Source: Herpetosiphonaceae bacterium (GTDB lineage Bacteria; Chloroflexota; Chloroflexia; Chloroflexales; Herpetosiphonaceae). Taken from it: DNA of 64,000 bases. The DNA is taken from assembly GCA_013538855.1 (NCBI GenBank), contig JABXJS010000247.1, positions 1 through 64,000 on the forward strand, given 5' to 3'. This document shows, one piece after another, positions 1-64,000 of this stretch. The stretch's first letter is position 1. Every line of letters starts with the position of its first letter. The translations under genes were made by a program, and so were the position numbers. The notes under the pieces are model-generated. The model was not told the DNA's origin and searched no databases. It saw nothing but the letters and a program-made list of their open reading frames with translations.

Positions 1-347
1 CCGCCTGCGCCAAAAGCCGCGCTGATCCGTGCCGCCTTGTTTCGTGATCGTCTGCGCCGTGGTTGATGCTCGGGTATGCGGCAACAAGGTCTGCGCTGTG
101 CTCAGCAGACGGCGTGGATCGCTCCGTGCGCCCACACTCGCGCAGCAACGGCCGCCCGCCTGCGCCAAAAGCCGCGCTGATCCGTGCCGCCTTGTTTCGT
201 GATCGTCTGCGCCGTGGTTGATGCTCGGGTATGCGGCGACAAGGTCTGCACTGTGCTCAGCAGACGGCGTGGATCGCTCCGTGCGCCCACACTCGCGCAG
301 CAACGGCCGCCCGCCTCTGCCAAAAGCCGCGCTGATCTATGCCGCCT
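1..347. repeat. GC-rich 155-bp tandem repeat, about 2.2 copies
   Basis: A block beginning CCGCCTGCGCCAAAAGCCGC at position 1 recurs at 156 and, with a two-base change near its start, at 311. The spacing is 155 bases both times. Copies one and two are nearly identical; the third diverges after about 345. The array begins at the window edge, so more copies may lie to the left. Short open frames run through the repeat but follow its periodicity and have no clear ribosome binding sites, so I do not call genes here. Confidence 0.85.
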
Positions 348-616
348 TTTTAGGCCAGCAGGAGGCCGCAGCCGAACAAGGACACGCACCCGCAGCCGCG
401 GCAGCGCCATCTGGGAACGGGTGGGCTAGCAACAGCGCGGACTCCAACGCCGCACCACGTGCGCTTAACCACTGACGATTCTTTTCATGAAAAACCTAGC
501 CGCAGCGCTGCCGTAGGCGGCGAGGATCACCACAATGCGAACACCAAGGCCACCGAGCACCAGCGGTGGCGGTGGCGCTTGGTGGCCTTGGTGCCATGCA
601 GCAATGGCGCACGCCG
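348..616. other. Non-coding stretch, nothing recognised
   Basis: Between the tandem repeat and the stop codon of the low-complexity gene I see no convincing coding frame, RNA or strong hairpin. The short open frames here lack ribosome binding sites. Confidence 0.5.
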
Positions 617-1267
617 CTAGCGCTCGTCGATTGGTGTTGAGCGGTCGCCGAGGCTGCCGAAGCCGGTATCAGTGCCGCCGCCAGCGCTGCCGCCGTGCAG
701 CGTGCCCACGCCAGCAGACGTACCGCGATCAGGCACACCGCCGACGCCGGTCGTGGTATGCTCGGTCGGATGGTCGATGGCCGTGGTGCCGCCGCTGTCA
801 GCTGCGGCGGGCAGATTGCCGACGCCGCCCTGCTGCTCGCTGCCCTGCGGTGGCGTGCTGCGGTCCGGCAGCCCGCCGGAGCCGGTGGCCGTCTCCTCCT
901 CCAGCGCCCCAGCCGAGCCGCCAAGCGGGTTGACATCGGCAGCGCCCATCAGATCGGTGGTGGGCAGCACGCCGGCATTGGCGCTGTCCGTTTTGGTTGA
1001 GCGGTGCTGTGGGCCTTGCGGGCGATTGGGGGCTTGCTGCGCCTGCTTGACTGCGTTGCGTCGCACATTCTCGCGCTCCTCAACGGTACTGTCGGGATTC
1101 TGCAGCGCGGCAGCGCGGCTAGCCTCGGTGCCCAGATCGACCTCGTCGGCGATATCGGGATCGGCACCGCCAAGACTGCCGGTGTTGCTCGTCGGCAGGC
1201 CGCCATCACCGCCCGAGATATTCAGCGGCGCATCCTCTGGCTTGAGCTGGCATTCATGTTCGGTCAT
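617..1267 (-). CDS. Hypothetical low-complexity Gly/Thr/Ser-rich protein
   Basis: The start is ATG at 1267, preceded by a strong AAGGAGG site seven bases upstream; it gives 216 residues and stops with TAG at 617. There is no signal peptide or membrane segment. The sequence is rich in Gly, Thr, Ser, Asp and Pro and looks disordered. A short phrase recurs in varied form: GGLPDRSTPP, GGVPDRGTS and GSLGDRSTP, with GGDGGLPTSNTGSLGG near the N-terminus. Residues about 50-95 are more charged and helical (TVEERENVRRNAVKQAQQ). I do not recognise a family. It diverges from the STAS gene at 1551. A disordered scaffold or a stress or storage protein are possible, but nothing in the sequence decides this. 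Confidence 0.6.
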   Translation of the reverse strand: MTEHECQLKPEDAPLNISGGDGGLPTSNTGSLGGADPDIADEVDLGTEASRAAALQNPDSTVEERENVRRNAVKQAQQAPNRPQGPQHRSTKTDSANAGVLPTTDLMGAADVNPLGGSAGALEEETATGSGGLPDRSTPPQGSEQQGGVGNLPAAADSGGTTAIDHPTEHTTTGVGGVPDRGTSAGVGTLHGGSAGGGTDTGFGSLGDRSTPIDER

Positions 1268-1470
1268 CAGAACCCTCCTTGTGGCTGTATCGCTACAAGC
1301 AACTGCACATCGCGTGCCAGCTCGCAGGCGCACCCTATCGACGCATATATGCTACCTACGACCAATTGACGTTGGCTACGCGGCAGGACAGGCGGGTTGG
1401 GGCGCAGTCTCACGCCCCCGGCAGGGCTGTACCCTGCACCTGCGCGTCGGTGAATTGGTATAACGCGAAC

Positions 1471-1499
1471 TTGTCGGATCGTGCATGTTCAGCTATAGT
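1471..1499 (+). promoter_or_regulatory. Sigma-70 type promoter for the STAS operon
   Basis: TTGTCG at 1471-1476 and TATAGT at 1494-1499 are separated by 17 bases. Transcription would start near 1506, about 45 bases before the ATG at 1551. The rest of the divergent gap (1268-1550) shows no gene; a 10-base palindrome GCATATATGC lies at 1343-1352. Confidence 0.6.
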
Positions 1500-1550
1500 T
1501 AACATGAACCTCAAAGAAACATTAAAACCCTACCTCAAGGAGATGGTCTG

Positions 1551-2597
1551 ATGAGCAACGGGGTTGTTGATTTAGGCCGCCGCTGGTTGGCGATCCAAAC
1601 ATCTGACTCAGCAACATTCGAGCGAGGTCGTTTACTCAAGGTGATCAGCGTCCTCATCGGCATTGGCACAGCGATAAGCTTGCCGCTGGTTGCTCTATCG
1701 GTCGATCTCACGCCACGTATTCTGATTGGGCTGATTGCGGCGATGGTGGCAGCGGCGGCCACGTGGTGGCTGAGCCATCGCGGCTACATTCGCAGCGGCG
1801 GGCTGCTGCTGGGCACCGTGATCAGCGGCGTGATCACGCTCTCCGCCGACCCGGTCAGCGTGCTGATCACCCCGGCAGGATCCGCACTCCTGGTGGCCCC
1901 GCTGATCGGTGGCCTAGTCGCCAGCGCGCTGATGGTGCTGATCAGCGCTGGGCTGGTGGCGCTGATTCAAGCGGGCCTGCTGATCGCCTACTACTCAGCG
2001 ATACCGGAGGCCTCGCGCATCTGGGCCTATGTCAACATTCTGCTGCTGCTGGTGCTCTCGGCGCTGCTGACCGTGCTCATCCGCTCGCTTGACCATCTGG
2101 CCTACAGCCGCGGCGAGGCCAACGCCGCGCTCAAGGCGCAGAGCGAGATCGCCGAGCGCGAGCAGTCGCTGCTCAGCGCCAACGCCGAGCTAAGCAGCGC
2201 AAATCAGCGCATGGCCGAGCTACTCGATCTTGTTCAGGAGCTTGAGTCGCCCTTGATTCCCGTGCTGCCCGGCGCGGTGGTTGTACCGCTGGTTGGGCAC
2301 CTCGACAGCGGGCGTATTCAGCGTCTTCAGGATTCGGTGCTGGACTTTGTGTATCAGCAGCGCCCGCACACCGTGCTCATCGACATCACTGGTATTCAGG
2401 CGGTCGATAGCGCCTTCAGCAGCCACCTAGAGCGGCTGATTCAGGCGATTCGGCTGCTTGGGGCCACGGTTATGCTCACCGGTATGCGCGCTGAGATCGC
2501 CCGCGCCCTTGTGGACGACTCGATCAACCTCGATCATGTGGTCACCACAGCCACGCTGCAAGATGGCGTGCTTGCACTCTGGCGCACCCACACGTAA
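1551..2597 (+). CDS. Membrane protein with C-terminal STAS domain
   Basis: A 348-residue protein with ATG at 1551 behind AAGGAG. Residues about 25-180 form several hydrophobic segments. Residues about 185-230 are a charged, heptad-like helix (NAALKAQSEIAEREQSLLSA and following). Residues about 232-345 are a STAS domain of the anti-anti-sigma/RsbR type, with the central strand VLIDITGIQAVDSAF, where the Ser after VD sits at the usual phosphoacceptor position. The build, a membrane sensor joined by a coiled coil to STAS, is that of RsbR-like stressosome proteins; in that family STAS domains control switch kinases by phosphorylation. No RsbS, RsbT or sigma-factor gene lies nearby. It is followed after 21 bases by the membrane gene at 2619, probably in one operon. 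What it senses cannot be told. Confidence 0.8.
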   Translation: MSNGVVDLGRRWLAIQTSDSATFERGRLLKVISVLIGIGTAISLPLVALSVDLTPRILIGLIAAMVAAAATWWLSHRGYIRSGGLLLGTVISGVITLSADPVSVLITPAGSALLVAPLIGGLVASALMVLISAGLVALIQAGLLIAYYSAIPEASRIWAYVNILLLLVLSALLTVLIRSLDHLAYSRGEANAALKAQSEIAEREQSLLSANAELSSANQRMAELLDLVQELESPLIPVLPGAVVVPLVGHLDSGRIQRLQDSVLDFVYQQRPHTVLIDITGIQAVDSAFSSHLERLIQAIRLLGATVMLTGMRAEIARALVDDSINLDHVVTTATLQDGVLALWRTHT

Positions 2598-2618
2598 CAC
2601 AACAAAAGGAAGGCTGGC

Positions 2619-4031
2619 ATGAAGGTTCAACCATTCAACACGCGCGGCACGCTGGTGCCCAAAGGCGTGCAGCAAGCGCTCGTTGGCCTGCTCGCGGCGG
2701 CGCTCGTCGGTCTGGTCGCACATTGGGGCGGCACGGCCAAGCCAGGGCCGCTGTTCTGGATCGGCGTCGCCGTGCTGGCGACAATCATCGTGGTGTTTGG
2801 CGCGCTGGCGTGGTGGCTCTACTTCAGCCACACCGATACAGCTCCAGCCACTACGCTCAACACGCGCCCAGAGATTCAGCAGTTTATGGCGCTCGTGGCC
2901 GTCACCAGCGGCATCCTCTTTACCATGGGCGGCCTATGGGATGAGAACTGGCACAAGCGCTTCGGCGGCTTTGGCGACGACTTCCTGTGGCCGCCGCACT
3001 TTTTGATCTACACCAGCATTGCGCTATTCACGCTGTTTGCCGGCGTGGGCCTGTGGGTGATTCTGCGCGGCAGCGGCAGCCTGCGCAGTCGCTTCCGCCG
3101 CGAGCCGCTGATCGGGCTAATGGCGCTCGTCGCTAGCTTTCTGCTGATGTCGCTGCCCTCCGATGAGCTGTGGCATCGTGTCTATGGCATCGATATCACC
3201 GCCTGGAGCCTGCCGCACCTCACGATCACCATTGGCACAAGCGCGATCATGCTGGCGGCCATCGCTGTGCAGCTGACGCTGCTGCCGCGCCACGAGTGGG
3301 GCCTGCTGCGCGTGCGCTCCTGGCGCGATGCGCTGGTGATCGTCGCCCTCGCTATCATCGCTACCATGATTGTGCTGGTCGGTGTCACCGAGTGGGATAA
3401 CCGCGCCGCTGGCCCGACCGATGTGTTCACCAATGCGTTCTGGCAGCGGCCAGAGTGGCTGTATCCGGTGGTGGTTACAACCGTGGCCATGTTCAGCGCC
3501 AATCTAGCGCTGCATGTGACACGCCAGGTGGGCGCAGCAACGCTGGTGGCGCTGCTCATGCTGGGCGCGCGCTTGCTGGCGCGCATGATCTTTGCCCTCA
3601 CCTGGAGCGAGAGCCAGACCGCCTATTTTTCGTTTGCGCTGCCGCTGCTGATCGCCGTGCCGCTTGATCTATGGTACGGCTTCTGGGTGCTGCGCAAACG
3701 CCAACCAGCGCCGCTTGCTAGCGGCGGCAATCTGTTCGCGGTAGCGGTCTGGCTGACGGCTGGGCTGCCGCTGATCGCCGCCAACATGGCGTATCCGCAT
3801 GTCAACAGCACCACGCTGCCGCCGATGATCATCTGGAGCGTCGTGATGGCGCTGGCGAGCGGCTGGGTCGGCAAGACGCTGGGGCAGTGGGTCAACAGCA
3901 TTCCGCGCGCCGATGTGCAGCGTGCGCCGATCTCACCACGCTGGCGCTGGGCCACGATGCTGGCACTGCTGCTGATCTGCGGCGTTGTTGTGACGATCTT
4001 CGCCACGGCCCACATCCCCGTCAAGAGCTAG
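2619..4031 (+). CDS. Polytopic membrane protein of unknown function
   Basis: A 470-residue protein, ATG at 2619 behind AAAGGAAGG, with about 12-13 hydrophobic segments across its whole length. I do not recognise the family. Two loops share a pattern: DENWHKRFGG followed by WPPH (His112 and His127), and DELWHRVYGI followed by SLPH (His186 and His200). This suggests an internal duplication or a pair of metal-binding or catalytic His sites on one side of the membrane. It lies 21 bases after the STAS gene and ends before a strong hairpin at 4055-4087, so the two genes probably form a two-gene operon. No signature of a known transporter was seen. Confidence 0.75.
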   Translation: MKVQPFNTRGTLVPKGVQQALVGLLAAALVGLVAHWGGTAKPGPLFWIGVAVLATIIVVFGALAWWLYFSHTDTAPATTLNTRPEIQQFMALVAVTSGILFTMGGLWDENWHKRFGGFGDDFLWPPHFLIYTSIALFTLFAGVGLWVILRGSGSLRSRFRREPLIGLMALVASFLLMSLPSDELWHRVYGIDITAWSLPHLTITIGTSAIMLAAIAVQLTLLPRHEWGLLRVRSWRDALVIVALAIIATMIVLVGVTEWDNRAAGPTDVFTNAFWQRPEWLYPVVVTTVAMFSANLALHVTRQVGAATLVALLMLGARLLARMIFALTWSESQTAYFSFALPLLIAVPLDLWYGFWVLRKRQPAPLASGGNLFAVAVWLTAGLPLIAANMAYPHVNSTTLPPMIIWSVVMALASGWVGKTLGQWVNSIPRADVQRAPISPRWRWATMLALLLICGVVVTIFATAHIPVKS

Positions 4032-4054
4032 CGCACGCTCGCCGTAGCCAAACA

Positions 4055-4087
4055 CAGCGCCTGGGGCATGCTCTGCTCCAGGCGCTG
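4055..4087 (+). terminator. Hairpin terminator between convergent genes
   Basis: Perfect 10-bp arms CAGCGCCTGG (4055-4064) and CCAGGCGCTG (4078-4087) with a 13-base loop, followed by GCTTTTCTACCGTTTTA on the plus strand. It sits between the convergent stops at 4031 and 4102 and can serve both directions, better on plus. Confidence 0.75.
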
Positions 4088-4101
4088 GCTTTTCTACCGT
4101 T

Positions 4102-5385
4102 TTATGTCAACTGTTGACGCTCTAGCAGCACAACGCTCTCGATGTGGGTGGTCTGTGGAAAGAAGTCAAACGGCTGTGCGTGCACAACCTGGTAGCCAGC
4201 GCCGACGAGCTGGCCCACATCGCGCGCCAAGGTGCCTGGATGGCAGGAGACGTAGGCGATCTGCTGCGGCTGGTGGTGCAGCAGGGCCTGCAGCGTCGCT
4301 GGCTCGCAGCCCCGCCGCGGCGGATCAAGGATAACAACATCCGGCGTAGCGCCAAGCTGCGGCAGCACGGTCTCGACCTTGCCGGTCAGCAGCTGCACAT
4401 TGTCGATAGCGGCCAGCTGCGCGCTAGCCGTGGCATCCTTCATGGCGGCTGCATGCTCCTCGATGCCCCAGGCATGACGCACCTGTCCCGCCAGCGGCAG
4501 CACAAACGTGCCCACGCCACAGAAGGCATCGAGCAGTGTTGTGCTCGGCTCCAGACGCAGGCGCTGCTGAAGCTGCGCGAGCACGGCGCGGGCCTGCTCA
4601 ACGTTGGCCTGGAAGAAACTTGTTGGACTGATGCGCAGCCGCACGCCACCAAGCTCCTCCTCCAGATACGGATCGCCAGCTAGCATGCGCCAGCCACCGC
4701 CGACCGCCGAGCTAACGCCAGCAAAGGCGCTGTGGGCATGCAGCAGCTGCTTCCCCCAGCGCGTCCACTGCGCCGAGCCATGCCCAGCGAGGTGCACGTG
4801 GATCGCGCCGCTGCTCGTGCTTAGGCGCAGCGTGGCCGCCTTCAGACCGTCGAGCGGCAGCTGTGTGCGCAGCGCCGCTAGAGCAGCGTTGAGCCGCGTA
4901 TCGAGCAGCGGGCAGGCATCGAAGCCCACGATGGTGCGGCTACCAGCAGCATAGAAGCCAATCTGCGTACCGCGAATATGTAGGCGCGCCGTGCTGCGAT
5001 AGTGCCAGGCCGCGCCCGCCGCCGTGTCCGCCACAGCAACATCCGCCAGCTGACCAAGGTGGGCTAGCTGATCACGCAAGATGTGCGCCTTACCAGCCCG
5101 CTGATGCTCCAGCGCCAAGTGCTGCCAGTCGCAGCCGCCACACTGCGCATAGACCGGGCAGGGTGGTGCGCTGCGCTGTGGCGATGCCGGACCGAGCAGC
5201 GCAGTCATCACGCCGCGTGCCCAGCTCGCCCGGCGCTCTTGCAGGCGCACGCGCACCTGCTCGCCAGGCAGCGCGCCGCTCACAAACACGGGGCGGCCCT
5301 GCCAGCGGCCAACGCCCGCGCCGCCCTGAGCCAAACTATCGATCAGCACATCCAGCTCAGGTGGCCAATGTTGTTGTTCAGTCAT
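4102..5385 (-). CDS. 23S rRNA (uracil-C5)-methyltransferase, RlmD/RumA family
   Basis: This enzyme family transfers methyl from S-adenosylmethionine to C5 of a uracil in rRNA or tRNA. The protein has 427 residues from ATG at 5385 (an upstream in-frame ATG at 5427 would overlap the previous gene). An N-terminal TRAM-like domain (residues 5-60) is followed by the cysteine cluster CPVYAQCGGC and a later Cys in GFDACPLL, matching the four [4Fe-4S] ligands of RumA-type enzymes. Then come the SAM site DAFCGVGTFVLPLAG, the motif DPPRRGCEP, the nucleophile Cys in YVSCHPGTLARD and the C-terminal HIES. It is last in a minus-strand row with three membrane or ATPase genes. The exact target base (U1939-type or another) cannot be told from sequence alone. 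Confidence 0.88.
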   Translation of the reverse strand: MTEQQHWPPELDVLIDSLAQGGAGVGRWQGRPVFVSGALPGEQVRVRLQERRASWARGVMTALLGPASPQRSAPPCPVYAQCGGCDWQHLALEHQRAGKAHILRDQLAHLGQLADVAVADTAAGAAWHYRSTARLHIRGTQIGFYAAGSRTIVGFDACPLLDTRLNAALAALRTQLPLDGLKAATLRLSTSSGAIHVHLAGHGSAQWTRWGKQLLHAHSAFAGVSSAVGGGWRMLAGDPYLEEELGGVRLRISPTSFFQANVEQARAVLAQLQQRLRLEPSTTLLDAFCGVGTFVLPLAGQVRHAWGIEEHAAAMKDATASAQLAAIDNVQLLTGKVETVLPQLGATPDVVILDPPRRGCEPATLQALLHHQPQQIAYVSCHPGTLARDVGQLVGAGYQVVHAQPFDFFPQTTHIESVVLLERQQLT

Positions 5386-5395
5386 TGAAAAAAAC

Positions 5396-5698
5396 CTATA
5401 GCGCCCGACCAAAGAAAAACGTGACAATGGTGGTCAGAAAACCAATCGCTGTTGTCACGATACGCTCGGGATACTTTTGTGAATTCATAAAAATATACAG
5501 ACAGGGCAGCCCGATTACACCAGCAACAATGTAGAGGGGCAGATCGGCAGCAGCGGCTGGAGCTGGCTGATTCGGATCAGGTCGCTGACCAACCTGTCCC
5601 ACTGCTGGCCGCAGCCACAGCCCAATCGCCAAGCCCAGCACCGCACACACCACGATCACGATTCCGATTCGTCGCCAATTTAGCGTGCGCCAGCTCAT
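5396..5698 (-). CDS. Small membrane protein, unknown
   Basis: A 100-residue protein with two hydrophobic segments: about residues 12-30 (IGIVIVVCAVLGLAIGLWL) and 53-70 (LPLYIVAGVIGLPCLYIF), plus a third weaker one at the C-terminus. The linker between the first two is Pro/Ala-rich and likely extracytoplasmic. Two ATGs sit side by side (5701 and 5698); GGAGG lies at a better distance from the second. It follows the FtsK-like gene by 17 bases and precedes the methyltransferase by 10. I do not recognise a family. It may be an accessory membrane part for the upstream ATPase. Confidence 0.65.
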   Translation of the reverse strand: MSWRTLNWRRIGIVIVVCAVLGLAIGLWLRPAVGQVGQRPDPNQPAPAAAADLPLYIVAGVIGLPCLYIFMNSQKYPERIVTTAIGFLTTIVTFFFGRAL

Positions 5699-5715
5699 CA
5701 TGGCCTCCGCAAAAA

Positions 5716-6900
5716 CTAGGCTGCCTCTGATTCGGACTCCTCGCCGAGGGCCACGCGGATGCAGCGAAATGCTGCGCTGCGATTTGGCGCAAAGCGCAGG
5801 GTTGAAACAATGCGCGTGCGGCTAAATCCAGCCTCCACCAGCGCCCGCAGCATCTGCGACAGATCATCGGTTGGCAGGTCGGGCTGTGGCTGCGCTGGCG
5901 TCGCCGCAGCTGGGGCCTCATCTGCTGGCGCTGCTGCTGGCTCCAGCACATCAGCGCCGTCAAGGAAGCTCAACCACAGCGGATCAGACGCAGGCGCTGG
6001 CTCTGGCTGCCACAGACAGCTTGGGTCAAACTGCTGGGCGGCTAGCTTGGGCATTGCGCTCACATCGACAGCATAGGTGAGCGTTGGGGTGCGCAGCACG
6101 GCCGGCCAGGGCAGCTGCGCCGCCAAGGCATAGGCCTCGACAGCCTTGGAGCCAAGCAGCAGCGCGGTGAAGTTGGCGCGCACATCGCCTTTGCCAACAA
6201 TCCCCAGCGACTCAACTCGATCCGACTGGGCCAGCATCAGCAAGCGCAGTCCCGCCTTGCGTCCCTCTTGAGACAGCTCGGTGATAAAGGTGCTTGCTAG
6301 TTTACCACAGTGGCTCTGGATTGCAGGCCACTCGTCGACCACAACCGTCAGCGGGGGCGGGCGATAGTCGGCAGCGCTGCTCATGCGGGCGTAGCGCTGG
6401 CTCAGCGTGTCAAGCAGCTGCTCCAGCAGCGGACTGATCGCCGCATATGCGCGACCCTGGCCGACGGCGGGCAGCCCGCCCCAGGTTGTCGGCGTCGCAT
6501 GCGGATCAATGATCAGCACCTGCTCGCCAGCAGCGATGCGCGCCGCCAAGATAGCCCGTGCGGCGGTCGTCTTGCCTGAGTTCGTCGGGCCGACCACCAG
6601 CACATGGTCGGCGCGCTGCAGGTGCCGCACCAGCGCCGCCGTGGGCACCAGCGCCCGGCTAGGAGCTGCTGGTGGTGCCAAGGCTGTGCTCGGGGCCACA
6701 GCAGCTGAATCACTGCGCCCAGCGGTGGAGGCCAGCGCTGGCATACCTATCGGGCGCTGCTCGATGGTTGACCGCTCCAGCGTAGGCCGCTCGGCCGCCC
6801 AGCGGGCGAGCGAGCGCTTGTGCAGCTTATGAAAGGCCCACAGTGATGGCGGCCCGAACATTAGCGCCAGCCCTAAGAAAACTTGCAGCTCTGTACTCAT
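5716..6900 (-). CDS. Membrane-anchored FtsK/HerA-type ATPase
   Basis: A 394-residue protein with one N-terminal membrane segment (LQVFLGLALMFGPPSLWAF), an Ala-rich linker, a P-loop ATPase and a C-terminal helix-turn-helix. Walker A is GPTNSGKTTAARAI (Lys110) and Walker B is LTVVVDEWP (about residue 187). The sequence LRLLMLAQSD that follows fits the sensor strand of HerA/FtsK/TraG-like DNA pumps. The last 60 residues (FSRTRIVSTLRF and on) look like a winged helix, as in FtsK gamma domains. It is shorter than true chromosomal FtsK and lacks its four-helix anchor, so it is more like a coupling or conjugation-type ATPase. Its start overlaps the previous stop in ATGA. Partner genes are both membrane proteins; no relaxase or integrase is in view. 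Confidence 0.75.
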   Translation of the reverse strand: MSTELQVFLGLALMFGPPSLWAFHKLHKRSLARWAAERPTLERSTIEQRPIGMPALASTAGRSDSAAVAPSTALAPPAAPSRALVPTAALVRHLQRADHVLVVGPTNSGKTTAARAILAARIAAGEQVLIIDPHATPTTWGGLPAVGQGRAYAAISPLLEQLLDTLSQRYARMSSAADYRPPPLTVVVDEWPAIQSHCGKLASTFITELSQEGRKAGLRLLMLAQSDRVESLGIVGKGDVRANFTALLLGSKAVEAYALAAQLPWPAVLRTPTLTYAVDVSAMPKLAAQQFDPSCLWQPEPAPASDPLWLSFLDGADVLEPAAAPADEAPAAATPAQPQPDLPTDDLSQMLRALVEAGFSRTRIVSTLRFAPNRSAAFRCIRVALGEESESEAA

Positions 6901-7421
6901 TGATCGGCTCCTCTCCGGCGCGAGCCAAGCAGCACGCGCTCAGGCAGGTAGGCGCTAACTGTTCCTAGCAGCAGCGCGCCGCTGTAGGCCACCCACAGCG
7001 GCAGCCCCATGTTGCTGGTGAAGGCCGCCAGGGCTGGCACAACCCACCACACAGTGAGCGCAACATCCGGCACCAGAAACGCCAGATACCACCAGGACTC
7101 GTTGGTCATCAGCTCGCCCAGCGTAATCACGAGCGCCAGCAGTGCGCCGACGCCGTAGGTGGCCAGCGGACTCCAGCCAACCTCCATCAGCGTCAGCAGC
7201 ACGCGCGTCTGCATCACCGTTGAGGTGGCCGACAGCAGAAAGGTGAGCAGAGCGAGCAGGTAGAAAAAGTAGGGCCGCAGTGCATCAAGCTCGCGTCGAT
7301 CAATCACCGGTGCGCCAATGCCACGCGCCTTGCTGCCGCGCAGGTCGGCTGCCTCCGACGCTGACAGCGGCTCAAGCTGCGGATCAAGATCATAGTAGAA
7401 ACGCTGGTCGTGCGTTGCCAT
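6897..7421 (-). CDS. Membrane protein upstream of FtsK-like ATPase
   Basis: A 174-residue protein from ATG at 7421 with GAGAGG upstream. A polar N-terminal 60 residues (YYDLDPQLEPLSASEAADLR) is followed by about four or five membrane segments (YFFYLLALLTFLLSA; YGVGALLALVITLG; WYLAFLVPDVALTVWWVVPA; LWVAYSGALLLGTVSAYL). The C-terminus is basic (LLGSRRRGADQ) and so likely cytoplasmic. Its stop overlaps the start of the ATPase by four bases (ATGA), which points to coupled translation and joint function. I do not recognise a family. Confidence 0.7.
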   Translation of the reverse strand: MATHDQRFYYDLDPQLEPLSASEAADLRGSKARGIGAPVIDRRELDALRPYFFYLLALLTFLLSATSTVMQTRVLLTLMEVGWSPLATYGVGALLALVITLGELMTNESWWYLAFLVPDVALTVWWVVPALAAFTSNMGLPLWVAYSGALLLGTVSAYLPERVLLGSRRRGADQ

Positions 7422-7565
7422 AGAGCTACCTCTCAGCGCTAGCAGTTTTGTAAAGCGATATAGCACATTTGTTCGATTTCAGGATAGCTGTTTTGATCGC
7501 AGGTGGGCGCGAAAGTTTGACTGTAGCGTGTTGGAAAAGAATTTACAACTGGTGTTGTCAGCCTC

Positions 7566-7595
7566 ACTATAGAACATCGTTCATATTGTTGTCAA
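7566..7595 (-). promoter_or_regulatory. Promoter of the FtsK-like operon
   Basis: On the minus strand TTGACA (7590-7595) and TATAGT (7566-7571) are 18 bases apart; transcription would start near 7559, about 140 bases before the ATG at 7421. The spacer contains the small inverted repeat GAACATCGTTC (7572-7582), placed where a repressor could block RNA polymerase. Confidence 0.65.
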
Positions 7596-7628
7596 CGTCG
7601 GGCCGATGTCAGCACATTTTTAACGCTG

Positions 7629-7660
7629 ATCGACCCTAATCGGGTGTGATCAGGGTCGAT
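7629..7660 (-). terminator. Hairpin after the SDR gene
   Basis: Arms ATCGACCCT (7629-7637) and AGGGTCGAT (7652-7660) form a perfect 9-bp stem with a 14-base loop, 25 bases after the stop at 7685. On the minus strand it is followed by CAGCGTTAAAAATG, a weak U tract. Probably the terminator of the SDR transcript. Confidence 0.5.
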
Positions 7661-7684
7661 TGACGGGCTACACTTCGCCAATGC

Positions 7685-8716
7685 TTAGGCCAGCTGCGCC
7701 AGCCGTGGCCACGGATAGCCAGCGACCTTAAGCGCAGCGAGCGTCTCGCGCACGGCGCTCCGCCAGTCCTTCTGCGGAACATAGCCGAGCTTGCGCTGCG
7801 CATAGTCGGTGGGACACACCCAGCTCTCAGCCACGTGCACCAGCGAGCGCGTCAGGAAGGGTGCCGATCCTGGCAGAATTGGAAACAATTTCTCCATCAG
7901 CCAACCGAAGGCATAGCCAGCACCGTAGGGTACCGAGTAGCGCGGTGTGGGCAAGCCGCCCTCTGCGGCGATAAACTCAAAAACCTCACGCATCGTCGGA
8001 AACTCGGCCCCGCAGATATTGAACGATTCGTAGTCATTCAGCGCCTCGGCAACGCTGGCAAGCGCAAACGCCTGCCCGAGATCGCTATCGGCCACCAGCG
8101 CCAAGCGCCCACGTCCAGCGCTAAGCCACGGCACCAAGCGGGTGCGCAGACGCGGAGCGAGTGCCGACACCAGGCCCAGCTGATTCCCAGCACCAACAAA
8201 GTGGCCCAGGCGCATTGTGACCATCTGCGTGCCGCGCTGGCTGTTGGCCTGCATATACGCATCAACATCAATCAGCCGATCAACATGGGGCCAGAACCCG
8301 GTGTACTGCGGCGGCGCAAAGTCATCAACCGTGCGACCATCACGTACCGCTTTGCTGATCGCGACGGTGCTTGCCAAAAGCACACGCCGCACGCCTGCCT
8401 TGATCGACTGCTCAATAAGATCAAGCGCTGGTGTCAAAAAATGCGTCCGCTCTAGCTCCGCATGGCCCCAAAACGCCCCCCACGTGCCAGTATGACACAC
8501 AACATCGACATCTTGGACAACACTGTGGCGATAGTTCGCATCAAGCAGATCGCCCACACGCACCGCGCCACTGAAGCTCGCAGGCAGCTTTGTTGGTGTC
8601 CGGCACGCTGCGATCACCTCAACATCGGAGCGTGCGAGCAGCGCTTTGAGCACATTGCTGCCAAGAAATCCGCTCGCCCCCGTGACAAGTACGCGTGTTT
8701 TTGCTACTCCATCCAT
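7685..8716 (-). CDS. NAD(P)-binding SDR-family protein with altered catalytic motif
   Basis: An extended short-chain dehydrogenase/epimerase-like protein of 343 residues. ATG at 8716 follows AAGGAGG at ideal spacing; longer in-frame starts would overlap the operator region. The Rossmann motif GASGFLGS (residues 13-20) binds the dinucleotide, and LLASTVAIS holds the usual Ser/Thr strand. Where family members have YxxxK, this protein reads FWPHVDRL, so by alignment His144 replaces Tyr and Leu148 replaces Lys. It may therefore bind a nucleotide without the standard chemistry, or use other residues. The C-terminal half resembles 3-beta-HSD-like reductases. It stands alone, under a strong promoter with two palindromic operators, which suggests tight induction by some small molecule. 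Confidence 0.8.
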   Translation of the reverse strand: MDGVAKTRVLVTGASGFLGSNVLKALLARSDVEVIAACRTPTKLPASFSGAVRVGDLLDANYRHSVVQDVDVVCHTGTWGAFWGHAELERTHFLTPALDLIEQSIKAGVRRVLLASTVAISKAVRDGRTVDDFAPPQYTGFWPHVDRLIDVDAYMQANSQRGTQMVTMRLGHFVGAGNQLGLVSALAPRLRTRLVPWLSAGRGRLALVADSDLGQAFALASVAEALNDYESFNICGAEFPTMREVFEFIAAEGGLPTPRYSVPYGAGYAFGWLMEKLFPILPGSAPFLTRSLVHVAESWVCPTDYAQRKLGYVPQKDWRSAVRETLAALKVAGYPWPRLAQLA

Positions 8717-8730
8717 GGCTACCTCCTTAA

Positions 8731-8752
8731 TAACAGAATATGTATTCTGTAA
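8731..8752 (-). promoter_or_regulatory. Operator 2, proximal palindrome of the SDR gene
   Basis: ACAGAAT (8733-8739), four bases, ATTCTGT (8744-8750): same arms and same spacing as the palindrome at 8818-8843. It lies just upstream of the ribosome binding site, 89 bases (centre to centre) from the other copy. Confidence 0.7.
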
Positions 8753-8817
8753 TGTATACAGCATTAGCCCCACGTGCACCATACACTGTGGTGACAGCGT
8801 GAATCAGCCACCAACCT

Positions 8818-8843
8818 AGTTACAGAATACCCATTCTGTAACT
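8818..8843 (-). promoter_or_regulatory. Operator 1 overlapping the SDR promoter
   Basis: AGTTACAGAAT (8818-8828) and ATTCTGTAACT (8833-8843) form a perfect palindrome with 11-base arms around a 4-base centre. It overlaps the end of the -10 box and covers the predicted start of transcription, so a bound dimer would block the promoter. Size and symmetry fit a TetR/MarR-type repressor; the cognate regulator is not identified. Confidence 0.8.
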
Positions 8844-8869
8844 ATACAAACATGATCGACCAATGTCAA
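8841..8869 (-). promoter_or_regulatory. Strong sigma-70 promoter of the SDR gene
   Basis: On the minus strand TTGACA (8864-8869), 17 bases, TATAGT (8841-8846). This near-consensus promoter would start RNA near 8834, inside operator 1. The rest of the gap to 8920 is plain. Confidence 0.8.
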
Positions 8870-8919
8870 CCTATGGATAAAGATCATGGATTGGCGGATC
8901 AGGCGGGAACAGAGGGCGG

Positions 8920-10020
8920 CTAAGCGCGTGACTGTGAGCGCTGAATCGACTGCTGCACAAAATTCACCACATCGCGATAGCGAATCATGCCAAGGATGCG
9001 ACCGCCATCTAGCACAGGCAGCTGATCAAAGCGATTACCAACCAAGGCCAAGTAGGCCGACTGGGCCGAGTCATCCGGACTAATCGACGGCAGCGCGGAC
9101 GTAGGCGTCATCACCTGATCAACGCGAATCTCGCTCCACATATGCATCATGTACGGGCGCAGATGATTGCGTGTAATCAGCCCCACACAGCGCTCGGCCT
9201 GCACCACGGGAAAGCCCTGCTCTGTCTGCCCCAGCAGATACTGACCAACAAACAGATCGAGGGTTATCTGCGGCGCAACCGTACGATATACACCTGACAT
9301 CAGCTCGCGAACCGAGATACGGCTCAGCGAGTAGTGCAGCGCAGTCTGTAGATAGTTGCCCACCGCCGCGCGGTTGGCAATCCAGCCAAGCACCATCGCC
9401 ACCAGACCCACGCTCACATCAGCGCTGAGCAGGACGATCACCCCAAGCAAAATCAGCGTATTACCGAGCAAGCGCGCGACATTCGCCGCCACCGCCGTGC
9501 CACGCAGCAGATCATCGTGCAAGAACCACAGCATCGCTCGCAGCACACGCCCACCATCAAGCGGATAGCACGGCAACAAATTAAAGACAGCCAGCAGCCC
9601 GTTCGAGCCAGCCAAGATCATCCACAGCACATAGTATGCACCGCTCGTGACCAGCGCCAGCCCAGCGCAGATCAGCGTAAGCGCTATGCTGACCAGCGGC
9701 CCAGCCAGCGCAATCTTAAACTCAGCTGCAGGATGCTCAAGGTCATCCTGCAGCTCGGTGATTCCGCCTGTCAGAAAGAGGGTGATCGACTGCACATTTT
9801 TGCCTAGTCGCCGGGCCATCAGCGCATGGCCAAGCTCGTGAAGGACAATCGCCAGCAGCAGCAGTAGTGTTGTCAGAAATGCCATCGGCCAGCCAGAGCT
9901 GCCAGCCACACGCGTAAACTGCGGCTGGAGGATCATCACTCCAAACAGCAGCAAGAGAACCCAGCTAACGTGTAGCCGAATCGGTACACCCAACACTCGT
10001 CCTGCTGGAAATGTCCACAC
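8920..10020 (-). CDS. Site-2 protease family metalloprotease with CBS pair
   Basis: A membrane zinc protease of the S2P/SpoIVFB type, which cuts substrates within the membrane. I prefer GTG at 10020 (366 residues), just after GAAAGG and the previous stop; an ATG at 10077 would overlap the upstream gene by 44 bases and lacks a binding site. Six or so hydrophobic segments carry the zinc motif HELGH (in VLHELGHALMARR) and the second motif NLLPCYPLDGGR. The last 130 residues hold two CBS domains (ELMSGVYRTVAP; VDQVMTPTSALPSISPDDSA), which often sense adenosine nucleotides. It is last in a row with DsbA, VKOR and a GNAT protein, pointing to envelope protein care. Substrate unknown. Confidence 0.87.
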   Translation of the reverse strand: MWTFPAGRVLGVPIRLHVSWVLLLLFGVMILQPQFTRVAGSSGWPMAFLTTLLLLLAIVLHELGHALMARRLGKNVQSITLFLTGGITELQDDLEHPAAEFKIALAGPLVSIALTLICAGLALVTSGAYYVLWMILAGSNGLLAVFNLLPCYPLDGGRVLRAMLWFLHDDLLRGTAVAANVARLLGNTLILLGVIVLLSADVSVGLVAMVLGWIANRAAVGNYLQTALHYSLSRISVRELMSGVYRTVAPQITLDLFVGQYLLGQTEQGFPVVQAERCVGLITRNHLRPYMMHMWSEIRVDQVMTPTSALPSISPDDSAQSAYLALVGNRFDQLPVLDGGRILGMIRYRDVVNFVQQSIQRSQSRA

Positions 10021-10033
10021 AGCACTAACCCTT

Positions 10034-10582
10034 TCACTCGTTCGACGACTGGCCACGCAAGTGCGCCACGACCTCATCGATGTCGTCTGGCTGCTCTACC
10101 GCACACGCCGACTCCAGCGTGCGCTTCCAGATCGTGCTGCCAGTGACTTTAAAGCCGTAGCGGGCATACAAGCGAGCGGCGGCCTTATTGGCCTCGCGCA
10201 CATCAAGCTGGATGAACTGACAGCCCTTGGCCTCGGCGCGCTGACATGCATAGTCCAGCAGCTTTGTGCCGACGCCACGCCCACGGAACTGTGGCACCAG
10301 GTAAAAGTCCTCAATGTAGGCGTAGGGCGCAGCCGCCCAAGTCGAGAGCCGGTAGTTGATCTGGATACAGCCCATGATCTCGCCGCCGTCCATCTCGGTC
10401 TGGGCCAGCACAAAATCGCTGAATCCTGTGGTAAGCAGCGCGGTTAGCAGCTCCTCCAGTGCCTCGGGATCAGGTGGGGTTGCCCCCTCTTCCTCGGCTA
10501 GGGCGCGAATCAATGGCACCAGCAGTGGCGCATCCTCCGGATGCACCATGCGAACAACAAACTGGACTTCAAAATTAGCCAC
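10034..10582 (-). CDS. GNAT-family N-acetyltransferase
   Basis: About 182 residues. The frame opens directly after the upstream stop TAG with TTG (10585) then GTG (10582); GTG sits better behind AAGGGC. The acetyl-CoA motif is VPQFRGRGVGTKLLDYA, followed by QLDVREANKAAARLYARYGF, the usual GNAT C-terminal strand and helix. The N-terminal part (VVRMVHPEDAPLLVPLI) is typical of the diamine/amino-acid acetyltransferase branch, and IEDFYLVPQFRGRG matches spermidine/thialysine acetyltransferase-like proteins. The true substrate is not certain. It lies between VKOR and the S2P protease and probably shares their transcript. Confidence 0.85.
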   Translation of the reverse strand: MANFEVQFVVRMVHPEDAPLLVPLIRALAEEEGATPPDPEALEELLTALLTTGFSDFVLAQTEMDGGEIMGCIQINYRLSTWAAAPYAYIEDFYLVPQFRGRGVGTKLLDYACQRAEAKGCQFIQLDVREANKAAARLYARYGFKVTGSTIWKRTLESACAVEQPDDIDEVVAHLRGQSSNE

Positions 10583-10585
10583 CAA

Positions 10586-11086
10586 CTACCGCCCTTCCAT
10601 AAGCTCGCTTGCGCCAACACTCAATGTCTCGTCTGGCTCGCCCTGACGCCAGGCGCGCAGCTCCAGCAGCGACAAAATCCAGAAGATGGTCATACAGATT
10701 GCCGAGATGATGCACCACTGGCACCACTGATCGAGCACGCCACCCTCAACGTATGTAAGATAGGCCGAGAACAGCAGACCACCGCTGGCCAGCCCAGCCA
10801 GCAGCGGTGGGATAGCCAGCGGCCCCAGCCAGTCCGTCCGCAGCAGCATAACGCTGAGGCCAAGCAGCACCAGAAAGCCTGCCAGCCCAAGGTAGGCCAC
10901 CGGGATACCATTGCGCGGCGGAAAGACACTGTAGATGCTGGCTTGAACCGCCTGGCAGTCCCCGACGATGCCGCATTGGAGCGCTATCTGCTTGGGGAGC
11001 AGGCGTGTGACCGTCAGGTAGGTCGCATTTAAGGTCCCAATCAGCGCAACGACAATCAAAAGCCGATGATTCCAGCGTGTTTGCAT
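10586..11086 (-). CDS. Vitamin K epoxide reductase (VKOR) family membrane protein
   Basis: A 166-residue protein that reoxidises DsbA-like partners and passes electrons to quinone in the membrane. ATG at 11086 follows AAGGTGG, which overlaps the upstream dsbA stop. Four to five membrane segments; loop cysteines Cys38 and Cys44 (QCGIVGDCQ) and the active pair Cys122-Cys125 in DQWCQWCIISAI are all present, as in bacterial VKOR. The gene directly follows a DsbA-like protein, a usual pairing in actinobacteria, cyanobacteria and Chloroflexota, where VKOR replaces DsbB. Confidence 0.9.
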   Translation of the reverse strand: MQTRWNHRLLIVVALIGTLNATYLTVTRLLPKQIALQCGIVGDCQAVQASIYSVFPPRNGIPVAYLGLAGFLVLLGLSVMLLRTDWLGPLAIPPLLAGLASGGLLFSAYLTYVEGGVLDQWCQWCIISAICMTIFWILSLLELRAWRQGEPDETLSVGASELMEGR

Positions 11087-11096
11087 AGCCGCCACC

Positions 11097-11864
11097 TTAG
11101 TTCTGGCTCGACTCAGGCGCAGCATTCTTGAGCGCCGCGTCTACCGCTGCCCGCACACCCGCCGACGATGTGTCGACAACCTCAACGCCATTGACAAACA
11201 CCGTCGGTGTGCCCTGCAAGCCCTTCTGGATTGCCAGTGCGCCTGCCGCATTGATCGCGTCGCTGTAGGTGCCCTTATCAACACATGCCTGCACAGCATC
11301 AGGATCGGCCCCGGCTTTTTCCACCGCCGAGAGAATAATGCTCTTGGCGCTCGGATTGCGCCGGTCCCACTGATCTTGCGTGGCAAACAGCGCGTCGTGA
11401 ACCTGCCAGTACTTGTCCTGATCGCCAGCGCAGCGCGCAACCTCGGCTGTGTAGGCGGCTTGGGTATGAATTGAGGTCAGCGGGAACTCGCGGTAGATAA
11501 ACTGAACTTTGCCTGTCTCAACGTAGTTTTTGTCAAACTGCTCGGCAAACAAGCGACTCTCGAGGTTGGCACACGCCGGACACTCATAGTCCGAGTACTC
11601 TTCAACTTTAACTGGCGCGTTGGGATCGCCCTTGTACCAGTAGCCCTCGTCTGTCTTGCCCATCGGCGCATTCACCACAGGCCGTGGCACGTACGCTGCT
11701 TCTATATTGTCCGGGCTGTTGAGCATATAGATTAGCCCAAACGTTAGCCCGACGATCAGCACTAAACCTATGCCAAGGTAGAACGGCAGCATGCTTTGCT
11801 GCCTTTTTTGCACGCCGCGACCGCGCTGCCGCCGTCGTTCGGCTGTCGATGATCGATTGCTCAT
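11097..11864 (-). CDS. DsbA-family thioredoxin-fold oxidoreductase, membrane anchored
   Basis: A 255-residue protein with a basic cytoplasmic start, one membrane anchor (LPFYLGIGLVLIVGLTFGLIYML, about residues 26-48) and an extracytoplasmic thioredoxin fold with inserted helices. The active site is CPAC (Cys95, Cys98) in SDYECPACANL, and the cis-Pro loop is GLQGTPTVFVNG. It should introduce disulfides into secreted proteins and be recharged by the VKOR encoded 10 bases downstream. ATG at 11864 is preceded by GAGGG. Its promoter is divergent from, and close to, that of the TetR gene at 11985. Confidence 0.9.
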   Translation of the reverse strand: MSNRSSTAERRRQRGRGVQKRQQSMLPFYLGIGLVLIVGLTFGLIYMLNSPDNIEAAYVPRPVVNAPMGKTDEGYWYKGDPNAPVKVEEYSDYECPACANLESRLFAEQFDKNYVETGKVQFIYREFPLTSIHTQAAYTAEVARCAGDQDKYWQVHDALFATQDQWDRRNPSAKSIILSAVEKAGADPDAVQACVDKGTYSDAINAAGALAIQKGLQGTPTVFVNGVEVVDTSSAGVRAAVDAALKNAAPESSQN

Positions 11865-11897
11865 ATGGCCCTCTGAAATATGCTAAATCTTGCTCGC

Positions 11898-11906
11898 ATT
11901 ATACCA
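11898..11906 (-). promoter_or_regulatory. Extended -10 promoter of the dsbA-VKOR operon
   Basis: On the minus strand TGGTATAAT (11898-11906) is a perfect extended -10 box; no good -35 is seen. RNA would start near 11891, about 27 bases before the ATG. It lies back to back with the TetR promoter, whose -35 starts 9 bases away. Confidence 0.65.
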
Positions 11907-11914
11907 CTGGACTC

Positions 11915-11943
11915 TTGACACTCGCAGGTCAGCGGTGTACACT
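11915..11943 (+). promoter_or_regulatory. Promoter of the TetR-P450 genes
   Basis: TTGACA (11915-11920), 17 bases, TACACT (11938-11943). RNA would start near 11950, 35 bases before the ATG at 11985. Confidence 0.65.
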
Positions 11944-11958
11944 CTTAACCGGATAGAT

Positions 11959-11968
11959 AGTGAACACT
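11959..11968 (+). promoter_or_regulatory. Candidate TetR operator
   Basis: AGTGAACACT is a perfect 10-base palindrome just downstream of the predicted start of transcription and upstream of the regulator's own ATG, the usual place for TetR self-repression. Another palindrome, TTAGCGTGCTAA (12557-12568), lies between the regulator and the P450 gene. Confidence 0.4.
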
Positions 11969-11984
11969 TACTAAGTAGATCGAT

Positions 11985-12551
11985 ATGAGTGAACGAACAA
12001 ATCGCCGTCAACAGATTATCAACGCCGCCTCAGAGCTGTTTATGACCCAAGGCTACACGGCCACCTCGGTGCGCCAAATCGCCGATGCGGTTGGCTGCAC
12101 GGAGGCAGCGCTCTACTACCATTTCAAAGAGGGCAAGCGCACGCTCTTCAACACCGTTGTGGAAGCGAACCTGCCCAACTTTATGCTGCCGCTCCAGCGC
12201 TGCCGTGATGCCCGCTCGCTCAGCGAGATCATCACCTGCCTAGAGTCGGCGAACCGCGAGCACCGCTCAGACAATCAGCAGCGCATGCGCTGGCTGCTGG
12301 CCGAGTTTCCGACCCTTGGCGCAGAAGAGCAGGCGCTGATCCGCGAGAAGTTTCAGATCTTTCACCGCGAGCTGGCCGCCATGATCCGGGCGGTCTGCGA
12401 TCAAGCCGCCAGCGCCGCCGACGATCTCGCATGGCTGATCATCTGCCTGATGCACGGCTATCAGCAGCTGCTCAGCCCACTTGATCTTGTTAGCGACGGC
12501 GAAGAGACTATGTTCGTGCGCCTGGCCCGTTTCGTCGAAATACTCGCCTAA
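11985..12551 (+). CDS. TetR/AcrR-family transcriptional regulator
   Basis: A 188-residue protein. The N-terminal helix-turn-helix (QQIINAASELFMTQGYTATS and VRQIADAVGCTEAALYYHFK) is typical of TetR repressors; the rest is a helical ligand-binding and dimer domain. It is 68 bases upstream of the P450 gene on the same strand, so it likely controls the P450 and itself in response to a small hydrophobic compound. No strong ribosome binding site precedes the ATG. It could also act on the divergent dsbA promoter, whose -10 is only about 60 bases from the candidate operator. Confidence 0.9.
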   Translation: MSERTNRRQQIINAASELFMTQGYTATSVRQIADAVGCTEAALYYHFKEGKRTLFNTVVEANLPNFMLPLQRCRDARSLSEIITCLESANREHRSDNQQRMRWLLAEFPTLGAEEQALIREKFQIFHRELAAMIRAVCDQAASAADDLAWLIICLMHGYQQLLSPLDLVSDGEETMFVRLARFVEILA

Positions 12552-12619
12552 TTTTTTTAGCGTGCTAACTTAACGAGCGTTTACTTACATCAATTACTAC
12601 AGCGAACAAGGAGCAACCG

Positions 12620-13996
12620 ATGACCAGCACCAAAACCCACCTGCCAAGCGCCCCCGGCCCGCGCGGACACCTGTTGGTAGGCCATATTCCAGAGTTTCGC
12701 AACGATATTCTTGACACCGTCTATCAAGCCTGGAGGCAGTACGGCGATGTGGTCAAGTTTCAGCTTGCCAACCTGCCGATTCACGTCGTCTCGCATCCTG
12801 ACCACGCGCAAAGCGTGCTGGTGCAAGAAAAACAGACGTTTGTAAAGCTCTATGACCCAGACCATCCGGTCGGGCTACAGCTTGTGCTCGGCCAGGGCCT
12901 TGTGACCAACAGCGACACTGAGTCGTGGCTGATGCAGCGGCGGATGATGCAGCCAATGTTCCACCGCAAGCATATCGCCACGATGGGCGCAAAGATGAAC
13001 ACCGCCGGCGAGCGGCTGCTCGAGCGCTGGAGCAGCGAGTTCACACCACAATCGGTGGTCAATATGTCCGAAGAGATGATGCGCGTCACACTGGACATCA
13101 TCAACCAAACGATGTTCAGCGCCGATGTGCTGGACTCTGCTGGCGTGATTGGCCCCGCTGTTTCTGTCGCCGCTGAGGTCAGCTTCAAGCGCGCCCAGAA
13201 TCCGCTAAGCCTACCGCTGCAGCTGCCCACGCCGCAAAATCGGCGCTTCAAAGAGGCGCTCAAAAGCGTCGATAATGTGCTCAACGCGATTATTAGCGAG
13301 CGGCGCACGAGCGGTGAGCGGCGCGGCGATCTGCTCGACATGCTGCTTGATGCCCAAGATGCCGACACTGGCGAGCGCATGAACGACCGCCAGATTCGCG
13401 ACGAAGTCGCCACCATCTTCGGCGCAGGCCACGAGACCACCGCCAACGCGCTCACGTGGTCCTGGTATCTGCTGTCGCAGCACCCCGAGGTGCAGCAACA
13501 GATGCAGGCCGAGATCGACAGCGTGCTGCAGGGCCGCACGCCGACCATGGAGGATCTGCCCAACCTGCCACTGGTGCGCTACGTGTTTGACGAGGCCATG
13601 CGCCTGTTTCCACCCGCCCCACTGGTGCCACGCCAGGTCGCCCACGACACGGAGCTAGGCGGCTATGCACTGCCGAAAGGCTCGCGCATCTTTGTGAGCA
13701 TCTACAACATCCATCGCCATCCAGAGTTCTGGGAGCGGCCCGAGCAGTTCGATCCATGGCGCTTTGATCCTGCCAACGCCGAGAAGCGCCACCGGCTCGC
13801 CTTTATGCCCTTTGGCGCTGGGCCGCGCATGTGCATCGGCAACAACTTCGCGCTCACCGAAGGCCCGCTGCTGCTAGCGATCATCGCCCAGAAGTACTCG
13901 GTCACGCTGGCGCAAGGGCACACGGTAAAGCCCGAGGTGGCGATCACCATGCGACCGCATGGGGGCATGCCAATGCAGCTGCACCCGCGCGCCTAA
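12620..13996 (+). CDS. Cytochrome P450
   Basis: A 458-residue haem monooxygenase, ATG at 12620 behind AAGGAG. All hallmark motifs are there: the I-helix oxygen-binding site FGAGHETTAN, the K-helix ExxR in FDEAMRLFPPAP, and the haem loop FMPFGAGPRMCIG with Cys405 as iron ligand. The length and the PRHV-type region (PLVPRQVAHDTELGGYALPK) resemble the bacterial fatty-acid/terpene hydroxylase-like group (CYP102/CYP110 relatives), but the substrate cannot be read from sequence. No reductase or ferredoxin is adjacent. The TetR gene just upstream suggests induction by the substrate. Confidence 0.93.
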   Translation: MTSTKTHLPSAPGPRGHLLVGHIPEFRNDILDTVYQAWRQYGDVVKFQLANLPIHVVSHPDHAQSVLVQEKQTFVKLYDPDHPVGLQLVLGQGLVTNSDTESWLMQRRMMQPMFHRKHIATMGAKMNTAGERLLERWSSEFTPQSVVNMSEEMMRVTLDIINQTMFSADVLDSAGVIGPAVSVAAEVSFKRAQNPLSLPLQLPTPQNRRFKEALKSVDNVLNAIISERRTSGERRGDLLDMLLDAQDADTGERMNDRQIRDEVATIFGAGHETTANALTWSWYLLSQHPEVQQQMQAEIDSVLQGRTPTMEDLPNLPLVRYVFDEAMRLFPPAPLVPRQVAHDTELGGYALPKGSRIFVSIYNIHRHPEFWERPEQFDPWRFDPANAEKRHRLAFMPFGAGPRMCIGNNFALTEGPLLLAIIAQKYSVTLAQGHTVKPEVAITMRPHGGMPMQLHPRA

Positions 13997-14005
13997 AACT
14001 GCTGG

Positions 14006-14034
14006 TTGACGCTCCAACAAAACCACCGTATCCT
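14006..14034 (+). promoter_or_regulatory. Possible promoter for the asparaginase gene
   Basis: TTGACG (14006-14011), 17 bases, TATCCT (14029-14034), starting RNA about 40 bases before the ATG at 14080. Confidence 0.45.
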
Positions 14035-14079
14035 GTGCCAACCGCACGTGATATAGCTAAAAAGGATTTGGAGGCAGCG

Positions 14080-14988
14080 ATGACGGCTTTGATCGTTCAC
14101 GGTGGTGCGTGGGCAATCCCTGACAACGAAGTCACCGCGCATCGCACAGGATGCGCAGCAGCCCTAGAGGCTGGCTGGGCTGTGCTAGAGGCTGGCGGAT
14201 CAGCGCTCGAAGCAGTCGAGGCAGCAGTTCGTGTTTTGGAAAACGACCCAACCTTCGATGCCGGCGTTGGGTCGTTTTTAAATGCCGCCGGCGAGGTCGA
14301 GCTAGACGCCGCCATGATGGACGGATCGACCATGCTCGCTGGCGCTGTGGCCGCCGTGCAGCACATTCGGCACCCGATCACCCTCGCCCGACGGGTCCTC
14401 GACAGCGACTACATTTTGCTCGTCGGGGCTGGAGCCGAGCGCTTCGCCGAAGAGCAGGGCGTTGAGCTGTGCGCCTCCGACGACCTCGTTGTCGAGCGTG
14501 AGCGGCAGCGCTGGGCGGCGCAGCGGGCCAAGCCAGATTTTCGGGGCCGCGACGCCTTCCACACCGCCCACGATACTGTTGGCGCGGTGGCGCTCGACGC
14601 CCACGGCAATCTGGCCGCCGCCACCTCAACGGGCGGCATCCCCAACAAGCTGCCTGGTCGCGTCGGCGACTCGCCGCTGATCGGCTCGGGGCTGTACGCG
14701 GACAACGAGACCGGCGGCTGCTCGACCACCGGCTGGGGCGAGTCGATCATGAAGGTCGTGCTCGCGAAAACAGTCACCGATCGGCTGCGTGATGGCGAGC
14801 ATCCACTCGATGCGGCCAAGGTCGGCATCGAGTATCTTGGCCGCCGCGTCAATGGCCTAGGCGGCTGCATCGTGCTTGATCGGGCTGGGCGGGTTGGCTG
14901 GGCGCATAACACGCCACGCATGGCCTTTGGCTATCGCACCCACGATACGCCACCGGTGATCGCGATCGACCAGGCCGAGCTGGCCTAG
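14080..14988 (+). CDS. Isoaspartyl peptidase / L-asparaginase (Ntn hydrolase)
   Basis: A 302-residue member of the plant-type asparaginase family, which cuts isoaspartyl dipeptides and asparagine. The proenzyme cleaves itself before the catalytic Thr; here HDTVGAVALD places it at Thr166, splitting the chain into alpha (165) and beta (137) parts. Other family motifs are the N-terminal IVHGGAWAIP, the Gly-rich DAGVGSFLNAAGEVELDAAM and STGGIPNKLPGRVGDSPLIG, which binds substrate. Start ATG at 14080 follows GGAGG. It lies 83 bases after the P450 with its own possible promoter, and a hairpin follows. Likely cytoplasmic, repairing or recycling damaged peptides. Confidence 0.92.
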   Translation: MTALIVHGGAWAIPDNEVTAHRTGCAAALEAGWAVLEAGGSALEAVEAAVRVLENDPTFDAGVGSFLNAAGEVELDAAMMDGSTMLAGAVAAVQHIRHPITLARRVLDSDYILLVGAGAERFAEEQGVELCASDDLVVERERQRWAAQRAKPDFRGRDAFHTAHDTVGAVALDAHGNLAAATSTGGIPNKLPGRVGDSPLIGSGLYADNETGGCSTTGWGESIMKVVLAKTVTDRLRDGEHPLDAAKVGIEYLGRRVNGLGGCIVLDRAGRVGWAHNTPRMAFGYRTHDTPPVIAIDQAELA

Positions 14989-14992
14989 CTCC

Positions 14993-15027
14993 GCGCCGCT
15001 GCGCTACCACTCTGCGCGCAGCGGCGC
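14993..15027 (+). terminator. Hairpin after the asparaginase gene
   Basis: GCGCCGCTGCGC (14993-15004) and GCGCAGCGGCGC (15016-15027) form a perfect 12-bp stem with an 11-base loop, four bases after the stop. The U tract is poor (ACTCATTTG). Confidence 0.6.
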
Positions 15028-15042
15028 ACTCATTTGCACATA

Positions 15043-15069
15043 TCAGCATTGCTGAAAAGCAGGTATAAT
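15043..15069 (+). promoter_or_regulatory. Promoter and possible operator of the pot operon
   Basis: A perfect -10 TATAAT lies at 15064-15069 with no good -35. Where the -35 should be is a 13-base palindrome TCAGCA-T-TGCTGA (15043-15055), which could bind an activator or repressor. RNA would start near 15076, about 50 bases before the TTG start of potA. Confidence 0.5.
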
Positions 15070-15127
15070 GTAGCTATTGCGTTTTTCACGCAGGTGGCTA
15101 TGGCGTGGTTGCTGAAAGGAGACCGCA

Positions 15128-16246
15128 TTGAACCCACATGGCCCCGCCGCCAACCCTGTTTGGGCGGTTGAGCTTAATCACGTCACGAAAACTTTCCACG
15201 GCACAGCCGCCGTTTGTGATGTCAACCTTCGCATCGCAGACGGTGAGTTTTTTTCTCTGCTTGGGCCATCTGGCTGTGGTAAAACAACACTGCTGCGCAT
15301 GATCGCCGGCTTCGAGGCACCCTCAGATGGCAGCATCATCATCGGCGGCACCAGCGTAGGCGATATGCCGCCGCACCGGCGCGATGTCAACACAGTGTTC
15401 CAAAGCTACGCCCTCTTTCCGCACCTCTCGGTGCGCGAAAATGTGGCCTTTGGCCTCCAGATGAAGGGTGTGCCCAAGGCCGAGATCGCCACTCGGGTCC
15501 AAGCGGCGCTGGAGCTTGTTCAGCTGCCCGGCTTCGGAGATCGCAAGCCACGCCAGCTCTCCGGTGGTCAGCAGCAGCGCGTGGCCCTCGCGCGAGCAGT
15601 GATCAACCGCCCCAAGGTGCTCCTGCTCGATGAGCCGCTGGCGGCCCTTGACCTCAAGCTGCGCAAAGAGATGCAGATTGAGCTAAAGATGCTACAGGAG
15701 CGGCTGGGCATCACGTTCATCTTTGTGACCCACGATCAGGAAGAGGCGCTCTCGCTGAGTGATCGCATCGCTGTGATGAACCACGGCAGCGTGCTGCAGG
15801 TCGGCCCGCCAGCCGAGATCTACGAGCGCCCACTGACGCAGTTTGTGGCCGACTTCATCGGCGAGTGCAACTTCCTGCCCGGCAGAGTTACCGCCATCAG
15901 CGACGGCATCGCCGAGGTCGAGACCAGCAGCGCGCTGCGTATTAGCGGCACTGCACCGCAGCCAGTCGCGCCTGGCGATCAGGTAATGATCGCCATCCGC
16001 CCCGAAAAAGTGCGGCTGATCGAGGGCGAGCGCCCAAGCATCAGCAATGCCTTCCCTGTCCAGATCGAGCGCGTCGCCTACATCGGGTCGGACACGCGCA
16101 TTATTGTGCGCCTGCCAGACGGCAGCTCGTTTGACGTGTGGGAGTCCAACACGATCTCCACACTCGACCCGGCGGCCTACTACGCTGCCGGTGACAAGGC
16201 CTGGCTGACCTGGACACCCCAAAACGCCCTCGTACTCACAGAATAG
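15128..16246 (+). CDS. Spermidine/putrescine ABC transporter ATP-binding protein PotA
   Basis: A 372-residue ATPase that powers polyamine uptake. It seems to start with TTG at 15128 behind AAAGGAG. Walker A is GPSGCGKTT, the signature LSGGQQQRVALARA, Walker B VLLLDEPL and the switch His in FVTHDQEEALSLSD. The C-terminal 120 residues form a TOBE domain (VMIAIRPEKVRL). It is first of four genes in the order A-B-C-D, all in one direction with tiny gaps. The family also includes iron and sulfate importers, but the periplasmic partner downstream supports polyamines. Confidence 0.92.
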   Translation: MNPHGPAANPVWAVELNHVTKTFHGTAAVCDVNLRIADGEFFSLLGPSGCGKTTLLRMIAGFEAPSDGSIIIGGTSVGDMPPHRRDVNTVFQSYALFPHLSVRENVAFGLQMKGVPKAEIATRVQAALELVQLPGFGDRKPRQLSGGQQQRVALARAVINRPKVLLLDEPLAALDLKLRKEMQIELKMLQERLGITFIFVTHDQEEALSLSDRIAVMNHGSVLQVGPPAEIYERPLTQFVADFIGECNFLPGRVTAISDGIAEVETSSALRISGTAPQPVAPGDQVMIAIRPEKVRLIEGERPSISNAFPVQIERVAYIGSDTRIIVRLPDGSSFDVWESNTISTLDPAAYYAAGDKAWLTWTPQNALVLTE

Positions 16247-16254
16247 AGGTGCCT

Positions 16255-17118
16255 ATGCTACGTTCCCGACAGGAGCAGCGGCGCGCTTGGTGGCAAGCGA
16301 GTCCCGCTGCGATCTGGCTGGGGCTGTTTTTTTTGGCCCCGCTAGCTCTGATTGTGCTTTATTCGCTCCAGTCACGCGCCAACGACGGCACCGTGCTCTG
16401 GACCTGGACCTGGGCCAACTATGCCCAGCTGATGCGTGACAGCGCCTTCTGGCGCACGCTCTGGCTTTCGATCTGGATCGCGGTGGTGGTTACAGCGATC
16501 ACGCTCGTGATCAGCTATCCGCTGGCCTACTTCATCGCGACGCGCCCGCGCCGCTGGCGCATCGTGCTGCTGTTCGGCATTATGATCCCGTTCTGGACAA
16601 ACTTTCTGGTGCGCATCTATGCCTGGAAGGTACTGCTAGGCAACGCTGGCGTGATCAATCAACTGCTTGAGGGGCTAGGCATGCAGCCGCTGAACCTCAT
16701 CAACAGCAGGCTCGCGGTCATCCTGGCTCTGATCTACGGCGAGTTGCCATACATGGTGCTGCCGCTGTACGCCGCGCTCGAGCGCTTCGACCACACCCAG
16801 ATGGAGGCAGCCTATGATCTGGGAGCGAACCACTGGCGGGCCTTTCGGCGCGTGATGCTGCCCCAGACGATGGCCGGCATTACAGCCGGCGCAATCTTGG
16901 TCTTTATCCCCACCGTCGGCACATTCGCCGTCTCGGACATCCTGGGCGGCACCGAGGGCTTTATGATCGGCAACTTGCTTGATCTGCACTTCCGCACAAC
17001 GCCGAACTGGCCGTATGGATCGGCGATCTCCATGATCTTTATGCTCATGTTGCTTGGAGCGATCTGGCTCTACTTCCGAGTGACCAAGGAGGTGCCTGAT
17101 GGCGAAAACCCTGGCTGA
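16255..17118 (+). CDS. Spermidine/putrescine ABC transporter permease PotB
   Basis: A 287-residue inner-membrane permease with about six membrane segments. AGAGG lies just before ATG at 16255; an in-frame GTG at 16249 is less likely. The EAA loop that docks on PotA is AAYDLGANHWRAFRRVMLPQ, present and canonical. Its 3' end overlaps potC by 20 bases, so the two permease halves are probably translated together. Confidence 0.9.
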   Translation: MLRSRQEQRRAWWQASPAAIWLGLFFLAPLALIVLYSLQSRANDGTVLWTWTWANYAQLMRDSAFWRTLWLSIWIAVVVTAITLVISYPLAYFIATRPRRWRIVLLFGIMIPFWTNFLVRIYAWKVLLGNAGVINQLLEGLGMQPLNLINSRLAVILALIYGELPYMVLPLYAALERFDHTQMEAAYDLGANHWRAFRRVMLPQTMAGITAGAILVFIPTVGTFAVSDILGGTEGFMIGNLLDLHFRTTPNWPYGSAISMIFMLMLLGAIWLYFRVTKEVPDGENPG

Positions 17119-17986
17119 TGCGCGCGCGAATGTCCGCCACGGCGGCGAGCGCCCAGTTACCCGCAAGCGGGTCCCTTGGGGCGCATGGGCGCTGCGTATC
17201 AATGCACTGCTGACCTACATCTTCCTGTATGCACCAATTGTGATTCTGGTGCTCTTTTCGTTTAATGCCGCCAAATTTGGCACGCGCTGGACCGGCTGGA
17301 CCAGCCAGTGGTACCGCGATCTCTGGCAGAGCGAGAAGCTCCAGGCGGCCGCGTGGACCAGCATTAAGGTTGCCAGCATCTCAACGCTCATCGCTACAGC
17401 GATCGGTACGCTGGCAGCGCTGGCGCTGTCGAAAACGCGCTGGCGCGGACGACGCGCCTTCGACAGCGCCATGTACCTGCCGGTGATCATTCCCGATATT
17501 GTGCTGGCGGTGGCCCTGCTTGGTTTCTTTACGCTGAGCTTTCGAGGGCTACAGAGCTGGCTCGGCCTTAATCTCCAGCTGGGGCTAAGCACAGTGATTA
17601 TCGCCCACGTGGCCTTCAACATCTCGTATGTGACCGTCGTGGTGCGCGCAAGCCTGGCAAACTTCGACCAGCGGCTTGAGGAGGCCGCTGCCGATCTTGG
17701 CGCAGCGCCATGGCAAATCTTCTGGCGTATCAAGCTGCCGCTGATTCTCCCAGGCATCCTCGGCGGGGCGCTGCTCGCCTTTACGTTATCGCTTGATGAT
17801 TTTGTGGTAACCTTCTTCGCCCGCGGCCCCGGCGTCAACACCCTGACCACCGAGGTCTACGGGCGCATCAAGCGCTATGTCTCGCCAGAGATTAACGCAA
17901 TTTCAACCGTGATGCTTGTTCTCTCTATGGTCTTGGTTGTCCTGTCGCTGTTCATGCAGCGGCGTCAGTCCAGCCGCACAGTTTAA
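17099..17986 (+). CDS. Spermidine/putrescine ABC transporter permease PotC
   Basis: A 295-residue permease, second half of the channel. AAGGAGG lies in the end of potB, and ATG is at 17099. A basic N-terminal 35 residues leads into six membrane segments (INALLTYIFLYAPIVILVLF first). The EAA loop reads AAADLGAAPWQIFWRIKLPL. A longer N-terminal tail than in E. coli PotC is the only oddity. Confidence 0.9.
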   Translation: MAKTLADARANVRHGGERPVTRKRVPWGAWALRINALLTYIFLYAPIVILVLFSFNAAKFGTRWTGWTSQWYRDLWQSEKLQAAAWTSIKVASISTLIATAIGTLAALALSKTRWRGRRAFDSAMYLPVIIPDIVLAVALLGFFTLSFRGLQSWLGLNLQLGLSTVIIAHVAFNISYVTVVVRASLANFDQRLEEAAADLGAAPWQIFWRIKLPLILPGILGGALLAFTLSLDDFVVTFFARGPGVNTLTTEVYGRIKRYVSPEINAISTVMLVLSMVLVVLSLFMQRRQSSRTV

Positions 17987-17996
17987 GGAGGCTTGA

Positions 17997-19133
17997 ATGC
18001 ACAGCAAACGTTGGATGTGTGGATTGCTGCTTGTTTTTGTGTTGGCCGCCTGTGGCACGAACGCCACGCCAACCAGCACGCCCGCTGCCGCAACCAGTGC
18101 AGCGCCCACCCCAGCTTCAGATACCAATACCAGCGACAGCGTCGATCGCTCCAAGCTCGCAGAGGAGCTGCATGTGTTCGCCTGGGGCGAGTACATCCCC
18201 GAGGAGGTCGTTGCGGCCTTTGAGCATGAGTACAACGTGAAGGTCACGGTCGACACGTACTCATCAAACGAAGAGATGGCCGCCAAGGTGCGCGCCGGCA
18301 GCTCTGGCTACGACATCGTGCAGCCCTCTGACTATATGGTGGCGCTGCTCGCCGAGGGCGGCTATCTTGCCGAGATTAATCCGGCCAATATCCCGAATCT
18401 GCACAATATCGACCCCGCGAACATGGGCCTCTACTACGATCCTGACAACAAGTACTCGGTGCCCTACCTGTGGGGCACCACTGGCATCGCCTTTGATACA
18501 ACCGCTGTTGAGCCAGCCCCCGACAGCTGGGCGATCCTGTTCGATCCGGCCAAGCTCGAGCCGTACAAAAACCGCACCAGCATGCTCAATGACGAGCGCG
18601 AGGTCATCGGCGCTGCGCTGCGCTACCTCGGCAAGGATCAAAACTCGGCTGATGCCGCCGATCTGGCGGCCGCGAAAGCACTGTTGACCGCTCAGAAGCC
18701 GCTGCTGGCCAAGTACAACAGCGACAACGTCTACCAAGACCTCGCATCAGGCGAGATTATCCTGGCCCAGGCCTGGAGCGGCGACACTGGCCTGGCGATG
18801 ATCGATAACCCGAACATCGGCTGGGTCATTCCCAAAGAGGGCGGTGTGATCTGGCAGGACAACCTGGCCATCCTCAAAGAAACGCCAAACCAGTACACCG
18901 CCGAGACATTCATCAACTTCTTGCTGCGGCCCGAGATCGGCGCACAGATCGCCGAGTTTACCGGCTACCTAACGCCCAACACCGCTGCTGCACCGCTGGT
19001 CAGCGACCAACTCAAGCAGATCTACCAGATCATCCAGCCCGATGCGGCAACCCGCCAGCGCCTCGACTGGCTGCGCAAGGGAGCCAACGCCACCGCCTTC
19101 TCGGACGTGTGGGCGCAGGTCAAGTCCAACTAA
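17997..19133 (+). CDS. Polyamine-binding lipoprotein PotD
   Basis: A 378-residue solute-binding protein. The signal peptide ends in the lipobox LAAC with lipid-bearing Cys19, followed by a Thr/Ala/Pro-rich spacer to about residue 50, so it is tethered outside the membrane. The mature part begins LHVFAWGEYIPEEVVAAFE, typical of the PotD/PotF group, with YDIVQPSDYMVALLAEGGYL and YLWGTTGIAFD, which line the polyamine pocket. It is last in the potABCD operon, behind TAAGGAGG, and a strong hairpin follows. Confidence 0.92.
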   Translation: MHSKRWMCGLLLVFVLAACGTNATPTSTPAAATSAAPTPASDTNTSDSVDRSKLAEELHVFAWGEYIPEEVVAAFEHEYNVKVTVDTYSSNEEMAAKVRAGSSGYDIVQPSDYMVALLAEGGYLAEINPANIPNLHNIDPANMGLYYDPDNKYSVPYLWGTTGIAFDTTAVEPAPDSWAILFDPAKLEPYKNRTSMLNDEREVIGAALRYLGKDQNSADAADLAAAKALLTAQKPLLAKYNSDNVYQDLASGEIILAQAWSGDTGLAMIDNPNIGWVIPKEGGVIWQDNLAILKETPNQYTAETFINFLLRPEIGAQIAEFTGYLTPNTAAAPLVSDQLKQIYQIIQPDAATRQRLDWLRKGANATAFSDVWAQVKSN

Positions 19134-19154
19134 GCACCACCTCTGTCCAGCGGA

Positions 19155-19187
19155 TGAAGAGCCGTCGCCAACCAGCGCGGCTCTTCA
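19155..19187 (+). terminator. Hairpin after potD
   Basis: TGAAGAGCCG (19155-19164) and CGGCTCTTCA (19178-19187) pair perfectly over 10 bases. There is no U run after it, so termination may be partial or the stem may protect the mRNA end. Confidence 0.5.
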
Positions 19188-19206
19188 CGGATTCTTCACC
19201 AGTCGA

Positions 19207-19215
19207 TGCTACAAT
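19207..19215 (+). promoter_or_regulatory. Extended -10 promoter of the two-component genes
   Basis: TGCTACAAT, an extended -10 box, 42 bases upstream of the response-regulator ATG; RNA would start near 19222. No clear -35. Confidence 0.5.
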
Positions 19216-19257
19216 AGAGTCAGCCGCCCACCTGATCTGACACGATAGAGGTACGCT

Positions 19258-19941
19258 ATGGCTCAGACGATTTTGATCATCGAGGACGAGCGCAAGATCG
19301 CCGTCGGCCTACAAAATTATCTTGAGAGCGCCGGATACACGACCTTCAGCGCCAGCGATGGCCTGACTGGCCTGCAGATGGCGCGGCGCGAGCGGCCTGA
19401 CCTGATCTTGCTTGATGTGATGCTGCCAGGCATGGACGGCTTTAGCATCTGCCGCACACTGCGGGCTGAGTCGAGTGTGCCCATCATTATGTTGACTGCT
19501 CGCGTCGAAGAAGTCGATACGCTGCTCGGTCTGGAGCTAGGGGCCGACGACTACATCGCCAAGCCCTTCTCGCCGCGGCAGGTGGTGGCGCGGATTAAGG
19601 CGGTGCTGCGGCGCGCCGGTGGCGAGCTTCAGCCACCAGAGGTGCTGCGAAAAGCCGATGTTGAGATTGATCTCCAGCGGCGCAGCGTCAGCGTGCAGGG
19701 AGCTGAGATCACCAGCCTCACACCAACCGAGTTCGATCTGCTGGCCACGCTGATGCGCAACGCCGGCCGGCCGCAAACACGCGGGATGCTGCTGGAGTCG
19801 CTGCAGAGCCATATCAGCGAGGCGTATGATCGCACGATCGACGCGCATATCAAGAACCTACGGCGCAAAATCGAGCCAGATGCCGCCAACCCGCAGTACA
19901 TCGTGACCGTCTTCGGCGTTGGCTATAAGTTTGCCGAGTAG
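19258..19941 (+). CDS. OmpR/PhoB-family response regulator
   Basis: A 227-residue transcription factor. The receiver domain (1-120) has the acidic pair in IIEDERK, phosphoacceptor Asp53 in LILLDVMLPGMDG, and the switch Thr and Lys in MLTARVEE and YIAKPFSP. The C-terminal winged helix (130-225; LTPTEFDLLATLMRNAGRPQ) is of the OmpR type, which binds direct repeats with an 11-base period. The kinase gene follows 105 bases later. Such a repeat lies before the secreted nuclease at 21478-25500, which converges on this pair, making it a possible target. Confidence 0.93.
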   Translation: MAQTILIIEDERKIAVGLQNYLESAGYTTFSASDGLTGLQMARRERPDLILLDVMLPGMDGFSICRTLRAESSVPIIMLTARVEEVDTLLGLELGADDYIAKPFSPRQVVARIKAVLRRAGGELQPPEVLRKADVEIDLQRRSVSVQGAEITSLTPTEFDLLATLMRNAGRPQTRGMLLESLQSHISEAYDRTIDAHIKNLRRKIEPDAANPQYIVTVFGVGYKFAE

Positions 19942-20046
19942 CCCAGCGGCAATGTCACGCGGTCGTGTAGCCGGCGAGCGCGCGCATGCGCACCAGCGCA
20001 AGGGCCGCTAGCAGGGAGCAACGCTTAAGCACAGCGCTGATCATCT

Positions 20047-21408
20047 ATGAACCTTCGCACAAAACTTATTTTGACGCACACCGTTGTGGCGCTGATCGCC
20101 GCCGTGCTGGTGGCGCTGATCGCCAGCGTTACGGTCAATCGCTACTTTGTCCAGCTGGCCAACGCCCAGGCGCGCGCCGAGGCTGAGCTATACGCCGAGC
20201 CGCTGGCCTACTGCTATGCGCTCAACAATGGCTGGCCAAACCGCCTGAACGAGTGCCTGCGCCCTGGTCGCGGCATACGCCCGGCGCTCGCGCCCGACAG
20301 CAACCGCCGCACCGTCGTGGCCGACGCATCTGGCACGATTATTTTTGACCCTGGCGGCCACCGCGAGGGCAAAAAGCTCCCAGCCAACGCGCTCAACCGT
20401 GGCACACTGATCAAGGTGGGCGATCAGGTGGTAGGCAGCGTGATCGTCGAGCCGAACACTGGTCAATATGGGGCCGCCGAAGATCAATTTATTAAGCTTG
20501 TGCGCCGCAGCGTGCTGCTTGGCAGTATTGGCACCGCCGTGCTCGCATCGCTGATCGCAGCCATGCTCTCGCTGCGCGTGACACGCTCGCTGCGCACGCT
20601 CACCGGCGCGGCCTACCGCCTAGCCCAAGGCGACCGCAGCGCACGCGTTCCCGTCCATAACAACGATGAGGTCGGCGAGCTGAGCCACGCCTTCAACACC
20701 ATGAGCGACGCCCTAGAGCGCAGCGAGTCCGTGCGGCGCCAGATGGTCGCGGACATCGCCCACGAGCTACGCACGCCGCTGAGCGTGCTCCAGCTAGAGC
20801 TAGAGAGCCTGGAGGATGGCGTAACTCAGCCTACGCCTGAGGTCATCCGCTCGCTTGGCGAAGAGGTTGAGCTGCTCAAGCACCTTATCACCGACCTGCG
20901 CACGCTATCGCTGGCGGATGCTGGCCAGCTGCCACTGAACATGAGCGCTGTCGATATTCAGCCCCAGGTTGACCGTCTGCTCGCCCGCATGCAAGGCCCG
21001 GCCCGCGATAAAAACATCACGCTGACCGCGCAGGTTGCCGCCGACCTGCCACCGATTTACGCCGACGCCGCCCGCCTGCAGCAGGTGATCGGCAACTTGC
21101 TGCAGAATGCCATTCGCTACACGCCAGCAGGCGGCAGCGTCATGCTAGAGATTAAGCAGCGCCAGCAGCAGGTTGTCTGGGTTGTGCGCGACAGCGGGCC
21201 TGGCTTTGATCCCGCTGAGGCACAGGCGATCTTCGAGCGCTTTTACCGCAGCGACCGGGCGCGCGCGCGGCACACCGGCGGCAGCGGCTTGGGGCTGGCG
21301 ATTGTGCGCAGCCTGACCCAGGCGATGCAGGGCCAAGTTTGGGCCGAAAGCCAGCCAGGCCAGGGGGCAACCTTCACCGTCGCGCTGCCGATTGCCGCGA
21401 CAGTCTAA
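20047..21408 (+). CDS. Membrane sensor histidine kinase
   Basis: A 453-residue kinase. Segments: TM1 about 9-30, an extracytoplasmic sensor of about 125 residues, TM2 about 156-178, HAMP 178-232 (RSLRTLTGAAYRLAQGDRSA), HisKA with phospho-His239 in ADIAHELRTPLSVL, and HATPase with N box NLLQNAIRYTPAGG, G1 DSGPGFDP and G2 GGSGLGLAIV. All active residues are present. It resembles BaeS-type kinases in layout. It partners the response regulator just upstream. The signal is unknown; the sensor domain has no recognised fold. No strong ribosome binding site is near the ATG. Confidence 0.92.
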   Translation: MNLRTKLILTHTVVALIAAVLVALIASVTVNRYFVQLANAQARAEAELYAEPLAYCYALNNGWPNRLNECLRPGRGIRPALAPDSNRRTVVADASGTIIFDPGGHREGKKLPANALNRGTLIKVGDQVVGSVIVEPNTGQYGAAEDQFIKLVRRSVLLGSIGTAVLASLIAAMLSLRVTRSLRTLTGAAYRLAQGDRSARVPVHNNDEVGELSHAFNTMSDALERSESVRRQMVADIAHELRTPLSVLQLELESLEDGVTQPTPEVIRSLGEEVELLKHLITDLRTLSLADAGQLPLNMSAVDIQPQVDRLLARMQGPARDKNITLTAQVAADLPPIYADAARLQQVIGNLLQNAIRYTPAGGSVMLEIKQRQQQVVWVVRDSGPGFDPAEAQAIFERFYRSDRARARHTGGSGLGLAIVRSLTQAMQGQVWAESQPGQGATFTVALPIAATV

Positions 21409-21424
21409 GCTACTGATTAAAGCG

Positions 21425-21457
21425 AGCGGCCCGTGGATCAGTGATCCACGGGCCGCT
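21425..21457. terminator. Bidirectional hairpin between kinase and nuclease genes
   Basis: A 16-base inverted repeat, AGCGGCCCGTGGATCA (21425-21440) and its complement (21442-21457), lies between two convergent stops. U tracts are weak on both sides, but the stem is very stable and placed to stop both transcripts. Confidence 0.7.
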
Positions 21458-21477
21458 GACGTCTGGACGGACTAGCG

Positions 21478-24400
21478 CTACTTGAGCACCAGCGGCAACA
21501 ATACCCGATAGCTCGGGGCTGTGCCCACATTCACATCGGGTGCGGTCAAGGTATACGTGATACCCTCGGCGACCAGCGTGGCTGTGTTGCTAATGATGCC
21601 CGCGAAGGTCGGCGCAACCTGAACTGTGATGTGATAGGTGATCTGGCTATCAGCATCGATCAAGCCCGTCGCCGTCACCGTCTGACCATTGACGGTCATG
21701 CCGGGAGCGTCGAGCACGGTCAAGTTGGCGTCGAGCACATCGGTGAGGGCGAAGGTTGTGCTCATCGAGCCAGTGTTGGAGACGTTGAGCGTGTAGGTGA
21801 AGACCTCGCCGCCCATCACATTCAGGCTGCTCACCGTCTTGCTGGACGCGCTCAGGTCAGAGCTGGGCAGCGGGATGACCGTCACCGCTGGCGAGGTGAG
21901 CGTGTAGGTAACGCCATCAGCCACCACCTGCGCAATGTTGGTGATCGAGCCAGCGAACGACGGATCAGTGCGCACCTCGATCTTGTAGGTGATCTGGCTG
22001 TTGGCATTGACCGTATCGGAGGCCGTCACGGTCTGGCCGTTGATGGTCATGCCAGGTGCGCTGACAATCACCAAGTCGCTATCGAGCACATCGGTGAAGG
22101 CGAAGGTCGTCGCCGCCGTGCCTGAGTTCGAAATAGCGATCGTGTAGGTGAAGACATCGCCAGCTACCACATTGAGGTCGCTGGGCAGCTTGCTGGAGCC
22201 GCTCAGATCGGACGAGCCGCCCTGAGCAGTCACAATCACTGGATCAGCGTTGAGTGTGTATGTCGCGCCGTTGGCCGAGACCGTGGCGGAGTTATTAATG
22301 GTGCCACCGAAGCTGGTTGAGGTGTTGACAGCGACGGTGTAGACCACCGCGCTGTTGGCAGCAACGGTGCCGCTGGCGCTGAGCGTCTGGCCGTTGACGG
22401 TCATGCCAGGCGCGCTAACCACGTTCAGGTTGAAATCAAGCACATCCGTCACCATGTACGTGGTGCTCATCGTGCCCGAGTTGGAGATGGTGATGGTGTA
22501 GGTGAACACATCGCCGGCATTAACCGCACTGGTGTTGACCGTCTTGGATGAGCCGCTTAGGTCAACCGTGCCGCCCTGAACCGCGAAGGTGAAGCGAGCG
22601 ACCTGCGGATCGTGATCGCTGACGCCACGTGCACCGTCGCCCTCATAGTCGGCGGGCCAGTCGGCGTTGACGTGGGCCGCGCGCATCGTGACCAGCGTCG
22701 CGCTCAGCGATTCGGTGATGAACAGGTGATCGAGGGTCTGGGTCTGGCCCTGGAACTCGTAGCTGTAGGCGCTCGACGGTGCCTCGGCCACCAGGACATC
22801 CCACAGGTTATTGAGGCCCTGATCGTAGAGGCCGCCAAGCTGATCGGATTGGCCGGGGGCCGGGAACGGATCATCGGGGCGCGGGAAGACGTTCAGGTCG
22901 CCGCCGACCACAACCTTGACAGCGGGATTGATTTCTTCCTGCAGCTCGTTAACGATGGCGGCATCGTAGTTGGCCTGCTCGGTGCGCTGCTCGACACGGC
23001 CATCGGGGCCGCTGCTGAAGTGGTTGGCGATCACGTACAGGTCAACCGAGTCGCCCTGGTTCAGGCCATCGCGCCAGATGCGGAACAGACCGACCTGCGG
23101 CGAGCGGGTGTAGATGTTGTTGCCATCGGTCGAGCCACCGACAAAGTCTGGCAGCGTCGCGTTCAGCGATTTGGGGTTCTGGATGTCGGCGTTGAACTCC
23201 AGCGGAATCGCGCTTGAGTCGTAGGACAGGGTGGGCGACATGCCCAGCACCGGATCGCCGACGGCGGGCAGCAGTTCAACGCGGTCGGTGCGATAGAGGA
23301 AGGCCGAGACAATGCCGCGGTCGTCAGCGCCATCGCGGTCGTTGGCGGCATCATAGGCCGGGCCACCCTGAGCCGCGATGACCAGCGCCAGCTCCTGCAG
23401 CGTGTCGGGCTTGCCATCGGCGTTATCCTGGGTGCCGCAGACCAGCGCGCCGTTATCAACCGAGCAGATGTCCTGATCCTCGGCCTCCTCGATCGTGAGG
23501 ATGTCGGGGGCGTGCAGATCGGTGATCACCTGAGTGGCGATGCCATCGAGGTGATCGAGGTACGCCTGCTCGCTGGTTGGCACGTAGTCAAACGGCGGGG
23601 TGACGCCGGGGCAGCCAGCATTGCCAGCGAAGTCACAGCCATCGTTGGGATCATCGCGGAAGTCGTACAGGTTCTCGACGTTGTAGGTTGAGATACTGTA
23701 CTCCTGGCCGCGATCAAACGGCTGCGGCGGGTTGTTGAGCGCAGGATCGAGGCCGTGAACCAGCTGCGGCTGCTCCGTAACCTGGATCATGTACTTGTTG
23801 AACGAGTAGTAGACACCACCAGAAAGCGTGTTGGTGATCGTGTCGTAGGTGCGGGCGGGAGCCAGCAGCGCGGTGCTGTCGTTAACGGTGTCCTTGATGC
23901 CTAAGCTGGCCATCAAGATGCGGAAGCCGTTGCCATCGTCGAACAGCTGGCCAGGATTGTTGTCGCAGGGATGCGCATCACGGTAGACGCGCTCGGCGTA
24001 GGGGCTGGTGCAGGTGGTTAGCTGCACATCATCGCGGACAACCCAGACCTCGGCGTCGTAGGTGCTGCCGAAGACATCGCGGCCGCCGACGACCTCGGTG
24101 TTGGCCGGAATCTGGCCGCGCATACCCTCGTGGCGCTCCCAGTAGAGATAGGCGTCGCTGAGGAGAGCTGGCGGATTGACATCGAAGCCAGGCACCTCGG
24201 CGTCAACATCCACATTGCTGCGGATGACCACCACATTGCTCACGCTGGAAAGCTGGGTCAGATAGAAGTACTCGGCAACACGCGAGGTGATGATGATCTC
24301 ATCGCCAACCTGCGGCGTGTAGCCGGCCACGGTGCCGCTGCTGCCAGCGAACACGAAGATACCGTCGGAGGTGTTCGGGTCGCTGTCGGCGGTGGCGGCG

Positions 24401-25500
24401 GTATTTTGAATAAAGAAGCCGTAGTTGGTAGCGCCGCTACTCGTGCGCGACTGCACGCGCTCGTAGACGACGCCCTGCACCGTGACGGCGGTGGTTCCGG
24501 AGCCATTGCCTGAGGCAGGCGCAAACGGCGAGCGGTGGGTCTGCGGATTGTCGCCATTGGCAACCGCGCCCTGTACCTCACCGATTGGCTGAACAGTGGG
24601 CAGCGCCTGGACGTTGATCGACACCGTGCAGGTCGCAGTGAGGTTAGCATCGTTGGTGAAGGTCAGCTCGGCGCTGTAGGAGCCTTGCGGCACCGTGTCG
24701 GCGATCTCGAGCGTAGCCGTGATATAGTTCGACGTGGTCAGCGGGTTAGTCAGCGTGATGCCTGCCTGGCTAGGCGTGACCAGCAGCGCGACACTGCCGA
24801 ACTCGTTATCGGCATCGTAGGCCGAGACCGTCACCGTCTTAGCGTAGCCAACGTAGACGTTGACCGTGGCCGGGCAGGAAGGCAGAATTGGCTGATCGCC
24901 GCCAGCCAGCGTATGCCAGCCAAGGCCATCGAAAGTATCGTTCGCATAGCCGTCCCACTCGACGGCGGGATCAAAGGCATCGTTGGGGTTGGTGTCGCCA
25001 GCTTGAATGGTGGGCTTGCGGCGCAGCGTCTGATCGGCTGTACCAAGAGTATTATCGCCCCATTCGGAGCCAGGATCGAAGCCAACTTGGCCGATAACGT
25101 CGATCACGACACCGTTCTTCTTAAGCACAATTGCATCATCGCCGTTGAAGAAGGTAACAGTTGACGTGACGTCAGCCTGATCCAAGATCGCTTGAACAGC
25201 AGAAGAATTCGCGATGACATACACATCGCCATCGGCGACTGTACCAGTCATGTTGAGCGTATTATTTGGAGTTGAAGCACCATTTGCATACAGTTCAACT
25301 CGATAGTTACCAGCGGCCAGATCGACCGGCGCGCCGGTGCCGTTATAGATTTCCAACGCCTTATTGTTGCTAGACCCCTCGATATACTCCGAGAAAAACA
25401 GCTCGGTGGGGGCTGCAGCAGCGGAGCGGGTGGCGGCGGGCAGCAAAAGCCCGAGCGTCAACACGCCCAGCACCAACATACGAACTAACTTTGAAGCCAC
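21478..25500 (-). CDS. Secreted multidomain nuclease with LTD, EEP and three DUF11 domains
   Basis: A 1340-residue secreted protein, GTG start at 25500 behind GGAGG. A signal peptide (1-29, ending AAAA) is followed by a lamin-tail domain (31-200; ELFFSEYIEGSSNNKALEIY), an Ig-like stretch (205-300), an OB-like part as in YhcR/ExeM nucleases (305-590), and an endonuclease/exonuclease/phosphatase domain (about 600-975) with STYNVENLYD, TIEEAEDQD, GDLNVFPRP and SDHDPQVARF, so catalytic Asn, Glu, Asp and His are all kept. Three DUF11 repeats of about 118 residues follow, and the chain ends YRVLLPLVLK. ExeM/NucH-type enzymes degrade extracellular DNA. Its promoter has Pho-box-like repeats, fitting a role in phosphate scavenging. 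The DUF11 stalk probably lifts the enzyme off the cell surface. Confidence 0.88.
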   Translation of the reverse strand: MASKLVRMLVLGVLTLGLLLPAATRSAAAAPTELFFSEYIEGSSNNKALEIYNGTGAPVDLAAGNYRVELYANGASTPNNTLNMTGTVADGDVYVIANSSAVQAILDQADVTSTVTFFNGDDAIVLKKNGVVIDVIGQVGFDPGSEWGDNTLGTADQTLRRKPTIQAGDTNPNDAFDPAVEWDGYANDTFDGLGWHTLAGGDQPILPSCPATVNVYVGYAKTVTVSAYDADNEFGSVALLVTPSQAGITLTNPLTTSNYITATLEIADTVPQGSYSAELTFTNDANLTATCTVSINVQALPTVQPIGEVQGAVANGDNPQTHRSPFAPASGNGSGTTAVTVQGVVYERVQSRTSSGATNYGFFIQNTAATADSDPNTSDGIFVFAGSSGTVAGYTPQVGDEIIITSRVAEYFYLTQLSSVSNVVVIRSNVDVDAEVPGFDVNPPALLSDAYLYWERHEGMRGQIPANTEVVGGRDVFGSTYDAEVWVVRDDVQLTTCTSPYAERVYRDAHPCDNNPGQLFDDGNGFRILMASLGIKDTVNDSTALLAPARTYDTITNTLSGGVYYSFNKYMIQVTEQPQLVHGLDPALNNPPQPFDRGQEYSISTYNVENLYDFRDDPNDGCDFAGNAGCPGVTPPFDYVPTSEQAYLDHLDGIATQVITDLHAPDILTIEEAEDQDICSVDNGALVCGTQDNADGKPDTLQELALVIAAQGGPAYDAANDRDGADDRGIVSAFLYRTDRVELLPAVGDPVLGMSPTLSYDSSAIPLEFNADIQNPKSLNATLPDFVGGSTDGNNIYTRSPQVGLFRIWRDGLNQGDSVDLYVIANHFSSGPDGRVEQRTEQANYDAAIVNELQEEINPAVKVVVGGDLNVFPRPDDPFPAPGQSDQLGGLYDQGLNNLWDVLVAEAPSSAYSYEFQGQTQTLDHLFITESLSATLVTMRAAHVNADWPADYEGDGARGVSDHDPQVARFTFAVQGGTVDLSGSSKTVNTSAVNAGDVFTYTITISNSGTMSTTYMVTDVLDFNLNVVSAPGMTVNGQTLSASGTVAANSAVVYTVAVNTSTSFGGTINNSATVSANGATYTLNADPVIVTAQGGSSDLSGSSKLPSDLNVVAGDVFTYTIAISNSGTAATTFAFTDVLDSDLVIVSAPGMTINGQTVTASDTVNANSQITYKIEVRTDPSFAGSITNIAQVVADGVTYTLTSPAVTVIPLPSSDLSASSKTVSSLNVMGGEVFTYTLNVSNTGSMSTTFALTDVLDANLTVLDAPGMTVNGQTVTATGLIDADSQITYHITVQVAPTFAGIISNTATLVAEGITYTLTAPDVNVGTAPSYRVLLPLVLK
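21530..22573 (-). repeat. Three in-gene repeats encoding DUF11 domains
   Basis: Units at about 22573-22217, 22216-21862 and 21861-21530 encode three similar domains. Each starts near SDLSGSSK and carries AGDVFTYTI, SNSGTMSTT, VTDVLD, APGMTVNGQT and GVTYTL-like phrases. They arose by duplication and differ at many positions, so they are not recent copies. Confidence 0.8.
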
Positions 25501-25619
25501 GTTGTTCCTCCATTGAACAGGTGAGCGATACAGAAAACCGCCGCATTCCAGCCTGAAATGCGCAGGTACAATCAGGCGAGCAAGAAGTGCTCCTCAACTC
25601 CTGATCGTCGCCGCTGCGC

Positions 25620-25657
25620 ATCATAGCAAGGTCAAACGACGGTTAACGTTAGGTTAA
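25620..25657 (-). promoter_or_regulatory. Pho-box-like triple direct repeat and -10 of the nuclease gene
   Basis: Plus-strand units GGTCAA (25630-25635), GGTTAA (25641-25646) and GGTTAA (25652-25657) lie exactly 11 bases apart. On the coding strand they read TTAACC, TTAACC, TTGACC, then an extended -10 TGCTATGAT (TATGAT at 25620-25625). RNA would start near 25613; the units then cover about -17 to -44, where OmpR/PhoP-type activators bind in place of a -35. Confidence 0.6.
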
Positions 25658-25744
25658 TTCTGTTCATCAGCACGAGTCTACCATAAGGCTCGTATAGCGG
25701 CAAACATGCCTCTACAAGCGCGTTCACCTGTCAGGGGTTTTTCA

Positions 25745-25773
25745 TTGCAGGAATACCTAGCCTATGCTACTAT
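25745..25773 (+). promoter_or_regulatory. Promoter of the beta-helix gene
   Basis: TTGCAG (25745-25750), 17 bases, TACTAT (25768-25773) with an upstream TGC making an extended -10. RNA would start at about 25780-25781, right at the ATG, so the mRNA may be leaderless. Confidence 0.55.
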
Positions 25774-25780
25774 TCAAGGG

Positions 25781-27496
25781 ATGAATACGACACCACTCCC
25801 GCCGCGCGGCCCCAAACGCTGGGTAACGGGCGCTACCAAACAAATATCCTCTTTCCGTCAAGGGCGCGCCGTCGGCTGGATTCGATCCAATGCGATGCTG
25901 GTAATTGCGCTTTTTCTGCTGGTGTTCGTTGGGCTGCTCAGCCTGATCAGCCAGAATGACCAGGCGCTCGATACCACGCAGCCAACAGCCACCTATCTGG
26001 CGATTGCCAGCCCCACGCTTGACCCGGCGCTGCAAGCACTCACGCCATCGCCGCCAACGCCTGAGGTAAGCGCCATTGCAGCAGCTGGCACACCAACACC
26101 GACACCAACATTTGGCCAAATTGGGCCACCTATTCCGTCGACGCCTGGCGCACGGGCCACGCCGACCACGCTGGTCAGCGAAGAGTGCCTCGACGGAGCC
26201 TATCCGTTCCCAAGCAACGAGCCATGTGCGGTCGGCGCAGCGCCGACGCTGCCACCATTCCCCACGCTACCGCCGATCACGGAGCAGCAGCCGACGCAGC
26301 CAAGCGGGCCAGCCTTCCCAACCTCGCCGTCAGGCTTCCCGCCGCCGCAGGGGCGCGTAACCGCCGTCCCAACCGATGAGCCAGAGCCAACCGAAGACCC
26401 ATATCCGGTGATCGATCAGCCAACCGATGAGCCAACCGACGAGCCATTCCCCACCGTGGAGCCGGAGGAGCCGGATTTCCCGACCAATATCCCCGTCCCA
26501 ACCGACGAGGTTCCCGACGAGACGGTCGAGCCAACAGCAACCGAGATCCTAGAAACACCGACGCCATCGGCAACGCCAACGCCAAGCGCTAACTATATTG
26601 TCAGCGACACGCACTGGACCATCGCCAACAGCCCGGTGATGCTGCGCCGCGAAACGGTAGTGCGCGCCAACACAACGCTGACCATCGATCCAGGCGTCGA
26701 GGTGCAGGCTGCGCCGGGCGTGTCGCTCGTGGTCGATGGCATCGTCAATGCCAATGGCGCGCCCGGCAATCCGGTGCGCTTCCGGCAGCTCACGGCGAAC
26801 AGCCCATGGAACTCGATTGTGGTCAACCCACGCGGGCGTGCCAACCTCAACGGCGTCGATCTGCGCGGCGGCGGATCAAGCGGCGTGATCGTTGCCGCAC
26901 TTGGCGGCGATACGGTCATCAACGACAGCTACATCGAGGCCAAGGGGCAGGTGCTCGGCGCAGGTGGCAACTTGGACATCCAGCGCTCGCAGATCGTCGG
27001 CCCATCGCCGGTAAGCGTCGCCATCCCTGACGGCGGCAAGCTGCGGCTGATCGACAATCGCATCACCAACACATCAACCAGCGGCGGTAACGCTGTCGCC
27101 CTCAGCACCATCAGCTCCGAGGTCACGCTCGATGTGCAGGGCAACCGCATCGCCAGCAGCAGCGGCACCAACCTCCAGGCGCGCCTTGACCAAACGCTCA
27201 CAGCATCGTTTGAGTGCAATACCTTCAAGGGCGGCGCTGTGGGCCTGCTGATCAAGACCGACGACCCAACGCTCGACGGCTCAACAATCGCGATCAAGAA
27301 CAACAACTTTTTGAGCCATAAGGTCTATGGCCTGGCCTCGGATGTGCTGATCGACGGACGCTACAACTGGTGGGGCGATCCATCAGGGCCATACAACACC
27401 GAGACCAATGCGAATGGCACAGGCGATGCCACCGGCGTCAATGTGCCCTTCCACCCCTGGCTGACCAGCAGCTCCGGCTGCGCGCCAGCACCATAG
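25781..27496 (+). CDS. Membrane-anchored Pro/Thr-rich protein with right-handed beta-helix
   Basis: A 571-residue protein, ATG at 25781 with AAGGG just upstream (an in-frame ATG at 25706 lies before the promoter). A basic N-terminus, one membrane segment (about 38-57; AMLVIALFLLVFVGLLSLI), then about 200 residues rich in Pro, Thr, Glu and Asp (PTDEPEPTEDP-like phrases), a likely extended wall-spanning stalk. Residues 268-571 form a parallel beta-helix of the NosD/pectate-lyase type, with GVEVQAAPGVSLVVDGIVNA, many short I/V-x-x-N turns, and the end motif YNWWGDPSGPYN. Helices of this type bind or cut polysaccharide or serve as surface structure; no catalytic set is clear. It diverges from the secreted nuclease gene. 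Confidence 0.82.
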   Translation: MNTTPLPPRGPKRWVTGATKQISSFRQGRAVGWIRSNAMLVIALFLLVFVGLLSLISQNDQALDTTQPTATYLAIASPTLDPALQALTPSPPTPEVSAIAAAGTPTPTPTFGQIGPPIPSTPGARATPTTLVSEECLDGAYPFPSNEPCAVGAAPTLPPFPTLPPITEQQPTQPSGPAFPTSPSGFPPPQGRVTAVPTDEPEPTEDPYPVIDQPTDEPTDEPFPTVEPEEPDFPTNIPVPTDEVPDETVEPTATEILETPTPSATPTPSANYIVSDTHWTIANSPVMLRRETVVRANTTLTIDPGVEVQAAPGVSLVVDGIVNANGAPGNPVRFRQLTANSPWNSIVVNPRGRANLNGVDLRGGGSSGVIVAALGGDTVINDSYIEAKGQVLGAGGNLDIQRSQIVGPSPVSVAIPDGGKLRLIDNRITNTSTSGGNAVALSTISSEVTLDVQGNRIASSSGTNLQARLDQTLTASFECNTFKGGAVGLLIKTDDPTLDGSTIAIKNNNFLSHKVYGLASDVLIDGRYNWWGDPSGPYNTETNANGTGDATGVNVPFHPWLTSSSGCAPAP

Positions 27497-27518
27497 ACAG
27501 CCGAGGAGCCTTAACGTT

Positions 27519-27556
27519 GTTGCGCCGCCCCAGTGCTGGGGCGGCGCAACAGTTTT
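27519..27556 (+). terminator. Strong terminator after the beta-helix gene
   Basis: GTTGCGCCGCCCCAG (27519-27533) pairs with CTGGGGCGGCGCAAC (27536-27550), followed by AGTTTT: a 15-bp GC-rich stem and a short U tract. Confidence 0.85.
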
Positions 27557-27715
27557 AGCCATAGCTGGACAGCACAGCCCTATGATTCCCACTCGTGCGC
27601 ACAGTGCAGCTCACCAGCCCTAGGCCACACCATCCAATGCACCGCGAGGAGGAGCAGCGCTTGAACACACCACAGCACTGTTCGTGCTCAGCACGTGGCA
27701 CATACAGTCCAAGCA

Positions 27716-28032
27716 CAGCACCCCAGCCCCATCGCCGCTACCTGCACCTGACAGCACCACACGGCTGCGCCGCCCCACGGCGGGAGCAGCAGCGCCATGG
27801 CTCGGCTGCGGCTACGGCGCGCCGACGCCGGATACAGCACGGCGCACCTTTTTTCCGCACATCCGCGCATGCGGTCTCTGCGCCAAACGCTGCTTCTCAG
27901 CACCGCCCAGCCCCATCGGCCGCTACCTGCACCTGACAGCACCACACGGCCGCGCCGCCCCACGGCGGGAGCAGCAGCGCCATGGCTCGGCTGCGGCTAC
28001 GGCGCGCCGACGCCGGATACAGCACGGCGCAC
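27716..28032. repeat. Second GC-rich tandem repeat, two copies about 183-185 bp apart
   Basis: A block of about 132 bases, from CAGCACC to GGCGCAC, occurs at 27716-27847 and 27898-28032 with very few changes. Between them is a 50-base spacer (CTTTTTTCCGCACATCC and on). The flanking non-coding DNA (27557-28142) has no convincing gene: frames inside the repeat have no ribosome binding sites and are duplicated with it. Confidence 0.8.
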
Positions 28033-28053
28033 TGCTTCAGCCTAACGCTTTAA

Positions 28054-28090
28054 CGCACGCTGCCACCTGAAGGCTTGGTGGCAGCGTGCG
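28054..28090 (-). terminator. Terminator of the Rieske-rhodanese transcript
   Basis: A perfect 14-bp stem, CGCACGCTGCCACC (28054-28067) with GGTGGCAGCGTGCG (28077-28090), 53 bases past the rhodanese stop. On the minus strand TTAAAG follows. Confidence 0.65.
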
Positions 28091-28142
28091 TGCGTAGGAC
28101 CATGTGCGGTGCGCGGGCGCGGCCCGTCGTCGTGCGCAGCGG

Positions 28143-29033
28143 CTAGGACTGGGCGCTCGGATTGTTGATCGGCAGGCCAACAACGTTGCCCCACTCGGTC
28201 CACGAGCCATCGTAGTTGCGCACATTGTGGTAGCCCATCAGCTCGTGGAGCACAAACCAGGTCAGCGAGGAGCGCTCGCCGATGCGGCAGTAGACGACCA
28301 CATCGTCGGCGGGGTTGATGCCAGCGTCGCCATAGATCTGCTTGATCTCAGCGGCGCTCTTAAAGGTGCCGTCCTCGTTTACCGCCTTGCCCCAGGGAAT
28401 ATTGACCGCGCCGGGGATATGGCCGCCGCGCAGCGCGCCCTCCTGGGGATACTCGGGCATGTGGAGCTTCTTGCCGGTAAACTCATCGGGCGAGCGCACA
28501 TCGACCAGCGAGTGGCCGGCGGGCAGCGCGATCTGCGGCTGGCGCGGATCGGGGCGGCCAATGTGGGCCAGCACATCGTCGCGGAAGGCGCGAATCTCGG
28601 GGTGCGGCGTGCCGACGGTGTAGCTGGTAGCGGCGTACTGCGGCACCTGGCGGGTCAGCTCGCGCTCCTCTTCGATCCACTTCTTGCGGCCGCCGTTCAT
28701 GACCTTAAGCTGCTCGTGGCCCATGAGCTTGAAGACCCAGTAGGCATAGCAGGCCCACCAGTTATTTTTATCGCCGTAGAAGACGACAGTGGTGTCATTG
28801 CTAATGCCAAAGCGCTGCATGAGCTGGGCGAAGGCGTCGCCGTCGATATAGTCGCGGATGCGGGCGTCGTTGAGGTCATCCTGCCAGTTGATCTTGACCG
28901 CGCCGGGGATGTGGCCGACCTCATAGAGCAAAATATCCTCATCAGACTCGACGATGCGCACCTTGGGATCGTTCAAGTGCTCGGCGACCCAGCTTGTGCT
29001 GACCAGAACCTCGGGATTGACATACTCACTCAT
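28143..29033 (-). CDS. Thiosulfate/mercaptopyruvate-type sulfurtransferase (rhodanese)
   Basis: A 296-residue enzyme of two rhodanese domains that moves sulfane sulfur between thiosulfate, thiols or cyanide. ATG at 29033 follows AAGGAG. The N-terminal domain (1-140) is the inactive partner; the C-terminal domain has the active loop CRIGERS in [15 protein letters not shown], with [13 protein letters not shown] before it. It is 38 bases after a Rieske protein and at the end of the suf region, so it may feed or balance sulfur for cluster assembly, although a terminator separates it from sufB. Confidence 0.9.
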
Positions 29034-29071
29034 TACGGTGCTCCTTCTAGCATAGAACAACAGGCGGCGCT

Positions 29072-29392
29072 CTACTCAGCGTCAACCTGAACTTGAATTG
29101 CAGTGCCCTCGATGCGCACAGGGTAGACGGCGATCGGCTCGGTGGCGGGCAGCGACAGCGGACGACCGGAGGCCAGGTCGAAGCGTGCGCCGTGGAGCGG
29201 GCACTCGATGGTGCAGTCATCGCTATCTAGCTCGCCCTCGTGCAGCTCGGCGAACGCGTGCGAGCAAATATCAGCGGTGGCGTAGATCGAGCCAGCGCAG
29301 TTGAACAGGCCGATCTCGCGGCCATCGACCACCACAGCGAGGGTCGCGCCAGCGGGCAGCTCGCTCACATCGGCGACAGTAACAAATGGCAT
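29072..29392 (-). CDS. Rieske-type [2Fe-2S] ferredoxin
   Basis: A 106-residue soluble Rieske protein of the NirD / dioxygenase-ferredoxin type. The cluster ligands are in ICSHAFAE (Cys and His) and [10 protein letters not shown] (Cys and His). No membrane segment or signal peptide. ATG at 29392 follows AAGGA. It lies 99 bases after sufB; small Rieske proteins are often found beside suf genes in Gram-positive-like and Chloroflexota genomes, probably as electron carriers. Its exact partner is unknown. Confidence 0.9.
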
Positions 29393-29400
29393 AGCTGTTC

Positions 29401-29429
29401 CTTATATTCTTATGTGGCAAACACAACAA
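29401..29429 (-). promoter_or_regulatory. Possible promoter of the Rieske gene
   Basis: Minus strand TTGTTG (29424-29429), 17 bases, TATAAG (29401-29406). RNA would start within a few bases of the ATG at 29392, so this would give a near-leaderless transcript. The same AAGGA may instead act as ribosome binding site on read-through RNA. Confidence 0.35.
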
Positions 29430-29441
29430 TCGAACAGGCGC

Positions 29442-29478
29442 AAAAAGACCGAGATCGCCGTGGTGTGCGATCTCGGTC
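29442..29478 (-). terminator. Intrinsic terminator directly after sufB
   Basis: GACCGAGATCGC (29447-29458) and GCGATCTCGGTC (29467-29478) form a perfect 12-bp stem with an 8-base loop; on the minus strand TTTTTG follows. It starts 14 bases past the sufB stop. Confidence 0.85.
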
Positions 29479-29491
29479 GTGGCAGGCATGC

Positions 29492-32400
29492 TTAGCCGAC
29501 CGAGCCTTCCATCTCCATCTGGATGAGGCGGTTCAGCTCAACGGCGTACTCCATGGGCAGCTCGCGGGTGAACGGCTCCATGAAGCCGAGCACGATCATC
29601 GACAGGGCCTCGGCCTCATCAAGGCCACGGCTCATGAGGTAGAACAGCTGCTCCTCGCCGATCTTGCCGACGGTGGCCTCGTGGGCGACGGTGGCGCTAT
29701 CCTCCTCGATCTCGATGTAGGGGATGGTGTCGGAGGCCGACAGCTCATCGAGGATCAGCGCATCGCAGACCACGTTGATCTTGGCGTTGGTCGCGCCCTT
29801 CTGGACCTTGGCGAGGCCACGGTAGGTGGTGCGTCCGCCGCCCTTGGAGACCGACTTATTGGTGATGCGGCTGGTCGTGTTGGGCGCGGCGTGCACCATC
29901 TTCGCGCCGGCGTCCTGGTGCTGGCCGTGGCCGGCGTAGGCGACCGAGAGCACCTCGCCCTTGGCCCCGTTGCCGAGCATATAGACAGCGGGATACTTCA
30001 TTGTTAATCGGGACCCGATGTTGCCATCCACCCATTCCATCGAGGCGTCCTCGTAGGCGACGGCGCGCTTGGTGACGAGGTTGAAGATATTGGGTGCCCA
30101 GTTCTGGATGGTGGTATAGCGGCACTTGCCGCCCTTCTTCACGATGATCTCGACAACAGCGGAGTGCAGCGAGTTGGTAGTGTAGACAGGCGCCGTGCAG
30201 TTGTGCGAGACCACACCCTCGGCGACATAGCTCTCGTCCTCTTCCACCGAGAAATTGAACACCTCGGTCTCGACATCATCGACCACAATCTCACGGATGG
30301 GAACATAGAGATAGTGCTCGTCGAGCTGGAATGGCGAGCCGCTCAGGCTGCCAGCGGGAGCAGCGACCCCGACGATATCGCCAAAGCGCGGATTGCAGGG
30401 CGATGAGACCACAACGGTGTACATCGGCTGGCGCGGCTCGCCGCGCTCCTGATAGTTGATCGAGGCCACCACGCCAAGGCGCAGGAGCGCATCACGGAAG
30501 GCATAAGCGAGCTGACGCGAGATCGTGTTGTAGCGGAACATATTCTTTGTCGCATCGTAGCTGCCATCGCCGCACCACATGCCGCGCACCAGCTGGGCCA
30601 GCAGCTCACGGGGAGCGTTGAGCACCCAATCTGGCACGTGCTTGTCGTAGGCGGTTGAGCCAAAGGTGTAGGCAAACGCACGGGCAGCCTCGGTCGAGCA
30701 AAGCACAAGGCTCTGGCCGTTCTGGCGCTCGGCGTTAGCGATTGGAGCCTTGCCGAAGTAGCGCTCCAGCAGCTCGGCGCTATCGGCCAGATACTCCTGC
30801 TCGTTGACGTGGAACGAGAGCGTCAGATAGTGCTCGTTGCTGACGTGGCCCTCGGCGAAGTAGTAGCCAAGCAGGCGATAGAAATCTGGCTCCTGCGCAA
30901 AGCTAATCTCGCGCTGAGTTGCATCGGAGCGTCCGTGAGCGAAGGGAATAACCACGCTGGGCGGGGTAGCCGACTGGCTCTCGGGCTTGGCAATCGGGAT
31001 GGCCAAGTAATCGCCCTGCTTAACCATCGAGGCCAACATCCACTCTGGCTGGAACTGGCGATTGCGCTCATTGGCGCGGTCGCGGCGCACAACCAGCAGC
31101 GGGTGCTCCTCGGTGACATTCAGGGTCTGGGTGCTATCGCCAAAGTAGCGCAGCGAGTAGAGCTTACCCTGATAGGGGCGGCGCATCGTATTGTAGACCT
31201 TGCGGTAGCGGCCCTTGTGGGTCAGCACCTCATCGCCAACCTGAATATCCTCGATGGCCTTCTCGCCTTGGCGCGTGCGGACGCGGGCACCAGCGGTGAA
31301 GCAGCCCTCAATGTAGTGCGCCTCGGCACCCTCCTCAATGATGATCAAGGTGCGCTCGAACTGGCCCATGTTCTCGGCGTTGATGCGGAAGTACGCCTGG
31401 AGCGGAATATCGACCTTGACGCCCTTGGGCACATAGACAAACGAGCCGCCAGACCAGACCGCCGTGTTGAGGGCGGCGAACTTGTTGTCGGCGGAGGGAA
31501 TGACGGTGCCGAAGTACTCCTTGATGATCTCGGGGTGCTCGCGCAGGCCGCTGTCCATATCGAGGAAGATCACGCCGAGCTTCTCCCACTCCTCGCGGAG
31601 CGAGTGGTACACCACCTCGGAGTTGTGGACAATCAAACCCTCGGCCACGAAGTTGTGGGGACCGTCAACCTCAATATCGTACACCATCTCCACGCCAGCC
31701 GGGGTGATCGAATCAATCTTGACAAACCCGTCGAACTCGGGCACATATGGCTCAGGCAGGTTAATGTCGTTGTAGCGTGAGGAGATGTCTAATTCGTATT
31801 CAACAGCCTGGTTGCGACCTATCACTGTGGTCTTAATTTCTGGCTGCTGAAGCTCATAGAGCACGCCTGTGTCAGGCAGATCCTTAGCCACAGCGACGAG
31901 ATCGCCTACTTGCAGCTCGTGCAGATACTTCCAGGTGCGCGTGTAGCGACCGCGCTGGCGATCTTCAGGCTTCGCGTAGGCTAGCGTCAAAAATGGGTGG
32001 TTCGACGTAGCTTTGATCCGGCGAGTGCCGACGCGCACCTCGAAAACCTCACGCTCGCCCTTCTCAGCGGTGGCGCGAACTTCGGCAGCGATAATCTGGT
32101 TGGCCTCCTCATCGAACGAGTACACCACGTCGCCAGGCTGGATGTCGCGGATCGGCACCAAACCTTTATTGGTGAAGACCCGTGAATCACCGCTGAGGCA
32201 CTCATATTGTGCGCCTACGCCGGCCAAGAACTTGCGCTCGGCCTCGGGGATGCCCAGGCGCTCGAAGGTGTTTTTGATCGACTCGGGCACATCGTCCCAG
32301 TCGCGCTCGGCGCGCTCGCCGGGGCGCACATAGTAGTAGATATCTTGGAAGTCCAGCTCGGCCAGCTCGGGGTTGGCCCAGGTGCCCTGGACGGGCAGGG

Positions 32401-32593
32401 GCTTTTTATTGAAAATCTCCAGGGCCTTGAGGCGGCGCTGGAGCATCCACTCCGGCTCGCCCTTCATCTTCGAGAGGGTGCGCACGACCTCCTCGTTGAG
32501 GCCCTTGGCGGACTTATAGGCATAGTTTTCTTCGTCGCGGAAGCCATATTTTGAATAATCGAAGTTCAGATCGTTCTCGGCAGGGTTTGACAT
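29492..32593 (-). CDS. Fe-S cluster assembly protein SufB interrupted by two inteins
   Basis: SufB is the scaffold subunit of the SufBCD complex, on which clusters are built. The open frame is 1033 residues; removing two inteins (residues 132-324 and 431-798) leaves 131+106+235 = 472 residues, the normal SufB length. Exteins carry the family phrases YYYVRPGERAERDWDDVP, WSGGSFVYVPKGVKVD, CTAPVYTTNSLHSAVVEI and MSRGLDEAEALSMIVLGF. The first intein interrupts QYE/SEVVYHS, the second EG/CTAP; both are highly conserved spots. Active SufB therefore needs two splicing events. ATG at 32593 lies behind GGAGG. It is the sixth gene of the suf operon, after sufU, and a terminator follows at once. Confidence 0.95.
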   Translation of the reverse strand: MSNPAENDLNFDYSKYGFRDEENYAYKSAKGLNEEVVRTLSKMKGEPEWMLQRRLKALEIFNKKPLPVQGTWANPELAELDFQDIYYYVRPGERAERDWDDVPESIKNTFERLGIPEAERKFLAGVGAQYECLSGDSRVFTNKGLVPIRDIQPGDVVYSFDEEANQIIAAEVRATAEKGEREVFEVRVGTRRIKATSNHPFLTLAYAKPEDRQRGRYTRTWKYLHELQVGDLVAVAKDLPDTGVLYELQQPEIKTTVIGRNQAVEYELDISSRYNDINLPEPYVPEFDGFVKIDSITPAGVEMVYDIEVDGPHNFVAEGLIVHNSEVVYHSLREEWEKLGVIFLDMDSGLREHPEIIKEYFGTVIPSADNKFAALNTAVWSGGSFVYVPKGVKVDIPLQAYFRINAENMGQFERTLIIIEEGAEAHYIEGCFTAGARVRTRQGEKAIEDIQVGDEVLTHKGRYRKVYNTMRRPYQGKLYSLRYFGDSTQTLNVTEEHPLLVVRRDRANERNRQFQPEWMLASMVKQGDYLAIPIAKPESQSATPPSVVIPFAHGRSDATQREISFAQEPDFYRLLGYYFAEGHVSNEHYLTLSFHVNEQEYLADSAELLERYFGKAPIANAERQNGQSLVLCSTEAARAFAYTFGSTAYDKHVPDWVLNAPRELLAQLVRGMWCGDGSYDATKNMFRYNTISRQLAYAFRDALLRLGVVASINYQERGEPRQPMYTVVVSSPCNPRFGDIVGVAAPAGSLSGSPFQLDEHYLYVPIREIVVDDVETEVFNFSVEEDESYVAEGVVSHNCTAPVYTTNSLHSAVVEIIVKKGGKCRYTTIQNWAPNIFNLVTKRAVAYEDASMEWVDGNIGSRLTMKYPAVYMLGNGAKGEVLSVAYAGHGQHQDAGAKMVHAAPNTTSRITNKSVSKGGGRTTYRGLAKVQKGATNAKINVVCDALILDELSASDTIPYIEIEEDSATVAHEATVGKIGEEQLFYLMSRGLDEAEALSMIVLGFMEPFTRELPMEYAVELNRLIQMEMEGSVG
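30200..31303 (-). mobile_element. SufB intein 2 with LAGLIDADG homing endonuclease
   Basis: Residues 431-798 (368 aa). Block A starts CFTAGARVRTRQGEKAIEDI, block B holds TEEH, block F is NFSVEEDESYVAEG and block G ends VVSHN before extein Cys799. Between the splicing blocks are two LAGLIDADG-like helices, LLGYYFAEG and LVRGMWCGDG, each with an acidic residue at the expected place, so the endonuclease could be active. The insertion site EG/CTAP is the one I know from mycobacterial SufB inteins. Confidence 0.93.
31622..32200 (-). mobile_element. SufB intein 1, mini-intein without endonuclease
   Basis: Residues 132-324 (193 aa). Block A starts CLSGDSRVFTNKGLVPIRDI, block B is ATSNHPFL (TxxH), block F MVYDIEVDGPHNFVAEG, and block G LIVHN before extein Ser325. 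No LAGLIDADG motif is present between blocks B and F, so it is a splicing-only element. It uses Cys at its own start and Ser as the downstream nucleophile, unlike intein 2 (Cys/Cys). Confidence 0.93.
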
Positions 32594-32647
32594 CCCTGTA
32601 CCTCCTCATAAGCTGTACGTTATGGTATGTGGCGCACTGTGACAGCG

Positions 32648-33037
32648 CTACCACGCATCGTCTTCCCAGTCGGTCAGGCCATACAGGCCGGCCTTGAGCG
32701 CCTTGAGCACCAGCAGCGCGCACTTGATGCGCACGGGGCCGATGGGAATGCCGAGCAGATCGAGGACCGCCTGCTTATCGAGCGTGCGGGCGTCCTCGAC
32801 GGACCTGCCGACCAGCTCCTCGCTGAGCATGGAGGCGGCGGCCTGGCTGATGGCGCAGCCCTTGCCACGAAAACGCACGTCTTTAATAATTTCGTCCTCG
32901 ATCAGCAGATAGAGCGTAATCTGATCGCCGCAGAGCGGGTTGTGCTCCTCGTGCACGATGGTGGCAGCGGGCAGCTCGCCGAAGTTCTGCGGATGTTTAT
33001 AATGCTCAAGGATATTCTCACGATAGAGATCGTCCAC
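32648..33037 (-). CDS. Fe-S assembly / sulfur-transfer protein SufU
   Basis: A 129-residue NifU/IscU-like protein. The frame starts with GTG at 33037 behind GAAGG. The three zinc or cluster-binding Cys lie in NPLCGDQITL, GKGCAISQAA and RIKCALLVLK, with Asp in CGD, and a SufU-type insert (EELVGRSVEDA) precedes the last. In Gram-positive-like systems SufU takes persulfide sulfur from SufS. It lies between sufS and sufB; the gaps are 46 and 54 bases. Confidence 0.93.
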   Translation of the reverse strand: MDDLYRENILEHYKHPQNFGELPAATIVHEEHNPLCGDQITLYLLIEDEIIKDVRFRGKGCAISQAAASMLSEELVGRSVEDARTLDKQAVLDLLGIPIGPVRIKCALLVLKALKAGLYGLTDWEDDAW

Positions 33038-33083
33038 AGCTCACCTTCAGCACCAGCGGGGCCGGGATCGCCGCCTGGCGGGC

Positions 33084-34331
33084 CTAGTCCAGGGCGAGCA
33101 CTGCGCGCACCTGAGCCAAGGCGTGGGCCAAGCGCTCGATTTCTTCCTCAGTGGTGTACAGATAAAACGACGCCCGCACTGTTGCCGGCACACCGAGCAG
33201 ATCGTGCAGCGGATGGGCGCAGTGATGGCCAGCGCGCACCGCGATGCCGAAGCTATCGAGAAACGCGGCGACATCGTGGGCGTGAACGCCAGCGACGCAC
33301 AGGCTGACCAGACCGCCGCGCTCGGCGGCAGGCGGGCCAAAGAGCGTCAGGCCGGGGATGTCCGCCAGCTGGGCGAGGGCCAGCTCGGTGAGCTGCTGCT
33401 CGCGCTGGTGGATGGCATCCAGACCGACCGACTGCAGATACTCGACCGCAGCGGCGAGGCCGATGGCCTCAGCGATGGCGGGCGTGCCGGCCTCGAACTT
33501 CCAGGGCAGATCATTCCATGAGCTTTCGTAGAGGCCGACGCGGCGGATCATATCGCCGCCGCCAAGGAATGGCGGCATAGCCTCAAGCAGCTCGCGGCGG
33601 CCCCAGAGCACGCCGATGCCGGTAGGCCCGCACATTTTATGCCCCGAGAAGGCCAAGAAATCACAGCCGAGGTCATAGACATCGAGCGGCAGATGCGGCA
33701 CGCTCTGGGCGGCATCGATGAGCACCGTCGCCCCAACCTGCTTGGCGGCGGCGACAAGCTCGCGCACCGGATTGATGGTGCCCAACACATTGGACATATG
33801 GGTAAAGGCCACGAGGCGGGTGCGCTCGGTGAGCACAGACGCCAGATCGTCGAGCACGAGGCGGCCAGCGCCATCGATGGGCAAGAAATCTAGCTGCGCG
33901 CCAGTCTGCGCGGCGACCATCTGCCAGGGCACGAGGTTGGAGTGGTGCTCCATCACCGTGAGCAGAATACGATCGCCGGGCTGCAGCTGCGAGCGGCCCC
34001 AGCTTTGCGCCACGAGGTTAATCGCCTCGGTGGTATTGCGCGTCCAGATGACCTCTTTCGGCGAGCGTGCGCCGATGAAGCGACCGACCGTGCGGCGTGC
34101 GCCCTCGTAGGCGGCGGTCGCCGCCTCGCTGATCTGATAGATGCCACGGTGCACATTCGCATTGAGCGTGCGATAGTACTGATCCATCGCGGCCAGCACA
34201 GCGGCTGGCTTCTGGGCGGTGGCCGTGCTGTCCAAATAGGCCAACGGATGCCCGTTGACCTCCTGGCTGAGCAGCGGAAAATCGGCGCGCAGTGCTGCGA
34301 CATCGAATGGAGCTAAGTGAAGTGCTTCCAT
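33084..34331 (-). CDS. Cysteine desulfurase SufS
   Basis: A 415-residue PLP enzyme that takes sulfur from cysteine for cluster assembly. PLP is held by Lys232 in FSGHKMCGPTGIGVLWG; the active Cys371 lies in RAGHHCAHPLHDLLG. HHSNLVPWQ and RNTTEAINLVA are further hallmarks of group II desulfurases. The usual length for SufS is about 405-420. ATG at 34331. The gap to sufD (45 bases) holds an imperfect GC-rich hairpin (GAGCGCGACCGC with GCGATCGCGC) that might tune downstream expression. Confidence 0.95.
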   Translation of the reverse strand: MEALHLAPFDVAALRADFPLLSQEVNGHPLAYLDSTATAQKPAAVLAAMDQYYRTLNANVHRGIYQISEAATAAYEGARRTVGRFIGARSPKEVIWTRNTTEAINLVAQSWGRSQLQPGDRILLTVMEHHSNLVPWQMVAAQTGAQLDFLPIDGAGRLVLDDLASVLTERTRLVAFTHMSNVLGTINPVRELVAAAKQVGATVLIDAAQSVPHLPLDVYDLGCDFLAFSGHKMCGPTGIGVLWGRRELLEAMPPFLGGGDMIRRVGLYESSWNDLPWKFEAGTPAIAEAIGLAAAVEYLQSVGLDAIHQREQQLTELALAQLADIPGLTLFGPPAAERGGLVSLCVAGVHAHDVAAFLDSFGIAVRAGHHCAHPLHDLLGVPATVRASFYLYTTEEEIERLAHALAQVRAVLALD

Positions 34332-34376
34332 AGTTACTTTAGGAGCGCGACCGCTTGGCGGCGATCGCGCACATGC

Positions 34377-35579
34377 TTAAATCTTGGCGGCGACGAGCGC
34401 TTCGATCTGATCGCGCAGGTCCTCATCGGCCAGCAGGTCGATAATTTCACCGACAAAGCCGAGCACAATCATGCGCTTGGCCTCGACCGGTGGCAGACCG
34501 CGGCTGAGCAGATAGAACAGCTGCTCCTCATCGAGCTGGCCGCTGGTTGAGCCGTGGCCGGCCTTGACCTCGTTCGCATCGATCTCGAGGCCGGGGATGG
34601 AGTCTGAGCGGCTATTTTTGCTCAGGTGCAGCGCATTCTCGCGCAGGTCGGAGTTGGTGCCCTGGCCTGTTTTGGGAATGCGGACCATGCCATCAAAGAC
34701 CGCGTAGGCTTCATCGTCGACCACGGTTTTGAAGTTGATCTGGCCCTCGGTGTTGAGGCCAGCGTGGTGCAGCGTGGGGGCGACGAGCAGCTGCTGCTGC
34801 CGATTGGCATAGATCAGGCCGTTCCACTCGATATTCGAGCCATTGCCCTGCAGATCGGCCTCCAGGCGCACATTCTGCGTCTTGGCACCGATGACGAGAT
34901 TGACCCACTCGGCGTGAGCGTCTTTGCCGAGGAGGCGCAGCTGCTGGCCGCCGAAGTTATAGACCTGTGCGCCGAGCGTCTGGACCGAGTTGAAGGTCAC
35001 ATTGGCCTCGTCAGCGAGCGTGATCTCGGCCCCGGAGAGGACCATAGCTGGAGCATTCGGATCAGAGGAGACATACTCCTCGATGATCGTGGCCGAGCTA
35101 TGGTGCTCGATCAGGGCGAGGGTGCGCACAGCGACCATTGCGCCAGCGGCGGGCACGGCGTACTGCACGTGGATTGGCTGCTCGACGGTGGTGTTCTTCG
35201 GCACATAGACAAAGACCCCATCGGCGACAAAGGCATTGTTGAGCGCGGCGAACTTATCGCGATCGGAGCGAATGGCGCTATACAACACCTTCTGGACCAG
35301 CTCAGGGTGCTGGTCAATCGCCTCGGCGAGCGGCAGCACCACCACGCCAGCGTCGCTGCCGTCCCAGCTAATCGTGACCTGGGCGGAGGCGGGAGAAAAA
35401 TCGCTGAACTGAAAGCCTTTCAAGCTGGTGCGGCGCCAGAAGGGCATATCGGCGGCCTCAAAGGCGGCCCATGCCTCACGGCGCTGCGTCGTAAGCCAGC
35501 TTGGCTCCTGGCGACCGTTCAGAAACGACGTAAAGTGAACGGCGTCCAGGCTGGTTGACGTCTGTTGCTTAGCTGGCAT
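34377..35579 (-). CDS. Fe-S assembly protein SufD
   Basis: A 400-residue beta-helix protein, partner of SufB and SufC. Family phrases are FVYVPKNTTVEQPIHVQYAV, KTVVDDEAYAVFDGMVRIPK and the C-terminal KAGHGSTSGQLDEEQLFYLL followed by SRGLPPVEAKRMIVLGF. No intein is inserted here, in contrast to SufB. ATG at 35579 overlaps the sufC stop by 11 bases, so translation is coupled. Confidence 0.94.
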   Translation of the reverse strand: MPAKQQTSTSLDAVHFTSFLNGRQEPSWLTTQRREAWAAFEAADMPFWRRTSLKGFQFSDFSPASAQVTISWDGSDAGVVVLPLAEAIDQHPELVQKVLYSAIRSDRDKFAALNNAFVADGVFVYVPKNTTVEQPIHVQYAVPAAGAMVAVRTLALIEHHSSATIIEEYVSSDPNAPAMVLSGAEITLADEANVTFNSVQTLGAQVYNFGGQQLRLLGKDAHAEWVNLVIGAKTQNVRLEADLQGNGSNIEWNGLIYANRQQQLLVAPTLHHAGLNTEGQINFKTVVDDEAYAVFDGMVRIPKTGQGTNSDLRENALHLSKNSRSDSIPGLEIDANEVKAGHGSTSGQLDEEQLFYLLSRGLPPVEAKRMIVLGFVGEIIDLLADEDLRDQIEALVAAKI

Positions 35580-36360
35580 TGCCGAACACTTCCTCCCGAA
35601 TAAAGTCGTAGCCGCGATCCTCTAGCTCGAGGGCTAGCTCGGGGCCGCCCTCGCGAACGATCTGGCCATTCATGAGCACGTGGACGATATCGGGCTTGAT
35701 ATAGTTGAGCAAGCGCTGGTAGTGGGTGATGACCATAACGCCAAGCTCGGGGCGATCCTCTTTGACGCGATTGACGCCTTCGGCGACGATCTTGAGCGCA
35801 TCGATATCGAGGCCGGAGTCGGTCTCGTCGAGGATGGCGATGGACGGCTGGAGCATAGCCATCTGAAGAATCTCCAGGCGCTTCTTCTCGCCGCCGGAGA
35901 AGCCCTCGTTCAAATAGCGGCGGGCGAAGTCCGGGGCCATATTGAGCATATCCATGCGCTGCTTGATCAGCTTGCGATACTCGGCCATGGGGATGGCGGT
36001 CTCCTTGGGATCGACGCCTTCCTGGGCGCGATGGGCATTGAGCGCCGCGCGCAAGAAATTGGCGACCGAGACGCCGGCGACGGCCACGGGGTACTGGAAG
36101 GCCAAGAACATGCCGAGCTTAGAGCGCTCGTTTGGCTCAAGGTCGAGGACATCCTGGCCCTTATACCAGACCTCGCCATCGGTGACCTCATAGCGTGGAT
36201 GGCCAGCGAGGGCGTAGGCCAGCGTTGACTTACCTGAGCCGTTCGGGCCCATCACCGCGTGAATCTTCCCCTGCTCGATCGTCAGATCGATGCCTTTAAG
36301 AATCTCTTTGCCATCCACAGCGACGTGCAGATTGCGGATGACCAGATTATTGGCGTCCAT
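35569..36360 (-). CDS. Fe-S assembly ATPase SufC
   Basis: A 263-residue ABC-type ATPase that drives the SufBCD complex. ATG at 36360 follows AAGGAG (a longer frame to 36387 overlaps sufR). Walker A GPNGSGKSTLAYALAG, signature GFSGGEKKRLEILQM, Walker B IAILDETDSGLDIDALK, switch His in VITHYQRLLNYIKPD. All residues needed for ATP hydrolysis are present. It is 16 bases after sufR. Confidence 0.95.
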   Translation of the reverse strand: MDANNLVIRNLHVAVDGKEILKGIDLTIEQGKIHAVMGPNGSGKSTLAYALAGHPRYEVTDGEVWYKGQDVLDLEPNERSKLGMFLAFQYPVAVAGVSVANFLRAALNAHRAQEGVDPKETAIPMAEYRKLIKQRMDMLNMAPDFARRYLNEGFSGGEKKRLEILQMAMLQPSIAILDETDSGLDIDALKIVAEGVNRVKEDRPELGVMVITHYQRLLNYIKPDIVHVLMNGQIVREGGPELALELEDRGYDFIREEVFGNAS

Positions 36361-36376
36361 GCTACTCCTTAATACG

Positions 36377-37054
36377 TTATGCAACATCCTTAGAAGGATT
36401 TGGGCGTTTCGGTGATTCGCTGGGTTTGATCACAAACTGGCAGCCATTGTGGCCCTCGACCATACGCTTCGTGATCTGGACTTTGTGGCCGATGGCGGCC
36501 TCCAGCATGGTGCGCTCCATGGAGCAGACGCTATCGTGCTCCTGGGCGACCTCATAGTAGGGGCAGGCGTACTCGCTGACGACCCAGCCGCCCTCGGGGT
36601 TTTCGACGATATTGATCGGGGTGCCCTGGCGGTTCATGGCAAAGGCCAGCGCCATCAGGCGCTCGCGCAGGGCGGCGTTGGCAAGCGGCAGATCGTACTG
36701 CTCGGCAAGCCGTGAGCCGACCACCGACAGCAGCTTAGCCAGCGTCTCGGGGCCTTCGTGCTCCAGAATCGCCTCCAGCAGAAGGTTGATCAGAACATCG
36801 TAGCCCTTGGGAAAGAGACCCTGCGCCTTGGGCGTAAGCGTGTAGCGATACAGCGGCCGCCCTGGCCCTTGACGGACCTTGCTTGCGGCAATCAGGCTTT
36901 GGTTTTGCAGATGGGTCAGCTGCTCGCGCACTGCGGTGGTGCTGACCCCAAGGGCCTCTTCAAGCTCCTTGACGGTGGCCGAGCCATTGCGCTGAATAAA
37001 AAGCAAAATATCGCTTGCCGGTGTGCCTTCACGAAAGCCAGCTACTGTCATCAT
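36377..37054 (-). CDS. SufR-type Fe-S sensing transcriptional repressor
   Basis: A 225-residue regulator with an N-terminal winged helix (VKELEEALGVSTTAVREQLT and HLQNQSL) and a C-terminal cysteine domain. Cys164, Cys177 and Cys205 are seen in YACPYYEVAQEHDSVC and HNGCQF. The cyanobacterial SufR motif is CX12CX13CX14C; here the third position is Lys191, with His190 beside it, so the cluster may be held by three Cys and another ligand. It heads the suf operon, as expected for self-repression. GGAGG (37075-37079) is 20 bases from the ATG, with a 14-base palindrome between them. Confidence 0.9.
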   Translation of the reverse strand: MMTVAGFREGTPASDILLFIQRNGSATVKELEEALGVSTTAVREQLTHLQNQSLIAASKVRQGPGRPLYRYTLTPKAQGLFPKGYDVLINLLLEAILEHEGPETLAKLLSVVGSRLAEQYDLPLANAALRERLMALAFAMNRQGTPINIVENPEGGWVVSEYACPYYEVAQEHDSVCSMERTMLEAAIGHKVQITKRMVEGHNGCQFVIKPSESPKRPNPSKDVA

Positions 37055-37060
37055 ATGTAT

Positions 37061-37079
37061 CAGCGGTGCCGCTGCCTCC
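37061..37079 (-). promoter_or_regulatory. Ribosome binding site of sufR with palindrome in the spacer
   Basis: Minus strand GGAGG (37075-37079), then CAGCGG-CA-CCGCTG (37061-37074), then six bases to ATG (37052-37054). The GGAGG-ATG distance is 20, too far, unless the palindrome folds as a hairpin, which leaves about seven. Confidence 0.5.
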
Positions 37080-37081
37080 TG

Positions 37082-37097
37082 TTGTGATTTCCCACAA
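37082..37097 (-). promoter_or_regulatory. Candidate SufR operator
   Basis: TTGTG-N6-CACAA, a perfect inverted repeat at about +4 to +19 of the predicted suf transcript. Arm length and N6 spacing are like the CAAC-N6-GTTG site known for cyanobacterial SufR, though the bases differ. Confidence 0.5.
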
Positions 37098-37107
37098 ATC
37101 GAGAATC

Positions 37108-37136
37108 ATTATAAGTGCACTCCTAGTTTCTGTCAA
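37108..37136 (-). promoter_or_regulatory. Perfect-consensus suf promoter
   Basis: Minus strand TTGACA (37131-37136), exactly 17 bases, TATAAT (37108-37113). RNA would start near 37101. AGTGCACT (37114-37121), a palindrome, abuts the -10. The rest of the gap up to the tRNA promoter (37137-37298) shows no gene. Confidence 0.85.
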
Positions 37137-37298
37137 TAAAAACGGAAATAATAGTGTTAAATAGCAGAATCGTTCTATGAATCAGCGCTTAGCCTGCTGC
37201 TAAAGCGGGTTCAGCTTACAATTGCCCGCAGGCCGCAAGCCAGGCACAGCGCCAGCATAAGCGCTTGATAACGCAGCGCAGCAAAGGAAATTTGACGT

Positions 37299-37327
37299 TT
37301 GACAAATCTACATGCTGACGCTATACT
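37299..37327 (+). promoter_or_regulatory. Promoter of tRNA-Lys
   Basis: TTGACA (37299-37304), 17 bases, TATACT (37322-37327), giving a start near 37334, seven bases before the tRNA. Confidence 0.8.
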
Positions 37328-37340
37328 AGCCCGTGCTTGA

Positions 37341-37415
37341 GGGCCGGTAGCTCAACGGTAGAGCATCTGACTCTTAATCAGCTGGTTGTGGGTTCGAATC
37401 CCACCCGGCTCACCA
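37341..37415 (+). tRNA. tRNA-Lys (anticodon CTT)
   Basis: Acceptor GGGCCGG pairs with CCGGCTC (one G-T), D arm GCTCAACGGTAGAGC, anticodon loop CTCTTAA with CTT at 37373-37375, T arm GTGGGTTCGAATCCCAC. The CCA end is encoded (37413-37415). It has its own promoter and terminator. Confidence 0.95.
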
Positions 37416-37455
37416 GAATTCCATCTGGCTGAGACGCAGCCAATCAAGCAACAAT

Positions 37456-37497
37456 AAAAAAGGTGCCACGGCAATTAAAGCCTGTGGCACCTTTTTT
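37456..37497 (+). terminator. Terminator after tRNA-Lys
   Basis: AGGTGCCAC (37461-37469) pairs with GTGGCACCT (37484-37492), extended by GGC/GCC inside and A/T runs outside; TTTTTT follows (37492-37497). The A run upstream lets it work on the minus strand too, for the MFS end of the NRPS operon. Confidence 0.9.
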
Positions 37498-37517
37498 GTT
37501 TGCCAGCTCCGACGGGC

Positions 37518-37664
37518 GATCACGCGCCGCTGCGGCTATGCAGCACAGCCAGCATCCCAACGCGCTGCTTGATCTGCTCCACCTTCGGCGCGGGCGGTAT
37601 TGATCACGCGCCGCTGCGGCTATGCAGCACGGCCTGTCAACCAACGCGCTGCTTAATCTACCAC
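37518..37664. repeat. Third tandem repeat, two copies 84 bp apart
   Basis: A unit of about 64 bases starting GATCACGCGCCGCTGCGGCT occurs at 37518 and 37602. The first 29 bases are identical and the rest, through ACGCGCTGCTTRATCT, nearly so. It lies between the tRNA terminator and the MFS stop; nothing else was seen in 37498-37692. Confidence 0.75.
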
Positions 37665-37692
37665 TGCACACGAGCGCAACGCTGCGCCGCGA

Positions 37693-38982
37693 CTACGGCT
37701 GCTTTGGATAGCGCGTCAGCCGCAGCGCGACACCAGCGGTCCACAGGATGGTTAGACAGCCAAGCAGGATGAACTGCACCTGAATACCGCTGCTCGGCTG
37801 CTGGCCAACGAGCCAGCCAAAGAAGGGCAACAGTGGGCCGTGCGGCTGCATGGCCGGAGTAAACACATGGTCGGCAAAAAAGCCGGCGCTGATAAAGCCC
37901 AAGGTGAGCGCCAGCGAGGCGAGCGCGCTGACCAGCGCGAAAACCCGGCCGTGCAGCGCATTAGGCAGCTGCTGCTGAATCAGCGTCGCATGGTTGGTGC
38001 TGCCAAACGGCAGCATCGCAAAGTAAACAACAGCGGCGATAGCCAGGCCGAGCATACTTGGCAGCCAGCCAGCGAGCACCATCGCCAGCGCGCCAACCAG
38101 CTCAGCCAGCAGCACAGCCCGCGCCAAGCGCCGCGGCGGGCGCAGCAGACTTACTGCTACGCTGCCAGCCAGCATGCCTAGACCGCCCAAGGTCAAGAGA
38201 AAGCCGAGCGCAGGCAAGGAGTGGAGCTCAAGCACCAGCGGCGTGATCAGCACCTCGATGCTGCCAGCGCTAAAGTTGCTCAAGATGATCAAGCTCGTCA
38301 CCGCGACTAAGGCTGGATGGCGCAAAAACTCGCGCCATCCAGCCAGGGCCGAGCGCAGCAAGGGCAGCGCGTCAGCGGTATGCTCACGAACGACAGGACT
38401 AAAGCGCGTAGTTGTGGTTGTGAGCAGCGCCAGCCCAAACGTCAGCACATCAACGGTGAAGATCAAGGGCATACCAGCCCAGACCAGCAGTGCGCTGCCA
38501 AACAGCGGCGCAAGCAGCTGCGCGAGCGCGTTGCTCAGCTGCATCAACCCATTGGCCCGACTATGCTGCGCTGGCCCGACCAGCTGCGGCACGCTGGCAG
38601 CATAGGCCGGCCACTGACACGCGCGCGCGAGCGCATTGACGCTGTTGGCCAGGTAGATCTGCCAGCTCACCAAGTGGCCCATACTGAAGAGCACGATCAA
38701 GCAGACGGTGCTGAGGCCGGCGATGCTGTCGCTGACGATCATCACCATGCGACGGCTGTAGCGATCGCCGAGCGCCCCGGCCCAGGGCGCGATCAGCAGC
38801 GCAGGCACGGTGTTGGTGAGCAAAACCAGCGCGTAGTCGCTCACAGCACCGTGCTGCTGATAGACCCACACACCCAGCGCGAAGCCGGTCATGCTTGAGC
38901 CAATCATCGAGCCAGTTTGACCAAACCACAGCACCAGAAAGCGCAGCATCCCCTGATAGCGCAAGCGACGGACAAGCATCAT
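37693..38982 (-). CDS. MFS transporter, probable exporter of the NRPS/PKS product
   Basis: A 429-residue transporter with about 12 membrane segments. The loop between segments 2 and 3 reads GALGDRYSRRMVM, the MFS signature. It is most like EntS/MFS_3 exporters, which pump out siderophores and macrolides. Its ATG overlaps the TAA of the last NRPS gene by one base (TAATG), so it is translated with the cluster and likely exports its product or gives self-protection. Two ATGs are adjacent (38982, 38979). Confidence 0.88.
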   Translation of the reverse strand: MMLVRRLRYQGMLRFLVLWFGQTGSMIGSSMTGFALGVWVYQQHGAVSDYALVLLTNTVPALLIAPWAGALGDRYSRRMVMIVSDSIAGLSTVCLIVLFSMGHLVSWQIYLANSVNALARACQWPAYAASVPQLVGPAQHSRANGLMQLSNALAQLLAPLFGSALLVWAGMPLIFTVDVLTFGLALLTTTTTRFSPVVREHTADALPLLRSALAGWREFLRHPALVAVTSLIILSNFSAGSIEVLITPLVLELHSLPALGFLLTLGGLGMLAGSVAVSLLRPPRRLARAVLLAELVGALAMVLAGWLPSMLGLAIAAVVYFAMLPFGSTNHATLIQQQLPNALHGRVFALVSALASLALTLGFISAGFFADHVFTPAMQPHGPLLPFFGWLVGQQPSSGIQVQFILLGCLTILWTAGVALRLTRYPKQP

Positions 38983-41900
38983 TATTCTGACTCCAAGCGT
39001 GCGCTGATCAAGGCAGCCAGCGTCTGCACATGCGGTGGGTGCAAGATCGTGTGGTGATCGCCAGCGATGGACTCGACGCGCACAGGCGCGCTGCTCAGCT
39101 GGTCCCAGCCCCAGTTCGGCTGCGCAGCGAGGGCTGGATCGACGGCCTCGTCGCGAGCTTTGACCAGCACGAGCGGCACAGCGAGCGGCGCTGGTGGCTG
39201 GAAGCTGGACTGGTGATTAGCGCGGAACACCGCCAAGAAGCGCTCAAGCAAGGCTGGCTCGGTCTGGGCAGGCAGCACAGCGTGGTCGATCAGCTCAGCG
39301 GTAAGGCGGCGGCACTGCTCCAGCGGCTCCAGCGTGGCCAGCTCAGCGTCGCTGATGGCGAACTCAACAGCAAAGGCTTGCTCCAGCACCTGCTTGCCGC
39401 GCAGCAGCCAAGCAGACCATGGCTCAGATTCGGCTGGCTGCTGCCGAGCCTGCGGCGCAGCGCTATCGATGCTGATCAGCTGCGCGATCGGCTGGTCTGC
39501 TGCAAGGGCCAGGCTGGCGATGGCCCAGGCGACATCGGCACCAAAGGAGTGGCCGATGAGCGTATACGGGCCGAGCGGATGCTGCTGCTGCATCGCCTGC
39601 CACGCCTGCTCGGCCATGGCCTCGACCGCAGTAAAGGGCGACTGACCAGGCTCAAGGCCATAGGCTTGCAGGGCATAGATCGGCCGCTGCGTCTGAATCT
39701 GCTGGGCCAGCTGCTGCAAGTACAGCACATTTCCGCCAGCTCCAGGCACCAAGAAGATCGGCGGCAGGCTGCTCGCGCCCTGGCGCAGGGGCACCACCGG
39801 CGACCACTGGCTTGGCTGCTGGCGCAGCAGCTGGGCAAACTCGGCGATGGTGGGAGCCTGGTATAGGCTGGTGAGCGGCAGCGGCTGCTGGGCCAGCGGC
39901 TGCACCAAGGCCATGAAGCGAATGGCCGCGAGCGAGTGGCCGCCGTGCTCTAAGAAGTGATCGTGAATGCCAAGCTGATGGCCCAGCACCTTGGCCCAAA
40001 TATGCTGGAGCTGTAGCTCAACGGCGTCGCGGGCCAGCTGCGGGGCTGGCTGATCGGTCCATGGCTGCGGCAAGGCTTGCCGATCAATCTTGCCATTGGG
40101 CGTCAGCGGCCAGGTGTCAAGCGGCATAATCGCGCTGGGCAGCATATAGCGCGGCAGCTGCTGGGCCACATAGTGGCGCAGCGTCTCGGCTGAGAATGTT
40201 GGCGCTGCCGGAATGACATAGGCCACCAGCACCGCGTCCTGGTCGGTGGTTGGGCGCACGACCACCAGCGCCTGGGCCACATCAGGATGGGCCAGCAGCA
40301 CAGCCTCAATCTCGCCTAGCTCGATACGATAGCCGCGCAGCTTGATCTGCTGATCGATGCGGCCTAGGCACTCGAGCGTGCCATCGCTGCGGAAGCGCGC
40401 CAAGTCGCCGGTGCGATACATGCGGGCGTTAGCGCTGCTGGCAAACGGATCGGCGATGAAGCGCTGCGCGGTTAACTCCGGCCGCTCGTGGTAGGCGCGC
40501 GCAACACCACAGCCGCCAATATACAGCTCGCCGATGGCCCCAACGGGCAGCGGCTGCTGCTGGGCATCGAGCACATAGCACTGTGTATTAGCAATGGGTC
40601 GCCCAATCGGAATATGCGTGGCCTGATCGAGCAACTCAGTGGTGATCTGGGCGCACGTCGACCAGACACACGTCTCGGTGGGGCCATACATATTCCACAG
40701 CTGGCTAACACGCTCCAGCAGGGCGCTAGCAAGCTCGCGTGGCAGCGGCTCGCCGCCGCACAGTGCGCGGAAGGGTGAGCGCCCGCGCCAACCGGCGGCC
40801 ACAAGCATGCGCCATGTGGCCGGCGTGGCCTGCATGATCGTCACAGCGTGCTGGTCGATCAGTTCGATCAACTGCTGGGCATCGCTGGCGGCCGCGCGGC
40901 TGGCCAGCACCACCGTGCCGCCGCACAAGAGCGGCCCATACAGCTCCAACACAGCAATATCAAACGAGAGAGTCGTCACGGCCAGCAGCACATCGGAGCG
41001 GGCGATGCCGGGCTGCTGCTGCATCGATTGCACAAAATTGACCACCGAGCGGTGCTCAAGCAGCACGCCTTTGGGCTTGCCGGTAGAGCCAGAAGTGTAG
41101 ATCGCATAGGCCAGATCGGCCTGGCTGGCGCTGGGCACGGGCGGCGTTGCGGGCATGCTGGCGAGCGCAGCGTCGAGCGTCGGCAGATCAACGACCGTCC
41201 ACGGGCCGTGCTGCAAGGCGGGATCAATGGACTGGTTGGGAACTTGCGCCGTGAGCAGCACGCGAATGGCGGCATCATCGGCCATGTAGATCAAGCGCTC
41301 CGGCGGGAAGCTTGGATCAAGCGGCACGTAGGCTCCGCCGGCTTTGAGCACCGCAAGCATCGACACCAGCAGCAGCGCAGAGCGCTCTAGGTGAATGCCG
41401 ACGAGGCTATTGGGGCCAACGCCTAGCCCGCACAGGTAGTGGGCCAGTCGGTTCGCGCGCTGCTCAAGCTCGGCGTAGGTGAGCCGCTCGGAGCCAGCGA
41501 TCAGGGCGACAGCGGCGGGGGTGCGCTGAGCTTGGAGCTGAAACAGCTCGTGCAGGCAGTGGCGGCTATGCGGCTGCGCGGTGGCATTCCAGGCAGCGAG
41601 GACATGCTGATCGGCCTGGAGGGCGGGCAGGGCGGCGAGGGTGGCGTGCTGCGTGAGCGCGCCCAGAGTTTGGCAAAAAGCCGCCAGCAGGCTCGTCATC
41701 AACTGCGGATCGAAGCGCTCGGTGGCATAGCTAAGCGCGCATAGAATCTGTGTGCCTGGCGCGACCACCAGCGTCAGCGGGTAGTTGGTCTGCTCGGTGG
41801 CGACAACATCGCTGATAGTCAGCCCTGGCTCAAGCTCGTCCTGAGCGCTGCTAGGATAGTTTTCAAAGACCATGATGCTTTCAAACAGCGGCGTTGGCTG

Positions 41901-44900
41901 CGGAATATTGCTCCAGCGCTGGAGATCAACGAGGCTGCTGAACGCGAACTGCTGGCACGCGAGCTGGCGCTGCTGCAGCGTCGTCAGCCATGGGCCGAGC
42001 GCTGCTTGCGGATCAAGCGAGATCACACAGGGCAGCGTGTTGATAAACATACCGACCATCTGCTCGGCGGCAAGCAGGTTTGCCGGCCGCCCGGCCACCG
42101 TTAGGCCAAAGAGCACCTGCTTGTGGCCGCTGTAGCGGCTGAGCACATAGCCCCAGGCCGCCTGCGCAAGCGTGCTCAGCGTTACATGGTGTTCGCGAGC
42201 GAAGCGGGCGAGCTGCGCGCTATCCGCCGCCGACAGCGTGTGCTGCAGCTTGGCCCATGGCTGGTTCGCCTGACGCTGGCCGGTGTAGTCGCACGGCAGC
42301 GGAGTTGGCTGCTCAACCGGAGCGAGGTAGTCGCGCCAAAACTGCTCAGCCGCAGCTTGATCCTGCGACTGAAGCCAGGCGACATACTCGCGGTAGCTCG
42401 GCGCTGGCGCGAGCTGCGGGCGCTGATCGCGCAGCAGCTGTTGATAGAGCATAAGCACCTCGTTGAGCACAATCGGCACCGACCAGCCATCGAGCAGCAG
42501 ATGATGGTGTGTCCAGATGCAGTAGTGCTGATCCAGGCCGACCTTGATCACGCTGATGCGCATCAGCGGAGCCTGCTGGAGATCGAAGCCACGCTGGCGA
42601 TCAGCAACCGCATACGCCTGGATGGCCTGCTCGAGCGCGGCGGCAGGCTGAGCGGACCAATCGTGATAGCTGAGCGCAAACGGGCAGTGCGCCAGCACCA
42701 CCTGGCAGGGATGGGTCAGGCCCGTGCTGTAGAAGGCCGTGCGCAGGACGGCATGGCGCTCAACGACCAACTGCCAGGCTTGGTCGAAGCACGCGAGCGT
42801 CAATGCGCCAGACAGCCGACAGGCAACTTGTTCGATATAAAAATGCTGCTCAGGCGCTAGCAGTGCGTGGTAGAGCATGCCCTCCTGCAGCGGCGTCAGG
42901 CGATAGATGTCGGCGACTGGCTGAGCGACGTGATTGAGCACGGCGGCTAGCTCGCGCTGCTCAAGCTGCGCATAGGGCACATCGCTGGGCGTCAACACCG
43001 GGCGGTCAAGCGACTGGCAGTGCGCGCTGATGGCGTGCAGCGTGGCGGCAACAGCGTGCGCCCACTCTTCAACAGCGGCTGGCGGCTGCCAGTCGGCGCA
43101 GTACTCCCACTGGAGCGTGAGACAGCCAGCTTGCACATAGCCATTAATTTCAACGATGCTGGTGCGCGGCGTGGCCGTGTCCTGCTCGCCACCAGTGTCG
43201 ATGTCCGCCAGGCACTTGAGCGGCGCTTGGAGCGTGCCCTGATCGATCTGGCCCAAGTAGTTAAAGGTGAGCGCCAAGGGCGCAGCGACGTGGAGCGACT
43301 GACGGACGGACGCATCAGGATGCGCATAGCGCAGCCAGCCGTAGCTCAGGCCCAGCTCCGGCAGCGCACGCAGCTGCTCCTTGATGCCAACGAGGGACTG
43401 GGCCAGGTCGGCAGGGCTAGGCACGCTCAGGTGGACAGGATAGATGCTGGTGAGCCAGCCGACGCTGCGCGTCAAGTCCATGGCGAAGCGATCGCCGGCG
43501 CGGCCGTGGCTCTCGCGCTCCAGGCTGAGGCCGTGCTCGCCGCTCCACTGGCAGTAGGCCAGCGCCAGCGCCGTGATCAGCACGTCATCAATGGTGGTGC
43601 GATAGGCGTGATGAACAGCGCCGAGCAGGGCCGCCGTTAGCTCAGCAGGCAGCGTCTGCTGATAGCGCAGCGTATTGCCAACCGTGTTGACGAGCGCTTG
43701 ATCCTGGCTGCCAACGAGCGGGCGCAGCTGACGCACCGTCTGCTGCCAGTAGGGCAGGTCGGCCATAAAAGCGGCGCTCGTTTGGGCGTGCAGGCAGCTG
43801 GTCCACTCGGCGACGCTGGCGCTGGCTGGGGGCGGCGTGACGCCATTGAGCAAGCTGGCCAGATCTTCAAGGATGATGCGCCACGAAACACCGTCGATAA
43901 TCCAGTGGTGGGCGATCAACAGCAGCCAGGCCTGATCGTGCTGCTGGACGTAGGCGGCGTGCAGCAGCGGCGCGTGCTGCAGATTAAGCTGGGTTTGGCG
44001 CAGCTGCGCGTGGGCGGTGATCTGGGCCTGCGCCGACTGCTGCGGATCAAGCGCGACAACCTCCAGCGGCAGCTCGGCCGGGCCAAGCTGCTGAGCGAGC
44101 GCAGGATCACAGACGAGGCGCAGCGTGGCGTGAATCTGCATAAGCTGATTCAACGCGGACTGGACATCCTGCGCCGCCAGCGGGGCCGTCAGCTCCACGA
44201 TGACGCTCTGATTGTAGTGGTGCGGGTTGGGCGCGGCCAGCGTGCGAAACCAGTGCTGCGCAGGCAGCAGGTGCTGCGGAGCCTGGGCGGGCTGGCGCAC
44301 TATCGGTGCAAGGCTTTCGGTGGGCAGAATCTGAGCTAGCGCGGCGATCGTCTGATGCTGAAAGAGCAGGCGTGGCGTGAGCGCCAGCCCGGCCGCACGG
44401 CTGCGGCTGACCACCTGCATCGCCAAAATCGAGTCGCCGCCGAGGCCAAAGAAATTCGCGTGGCGGTCGATGGGCTGGCCAAGCACCTGCTGCCAGATTG
44501 CCGCGAGCGCTTGCTCGATGGGGCCTTGCGGCGCAGCGTGCGCGGCAGCTGGCACAGCTGGCGCTAGCGTGGGCGTGCGCGCTAGCAGCGCCTTGCGATC
44601 GATCTTGCCATTCGGTGTGAGCGGCAGCTGCTCCAGCTGCACAAGGCTGCTGGGCAGCATATACTCAGGCAGGCGCGACTGGAGCCACTGGAGCACAGCG
44701 GCCTGATCGAGCGGCGCGGCAGCGACCACGTAGGCCACCAGGCTGGGGTGCGGCAGTGGCTGCACCAAGGCAACCGCGTGGAGGATATCTGCGTGCTGCG
44801 CGAGGGCTGTCTCGATCTCGCCGAGCTCGATGCGAAAACCGCGCAGCTTAATCTGCTGATCGCCGCGGCCAAGGAACTCAAGCTGGCCGTCGCTGGTCCA

Positions 44901-47660
44901 GCGCGCACGATCACCGCTGCGATACATGCGCGCACCAGGCGTGGCGCTGAAGGGATCGGGCACGAAGCGCTCGGCGGTGAGGCGCGGCCGTCCGAGATAG
45001 GCGCTGGCCAAGCGCGGGCCGGCCAGATACAGCTCGCCGCTGGCCCCGCTGGGCACGGGCTGCTGCCACTGGTCGAGCACATACAGCGCCGTGGCCGCAA
45101 ACGGGCGACCGATGGGCACCGCGCGCTCGGCGACCAGCGGCTGAGTCGAGTCGGCGCTGAAGTAGCAGCTGTCGATGACCGCCTCGGTGAGGCCGTAGGA
45201 GTTGATCAAGCGCGTGTTGGGGCCGAGCAGCGCTTGAAAGCGCTGATACTCCTCGCCGTACCAGATATCGGAGCCAGCGATGACGAGCTGCAGCTCCAGG
45301 CGCTGGTTCGTCAGCGCAAGATAGTGGCACAGCTCGCGCAGCACGGCCGGCACAAACTCAGCGCAGTCGACGTCCTCGGCCACCAGCAACTGGTAGAGGT
45401 CGGCTGGCGACAGCAGGTAGTCGCGGGGACAGAACACCAAGCGGCCGCCAGAGCCAAGCGCGCGCACAAAATCGCCAGTGCAGACATCGAACGAAAATGC
45501 CGCCATCTGGGCATGCACACGCACAGCGGCGGTCAAATCGTAGGCTGACTCCCAGGCGCGATAGGTCTGGGCCAGCGGGCCGTGGGCAACGACAGTGCCC
45601 TTGGGCTGGCCAGTCGAGCCAGAGGTATAGATCACGTAGGCGGGCTGCTCGGGATGCGTGGCCAGCGGGGGCGCATGCGGAGCATAGTCAGCTAAGCTGT
45701 CGGCCAGCTGCTCCCACACAGCAACAGCGAGGGTGGATGGCAGGCAGTCCGCCAACGCCTGCTCGACCACAATCAACCGTACATCAGCATCGCGACACAT
45801 AAACGCCAGGCGCTCGACAGGGTAGCTTGGATCGAGCGGCAGGTAGGCCGCGCCTGCCTTGAGCACGCCGAGCCAGGCAATCGGCATCGCGAGCGAGCGC
45901 TCGAAGCACAGGCCCACGATATCGCCGCAGCCAAGGCCCTGCTGGCGCAGATAGTGGGCGAACTGGTTGGCGGCCTGATCGAGCTGACGGTAGGTCAGAT
46001 GCTGGCCCTGCCAGGTTACGGCGCGGGCGTGGGGCTGGCGCAGCGCGTGCTGGGCGATCAGCGTGTGGATGGGCGCAGCATCGGGGATGGGCGCGGTCAC
46101 TGCGTGGGCAGGCAGCGCGGTGATCGCCAGCGTGCTCAGGCGCTGGGTGGGCGCGGCGCAGACCTGACTAAGAGTCTGTGTGAAGTCGGCGATCCAGGCG
46201 GCAACCGTGGCGGGATGGAACAGATCGGCGGCAAACTCGACCTGGCCGGTGAAGCCGTCAGGCGACTCCTGCATGGTCCACGAGAGATCGAACATGGCCG
46301 TGCCAGCGCCGATGTCGTCGAGCACGCATGGCTCGATGCTGAGGCCGGGCAGCTGCACGCTGCTGGATGGCGCAGTCTGGAGATCGAACATGACTTGGAA
46401 GAGCGGATTGTAGCCCAGGGTACGCTCGGGCTGCAGCGCATCGACAACGTGGGCCAAGGGGGCATCCTGATTGGCAAAGGCCGCGAGGCACACGTGCTGA
46501 GTATGTTCGAGCAGGTCAGCGAATGATGCGCGCAGATCGGGCTTGACGCGCAGGACCAGCGTGTTGACAAAAAACCCAATCAGGTGCTCGGTTTCCAGAC
46601 GGTTGCGGTTGGCGATGGGCGTGCCAATCGGCAGATCAGCGCTGCCAGTGAGGCGGGCGAGCCAGACAGCAAAGCCGGCGAGCAGCGTCATGTACGGCGT
46701 GCAGCCGTAGCGCTGGCCCAGCTGGCGAATCTGCTGGCTCAGCAGCTTGGGCAGCGCAAAGTGGTGCGTGTGACCGCGCCATGACTGGCTGGCAGGCCGC
46801 GGGTAATCGCTGGGCAGCTCCAGCAGGGCCGGCGCGCCGCGCAAAGTCTCCGACCAAAACTGCACCTGCTTTTCCCAGAGCGGCGCTTGGGCGGGGCTGC
46901 GCTGCCAGGCGGCATAGTCGGCGTACTGGATCGGCAGCGGCGGAAACTGCGGCGTCTGGCCGTGGGCCAGCGCCTGATAGCTGGTGGTCAGCTCGTGGAC
47001 CAGGCAGCCCATCGACCAGCCGTCGGCGATGCAGTGGTGCATCACAACGAGGAGCAGGGCTTCGTCGGGGGCGAGCTGGATGAGGTGCAGGCGCAGCAGC
47101 GGGCCGCTGCTCAAGTCAAATGGGGCGAGCGCAGCGGCGCGCAGCGTGTGCAGGGCCTGCTGGCGTGGCTGATCGTAGCGCGAGTAGTCGTCGAGTGCCA
47201 GAGGCAGCGCGGCGAGGCTGGGGGTGGGATGAATGTGCTGGACGGGGCTGTCGGCCTGGCCGCCAAAGCTGGTGCGCAGAATCTCGTGGCGCGCCATGCT
47301 CAGCTGGAGCGCCTGGGCGAAGAGCGCCGCATCGAACGCCCCGCGCAGCCAGAAGCAGCCCGACAGGTTGTAGGCGCTGCTCTGGCCCTCCAGCTGATCG
47401 AGGAACCACAGGCGCTCCTGGCCAAACGAGAGCGGCAGCGGCGCAGAGCGCGGGACGGGCATAATGGTGTCGGCGGCGACGGCGGGCGCTTGATACTGCT
47501 CGCACCAGGCGATCAGGGCGGGCTTATGGGCGCTCAGAGCGCTGCGCAGCTCGGCGGTTAAGGCTCCCTTGGGCGCATTGACGCGGAGCTTCGCGCCCTC
47601 AAGCCATATTTTTATGTCGAGCAGTCGCAGCTGCTCCAAGAGCGTCTGCACCTCGGTCAT
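38982..47660 (-). CDS. NRPS: docking-C-A-T-E-C-A-T-TE, termination protein
   Basis: A 2892-residue synthetase, two modules plus release. TubC-type docking domain (1-56); LCL condensation (about 72-505; MHHCIADGW); adenylation 1 (530-1040; YTSGSTGQPKG) with residues D-V-G-E-V-A-S-I-D, closest to Orn/Lys codes; carrier Ser near 1077 (LGGDSILAM); epimerase (1110-1560; HHWIIDGVSW); condensation 2 (1580-2010; HHHLLLDGWS), as expected after an epimerase; adenylation 2 (2034-2530) with D-I-L-Q-L-G-M-V-W, near Gly codes; carrier (HGGHSLAA, near 2577); thioesterase (2640-2880; GHSFGAD, Ser near 2702; GDHHTIL). All active motifs are intact. It overlaps the PKS stop in ATGA. It should add a D-basic residue and Gly, then free or cyclise the chain. 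Confidence 0.93.
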   Translation of the reverse strand: MTEVQTLLEQLRLLDIKIWLEGAKLRVNAPKGALTAELRSALSAHKPALIAWCEQYQAPAVAADTIMPVPRSAPLPLSFGQERLWFLDQLEGQSSAYNLSGCFWLRGAFDAALFAQALQLSMARHEILRTSFGGQADSPVQHIHPTPSLAALPLALDDYSRYDQPRQQALHTLRAAALAPFDLSSGPLLRLHLIQLAPDEALLLVVMHHCIADGWSMGCLVHELTTSYQALAHGQTPQFPPLPIQYADYAAWQRSPAQAPLWEKQVQFWSETLRGAPALLELPSDYPRPASQSWRGHTHHFALPKLLSQQIRQLGQRYGCTPYMTLLAGFAVWLARLTGSADLPIGTPIANRNRLETEHLIGFFVNTLVLRVKPDLRASFADLLEHTQHVCLAAFANQDAPLAHVVDALQPERTLGYNPLFQVMFDLQTAPSSSVQLPGLSIEPCVLDDIGAGTAMFDLSWTMQESPDGFTGQVEFAADLFHPATVAAWIADFTQTLSQVCAAPTQRLSTLAITALPAHAVTAPIPDAAPIHTLIAQHALRQPHARAVTWQGQHLTYRQLDQAANQFAHYLRQQGLGCGDIVGLCFERSLAMPIAWLGVLKAGAAYLPLDPSYPVERLAFMCRDADVRLIVVEQALADCLPSTLAVAVWEQLADSLADYAPHAPPLATHPEQPAYVIYTSGSTGQPKGTVVAHGPLAQTYRAWESAYDLTAAVRVHAQMAAFSFDVCTGDFVRALGSGGRLVFCPRDYLLSPADLYQLLVAEDVDCAEFVPAVLRELCHYLALTNQRLELQLVIAGSDIWYGEEYQRFQALLGPNTRLINSYGLTEAVIDSCYFSADSTQPLVAERAVPIGRPFAATALYVLDQWQQPVPSGASGELYLAGPRLASAYLGRPRLTAERFVPDPFSATPGARMYRSGDRARWTSDGQLEFLGRGDQQIKLRGFRIELGEIETALAQHADILHAVALVQPLPHPSLVAYVVAAAPLDQAAVLQWLQSRLPEYMLPSSLVQLEQLPLTPNGKIDRKALLARTPTLAPAVPAAAHAAPQGPIEQALAAIWQQVLGQPIDRHANFFGLGGDSILAMQVVSRSRAAGLALTPRLLFQHQTIAALAQILPTESLAPIVRQPAQAPQHLLPAQHWFRTLAAPNPHHYNQSVIVELTAPLAAQDVQSALNQLMQIHATLRLVCDPALAQQLGPAELPLEVVALDPQQSAQAQITAHAQLRQTQLNLQHAPLLHAAYVQQHDQAWLLLIAHHWIIDGVSWRIILEDLASLLNGVTPPPASASVAEWTSCLHAQTSAAFMADLPYWQQTVRQLRPLVGSQDQALVNTVGNTLRYQQTLPAELTAALLGAVHHAYRTTIDDVLITALALAYCQWSGEHGLSLERESHGRAGDRFAMDLTRSVGWLTSIYPVHLSVPSPADLAQSLVGIKEQLRALPELGLSYGWLRYAHPDASVRQSLHVAAPLALTFNYLGQIDQGTLQAPLKCLADIDTGGEQDTATPRTSIVEINGYVQAGCLTLQWEYCADWQPPAAVEEWAHAVAATLHAISAHCQSLDRPVLTPSDVPYAQLEQRELAAVLNHVAQPVADIYRLTPLQEGMLYHALLAPEQHFYIEQVACRLSGALTLACFDQAWQLVVERHAVLRTAFYSTGLTHPCQVVLAHCPFALSYHDWSAQPAAALEQAIQAYAVADRQRGFDLQQAPLMRISVIKVGLDQHYCIWTHHHLLLDGWSVPIVLNEVLMLYQQLLRDQRPQLAPAPSYREYVAWLQSQDQAAAEQFWRDYLAPVEQPTPLPCDYTGQRQANQPWAKLQHTLSAADSAQLARFAREHHVTLSTLAQAAWGYVLSRYSGHKQVLFGLTVAGRPANLLAAEQMVGMFINTLPCVISLDPQAALGPWLTTLQQRQLACQQFAFSSLVDLQRWSNIPQPTPLFESIMVFENYPSSAQDELEPGLTISDVVATEQTNYPLTLVVAPGTQILCALSYATERFDPQLMTSLLAAFCQTLGALTQHATLAALPALQADQHVLAAWNATAQPHSRHCLHELFQLQAQRTPAAVALIAGSERLTYAELEQRANRLAHYLCGLGVGPNSLVGIHLERSALLLVSMLAVLKAGGAYVPLDPSFPPERLIYMADDAAIRVLLTAQVPNQSIDPALQHGPWTVVDLPTLDAALASMPATPPVPSASQADLAYAIYTSGSTGKPKGVLLEHRSVVNFVQSMQQQPGIARSDVLLAVTTLSFDIAVLELYGPLLCGGTVVLASRAAASDAQQLIELIDQHAVTIMQATPATWRMLVAAGWRGRSPFRALCGGEPLPRELASALLERVSQLWNMYGPTETCVWSTCAQITTELLDQATHIPIGRPIANTQCYVLDAQQQPLPVGAIGELYIGGCGVARAYHERPELTAQRFIADPFASSANARMYRTGDLARFRSDGTLECLGRIDQQIKLRGYRIELGEIEAVLLAHPDVAQALVVVRPTTDQDAVLVAYVIPAAPTFSAETLRHYVAQQLPRYMLPSAIMPLDTWPLTPNGKIDRQALPQPWTDQPAPQLARDAVELQLQHIWAKVLGHQLGIHDHFLEHGGHSLAAIRFMALVQPLAQQPLPLTSLYQAPTIAEFAQLLRQQPSQWSPVVPLRQGASSLPPIFLVPGAGGNVLYLQQLAQQIQTQRPIYALQAYGLEPGQSPFTAVEAMAEQAWQAMQQQHPLGPYTLIGHSFGADVAWAIASLALAADQPIAQLISIDSAAPQARQQPAESEPWSAWLLRGKQVLEQAFAVEFAISDAELATLEPLEQCRRLTAELIDHAVLPAQTEPALLERFLAVFRANHQSSFQPPAPLAVPLVLVKARDEAVDPALAAQPNWGWDQLSSAPVRVESIAGDHHTILHPPHVQTLAALISARLESE

Positions 47661-50600
47661 AATTCGATCTCCTCGCGCTCAGTGCTCGCGCCAACGGCCT
47701 GCGACTGAAGCGTCTGACTCAGCTGCTGCTGGTGGACATGCTCGGCCAGCTCGGCCAGCGTTGGCGCTTGGAAGATGGCATGGAGGGCCAGATCGACCTG
47801 CAGCTGCTGACGAATGCGACCGAGCACCTGCGTTGCCAGCAGCGAGTGGCCGCCTAAGTCAAAAAAGTTATCGTGCATGCTCAGCTCCTCAACGCCCAGC
47901 AGCGCGTGCCAGATGGCGGCCAGCTGCTGCTCCAGCGGCGTGCGCGGCGCTACGAAATCGGCCGAGCGGGTGCGGCGCTGGGCAGGCTGGGCTGGCTGAA
48001 CCGGCTGCGGGTACAGCCAGCGCTGGCGGCGGGCGGCGAGATCGCCGAGCACAACCTGCGGATTCAGCACGCCCTGCTGCTGGACAATCGCCGTCAGGGC
48101 GGCCCAGCCCTGGGCGAGGCTGAGGCGCTGCGGGTCTGGCTCGCCGGGGCTTTGCCAGCCGTCCCAGTTGATGCAGTACCAGGGCGTCGCGCTGGTCTGA
48201 TTGAGCTGATGAACCACCGCCTGCTGGGCGATATTGGCGCTGGCGTAGGCGGCGAAGCCCAGCCCACCAAGATCGCTGGCGAGCGACGACATCACCACAA
48301 CCCAGTCCAGCGACCAGGGGCGCAGCATCGTGGCAAGGTTTTGCGTGCCCTGAAGCTTGGCGGCCAGCATCTGCTCCCACAGGGCTGCGGTGGTCTCGGC
48401 GCAGCTGACCTGGGCGGCGGCACCGGCGATGCCGGCGGCGTGGATCACACCGTGGCACTGGCCCCAGTGGGCTTCAAGCGTCGCCAGGGCCTCGGCGAGC
48501 TGGCGCGGGTTGGCGACGTCGGCCTGCAGCACGAGCGCCTGACCACCAAGCTGCTCGATCTGCTGCTGTAGCGCTTGGGCGTCTGGGCTGGCGGGATCGA
48601 GCGAGCGGCCGAGCAGAGCAATCTGGGCCTGATAGTGCTCGGCTAGCTGGGCGGCGAGCTGACGACCGAGCAGGCCAGCGCCGCCGGTAATCAGGTAGGT
48701 GCCGCCAGTGCGAAAGCCCGCCTGCTGCGGCTGGAGCGCCAGCGCTGCTGGCTGCGGCAGCCAGCGGCCGTAGCCGCGCAGGACAACGCACGGCTCGCTG
48801 GCGCTGGCCAACTCTTGGGCCAGCATTGTAGGCCAGGCTTGGTGCGCAAAGTCGAGATCAACCCAGTGCGTGACCAGCTCGGGGTACTCTTGGGCCAGCA
48901 CCATGGCCACACCGCGTAGCGCCGCAACGGTGGGGCTGACATCCTCCTGCGGCCCCAGCGCGAGGCTATGGCTGGCCACCACACTGATATGCAGCTGGGC
49001 TAGCCCGAGGCTGCGCGCATGGCGCGCGAGCTGGAGAAGGTCAGCGGCGGACTGCCACGTTGGCGCACTTTTGCTGAGGAAGTAGACGACGTGCGGCGAC
49101 TGCTGGCCGAGGGCGGCAAGCTGCTCAGCGAGCGTGTCCTGATCACAGTGGGCAACCGAGCGGCCCGAGCTGGCGAGCTGCTGGGTGAGCTGCTGGACGA
49201 GCTGCTGCTCATAGCCCCAGATCAGCCATGCCTGCGGCTGCATGGCGGCGGCGGGCAGACTGTGCGGCTGCCAGAGCGTGGTGCTAATCACTGGCTCGGA
49301 GCTTGGGCGCAGCAGCATGGGCTGCTCAGCATCAACCCAGTGGCGGCTACGCTCGAAGACATAGCCAGGCAGCCAGACCTTGCGGTGCTCGGTCTGGTGC
49401 AGCGCGGACCACTGCACATCGACGCCGGCCTGCCACAGCTGGCCTAAGCTCTGCAGCAGCACCTGCTGATCGGTGGCCTGGGCCTGTGGATGCGGCAGGC
49501 TGGTGAGCACAAGCGTGTCGCGGGGGGTGATGGCGCGAGCGAAGGTGGCCAGCGCCTGGCCTGGCCCCAGCTCCTGCGCAATCCACGGCCCGGCGTCAAA
49601 CAACGTCGCCAGGCATGCGGCGCACTGCACAGGTGCGACAATCTGCTCAAGCCAGTAATCGACGCTGGTGGCCTGCTCGGGCGTCATCCAGGTGCCAGTC
49701 ACATTGGAGAGCAGCGGGATGGCCGGAGCGCGCAGTTCGACAGCGGCAAACTGTTCGCGCAAGGCTGCGAGCATCGGCTGCATCGCCCGCGAGTGAAAGG
49801 CGTGCGAGGTGTGCAGGCGGCGTGACGAAATGCCCTGCGCGGTCAGCTGCTGCTGAAAGGCGTCGAGCGCCGCCGCGCTGCCAGCGACAACAACCAGCTC
49901 GGGGGTGTTGATGGCGGCCAGATCGAGATCGGCGGGCAGCAGGGCTTGCATACGCTCGCTGGAGCACGACACGCTGAGCATTGCGCCGCTGGGCAGCTGG
50001 CTCATCAAGCGCCCACGAGCCACGACCAGGCGCACGGCCGTGGGCAGGTCGAGCACCTGGGCCAGGCAGGCGGCGACATACTCGCCGATGCTGTGGCCAA
50101 ACAGCGCCTGCGGCTCCACGCCCCAGGCCAGCCACTGCTGGGCCAGCGCATACTCCAGCATAAACAAGCAGGGCTGGGCAATGTCCGTAGGCGTCAGGTC
50201 GCTGGCTGCATCAAGCATGCGCTGGCGCAGATCGTAGCCAAGCAGCGGCTCAGCATACGCATTGACCTGATCGACGGCCTGCCGAAACACCGGCAGCTGC
50301 GCATAGGCGTCCGCCGCCATGCCCGCGTACTGGCTGCCCTGGCCAGAGAAGAGCCACGCAACGCTCGGCGTTTGGGCCGGGCACTCGCGACCGACGCTGC
50401 TGAGCAGCGCCTGGCCAGCCTGCGCATGGCTCGCGGCCACGACAAACCCGCGATAGTTGAAGGCATGGCGGGCGGCCTGCAGCGTGTAGGCCACATCAGC
50501 CAGCGGCTGTTCAGAATGGGCCGGGAGGTAGGCGGCCAAGCGCTCCGCCTGCTGATCGAGCGACCAGAGGCTCGCGGCCGAGTAGGGCAGCAGCTGCCAC

Positions 50601-51922
50601 GTCGGCGCAGGCATCGTCGCCGTCGGGAGCGCGGCGGCCTCCAGCACAACGTGCGCATTGGTGCCGCCGATGCCAAACGAGCTGACGCCAGCGCGCAGCG
50701 GACGATCAGCCCACTCGGCCAGCGTATCATTTAAGTAAAACGGCGACTGCTTTAGATCGGGATGGGCCAGCGCAGCGTAGGCGGTGGGCGGCAGCTGCCG
50801 ATGGTGCAGGGCCAGGGCGGTCTTGATCAGGCCGGCGATGCCTGCGGCGTTATCGAGATGACCGATGTTGGCCTTGAGGGTGCCGAGGGCGCACCAGGGC
50901 TGGCTATCGGCGGAGCCAAACACCTTTTTCAAGGCCGCCAGCTCGATCTGATCGCCAAGGCTGGTGGCCGTGCCGTGGGTCTCAAGGTAGGCGATCGACT
51001 GCGGCTCGACGGCGGCGAACGCCTGGGCCTCGGCGATCACCTGGGCCTGGCCTCTGATGCTTGGCGCAGTAAAGCCGACCTTCTGCGCACCATCGTTGTT
51101 GATAGCGCTGCCTTTGATCACCGCCCAGATTAGGTCGCCGTCGGCGACGGCATCGACAGCGCGCTTCAGCAGCACCAGCCCCGCGCCGCTGCCGCCGATG
51201 GTGCCCGCCGCCGCGCTGGTAAAGGGCTTGCAGCAGCCGTCGGGTGAGTGGATCATGCCCGGCTCGTAGAGGTGGCCTTGAATTTGGGGGATGCGCAGGG
51301 CCGCGCCGCCAGCGAGGGCCATGGTGCTCTCGCCGCTCAAAATGCTCTGCACGGCCATGTGCGTTGCGACCAAGGAGGTTGAGCACGCCGTCTGCACGCT
51401 GACGCTCGGGCCAGCGAGGTTGAGCTTAAACGAGATGCGGGTGGGGGCGTAGTCCTTGTCGTTGGCCAGCATCAGCGCGTAGTCGCCGCTGCGCTCAACC
51501 ACGGTTGGATTGGCCAGCAGCTGCTGGAGCAGGTAGGTGTTGGCTCCGACGCCGACAAACACGCCAACGCTCTGCAGGGTATGCGGCAGCGCATAGCCGG
51601 CCTGCTCCAGCGCCTCCCAGGCGCACTCGAGCAGCAAGCGCTGCTGTGGATCGAGCAGCGCGGCCTCGTGCGGGGTAAAGCCCCAGAAGGCGTGGTCGAA
51701 GCCGGCGATATCATCAAGCAGCGGCGCGCGCTTCACATAGGCGGGGTTGTTCAGCGTCGCTGGCGCAACGCCATGCGCGCGCAGCTGCTGATCATCGAGA
51801 TCGGTGATACAGACAACGCCCTGCCGAATATTCTCCCAGAAGGTGGCGACATCATTGGCACCGGGGAGGCGCACAGCCATGCCAATGATCGCGATGTCCG
51901 TATCGGTATATGGTTGCATCAT
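47657..51922 (-). CDS. Type I PKS module: KS-AT-KR-ACP
   Basis: A 1421-residue polyketide synthase that adds one malonyl unit. Ketosynthase (7-430): Cys180 in TACSTSL, His316 in THGTATS, His355 in NIGHLDNAAG. Acyltransferase (520-815): FSGQGSQY, Ser611 in GHSIGEY, and SHAFHSRAM; HAFH points to malonyl-CoA. Ketoreductase (to about 1250): GGAGLLG and Tyr1226 in FAAYASAN, so active. Carrier Ser1360 in LGGHSLLA. No dehydratase, enoylreductase or methyltransferase. It should turn the upstream Ser thioester into a 4-amino-3,5-dihydroxypentanoyl unit. The C-terminal tail TEREEIEL is acidic, as needed to meet the TubC-type docking domain of the next protein. Start ATG (51922) is 8 bases after the previous stop. 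Confidence 0.93.
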   Translation of the reverse strand: MMQPYTDTDIAIIGMAVRLPGANDVATFWENIRQGVVCITDLDDQQLRAHGVAPATLNNPAYVKRAPLLDDIAGFDHAFWGFTPHEAALLDPQQRLLLECAWEALEQAGYALPHTLQSVGVFVGVGANTYLLQQLLANPTVVERSGDYALMLANDKDYAPTRISFKLNLAGPSVSVQTACSTSLVATHMAVQSILSGESTMALAGGAALRIPQIQGHLYEPGMIHSPDGCCKPFTSAAAGTIGGSGAGLVLLKRAVDAVADGDLIWAVIKGSAINNDGAQKVGFTAPSIRGQAQVIAEAQAFAAVEPQSIAYLETHGTATSLGDQIELAALKKVFGSADSQPWCALGTLKANIGHLDNAAGIAGLIKTALALHHRQLPPTAYAALAHPDLKQSPFYLNDTLAEWADRPLRAGVSSFGIGGTNAHVVLEAAALPTATMPAPTWQLLPYSAASLWSLDQQAERLAAYLPAHSEQPLADVAYTLQAARHAFNYRGFVVAASHAQAGQALLSSVGRECPAQTPSVAWLFSGQGSQYAGMAADAYAQLPVFRQAVDQVNAYAEPLLGYDLRQRMLDAASDLTPTDIAQPCLFMLEYALAQQWLAWGVEPQALFGHSIGEYVAACLAQVLDLPTAVRLVVARGRLMSQLPSGAMLSVSCSSERMQALLPADLDLAAINTPELVVVAGSAAALDAFQQQLTAQGISSRRLHTSHAFHSRAMQPMLAALREQFAAVELRAPAIPLLSNVTGTWMTPEQATSVDYWLEQIVAPVQCAACLATLFDAGPWIAQELGPGQALATFARAITPRDTLVLTSLPHPQAQATDQQVLLQSLGQLWQAGVDVQWSALHQTEHRKVWLPGYVFERSRHWVDAEQPMLLRPSSEPVISTTLWQPHSLPAAAMQPQAWLIWGYEQQLVQQLTQQLASSGRSVAHCDQDTLAEQLAALGQQSPHVVYFLSKSAPTWQSAADLLQLARHARSLGLAQLHISVVASHSLALGPQEDVSPTVAALRGVAMVLAQEYPELVTHWVDLDFAHQAWPTMLAQELASASEPCVVLRGYGRWLPQPAALALQPQQAGFRTGGTYLITGGAGLLGRQLAAQLAEHYQAQIALLGRSLDPASPDAQALQQQIEQLGGQALVLQADVANPRQLAEALATLEAHWGQCHGVIHAAGIAGAAAQVSCAETTAALWEQMLAAKLQGTQNLATMLRPWSLDWVVVMSSLASDLGGLGFAAYASANIAQQAVVHQLNQTSATPWYCINWDGWQSPGEPDPQRLSLAQGWAALTAIVQQQGVLNPQVVLGDLAARRQRWLYPQPVQPAQPAQRRTRSADFVAPRTPLEQQLAAIWHALLGVEELSMHDNFFDLGGHSLLATQVLGRIRQQLQVDLALHAIFQAPTLAELAEHVHQQQLSQTLQSQAVGASTEREEIEL

Positions 51923-51930
51923 CGAGCCTT

Positions 51931-54900
51931 TTATTCCTCTTCAAAATTAAGCCGGACGCGCTGACGGCGCTGGCGCTGCTGCGCTTGGGCCTGCTGGCGC
52001 TGCGTGCGCTGCAAAGCGACATGATCGCTTGATGGCACGTCGAGGGCCTCAGGCGCGGCGGTGGATAGGGCCGCAGCCAGCGCGGCAATGGTTGGATGTT
52101 CAAACAACACGATGAGCGCAATCGAGCGCTGCAGGGCCGTCTCCAGGCGGCTGTGCACCTGGATCAAGGCCAAGGAGTGGCCGCCGACATCAAAAAATGG
52201 GCGATTGACATCGGCGATTGGGCGCTCAAGCACCGTCTCCCAGATGGCGGCGATGGTCTGCTCAAGCGGCGTCGTGGGCTGCGCCTGGGTCACAGCGGCG
52301 CTGATCACCGGCGCAGGCAGCGCCTTGCGATTGAGCTTGCCGTTGCTGCTGAGCGGCAGCTGAGCGAGCGGCACCCAGTGGGTCGGCACCATAGCCTCGG
52401 GCAGCCGTGCGCGCAGCCAAGCGCGTAGCTCCGCCTCGGCTGGCGGCGCTGAGCTAGGCTGGGCCACAACGTAGGCCACCAGCTGGGCCGCTGCGGTCTG
52501 GCTGGGCCGCCACGGGTGCACCACCGCCTGCTGAACAGCGGGATGCTGGCTGAGCTGATGCTCGATCTCGCCAAGCTCCACGCGAATGCCGCGCACTTTG
52601 ATTTGAAAGTCGTTGCGGCCCAGGTACTCAATTGCGCCGTCGGCGCGCCAGCGGGCCAGATCGCCGGTGCGATACAGGCGTGCCCCGGGAGCGCTGGAGT
52701 AAGGATGCGGAATGAAGCGCTCGGCGGTGAGATCAGGCCGGCCATGGTAGCCGCGCGCCAGATTCACGCCGCCGATCAGCAGCTCGCCAGCCACGCCCAC
52801 CGGCACAGGCCGCAGCTGCGGATCGAGAATGTAGAGCTGGGTGTTGGCGATCGGGTAGCCAATCGGCACGCTGCGCTCGGCGCTGGGCTGACAGTGCCAG
52901 GCGCTCACATCGACGGCGGCCTCGGTTGGACCGTACAGGTTGTGCAGCGCGGCAGGCAGCGTCTGGGCAAAGCGCTGGCTCACCTCGACGCTCAGAGCCT
53001 CGCCGCTACAGAAGACCTGGCGCAAGCTGGTGCACTGCGCCGCCTGTGGCTCCTCCAAAAAGAGGCTGAGCATCGAGGGCACAAAGTGCATAGTCGTGAC
53101 CTTGTGGGCCTGGATCACCTCGGCCAGATAGCGGCGGTCGAGGTGGCCGCCGGGCCGCAGCAGCACCAACTGCGCGCCGCTGATCAGCGGCCAGAAAAAC
53201 TCCCACACCGAGACATCGAAGCTGTAGGGCGTTTTTTGCACCACCACATCGCTGGCGTCGAGCTGGTAGGCCTGCTGCATCCACAGCAAGCGGTTGACAA
53301 TCGCCTGATGGGTGTTGATCACCCCTTTGGGCTGCCCTGTGGAGCCGGAGGTGTAGATCATATAGGCCGCGCTCAGCGGATGCAGCGGCGGCTTGCGCCA
53401 GTCCAACTGCGGATCAGGCTGCCAGTCGGCATCGAGCACCAGCACTGGCAGCGCGTCCGGCGCAACGGCAAGTGGCGCATCGACGATCAGCAGGCGCGGT
53501 GCGGCATCGGCCAGCATGTGCTGCAAGCGCTCGGCGGGATAGCTCGGGTCGAGCGGCACATACGCCGCGCCCGCCTTGAGGATGGCGAGCAGCGCCACCA
53601 CGAGCTGCACCGAGCGCTCCATCAGCACGCCTATGCGATCATCAACCTGCACGCCCTGGGCCTGCAAGGCCGCCGCAAGCTGTGTAGCCCGCCGCTCAAG
53701 CTCAGCGTAGCTCAGGCTGGTGTGCGCATCGCAGACGGCGACGGCCGCCGGGGTGCGCTGCACCTGCGCGTCCAGCAGATCGGTGAGCAGATCGGAGGTC
53801 GCCCAGTCCTGCGCGGTGCTGTTCCAAGTGTGCAGCAGCTGGTGCTGTTCGGCCTGATCCAGCAGCGTCAGCTCAGCGAGCGTCGCGGCGTGGGGCAGCT
53901 GCTGCAGCAGGCGCAGCAGGTGGTGGGTGAGCTGCTGAATGCGCTCAGGCGTGTACACCGCCTGATCGTAGCTGAGCTTGAGCGTCAGCGCCGCATCGGG
54001 CAGCGCCAGCACCGTCAGCGGCAGGTTGGTCTGCTCGGTGGTTTTGGCGGCAGCGATGGACAGATCGCTGAGCGCCTGCTCTAGGCTGTCAGCAATCGGA
54101 TAGTTCTCAAAGACCAGCAGCGTTGTAAACAGCGGCTGGCTAGCGGCGATGGCGCTAGCCTGCTGAATCGCCGTCAGCGGCGTCGCGGCGAAGTCGTTGC
54201 AGCGGCTCTGCTGCGCCTGTAGCGCTTGGAGCCAGGGCACAACCGGCTGCTGTTGGTCGAGCTGCGCGCGCACGGGCAGGCTGTTGATGCATAGTCCAAC
54301 TAGCTGCTCCATGCCTGCTAGCTCGGCGGGCCGACCGGCGACCGTTGCGCCAAACACCACATCAGCCTGGCCAGCGTATAGCCCCAGCAGCACGGCCCAC
54401 GCGCCCTGCAGCGCACTGTTCAGCGTCAGATGATGCTGGCGCGCCCACTGCTGGAGCTGCTGGGTCTGCTGCTCATCAAGGCTCAGGCTATACTCCGCAT
54501 AGCCGCTGGTAGGTTCGAGCGGCGCGTGCGGCGCAGGCAGCGGCGTTGGCGTGTCGAAGCCAGCCAGGTACTGCTGCCAGAACTGACGCGCCGCCTGCTG
54601 ATCGTAGCCCGTGGCCCAGGCGATGTACGCACGGTAGGGCACGGCTGGCGGCAGCTGCGGTGCGCCACCGGCCTGGAGCTGCGCATAGACGGTGAACAGC
54701 TCGGTCAGCACGTTGGCGATCGACCAGCCATCGAGCAGCAGGTGATGGTGGGTCCAGACGCAGTGGTAGCGCTGCTCAGCGAGCTGAATCCAGGTCCAGC
54801 GCAGCAAGGGCGCATGGGTCACATCAAACGGGCGTGCGCGATCCGCCGCCAGCCAGGCGGCTAGCTCCTGCTGCTGTTGCTCGGCGGGCAGCGCGCGCCA

Positions 54901-57900
54901 GTCGAGCAGCTGCCAGGGCGTTTCCACCTGCTCCAGCACGATCTGCAGCGGCTGAGGCAGCCCCTCGCTGCAGAAGGCGGTGCGCAGCACGGCGTGGCGC
55001 TGCTGGATGTGCTGCCAGGCGGCGTGCAGGCAGTCGAGATCAAGCGGCCCGTTCACCGTCCACTCGACCTGCTCCAGGTACACGCTTGAGTGGGGGTTGA
55101 GCAAGTTGTGGTAGAGCATGCCGATCTGGAGCGGGGCCAGCGGGTAGATATCAACCGGCGTACCGTTGCGGGCGTGATAGCGCGCCAGCAGGCGATCAAG
55201 GCTTGGCTGATCGAGCCTGGCCAGCGCAACATCGCTGGGGGTCAGGCCCAGCCGTGGCTGCTGGGCGCAGGCAGCGATCAAGGCGCGCAGCCCGGTCAGG
55301 AAGGCGCTCAGCAGGCGCTCGATGGTCGCGGCGTGATGCCAGGCGTGATTGTACTCCCAGTCGATCTGCAGCTGGCCATCGCGCACATAGGCGGCGATGT
55401 TCAGCAGATGGCCGCGCGGCGTCGTCGCCGCCACCTCAGCGCCAGTTGGCTCAGGCGCTAGGCCCAGCAGCGGCGGCATGCTCACACTCTGATCAAGCTG
55501 GCCCAGGTAGTTGAAGACCAGCGGAACCGCAGCGGCAGCGGCGAGCTGGTCGGCGGTTGCTGTATTCAGGTAGCGCAAGATGCCGAAGCTCTGCCCGCCC
55601 TCGGGCACGGCGCGCAGCTGCTCCTTGATCGCCTTGAGCGCCGCCAGCGGCGTTGCCTCGGCAGGCAGGGCCAGCGCCACCGGATACAGGCTGGTGAACC
55701 AGCCGACGCTGCGGCTCAGATCGTGCGCTGGCTCTGGCGCAAAGCGGCCATGGCTTTCTAGATTAAGCACCAGCGTGGACTGACCGCTCCAGCCTGCGAG
55801 CGTCTGCGCAAGCGCGGTCAGCAGCAGATCGCTGATCGAGACGTGGAAGGCGCGCTGGCAGTCTTGGAGCAGCGCGCGCGTGCTGGCGCTGTCGAGCGCG
55901 GCGTGCACCATCACGGCATCGCGGGTGAGGTTGCGGCCATCGGCAGGGGTCGCATCGAGGGGCAAGGGCTGAACATGCGCGATCTGCTGCCGCCAGAAAT
56001 CAAGGTCGGCCAGGTAGCGCTGGCTCTCGGCGTGGGCCTGTAGGCTATTGGCCCATACGCTCCACGGGGTTGTGCTGGGCAGCAGCGCCGCGCCGTTGAG
56101 CGCCGCCGCCAAATCCTCCAGCACAATGCGCCACGAGACGCCGTCGATGACCAGATGGTGCGCCACGAGGATCAGGCGCGCCTGCGTGGGCGTGATGACC
56201 AGCGCCGCCACGAGACTGGGGCCGTGCTCAAGCTGGAGGCTCTGCTGCATGCGCTGGCAGATGTGCGCCAGCGTCGTCGGCCAGTTCGGCGCATCATCGG
56301 GGCAGCGATGCACCGCCAGCGGCAGCCGCTGCGCAGCGCCGTACCACTGGCGGGCCTGCTGCGGGCCAAGCTGCCAGCGCACCCGCAGAATCGGATGCAC
56401 GTCGAGCAGCTGATCGAGCGCCGCCTGCAGCGTGGCTGGGTCGAGTGTCGGCGGCACCACCAGCATCAGGCTCTGGTTGAAGTGCGCGGGATTGGCCGGC
56501 TGCAAATCGCGAAACCAGTGGCCGATCGGCGTCCAGGCGATCTCGCCCTCCAGCGCGCCATAGTCGCTCGCTACACTGGGTGCTGTCGGCTGCGCAAGCG
56601 CCGCCGCTAGCTCAGCGATGGTCTGGTGCTCAAACAGCTGGCGCGGCGTGAGCTGGAGGCCCGCAGCGCGTGCGCGGCTGACCACCTGCATCGCAATAAT
56701 CGAGTCGCCGCCAAGGGCGAAGAAGTTGGCAGCGCGGCTGGTGACCTCCAGGCCAAGCGCTGCGCTCCACAGCTCCGCCAGCTGCTGCTCGGCCGGAGAC
56801 TGGAGCGGGTCGGCCTGCGCCTGCGGCAGATGCACGTCGGCGGGGGCGGGCAGGGCGCGCCGATCCAGCTTGCCATTGCTGGTCAGCGGAAAGCTGGGCA
56901 GCTCGACCAAGGCGCTGGGCCACATGTACTCTGGCAGCAGCGTGCGCACATAGCTGGTGATCGCCTCCAGATCGAGCAGCGCCGGAGCATCTGCGCCAAG
57001 CTCGCGCGCCTGCGTTTTGGGAATCAGATAGCCGACGAGGCGCTTGTGGCCCGGCTGATCCTCGCGCACCGTCACCGCTGCAGCCTGCACAAGCGGGTGC
57101 TGGGCCAGGGCGGCCTCAATCTCGCCGAGCTCAATGCGGAAGCCGCGAATTTTGACCTGCTGGTCGATGCGGCCCAAGTACTCTAGCTCGCCGTCGGGCA
57201 AGTAGCGCACCAGATCACCGGAGCGGTACCAGCGGCTGTGCGGCGGCAGCGCAGGCGTCTGCTGGTCGGCGCGGATGAAGCGCTGTGCCGTTAGTTCCGG
57301 GCGGGCTAAGTAGCCCTGGGCCACGCCGGCCCCGCCGACGTACAGCTCGCCAGGCACGCCGATGGCAACCTGGCGGCCCTGCGCATCGAGCACCGCCAGC
57401 GCCAGATCAGGGATGGGCGCGCCGATGACGCTGCCGCGGCCAGCCTGCACATCGGCGCAGGTAAGCGGGCGGTAGGTCACGTGGACGGTGGTCTCGGTGA
57501 TGCCGTACATATTCACCAGCTGCGGCTGCTGATCGCCGTAGCGCGCAAACCACGGGCCGAGCTGGGCGAGATCAAGCGCCTCGCCGCCAAAAATCACCGT
57601 GCGCAGGGGCAGCGGCTGCTCCGCCAGCGCGTCGGCCTGCATCAGCTGATAGAAGGCCGAGGGCGTCTGATTGAGCACGGTCACGCGCTCGCGCTGGAGC
57701 AGCTGATGCAGCGCCTCTGGGCTGCGGCTCACCCAGTAGGGCACAACCACGAGCTGGCCGCCGTAGAGCAGCGCGCCCCACAGCTCCCAGACCGAGAAAT
57801 CAAAGGCGTAGGAGTGAAACAAGGTCCAGACATCGGCGGGGCTGAACTGGAACCAGGCGTTGGTCGCCAGCAGCAGGCGCACGACGTTGGCATGGCTCAC

Positions 57901-59754
57901 GACCACGCCCTTTGGCTGGCCGGTGGAGCCAGAGGTGTAGATGACGTAGGCGGGGCTGCTCGGCGCACAGTCAACGGGCGGCGGCGTTGTTGGATAGGCG
58001 CTGAGCTGCTGCGGCTGGTCGAGCAGACAGCAGTGCGCCGTCGGCACCACATCCTGAAGGTGCGACTGCGTGACCACGTGTTCAATGCCAGCGTCGGCCT
58101 GCACAAAGGCCAGGCGCTCGGCGGGATAGGTTGGATCGAGCGGCACGTAGGCCGCGCCGGCCTTGAGGATGCCCAGCACGCCAACCACCAGCGCCAGCGA
58201 GCGCTCGACGCACAGGCCGACGCGGCTACCGGCGCGCACGCCCTGCGCACACAGCGCATGCGCCACCTGGCTGCTACGCTGATCAAGCTCGCCGTAGCTT
58301 AGCCATGTATCCTCGAAGCTGACGGCCTTGGCGGCTGGCCGCGCCTGCGCCTGCTGGGCAAACCACGCATGGATGCACAGGCTGGGGGCGTAGTCGGCGG
58401 GCGACCAGTTGCCCCACATGCGCAGTGCCGACTGCTGCCGCGGTGTCAGCACGCTCATATCAGCGAGCGTGGTCGCCGTGGTCAGCCCCAGCAGCGCCGC
58501 CTTGAGCTGCGCCAGCACAAGCTCGGCAGCGGCCTGATCGTAGCGCGCCTGATCAACGCTGAGCGTGAGGCGCAGCTGCGCACCAGGCACCACAATCAGC
58601 GTGAGCGGATAGTTGGTGTGCTCAGCGAGCGCGAGCTGATCGATGTGTAGCCCGGCCTGCTGCGCATCGAGCGCCTGCAGCGGGTAGTTTTCAAACACGA
58701 TCAGGCTCTCGAACAAGCTCGCGCCGTGGGCCAGATCGCTCCAGCGCTGAATATCGACAAGCGCGCTGGCGCTATGCTGCTGCACCTCGGCGTAGTCACG
58801 CTGGAGCGCCTGAACCAGCGCGCGCGGCGTCTGCTCCGGCGCAAGGCGGATACGCACAGGCATGGTGTTGATGCACAGGCCGATCAAGCGCTCGCTCGCG
58901 GCGATCTCGGCTGGCCGCTCGGCGAAGGTGGCCCCAAAGACCACATCATCGGCCTGGCTGTGCTGCGCCAGCACGTAGGCCCAGGCTGCCTGCACACAAT
59001 TATTGATGGTCACGTGGCTGCGGCGCGCCCACGCCTGCACCTGCATCGTTTCGGCATCGGAGAGCAGCAGCTGGTGCTCGGCGAAGCGCTGGCCGTGCTC
59101 GGCGTGGGCCGGGCGCGCCAAGGGCAGCGGGGTTGGCTGGCTGAAGCCCGCCAGGTAGCCGCGCCAAAACTCGGCGGCCTGGGCCTGATCGTGCTGCTGA
59201 AGCCAGTCGATATAGGCACGATAGGGCGGGGCTGGCTCAGCTGACAGCGGCGTGTGCTGCTGAAGGGCCGCATAGTGCTGCAGCACATCCTCAAACAGCA
59301 GCGCCACCGACCATCCATCCAACAACAGATGATGAAATGTCCAGACGCAGTGCCACTCGTCGGCGCTGAGCTGTACCAGCTGCCAGCGCTGAAGCGGCGC
59401 GTGATCGAGCGCAAACGGCTGGCGCTGATCGTCAGCGAGCAGGTCGGCTAGATCGCTGGCCTGCTGCGCCTGCGGGCGGTCGCGCCAGTCGAGCAGCGTG
59501 AAGGGCAGCGCAACGTGATTGTGCACCACCTGCAGCGGCTTCTCCAGCTCCTCCCAGAAGAAGGCGCTGCGCAGGATGGTGTGGCGCGCGGCCACCTGCG
59601 CCCAGGCCTGGCGAAAGTGGTCCACGTGCAGCTGGCCGCGCAGGCGACACTGCACCTGCTCGATGTACATGCCCGCAGCGGGGCTAGCGATGGTATGAAA
59701 GAGCATGCCCTGCTGCATAGGCGACAGCTCGTAAATATCCTGAATATCCTCCAC
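51931..59754 (-). CDS. NRPS: C-A(Thr)-T-E-C-A(Ser)-T
   Basis: A 2607-residue two-module synthetase, starting with GTG at 59754 behind AAAGGGAG. Condensation (1-430; HHLLLDGWS near 139); adenylation 1 (470-965) with residues D-F-W-N-I-G-M-V-H, the classic Thr code; carrier Ser1018 (LGGDSIIAM); epimerase (1055-1500; HHLVIDGVSW near 1199); condensation 2 (1525-1950; HHHLLLDGWS near 1669); adenylation 2 (1985-2480) with D-V-W-H-F-S-L-V-D, the classic Ser code; carrier Ser2527 (VGGHSLAL). The order predicts D-Thr then L-Ser. The C-terminus is basic then acidic (QRRQRVRLNFEEE), probably a docking tail for the PKS. It starts two bases after the previous stop. Confidence 0.94.
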   Translation of the reverse strand: MEDIQDIYELSPMQQGMLFHTIASPAAGMYIEQVQCRLRGQLHVDHFRQAWAQVAARHTILRSAFFWEELEKPLQVVHNHVALPFTLLDWRDRPQAQQASDLADLLADDQRQPFALDHAPLQRWQLVQLSADEWHCVWTFHHLLLDGWSVALLFEDVLQHYAALQQHTPLSAEPAPPYRAYIDWLQQHDQAQAAEFWRGYLAGFSQPTPLPLARPAHAEHGQRFAEHQLLLSDAETMQVQAWARRSHVTINNCVQAAWAYVLAQHSQADDVVFGATFAERPAEIAASERLIGLCINTMPVRIRLAPEQTPRALVQALQRDYAEVQQHSASALVDIQRWSDLAHGASLFESLIVFENYPLQALDAQQAGLHIDQLALAEHTNYPLTLIVVPGAQLRLTLSVDQARYDQAAAELVLAQLKAALLGLTTATTLADMSVLTPRQQSALRMWGNWSPADYAPSLCIHAWFAQQAQARPAAKAVSFEDTWLSYGELDQRSSQVAHALCAQGVRAGSRVGLCVERSLALVVGVLGILKAGAAYVPLDPTYPAERLAFVQADAGIEHVVTQSHLQDVVPTAHCCLLDQPQQLSAYPTTPPPVDCAPSSPAYVIYTSGSTGQPKGVVVSHANVVRLLLATNAWFQFSPADVWTLFHSYAFDFSVWELWGALLYGGQLVVVPYWVSRSPEALHQLLQRERVTVLNQTPSAFYQLMQADALAEQPLPLRTVIFGGEALDLAQLGPWFARYGDQQPQLVNMYGITETTVHVTYRPLTCADVQAGRGSVIGAPIPDLALAVLDAQGRQVAIGVPGELYVGGAGVAQGYLARPELTAQRFIRADQQTPALPPHSRWYRSGDLVRYLPDGELEYLGRIDQQVKIRGFRIELGEIEAALAQHPLVQAAAVTVREDQPGHKRLVGYLIPKTQARELGADAPALLDLEAITSYVRTLLPEYMWPSALVELPSFPLTSNGKLDRRALPAPADVHLPQAQADPLQSPAEQQLAELWSAALGLEVTSRAANFFALGGDSIIAMQVVSRARAAGLQLTPRQLFEHQTIAELAAALAQPTAPSVASDYGALEGEIAWTPIGHWFRDLQPANPAHFNQSLMLVVPPTLDPATLQAALDQLLDVHPILRVRWQLGPQQARQWYGAAQRLPLAVHRCPDDAPNWPTTLAHICQRMQQSLQLEHGPSLVAALVITPTQARLILVAHHLVIDGVSWRIVLEDLAAALNGAALLPSTTPWSVWANSLQAHAESQRYLADLDFWRQQIAHVQPLPLDATPADGRNLTRDAVMVHAALDSASTRALLQDCQRAFHVSISDLLLTALAQTLAGWSGQSTLVLNLESHGRFAPEPAHDLSRSVGWFTSLYPVALALPAEATPLAALKAIKEQLRAVPEGGQSFGILRYLNTATADQLAAAAAVPLVFNYLGQLDQSVSMPPLLGLAPEPTGAEVAATTPRGHLLNIAAYVRDGQLQIDWEYNHAWHHAATIERLLSAFLTGLRALIAACAQQPRLGLTPSDVALARLDQPSLDRLLARYHARNGTPVDIYPLAPLQIGMLYHNLLNPHSSVYLEQVEWTVNGPLDLDCLHAAWQHIQQRHAVLRTAFCSEGLPQPLQIVLEQVETPWQLLDWRALPAEQQQQELAAWLAADRARPFDVTHAPLLRWTWIQLAEQRYHCVWTHHHLLLDGWSIANVLTELFTVYAQLQAGGAPQLPPAVPYRAYIAWATGYDQQAARQFWQQYLAGFDTPTPLPAPHAPLEPTSGYAEYSLSLDEQQTQQLQQWARQHHLTLNSALQGAWAVLLGLYAGQADVVFGATVAGRPAELAGMEQLVGLCINSLPVRAQLDQQQPVVPWLQALQAQQSRCNDFAATPLTAIQQASAIAASQPLFTTLLVFENYPIADSLEQALSDLSIAAAKTTEQTNLPLTVLALPDAALTLKLSYDQAVYTPERIQQLTHHLLRLLQQLPHAATLAELTLLDQAEQHQLLHTWNSTAQDWATSDLLTDLLDAQVQRTPAAVAVCDAHTSLSYAELERRATQLAAALQAQGVQVDDRIGVLMERSVQLVVALLAILKAGAAYVPLDPSYPAERLQHMLADAAPRLLIVDAPLAVAPDALPVLVLDADWQPDPQLDWRKPPLHPLSAAYMIYTSGSTGQPKGVINTHQAIVNRLLWMQQAYQLDASDVVVQKTPYSFDVSVWEFFWPLISGAQLVLLRPGGHLDRRYLAEVIQAHKVTTMHFVPSMLSLFLEEPQAAQCTSLRQVFCSGEALSVEVSQRFAQTLPAALHNLYGPTEAAVDVSAWHCQPSAERSVPIGYPIANTQLYILDPQLRPVPVGVAGELLIGGVNLARGYHGRPDLTAERFIPHPYSSAPGARLYRTGDLARWRADGAIEYLGRNDFQIKVRGIRVELGEIEHQLSQHPAVQQAVVHPWRPSQTAAAQLVAYVVAQPSSAPPAEAELRAWLRARLPEAMVPTHWVPLAQLPLSSNGKLNRKALPAPVISAAVTQAQPTTPLEQTIAAIWETVLERPIADVNRPFFDVGGHSLALIQVHSRLETALQRSIALIVLFEHPTIAALAAALSTAAPEALDVPSSDHVALQRTQRQQAQAQQRQRRQRVRLNFEEE

Positions 59755-59756
59755 AG

Positions 59757-62700
59757 CTAGGCTCCCTTTGCTTTCAAACGCGCCAATAGGCGATCAAGGT
59801 CGTTGGACTGCACGCGCGCCGCCGGAAAATCCGAGGGGGCCAGCGTGGCCGCAGCCGCAGGCTCGCTCAGCACATCGCCTAGCGCCTGCGCATACAAGTC
59901 GGCCAGCTGGGCGACGGCGGCGGCGCTGGCCTGATCACACTCCCAGTCGATAACCAAGCGCTCGGCGAGCACATAGCAGTTGATCTCCAGCGCGTGGCTG
60001 CGCTGGTTGGCCGGGGCGTGGGTTTGGCTGGGGAAGGTCAGATCAAGGCCGCAGAGTGGGTCCAGGGCCTGCTGACTATCAAGCTGGCCAAGGTAGTTGA
60101 ACAGCACAGCTGGCGGCTGCGCCGGGGTCAGGCTGGCGCGGATGGTCGGATCGGCGTGGGCGTAGCGCAGCATGCCGTAGCCAACGCCAGCGCTCGGCAC
60201 CGCCCGCAGCGTTTCTTTGATGTGCTTGATCCAGCTGCTCGGCGCGGGATCGGCTGGGAACTCCAGGCGCACTGGGTAGAGGCTGGTGAACCAGCCGACG
60301 CTGCGGCTCAGGTCGTGGTCAGCATCCCATGTCTCGCGGCCGTGGCTCTCGAGGTCGAGCACTAGCTGGGTGGCCTGCGACCAGCGCTGGTAGGCCAGGG
60401 CCAAGCCGCTGATCAGCAGCTCAACAACGCTGGCGCGCGTCTGCTCGGGCGCGCGATGCAGCAGGCTGTCGGTCAACTCGGGGCTGAGGTGGCGCTGGAG
60501 GCGCTGCGCGTCGGCCACGGTGCCAACGGCGGCCAGGCGCGGCGCGGGCGTGATCGCCTCAACCGCTGCGCGCCAGTAGGCCAGCTGCCCAACGATCTGG
60601 GGTGCCTGCGCCTGCTCGATTAAGCTGGCCACCCAGGTGCTGAACGGCGTGGTGGCGGCGGGCACCGGCTGATCATTCAGCAGCTGCGCCAGGTCGGCCA
60701 GCAGCACGCGCCACGAGACGCCGTCGATGATGGCGTGGTGCGCCACCAGCAGGAGCTGATCGCTGTCTGCGCCACGCCAGAGCGCAGCGCGCAGCAGCGG
60801 CGCAGTCGCCAGATCACATGCGGCCTGGAGCTGGGCGTCGGCGGCAACTTGCTCGGCGTGGCTGGGCTGCTGTAGCTCGAGCAGGGGCACCGGGGCCGCT
60901 GCGGCGTAGCGCTGCTGCCACTCGGCGGCGGGCTGCTCGGCGGCGGGCTGAAAGGTGAGCCGCAGGCTCGGGTGCAGGCGTACCAGCGCGTCAAGCGCCG
61001 CCTGGATGCGCTCGGTGGCGATGCCTGGCTGCACGCGCACCACAATGCTCTGATTGACGTGCTCAGGGTGCGCCAGCTGGCGCTCGAACAGCCAGCGCTG
61101 GATGGGGCTAAGCGCGACTGGACCAGCGAGGCTCAGCGGGTCGAGCTGGGGCTTGGGCTGGCGCTGCTGGCGCACCGCCTGAGCCAGCGCGGCGATGGTC
61201 TGGTGCTGAAACACCAGCCGTGGCGTGAGCACAAGCTCGTGCTGGCGCGCCAACCCCACCAGCTGCATCACCAGGATCGAGTCGCCGCCAAGGCTGAAGA
61301 AGCTGGCGTGGCGATCAACCGCGTCGAGGCCAAGCAGGCGCTGCCAGAGCGCCATCAGCTGCGCCTCGACGGCATCGAGCGGCGTCGTCTGCTCAGCGCT
61401 GAGCGCGGCGGACGGCTGCTCGGGCGCAGGCAGGGCGCGCCGATCCAGCTTGCCATTGCTAGTCAGCGGCAGCATCGACAGCTCCACTACGGCGCTTGGC
61501 AGCATGTAGTGCGGCAGCGACTGCGCCGCGTAGTCCAGGATGGCCGCTGGATCGACGCTGTGCTGCGCCTGGGCCACCACGTAGCCGACCAAGCGCTTCT
61601 GGCCCGGCCGATCCTCGCGCAGCGCCACCGCAGCGGCGTGCACGTCTGGATGGGCGGCCAGCGTGGCCTCGATCTCGCCGAGCTCGATGCGGAAGCCGTG
61701 CAGCTTGACCTGCTGATCAATGCGGCCCAGGTACTCAAGGTTGCCATCAGGCAGGTAGCGCACGAGATCGCCGGTGCGATACAGGCGCTCAAAGGGCGGC
61801 TGGGGCTGCTGGCAGCGCGCCAGCTCACGCTGCACGCCAGGCATCTGCTCCAGCCGCAAGAAGCGCTCGGCGGTGAGATCGGGTCGTCGCTGATAGCCCA
61901 GGCCGACGCCGACGCCAGCGATGTACAGCTCACCGGGCACGCCGATGGGCACCGGCAGGCCCTGCGCATCGAGCACATACAGCTGCGTGTTGGCAATCGG
62001 GCGGCCAATCGGCACGGCGGTGCGCTCGGGCGCTGGCGCAGCATCCTCATACACCACGCAGCCAACCACCGTCTCGGTGGGGCCGTACTCGTTGATCAGG
62101 CGCAGATGTGGCGCGTGCGCGTGCCAGAAGGCCACGTGCTGCTGGAGCAGGGCCTCGCCGCCAATCACAAAGGCGCGGCTAGGGCCGATCTGGTCGGGGT
62201 CAACCAGCTGCTTGAGCGCCTCCATGTGCGCAGGCGTCACCTTGAGCAGGCTGTAGCGCTCCTGGCCCAACCGCTGCGCCAGCACCTCGATCTCGTCCTG
62301 CTCGGGCAGCAGATCAACGGTCTTGCCAGCGCACAGCGGCCCCCACAGCGCGGTGATCGTGGCATCGAAGGCCAGCGACGCGGCGAGCGGCGCGCCGCTG
62401 CCAGCGTCAAACGGATACGCCGCCATAGCCCACTGGAGGTAGTTCACCACGCCCTGATGCTGGATCAGCACGCCCTTGGGCTTGCCCGTCGAGCCAGAGG
62501 TATAGATCACATAGGCGAGCTGCTGCGGATCGAAGTCCAGCGTCGGCGCGCTGCTGGGGAGCGTCGCGAGGCGCGGTTGCTCGGCCACAACATCTAGCGT
62601 GCAGGCGGATGTGGCCAGCGCAGGCAGCGGCGTGCGGCTGGCCTGCACGATCAGCGCAGCGTCGGCATCCTCCAGCATGTACTGCAAGCGCTCGGCGGGA

Positions 62701-64000
62701 TAGAGCGGATCGAGCGGCAGGTAGGCCGCGCCCGCCTTCAGAATGCCCAGCAGCGCCACCGCCAGCTCCGGGCAGCGCGTGGCGTACACGCCAACAATCG
62801 CCCCGGAGCTAACGCCCTGCTCACGCAGCCTATGCGCCAGCTGGTTGGCACGCTGATCAAGCTCGGCATAGCTCAGCAGCTCAGCCTCCCAGCGCAGCGC
62901 GACCGCGCTTGGCGTGCGCTGCGCCTGCTGCTCCACCAGCATATGCAGGCCGTGATCATGCGCAAACTCGCGCTGGGTCTGATTCCAGTCGACCAAGAGC
63001 TGCTGGCACTCGTCAGCGGAGAGCATGCTGAGCTGGGACAGCGGTTGGTTCGGGGCGGCCAGCGCCTGCGTGAGCAGCGCCACCAGATGATCGCGCATGC
63101 GCTCGATGGTCGCCGCCGCAAAGAGATCGCGGTTGTACTCCAGGCGCGCCAGCAGCCCGGCCGGCGTCTCCTCAATAAACAGCGTCAGATCGAACTTGGC
63201 ATAGCCAAGATCAAGCGGCAGCTGCTTGATCGTCAGGTCGGCGATGCTCAGCTGCTGGCTGGGCACGTTTTGATACGCCAGCATGGCCTGAAAGATCGGC
63301 GTGTGGCTAAGATTACGCTCCAATTGCAGCTGCTGGACGACCTGCTCAAACGGCACGTCTTGATGTGCGTACACCGCCAGACTCTGCTCGCGCACCTGCT
63401 CAACCAAGGTCTGCAGATCGAGCGCAGGCGTAAGCGTCAGATTAAACACCACCGTGTTGACAAAGAAGCCGATCAGCGGCTGGGCCTCAGCCGTTGTGCG
63501 GTTGGCAATCGGCGTGCCGATCACCACCTGCTCCTGGCGGCTGTAGCGGCTCAGCAGGCTGGCAAACACGGCCAAAGACACCATAAACGGCGTCGTCTGC
63601 GTGCGCTGCGCGAAATCTTTGAGCTGGCGGCTCAGGCTGTCGGGCAGCGCAAAGCTGAGGGTGTGGCCGGCAAAGCTCTGCTGGGCCGGGCGCGGATGAT
63701 CCGTTGGCAGCTCCAGCAGCCGCGGCGCGTCGGCGAGCTGCTGCTGCCAGAAGCTGAGCTGCTGCTGCTGGCGCGGGCTAGCCAGCCACTCGCGCTGCCA
63801 CTCGCTGTAGTCGGCGTACTGCAGCGCCAGCGGCGTGAGCTGCGGCGGAGATCCAGCGCGGTGGGCGGCGTAGCCTGCGACCAGCTCCTGAATGAACAGC
63901 TCCATCGACCAGCCATCGGCGATAATGTGGTGCAGCACCACGGCCAGGACATAGTGCTCGGCGCTGAGCTGAAACAGCTCCAGGCGCAGCAGCGGCCCCT
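59757..64000 (-). CDS. NRPS, partial: C-A(Asn-like)-T-E
   Basis: The frame is open through the right edge; its start lies outside. It begins inside a condensation domain ([16 protein letters not shown]) and holds one adenylation domain ([11 protein letters not shown]) with specificity residues D-A-T-K-V-G-E-V-G, close to Asn codes (DLTKLGEVGK type). Then come a carrier ([14 protein letters not shown]) and an epimerase ([19 protein letters not shown]). The domains predict D-Asn. The C-terminal end [16 protein letters not shown] matches the linker between epimerase and condensation domains in the next protein, so it is a communication helix. Stop TAG at 59757 is two bases before the next start. 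More modules may lie upstream. Confidence 0.92.

Follow-up and report, generated by a model that had tools for sequence, protein, structure and literature searches.

The window, by which we mean the whole 64,000-nucleotide stretch of DNA analysed, belongs to contig 207 in the 6.3-Mb, 285-contig genome of a Herpetosiphonaceae bacterium, and its G+C content is 63.5%. It carries a gene for a secreted nuclease and a divergent beta-helix-like gene, with a short array of direct repeats between them. The features of the locus are the following.

19258–21408, plus strand: response regulator and kinase, BaeR/BaeS-like by family matches, not the best candidate for the array's regulator
21478–25500, minus strand: secreted protein with LTD, EEP-nuclease and DUF11 parts, ExeM/NucH-like by domain matches, the presumed target
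25619–25624, minus strand: position of a fourth unit from the four-unit alignment, degenerate in the window (ATGATG) and overlapping the -10-like TATGAT
25620–25625, minus strand: extended -10-like TGC-TATGAT, seen in the sequence 4 bp past unit 3, putative start
25630–25635, minus strand: Pho-box unit 3, TTGACC, 11 bp from unit 2
25641–25646, minus strand: Pho-box unit 2, TTAACC, 11 bp from unit 1 and aligned with the relatives' arrays
25652–25657, minus strand: Pho-box unit 1, TTAACC, aligned with unit 1 in the relatives' pst and nuclease arrays
25675–25703, minus strand: promoter-like element TTGCCG-N17-TAGACT upstream of the array, its spacing conserved in relatives
25745–25773, plus strand: conserved promoter of the divergent gene, TTGCAG-N17-TACTAT
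25781–27496, plus strand: divergent beta-helix-like gene, with its ATG at 25781

The nuclease gene has a GTG start with GGAGG upstream, and its product has a signal peptide, an LTD domain, an EEP nuclease region and DUF11 repeats. The match to NF033681 (ExeM/NucH) is full length (E 6.7e-35), at 121 bits versus a cut-off of 300; the same-locus nuclease of one relative (genus g4 below) scores 631 bits, above the cut-off. The leader of the gene includes a terminator-like hairpin with a T-rich tail (25542–25562, minus strand), for which the chance expectation in that stretch is 0.5. Elsewhere in the window, a SufB gene (29492–32593, minus strand) is in three pieces with two intein-like insertions, which show intein N- and C-terminal splicing regions.

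On the nuclease strand, the array reads TTAACC taacg TTAACC gtcgt TTGACC ttgc TATGAT (25657–25620). The units begin at 25657, 25646 and 25635, a tandem direct repeat with an 11-bp period. The original prediction, made from the letters of the window, had placed GGTCAA at 25630–25635 and GGTTAA at 25641–25646 and 25652–25657, exactly 11 bp apart, and had described an extended -10 (TGC TATGAT) 4 bp past the array and the absence of a usual -35. The repeats are present as described, TATGAT lies at 25625–25620, and no sigma-70 -35/-10 pair passes a scan of 25450–25850. The same prediction called the two-component genes the next locus; they do adjoin the nuclease gene, but at its 3' end, convergent with it and away from the array. 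As a control site for the divergent gene the array was considered and set aside, because a conserved promoter belonging to that gene lies 72–87 bp away. The ATG lies 7 bp past that promoter, and the mRNA is probably leaderless.

The rarity of the array was computed with a test pattern, TTAACN6TTAACN6TTNAC, derived from the window array alone. At up to one mismatch, the window contains a single match and 100 shuffled versions of it contain none, and no second site comparable to the array was found within the window. The whole 6.3-Mb genome contains one exact match, which is the window array, and one match at one mismatch, which lies in a pst promoter (C261:39557–39583); the reversed pattern, used as a control, has no match at up to one mismatch in that genome. 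The pst site is about 110 bp upstream of the start of pstS, in a cluster ordered pstS-pstC-pstA-two pstB-like genes-phoU. A genome-wide motif search near phosphate genes had been proposed as a check on the prediction, and the sole other match within one mismatch turned out to be this pst-phoU promoter of the same genome. Because a pattern taken from the window only finds the pst promoter, we read the array as a phosphate operator, and this is the strongest non-circular evidence for doing so. At two mismatches there are more matches in this genome, of mixed value; two are inside genes (L004, L005), and others are upstream of unrelated genes. Another of these matches is an array-like site (L006:1501–2069; TTTAACACAATCTTTACTCAGGATTTAATC) that lies 116 bp before the gene for a secreted protein that is truncated at the contig end and has no family match.

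The relatives are taken to be of the family Herpetosiphonaceae and are numbered here by genus: g1 is the window genome, g2 is G001, g3 is the Herpetosiphon-like group G002–G007, and g4 is G008, an incomplete genome. At their pst operons, g1, g2 and g3 have TTAAcA ... TTAACA ... ATCA ... TTAA, with 9 bp from the array to a -10 that is TACAAT in g1 and g2 and a weaker TAGACT in g3. Four units, 9 bp and a -10 are the usual form in the set. At the nuclease locus, all six g3 genomes have TTAACC atcag TTAAAG cagca TTGACA tgcgg TTTATC, and g4 has TTAATC caagc TTAAAC ctata ATCAGC aaggc TTGATA, followed after 9 bp by TATGAT. The third unit of the window has TTGACA as its counterpart in the g3 nuclease promoters and an ATCA-type unit in the pst arrays. 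The divergent neighbor is kept in g3 and g4, its protein being about 41% identical to that of the window. No TTAAC array comparable to the window's was found in front of the homologous nuclease genes from actinobacteria and Anaerolineae (the Longispora start is uncertain). Since the same site precedes the phosphate-uptake genes of this bacterium, and also the matching nuclease in seven related genomes (the six of g3 and G008), the array very probably mediates control by phosphate starvation. The pst copy and the conservation in three genera support the predicted Pho-box-like site, of the OmpR/PhoB family, before a putative phosphate-scavenging nuclease.

A four-unit pattern drawn from the pst and nuclease sites was searched in nine genomes. 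Its exact matches are confined to pst and nuclease promoters, a partly circular result because the pattern came from those sites; there is one mismatch at the g4 nuclease and two at the window nuclease, where the fourth unit is degenerate. Weaker matches occur in g3 upstream of phoX, and in both g2 and g3 upstream of a second gene of the PBP type (PstS-like). Single weak matches in g3 mean little since, in these AT-richer genomes, weak-match counts do not exceed those of the reversed-pattern control, and the case for the array within g3 rests on conservation and not on pattern counts. These counts, together with the frequency of TTAAC words in AT-rich DNA, speak for the rival view that the array is a functionless chance run of TTAAC-like hexamers. 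We regard that as exceedingly improbable, given the G+C content of the window, the shuffles without a match and the retention of the array at the nuclease promoter in three genera while the surrounding DNA diverged.

When the window site was withheld from training, a matrix scored over 487 kb of strand-positions at partly preselected loci placed it third with three units and only sixth with four. We therefore read the window array as a real but divergent member; it is the weakest copy in the set, with three units and a degenerate fourth. A sequence-only covariance model built from the pst arrays was too specific, being confident only on pst sites. Matches of the Herpetosiphon type upstream of a small lipoprotein gene (L109, L110) and of another gene (L111) were rejected, as they look like ordinary promoters with TTGACA at -35 distance from TATAGT or TATATT. 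There is also a four-unit-like site before a zinc carboxypeptidase (M14) gene (L227:1723–1759), slightly varied in all six g3 genomes and possibly due to chance.

In the window, 4 bp separate the array from the -10-like box, versus 9 bp at pst in g1 and g2 and at the g4 nuclease, a difference of half a turn. Just upstream of the array is the promoter-like element, which reads TTGCCG-N17-TAGACT in the window and TTGCCC-N17-TATAGT in some g3 genomes. Its core, TTGC-N14-TATGGTA, has a fixed spacing in g1, g4 and the six g3 genomes; 13–17 bp separate its -10-like box from the start of the array. Because of this conserved element, a two-promoter arrangement or repression is possible: the array would still be a Pho box, with the bound regulator blocking or retuning the upstream promoter so as to repress transcription or switch its start point. 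The fixed spacing and the unusual 4-bp distance to TATGAT would suit such an arrangement. We nevertheless consider it rather unlikely, since the g4 nuclease array has the pst-like 9 bp to TATGAT, the known nucleases of Pho regulons are induced and not repressed, and the upstream element matches sigma-70 promoters weakly and fails the scan. Activation of the nuclease by a Pho regulator at low phosphate is likely the correct model and is the simplest one.

The OmpR-type regulators of the genome include at least 16 full-length ones that match the PhoB model; the regulator of the window (19258–19941) ranks ninth of these. The original prediction had named this regulator as the binder of the array. 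It adjoins the nuclease gene, and OmpR-family proteins have a common geometry of 10–11-bp repeats, which would fit this pair as well. Control of the nuclease by the adjacent pair through the array is nonetheless very improbable. The best family matches of the pair (19258–21408) are BaeR and BaeS, without a pst link, and no array was found upstream of the regulator's own gene. Orthologues of the pair exist in g3 at an unrelated place; in G002, they are 3.4 Mb from the nuclease, with which the array has remained. The array is moreover common to pst, and it is another pair that genomic context ties to pst, so the identification of the window regulator as the binder is not supported.

That other pair is encoded at C129:20558–22440. 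Its regulator (21766–22440) is nearest to RegX3 among solved structures and is 91% identical to its g3 counterpart and 77% to its g2 counterpart. The kinase has a PAS domain and is nearest to PnpS and PhoR, at scores below the curated NCBIfam cut-offs. In g2, a sister genus, phoU of the pst cluster is followed immediately by the orthologue of the regulator and then by the kinase, and a pair of the PhoB/PhoR type is present in all genera except in the incomplete g4 genome. No array was found upstream of the C129 regulator gene; therefore, the usual autoregulation is not indicated for it. The C129 pair is most likely a better candidate than the pair in the window.

Taken together, it is quite probable that the array is the operator of a phosphate-starvation regulator of the PhoB/RegX3 type that activates the secreted nuclease at low phosphate. 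The regulator would most likely be the one at C129:21766–22440, acting with its PnpS/PhoR-like kinase. We infer that, under phosphate limitation, the regulator in its phosphorylated form binds head to tail along the 11-bp repeats. The bound regulator would substitute for the -35 element and recruit RNA polymerase to the nuclease gene, with transcription presumably starting from the TATGAT box. The secreted nuclease, if it has the activity its domains suggest, would then degrade extracellular DNA as a source of phosphate.

The enzyme appears to have a different history from its promoter. Residues 27–970 of the window nuclease share 55% identity with an Asanoa protein (mostly 50–65% to proteins of Asanoa and Anaerolineae), and residues 182–973 and 204–970 are 53% identical to Anaerolineae/Chloroflexi proteins. 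Versus the nucleases at the same locus in g3 and g4, residues 27–970 are mostly 13–30% identical, which places the core of the protein (residues ~27–970) in a different ExeM/NucH-like clade. The C-terminal repeats are 43–51% identical to those of g4. Since the promoter, the neighbor and the start region are shared with the relatives, an exchange in place is likely, and we conclude that the core was probably replaced at the locus. DUF11 repeats are mobile, and therefore the DUF11 tail by itself is weak evidence for this exchange. We are evenly divided on a broader reading, by which the control region (the Pho array, the upstream element and the divergent neighbor) and the DUF11 tail were kept while the LTD domain and nuclease core were swapped, so that the promoter and not the enzyme would be the conserved unit of the locus.

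Several known systems resemble this arrangement. The PhoP box of Bacillus subtilis has TTAACA-type repeats, which the g1 and g2 pst arrays resemble in their TTAACA unit and 5-bp spacers, although the candidate regulator here is nearer to the RegX3 and PhoB types. The Pho box bound by PhoB in Escherichia coli consists of at least two direct-repeat units of 11 nt, and its -10 is about 10 bp downstream (PMC4415409, PMC1906773). The array shares the 11-nt direct-repeat units but differs in unit sequence and in its distance to the -10-like box, which is 4 bp in the window and 9 bp in the relatives. In Synechocystis PCC 6803, the phoA-nucH operon is under SphR through the Pho box CTTAACCT, with a 3-bp linker (PMC1906773). 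There, as here, TTAAC-type direct repeats with 11-bp phasing precede an extracellular nuclease gene as well as the pst/sphX operons (PMC1906773). The organisms are of different phyla, however; the window nuclease is encoded by a lone gene whose divergent neighbor is beta-helix-like, and its site is a predicted one, whereas that of Synechocystis is under SphR. In Vibrio cholerae, also of another phylum, xds encodes an LTD-OB-EEP nuclease induced through PhoB on phosphate limitation (PMC6746945). The window protein is likewise a predicted secreted nuclease with LTD and EEP parts, but it has DUF11 repeats; the likeness concerns the proteins.

A literature search, with most subscription journals outside its reach, found no Pho box described in Chloroflexota or Herpetosiphon, and no Pho regulon either. 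Judging from the sequence comparisons, the array is very probably a true Pho box, conserved among relatives, that precedes a secreted nuclease gene. Switches of this kind are known; the search turned up no account of one in this lineage. It gives a testable Pho box and the outline of a Pho regulon for a family of Chloroflexota, comprising pst, the nuclease, phoX, the second PBP-type protein and the regulator pair. The link of the TTAAC-type Pho box with secreted nucleases would be extended beyond the cyanobacteria, and the arrangement suggests that extracellular DNA is a source of phosphate for these bacteria.
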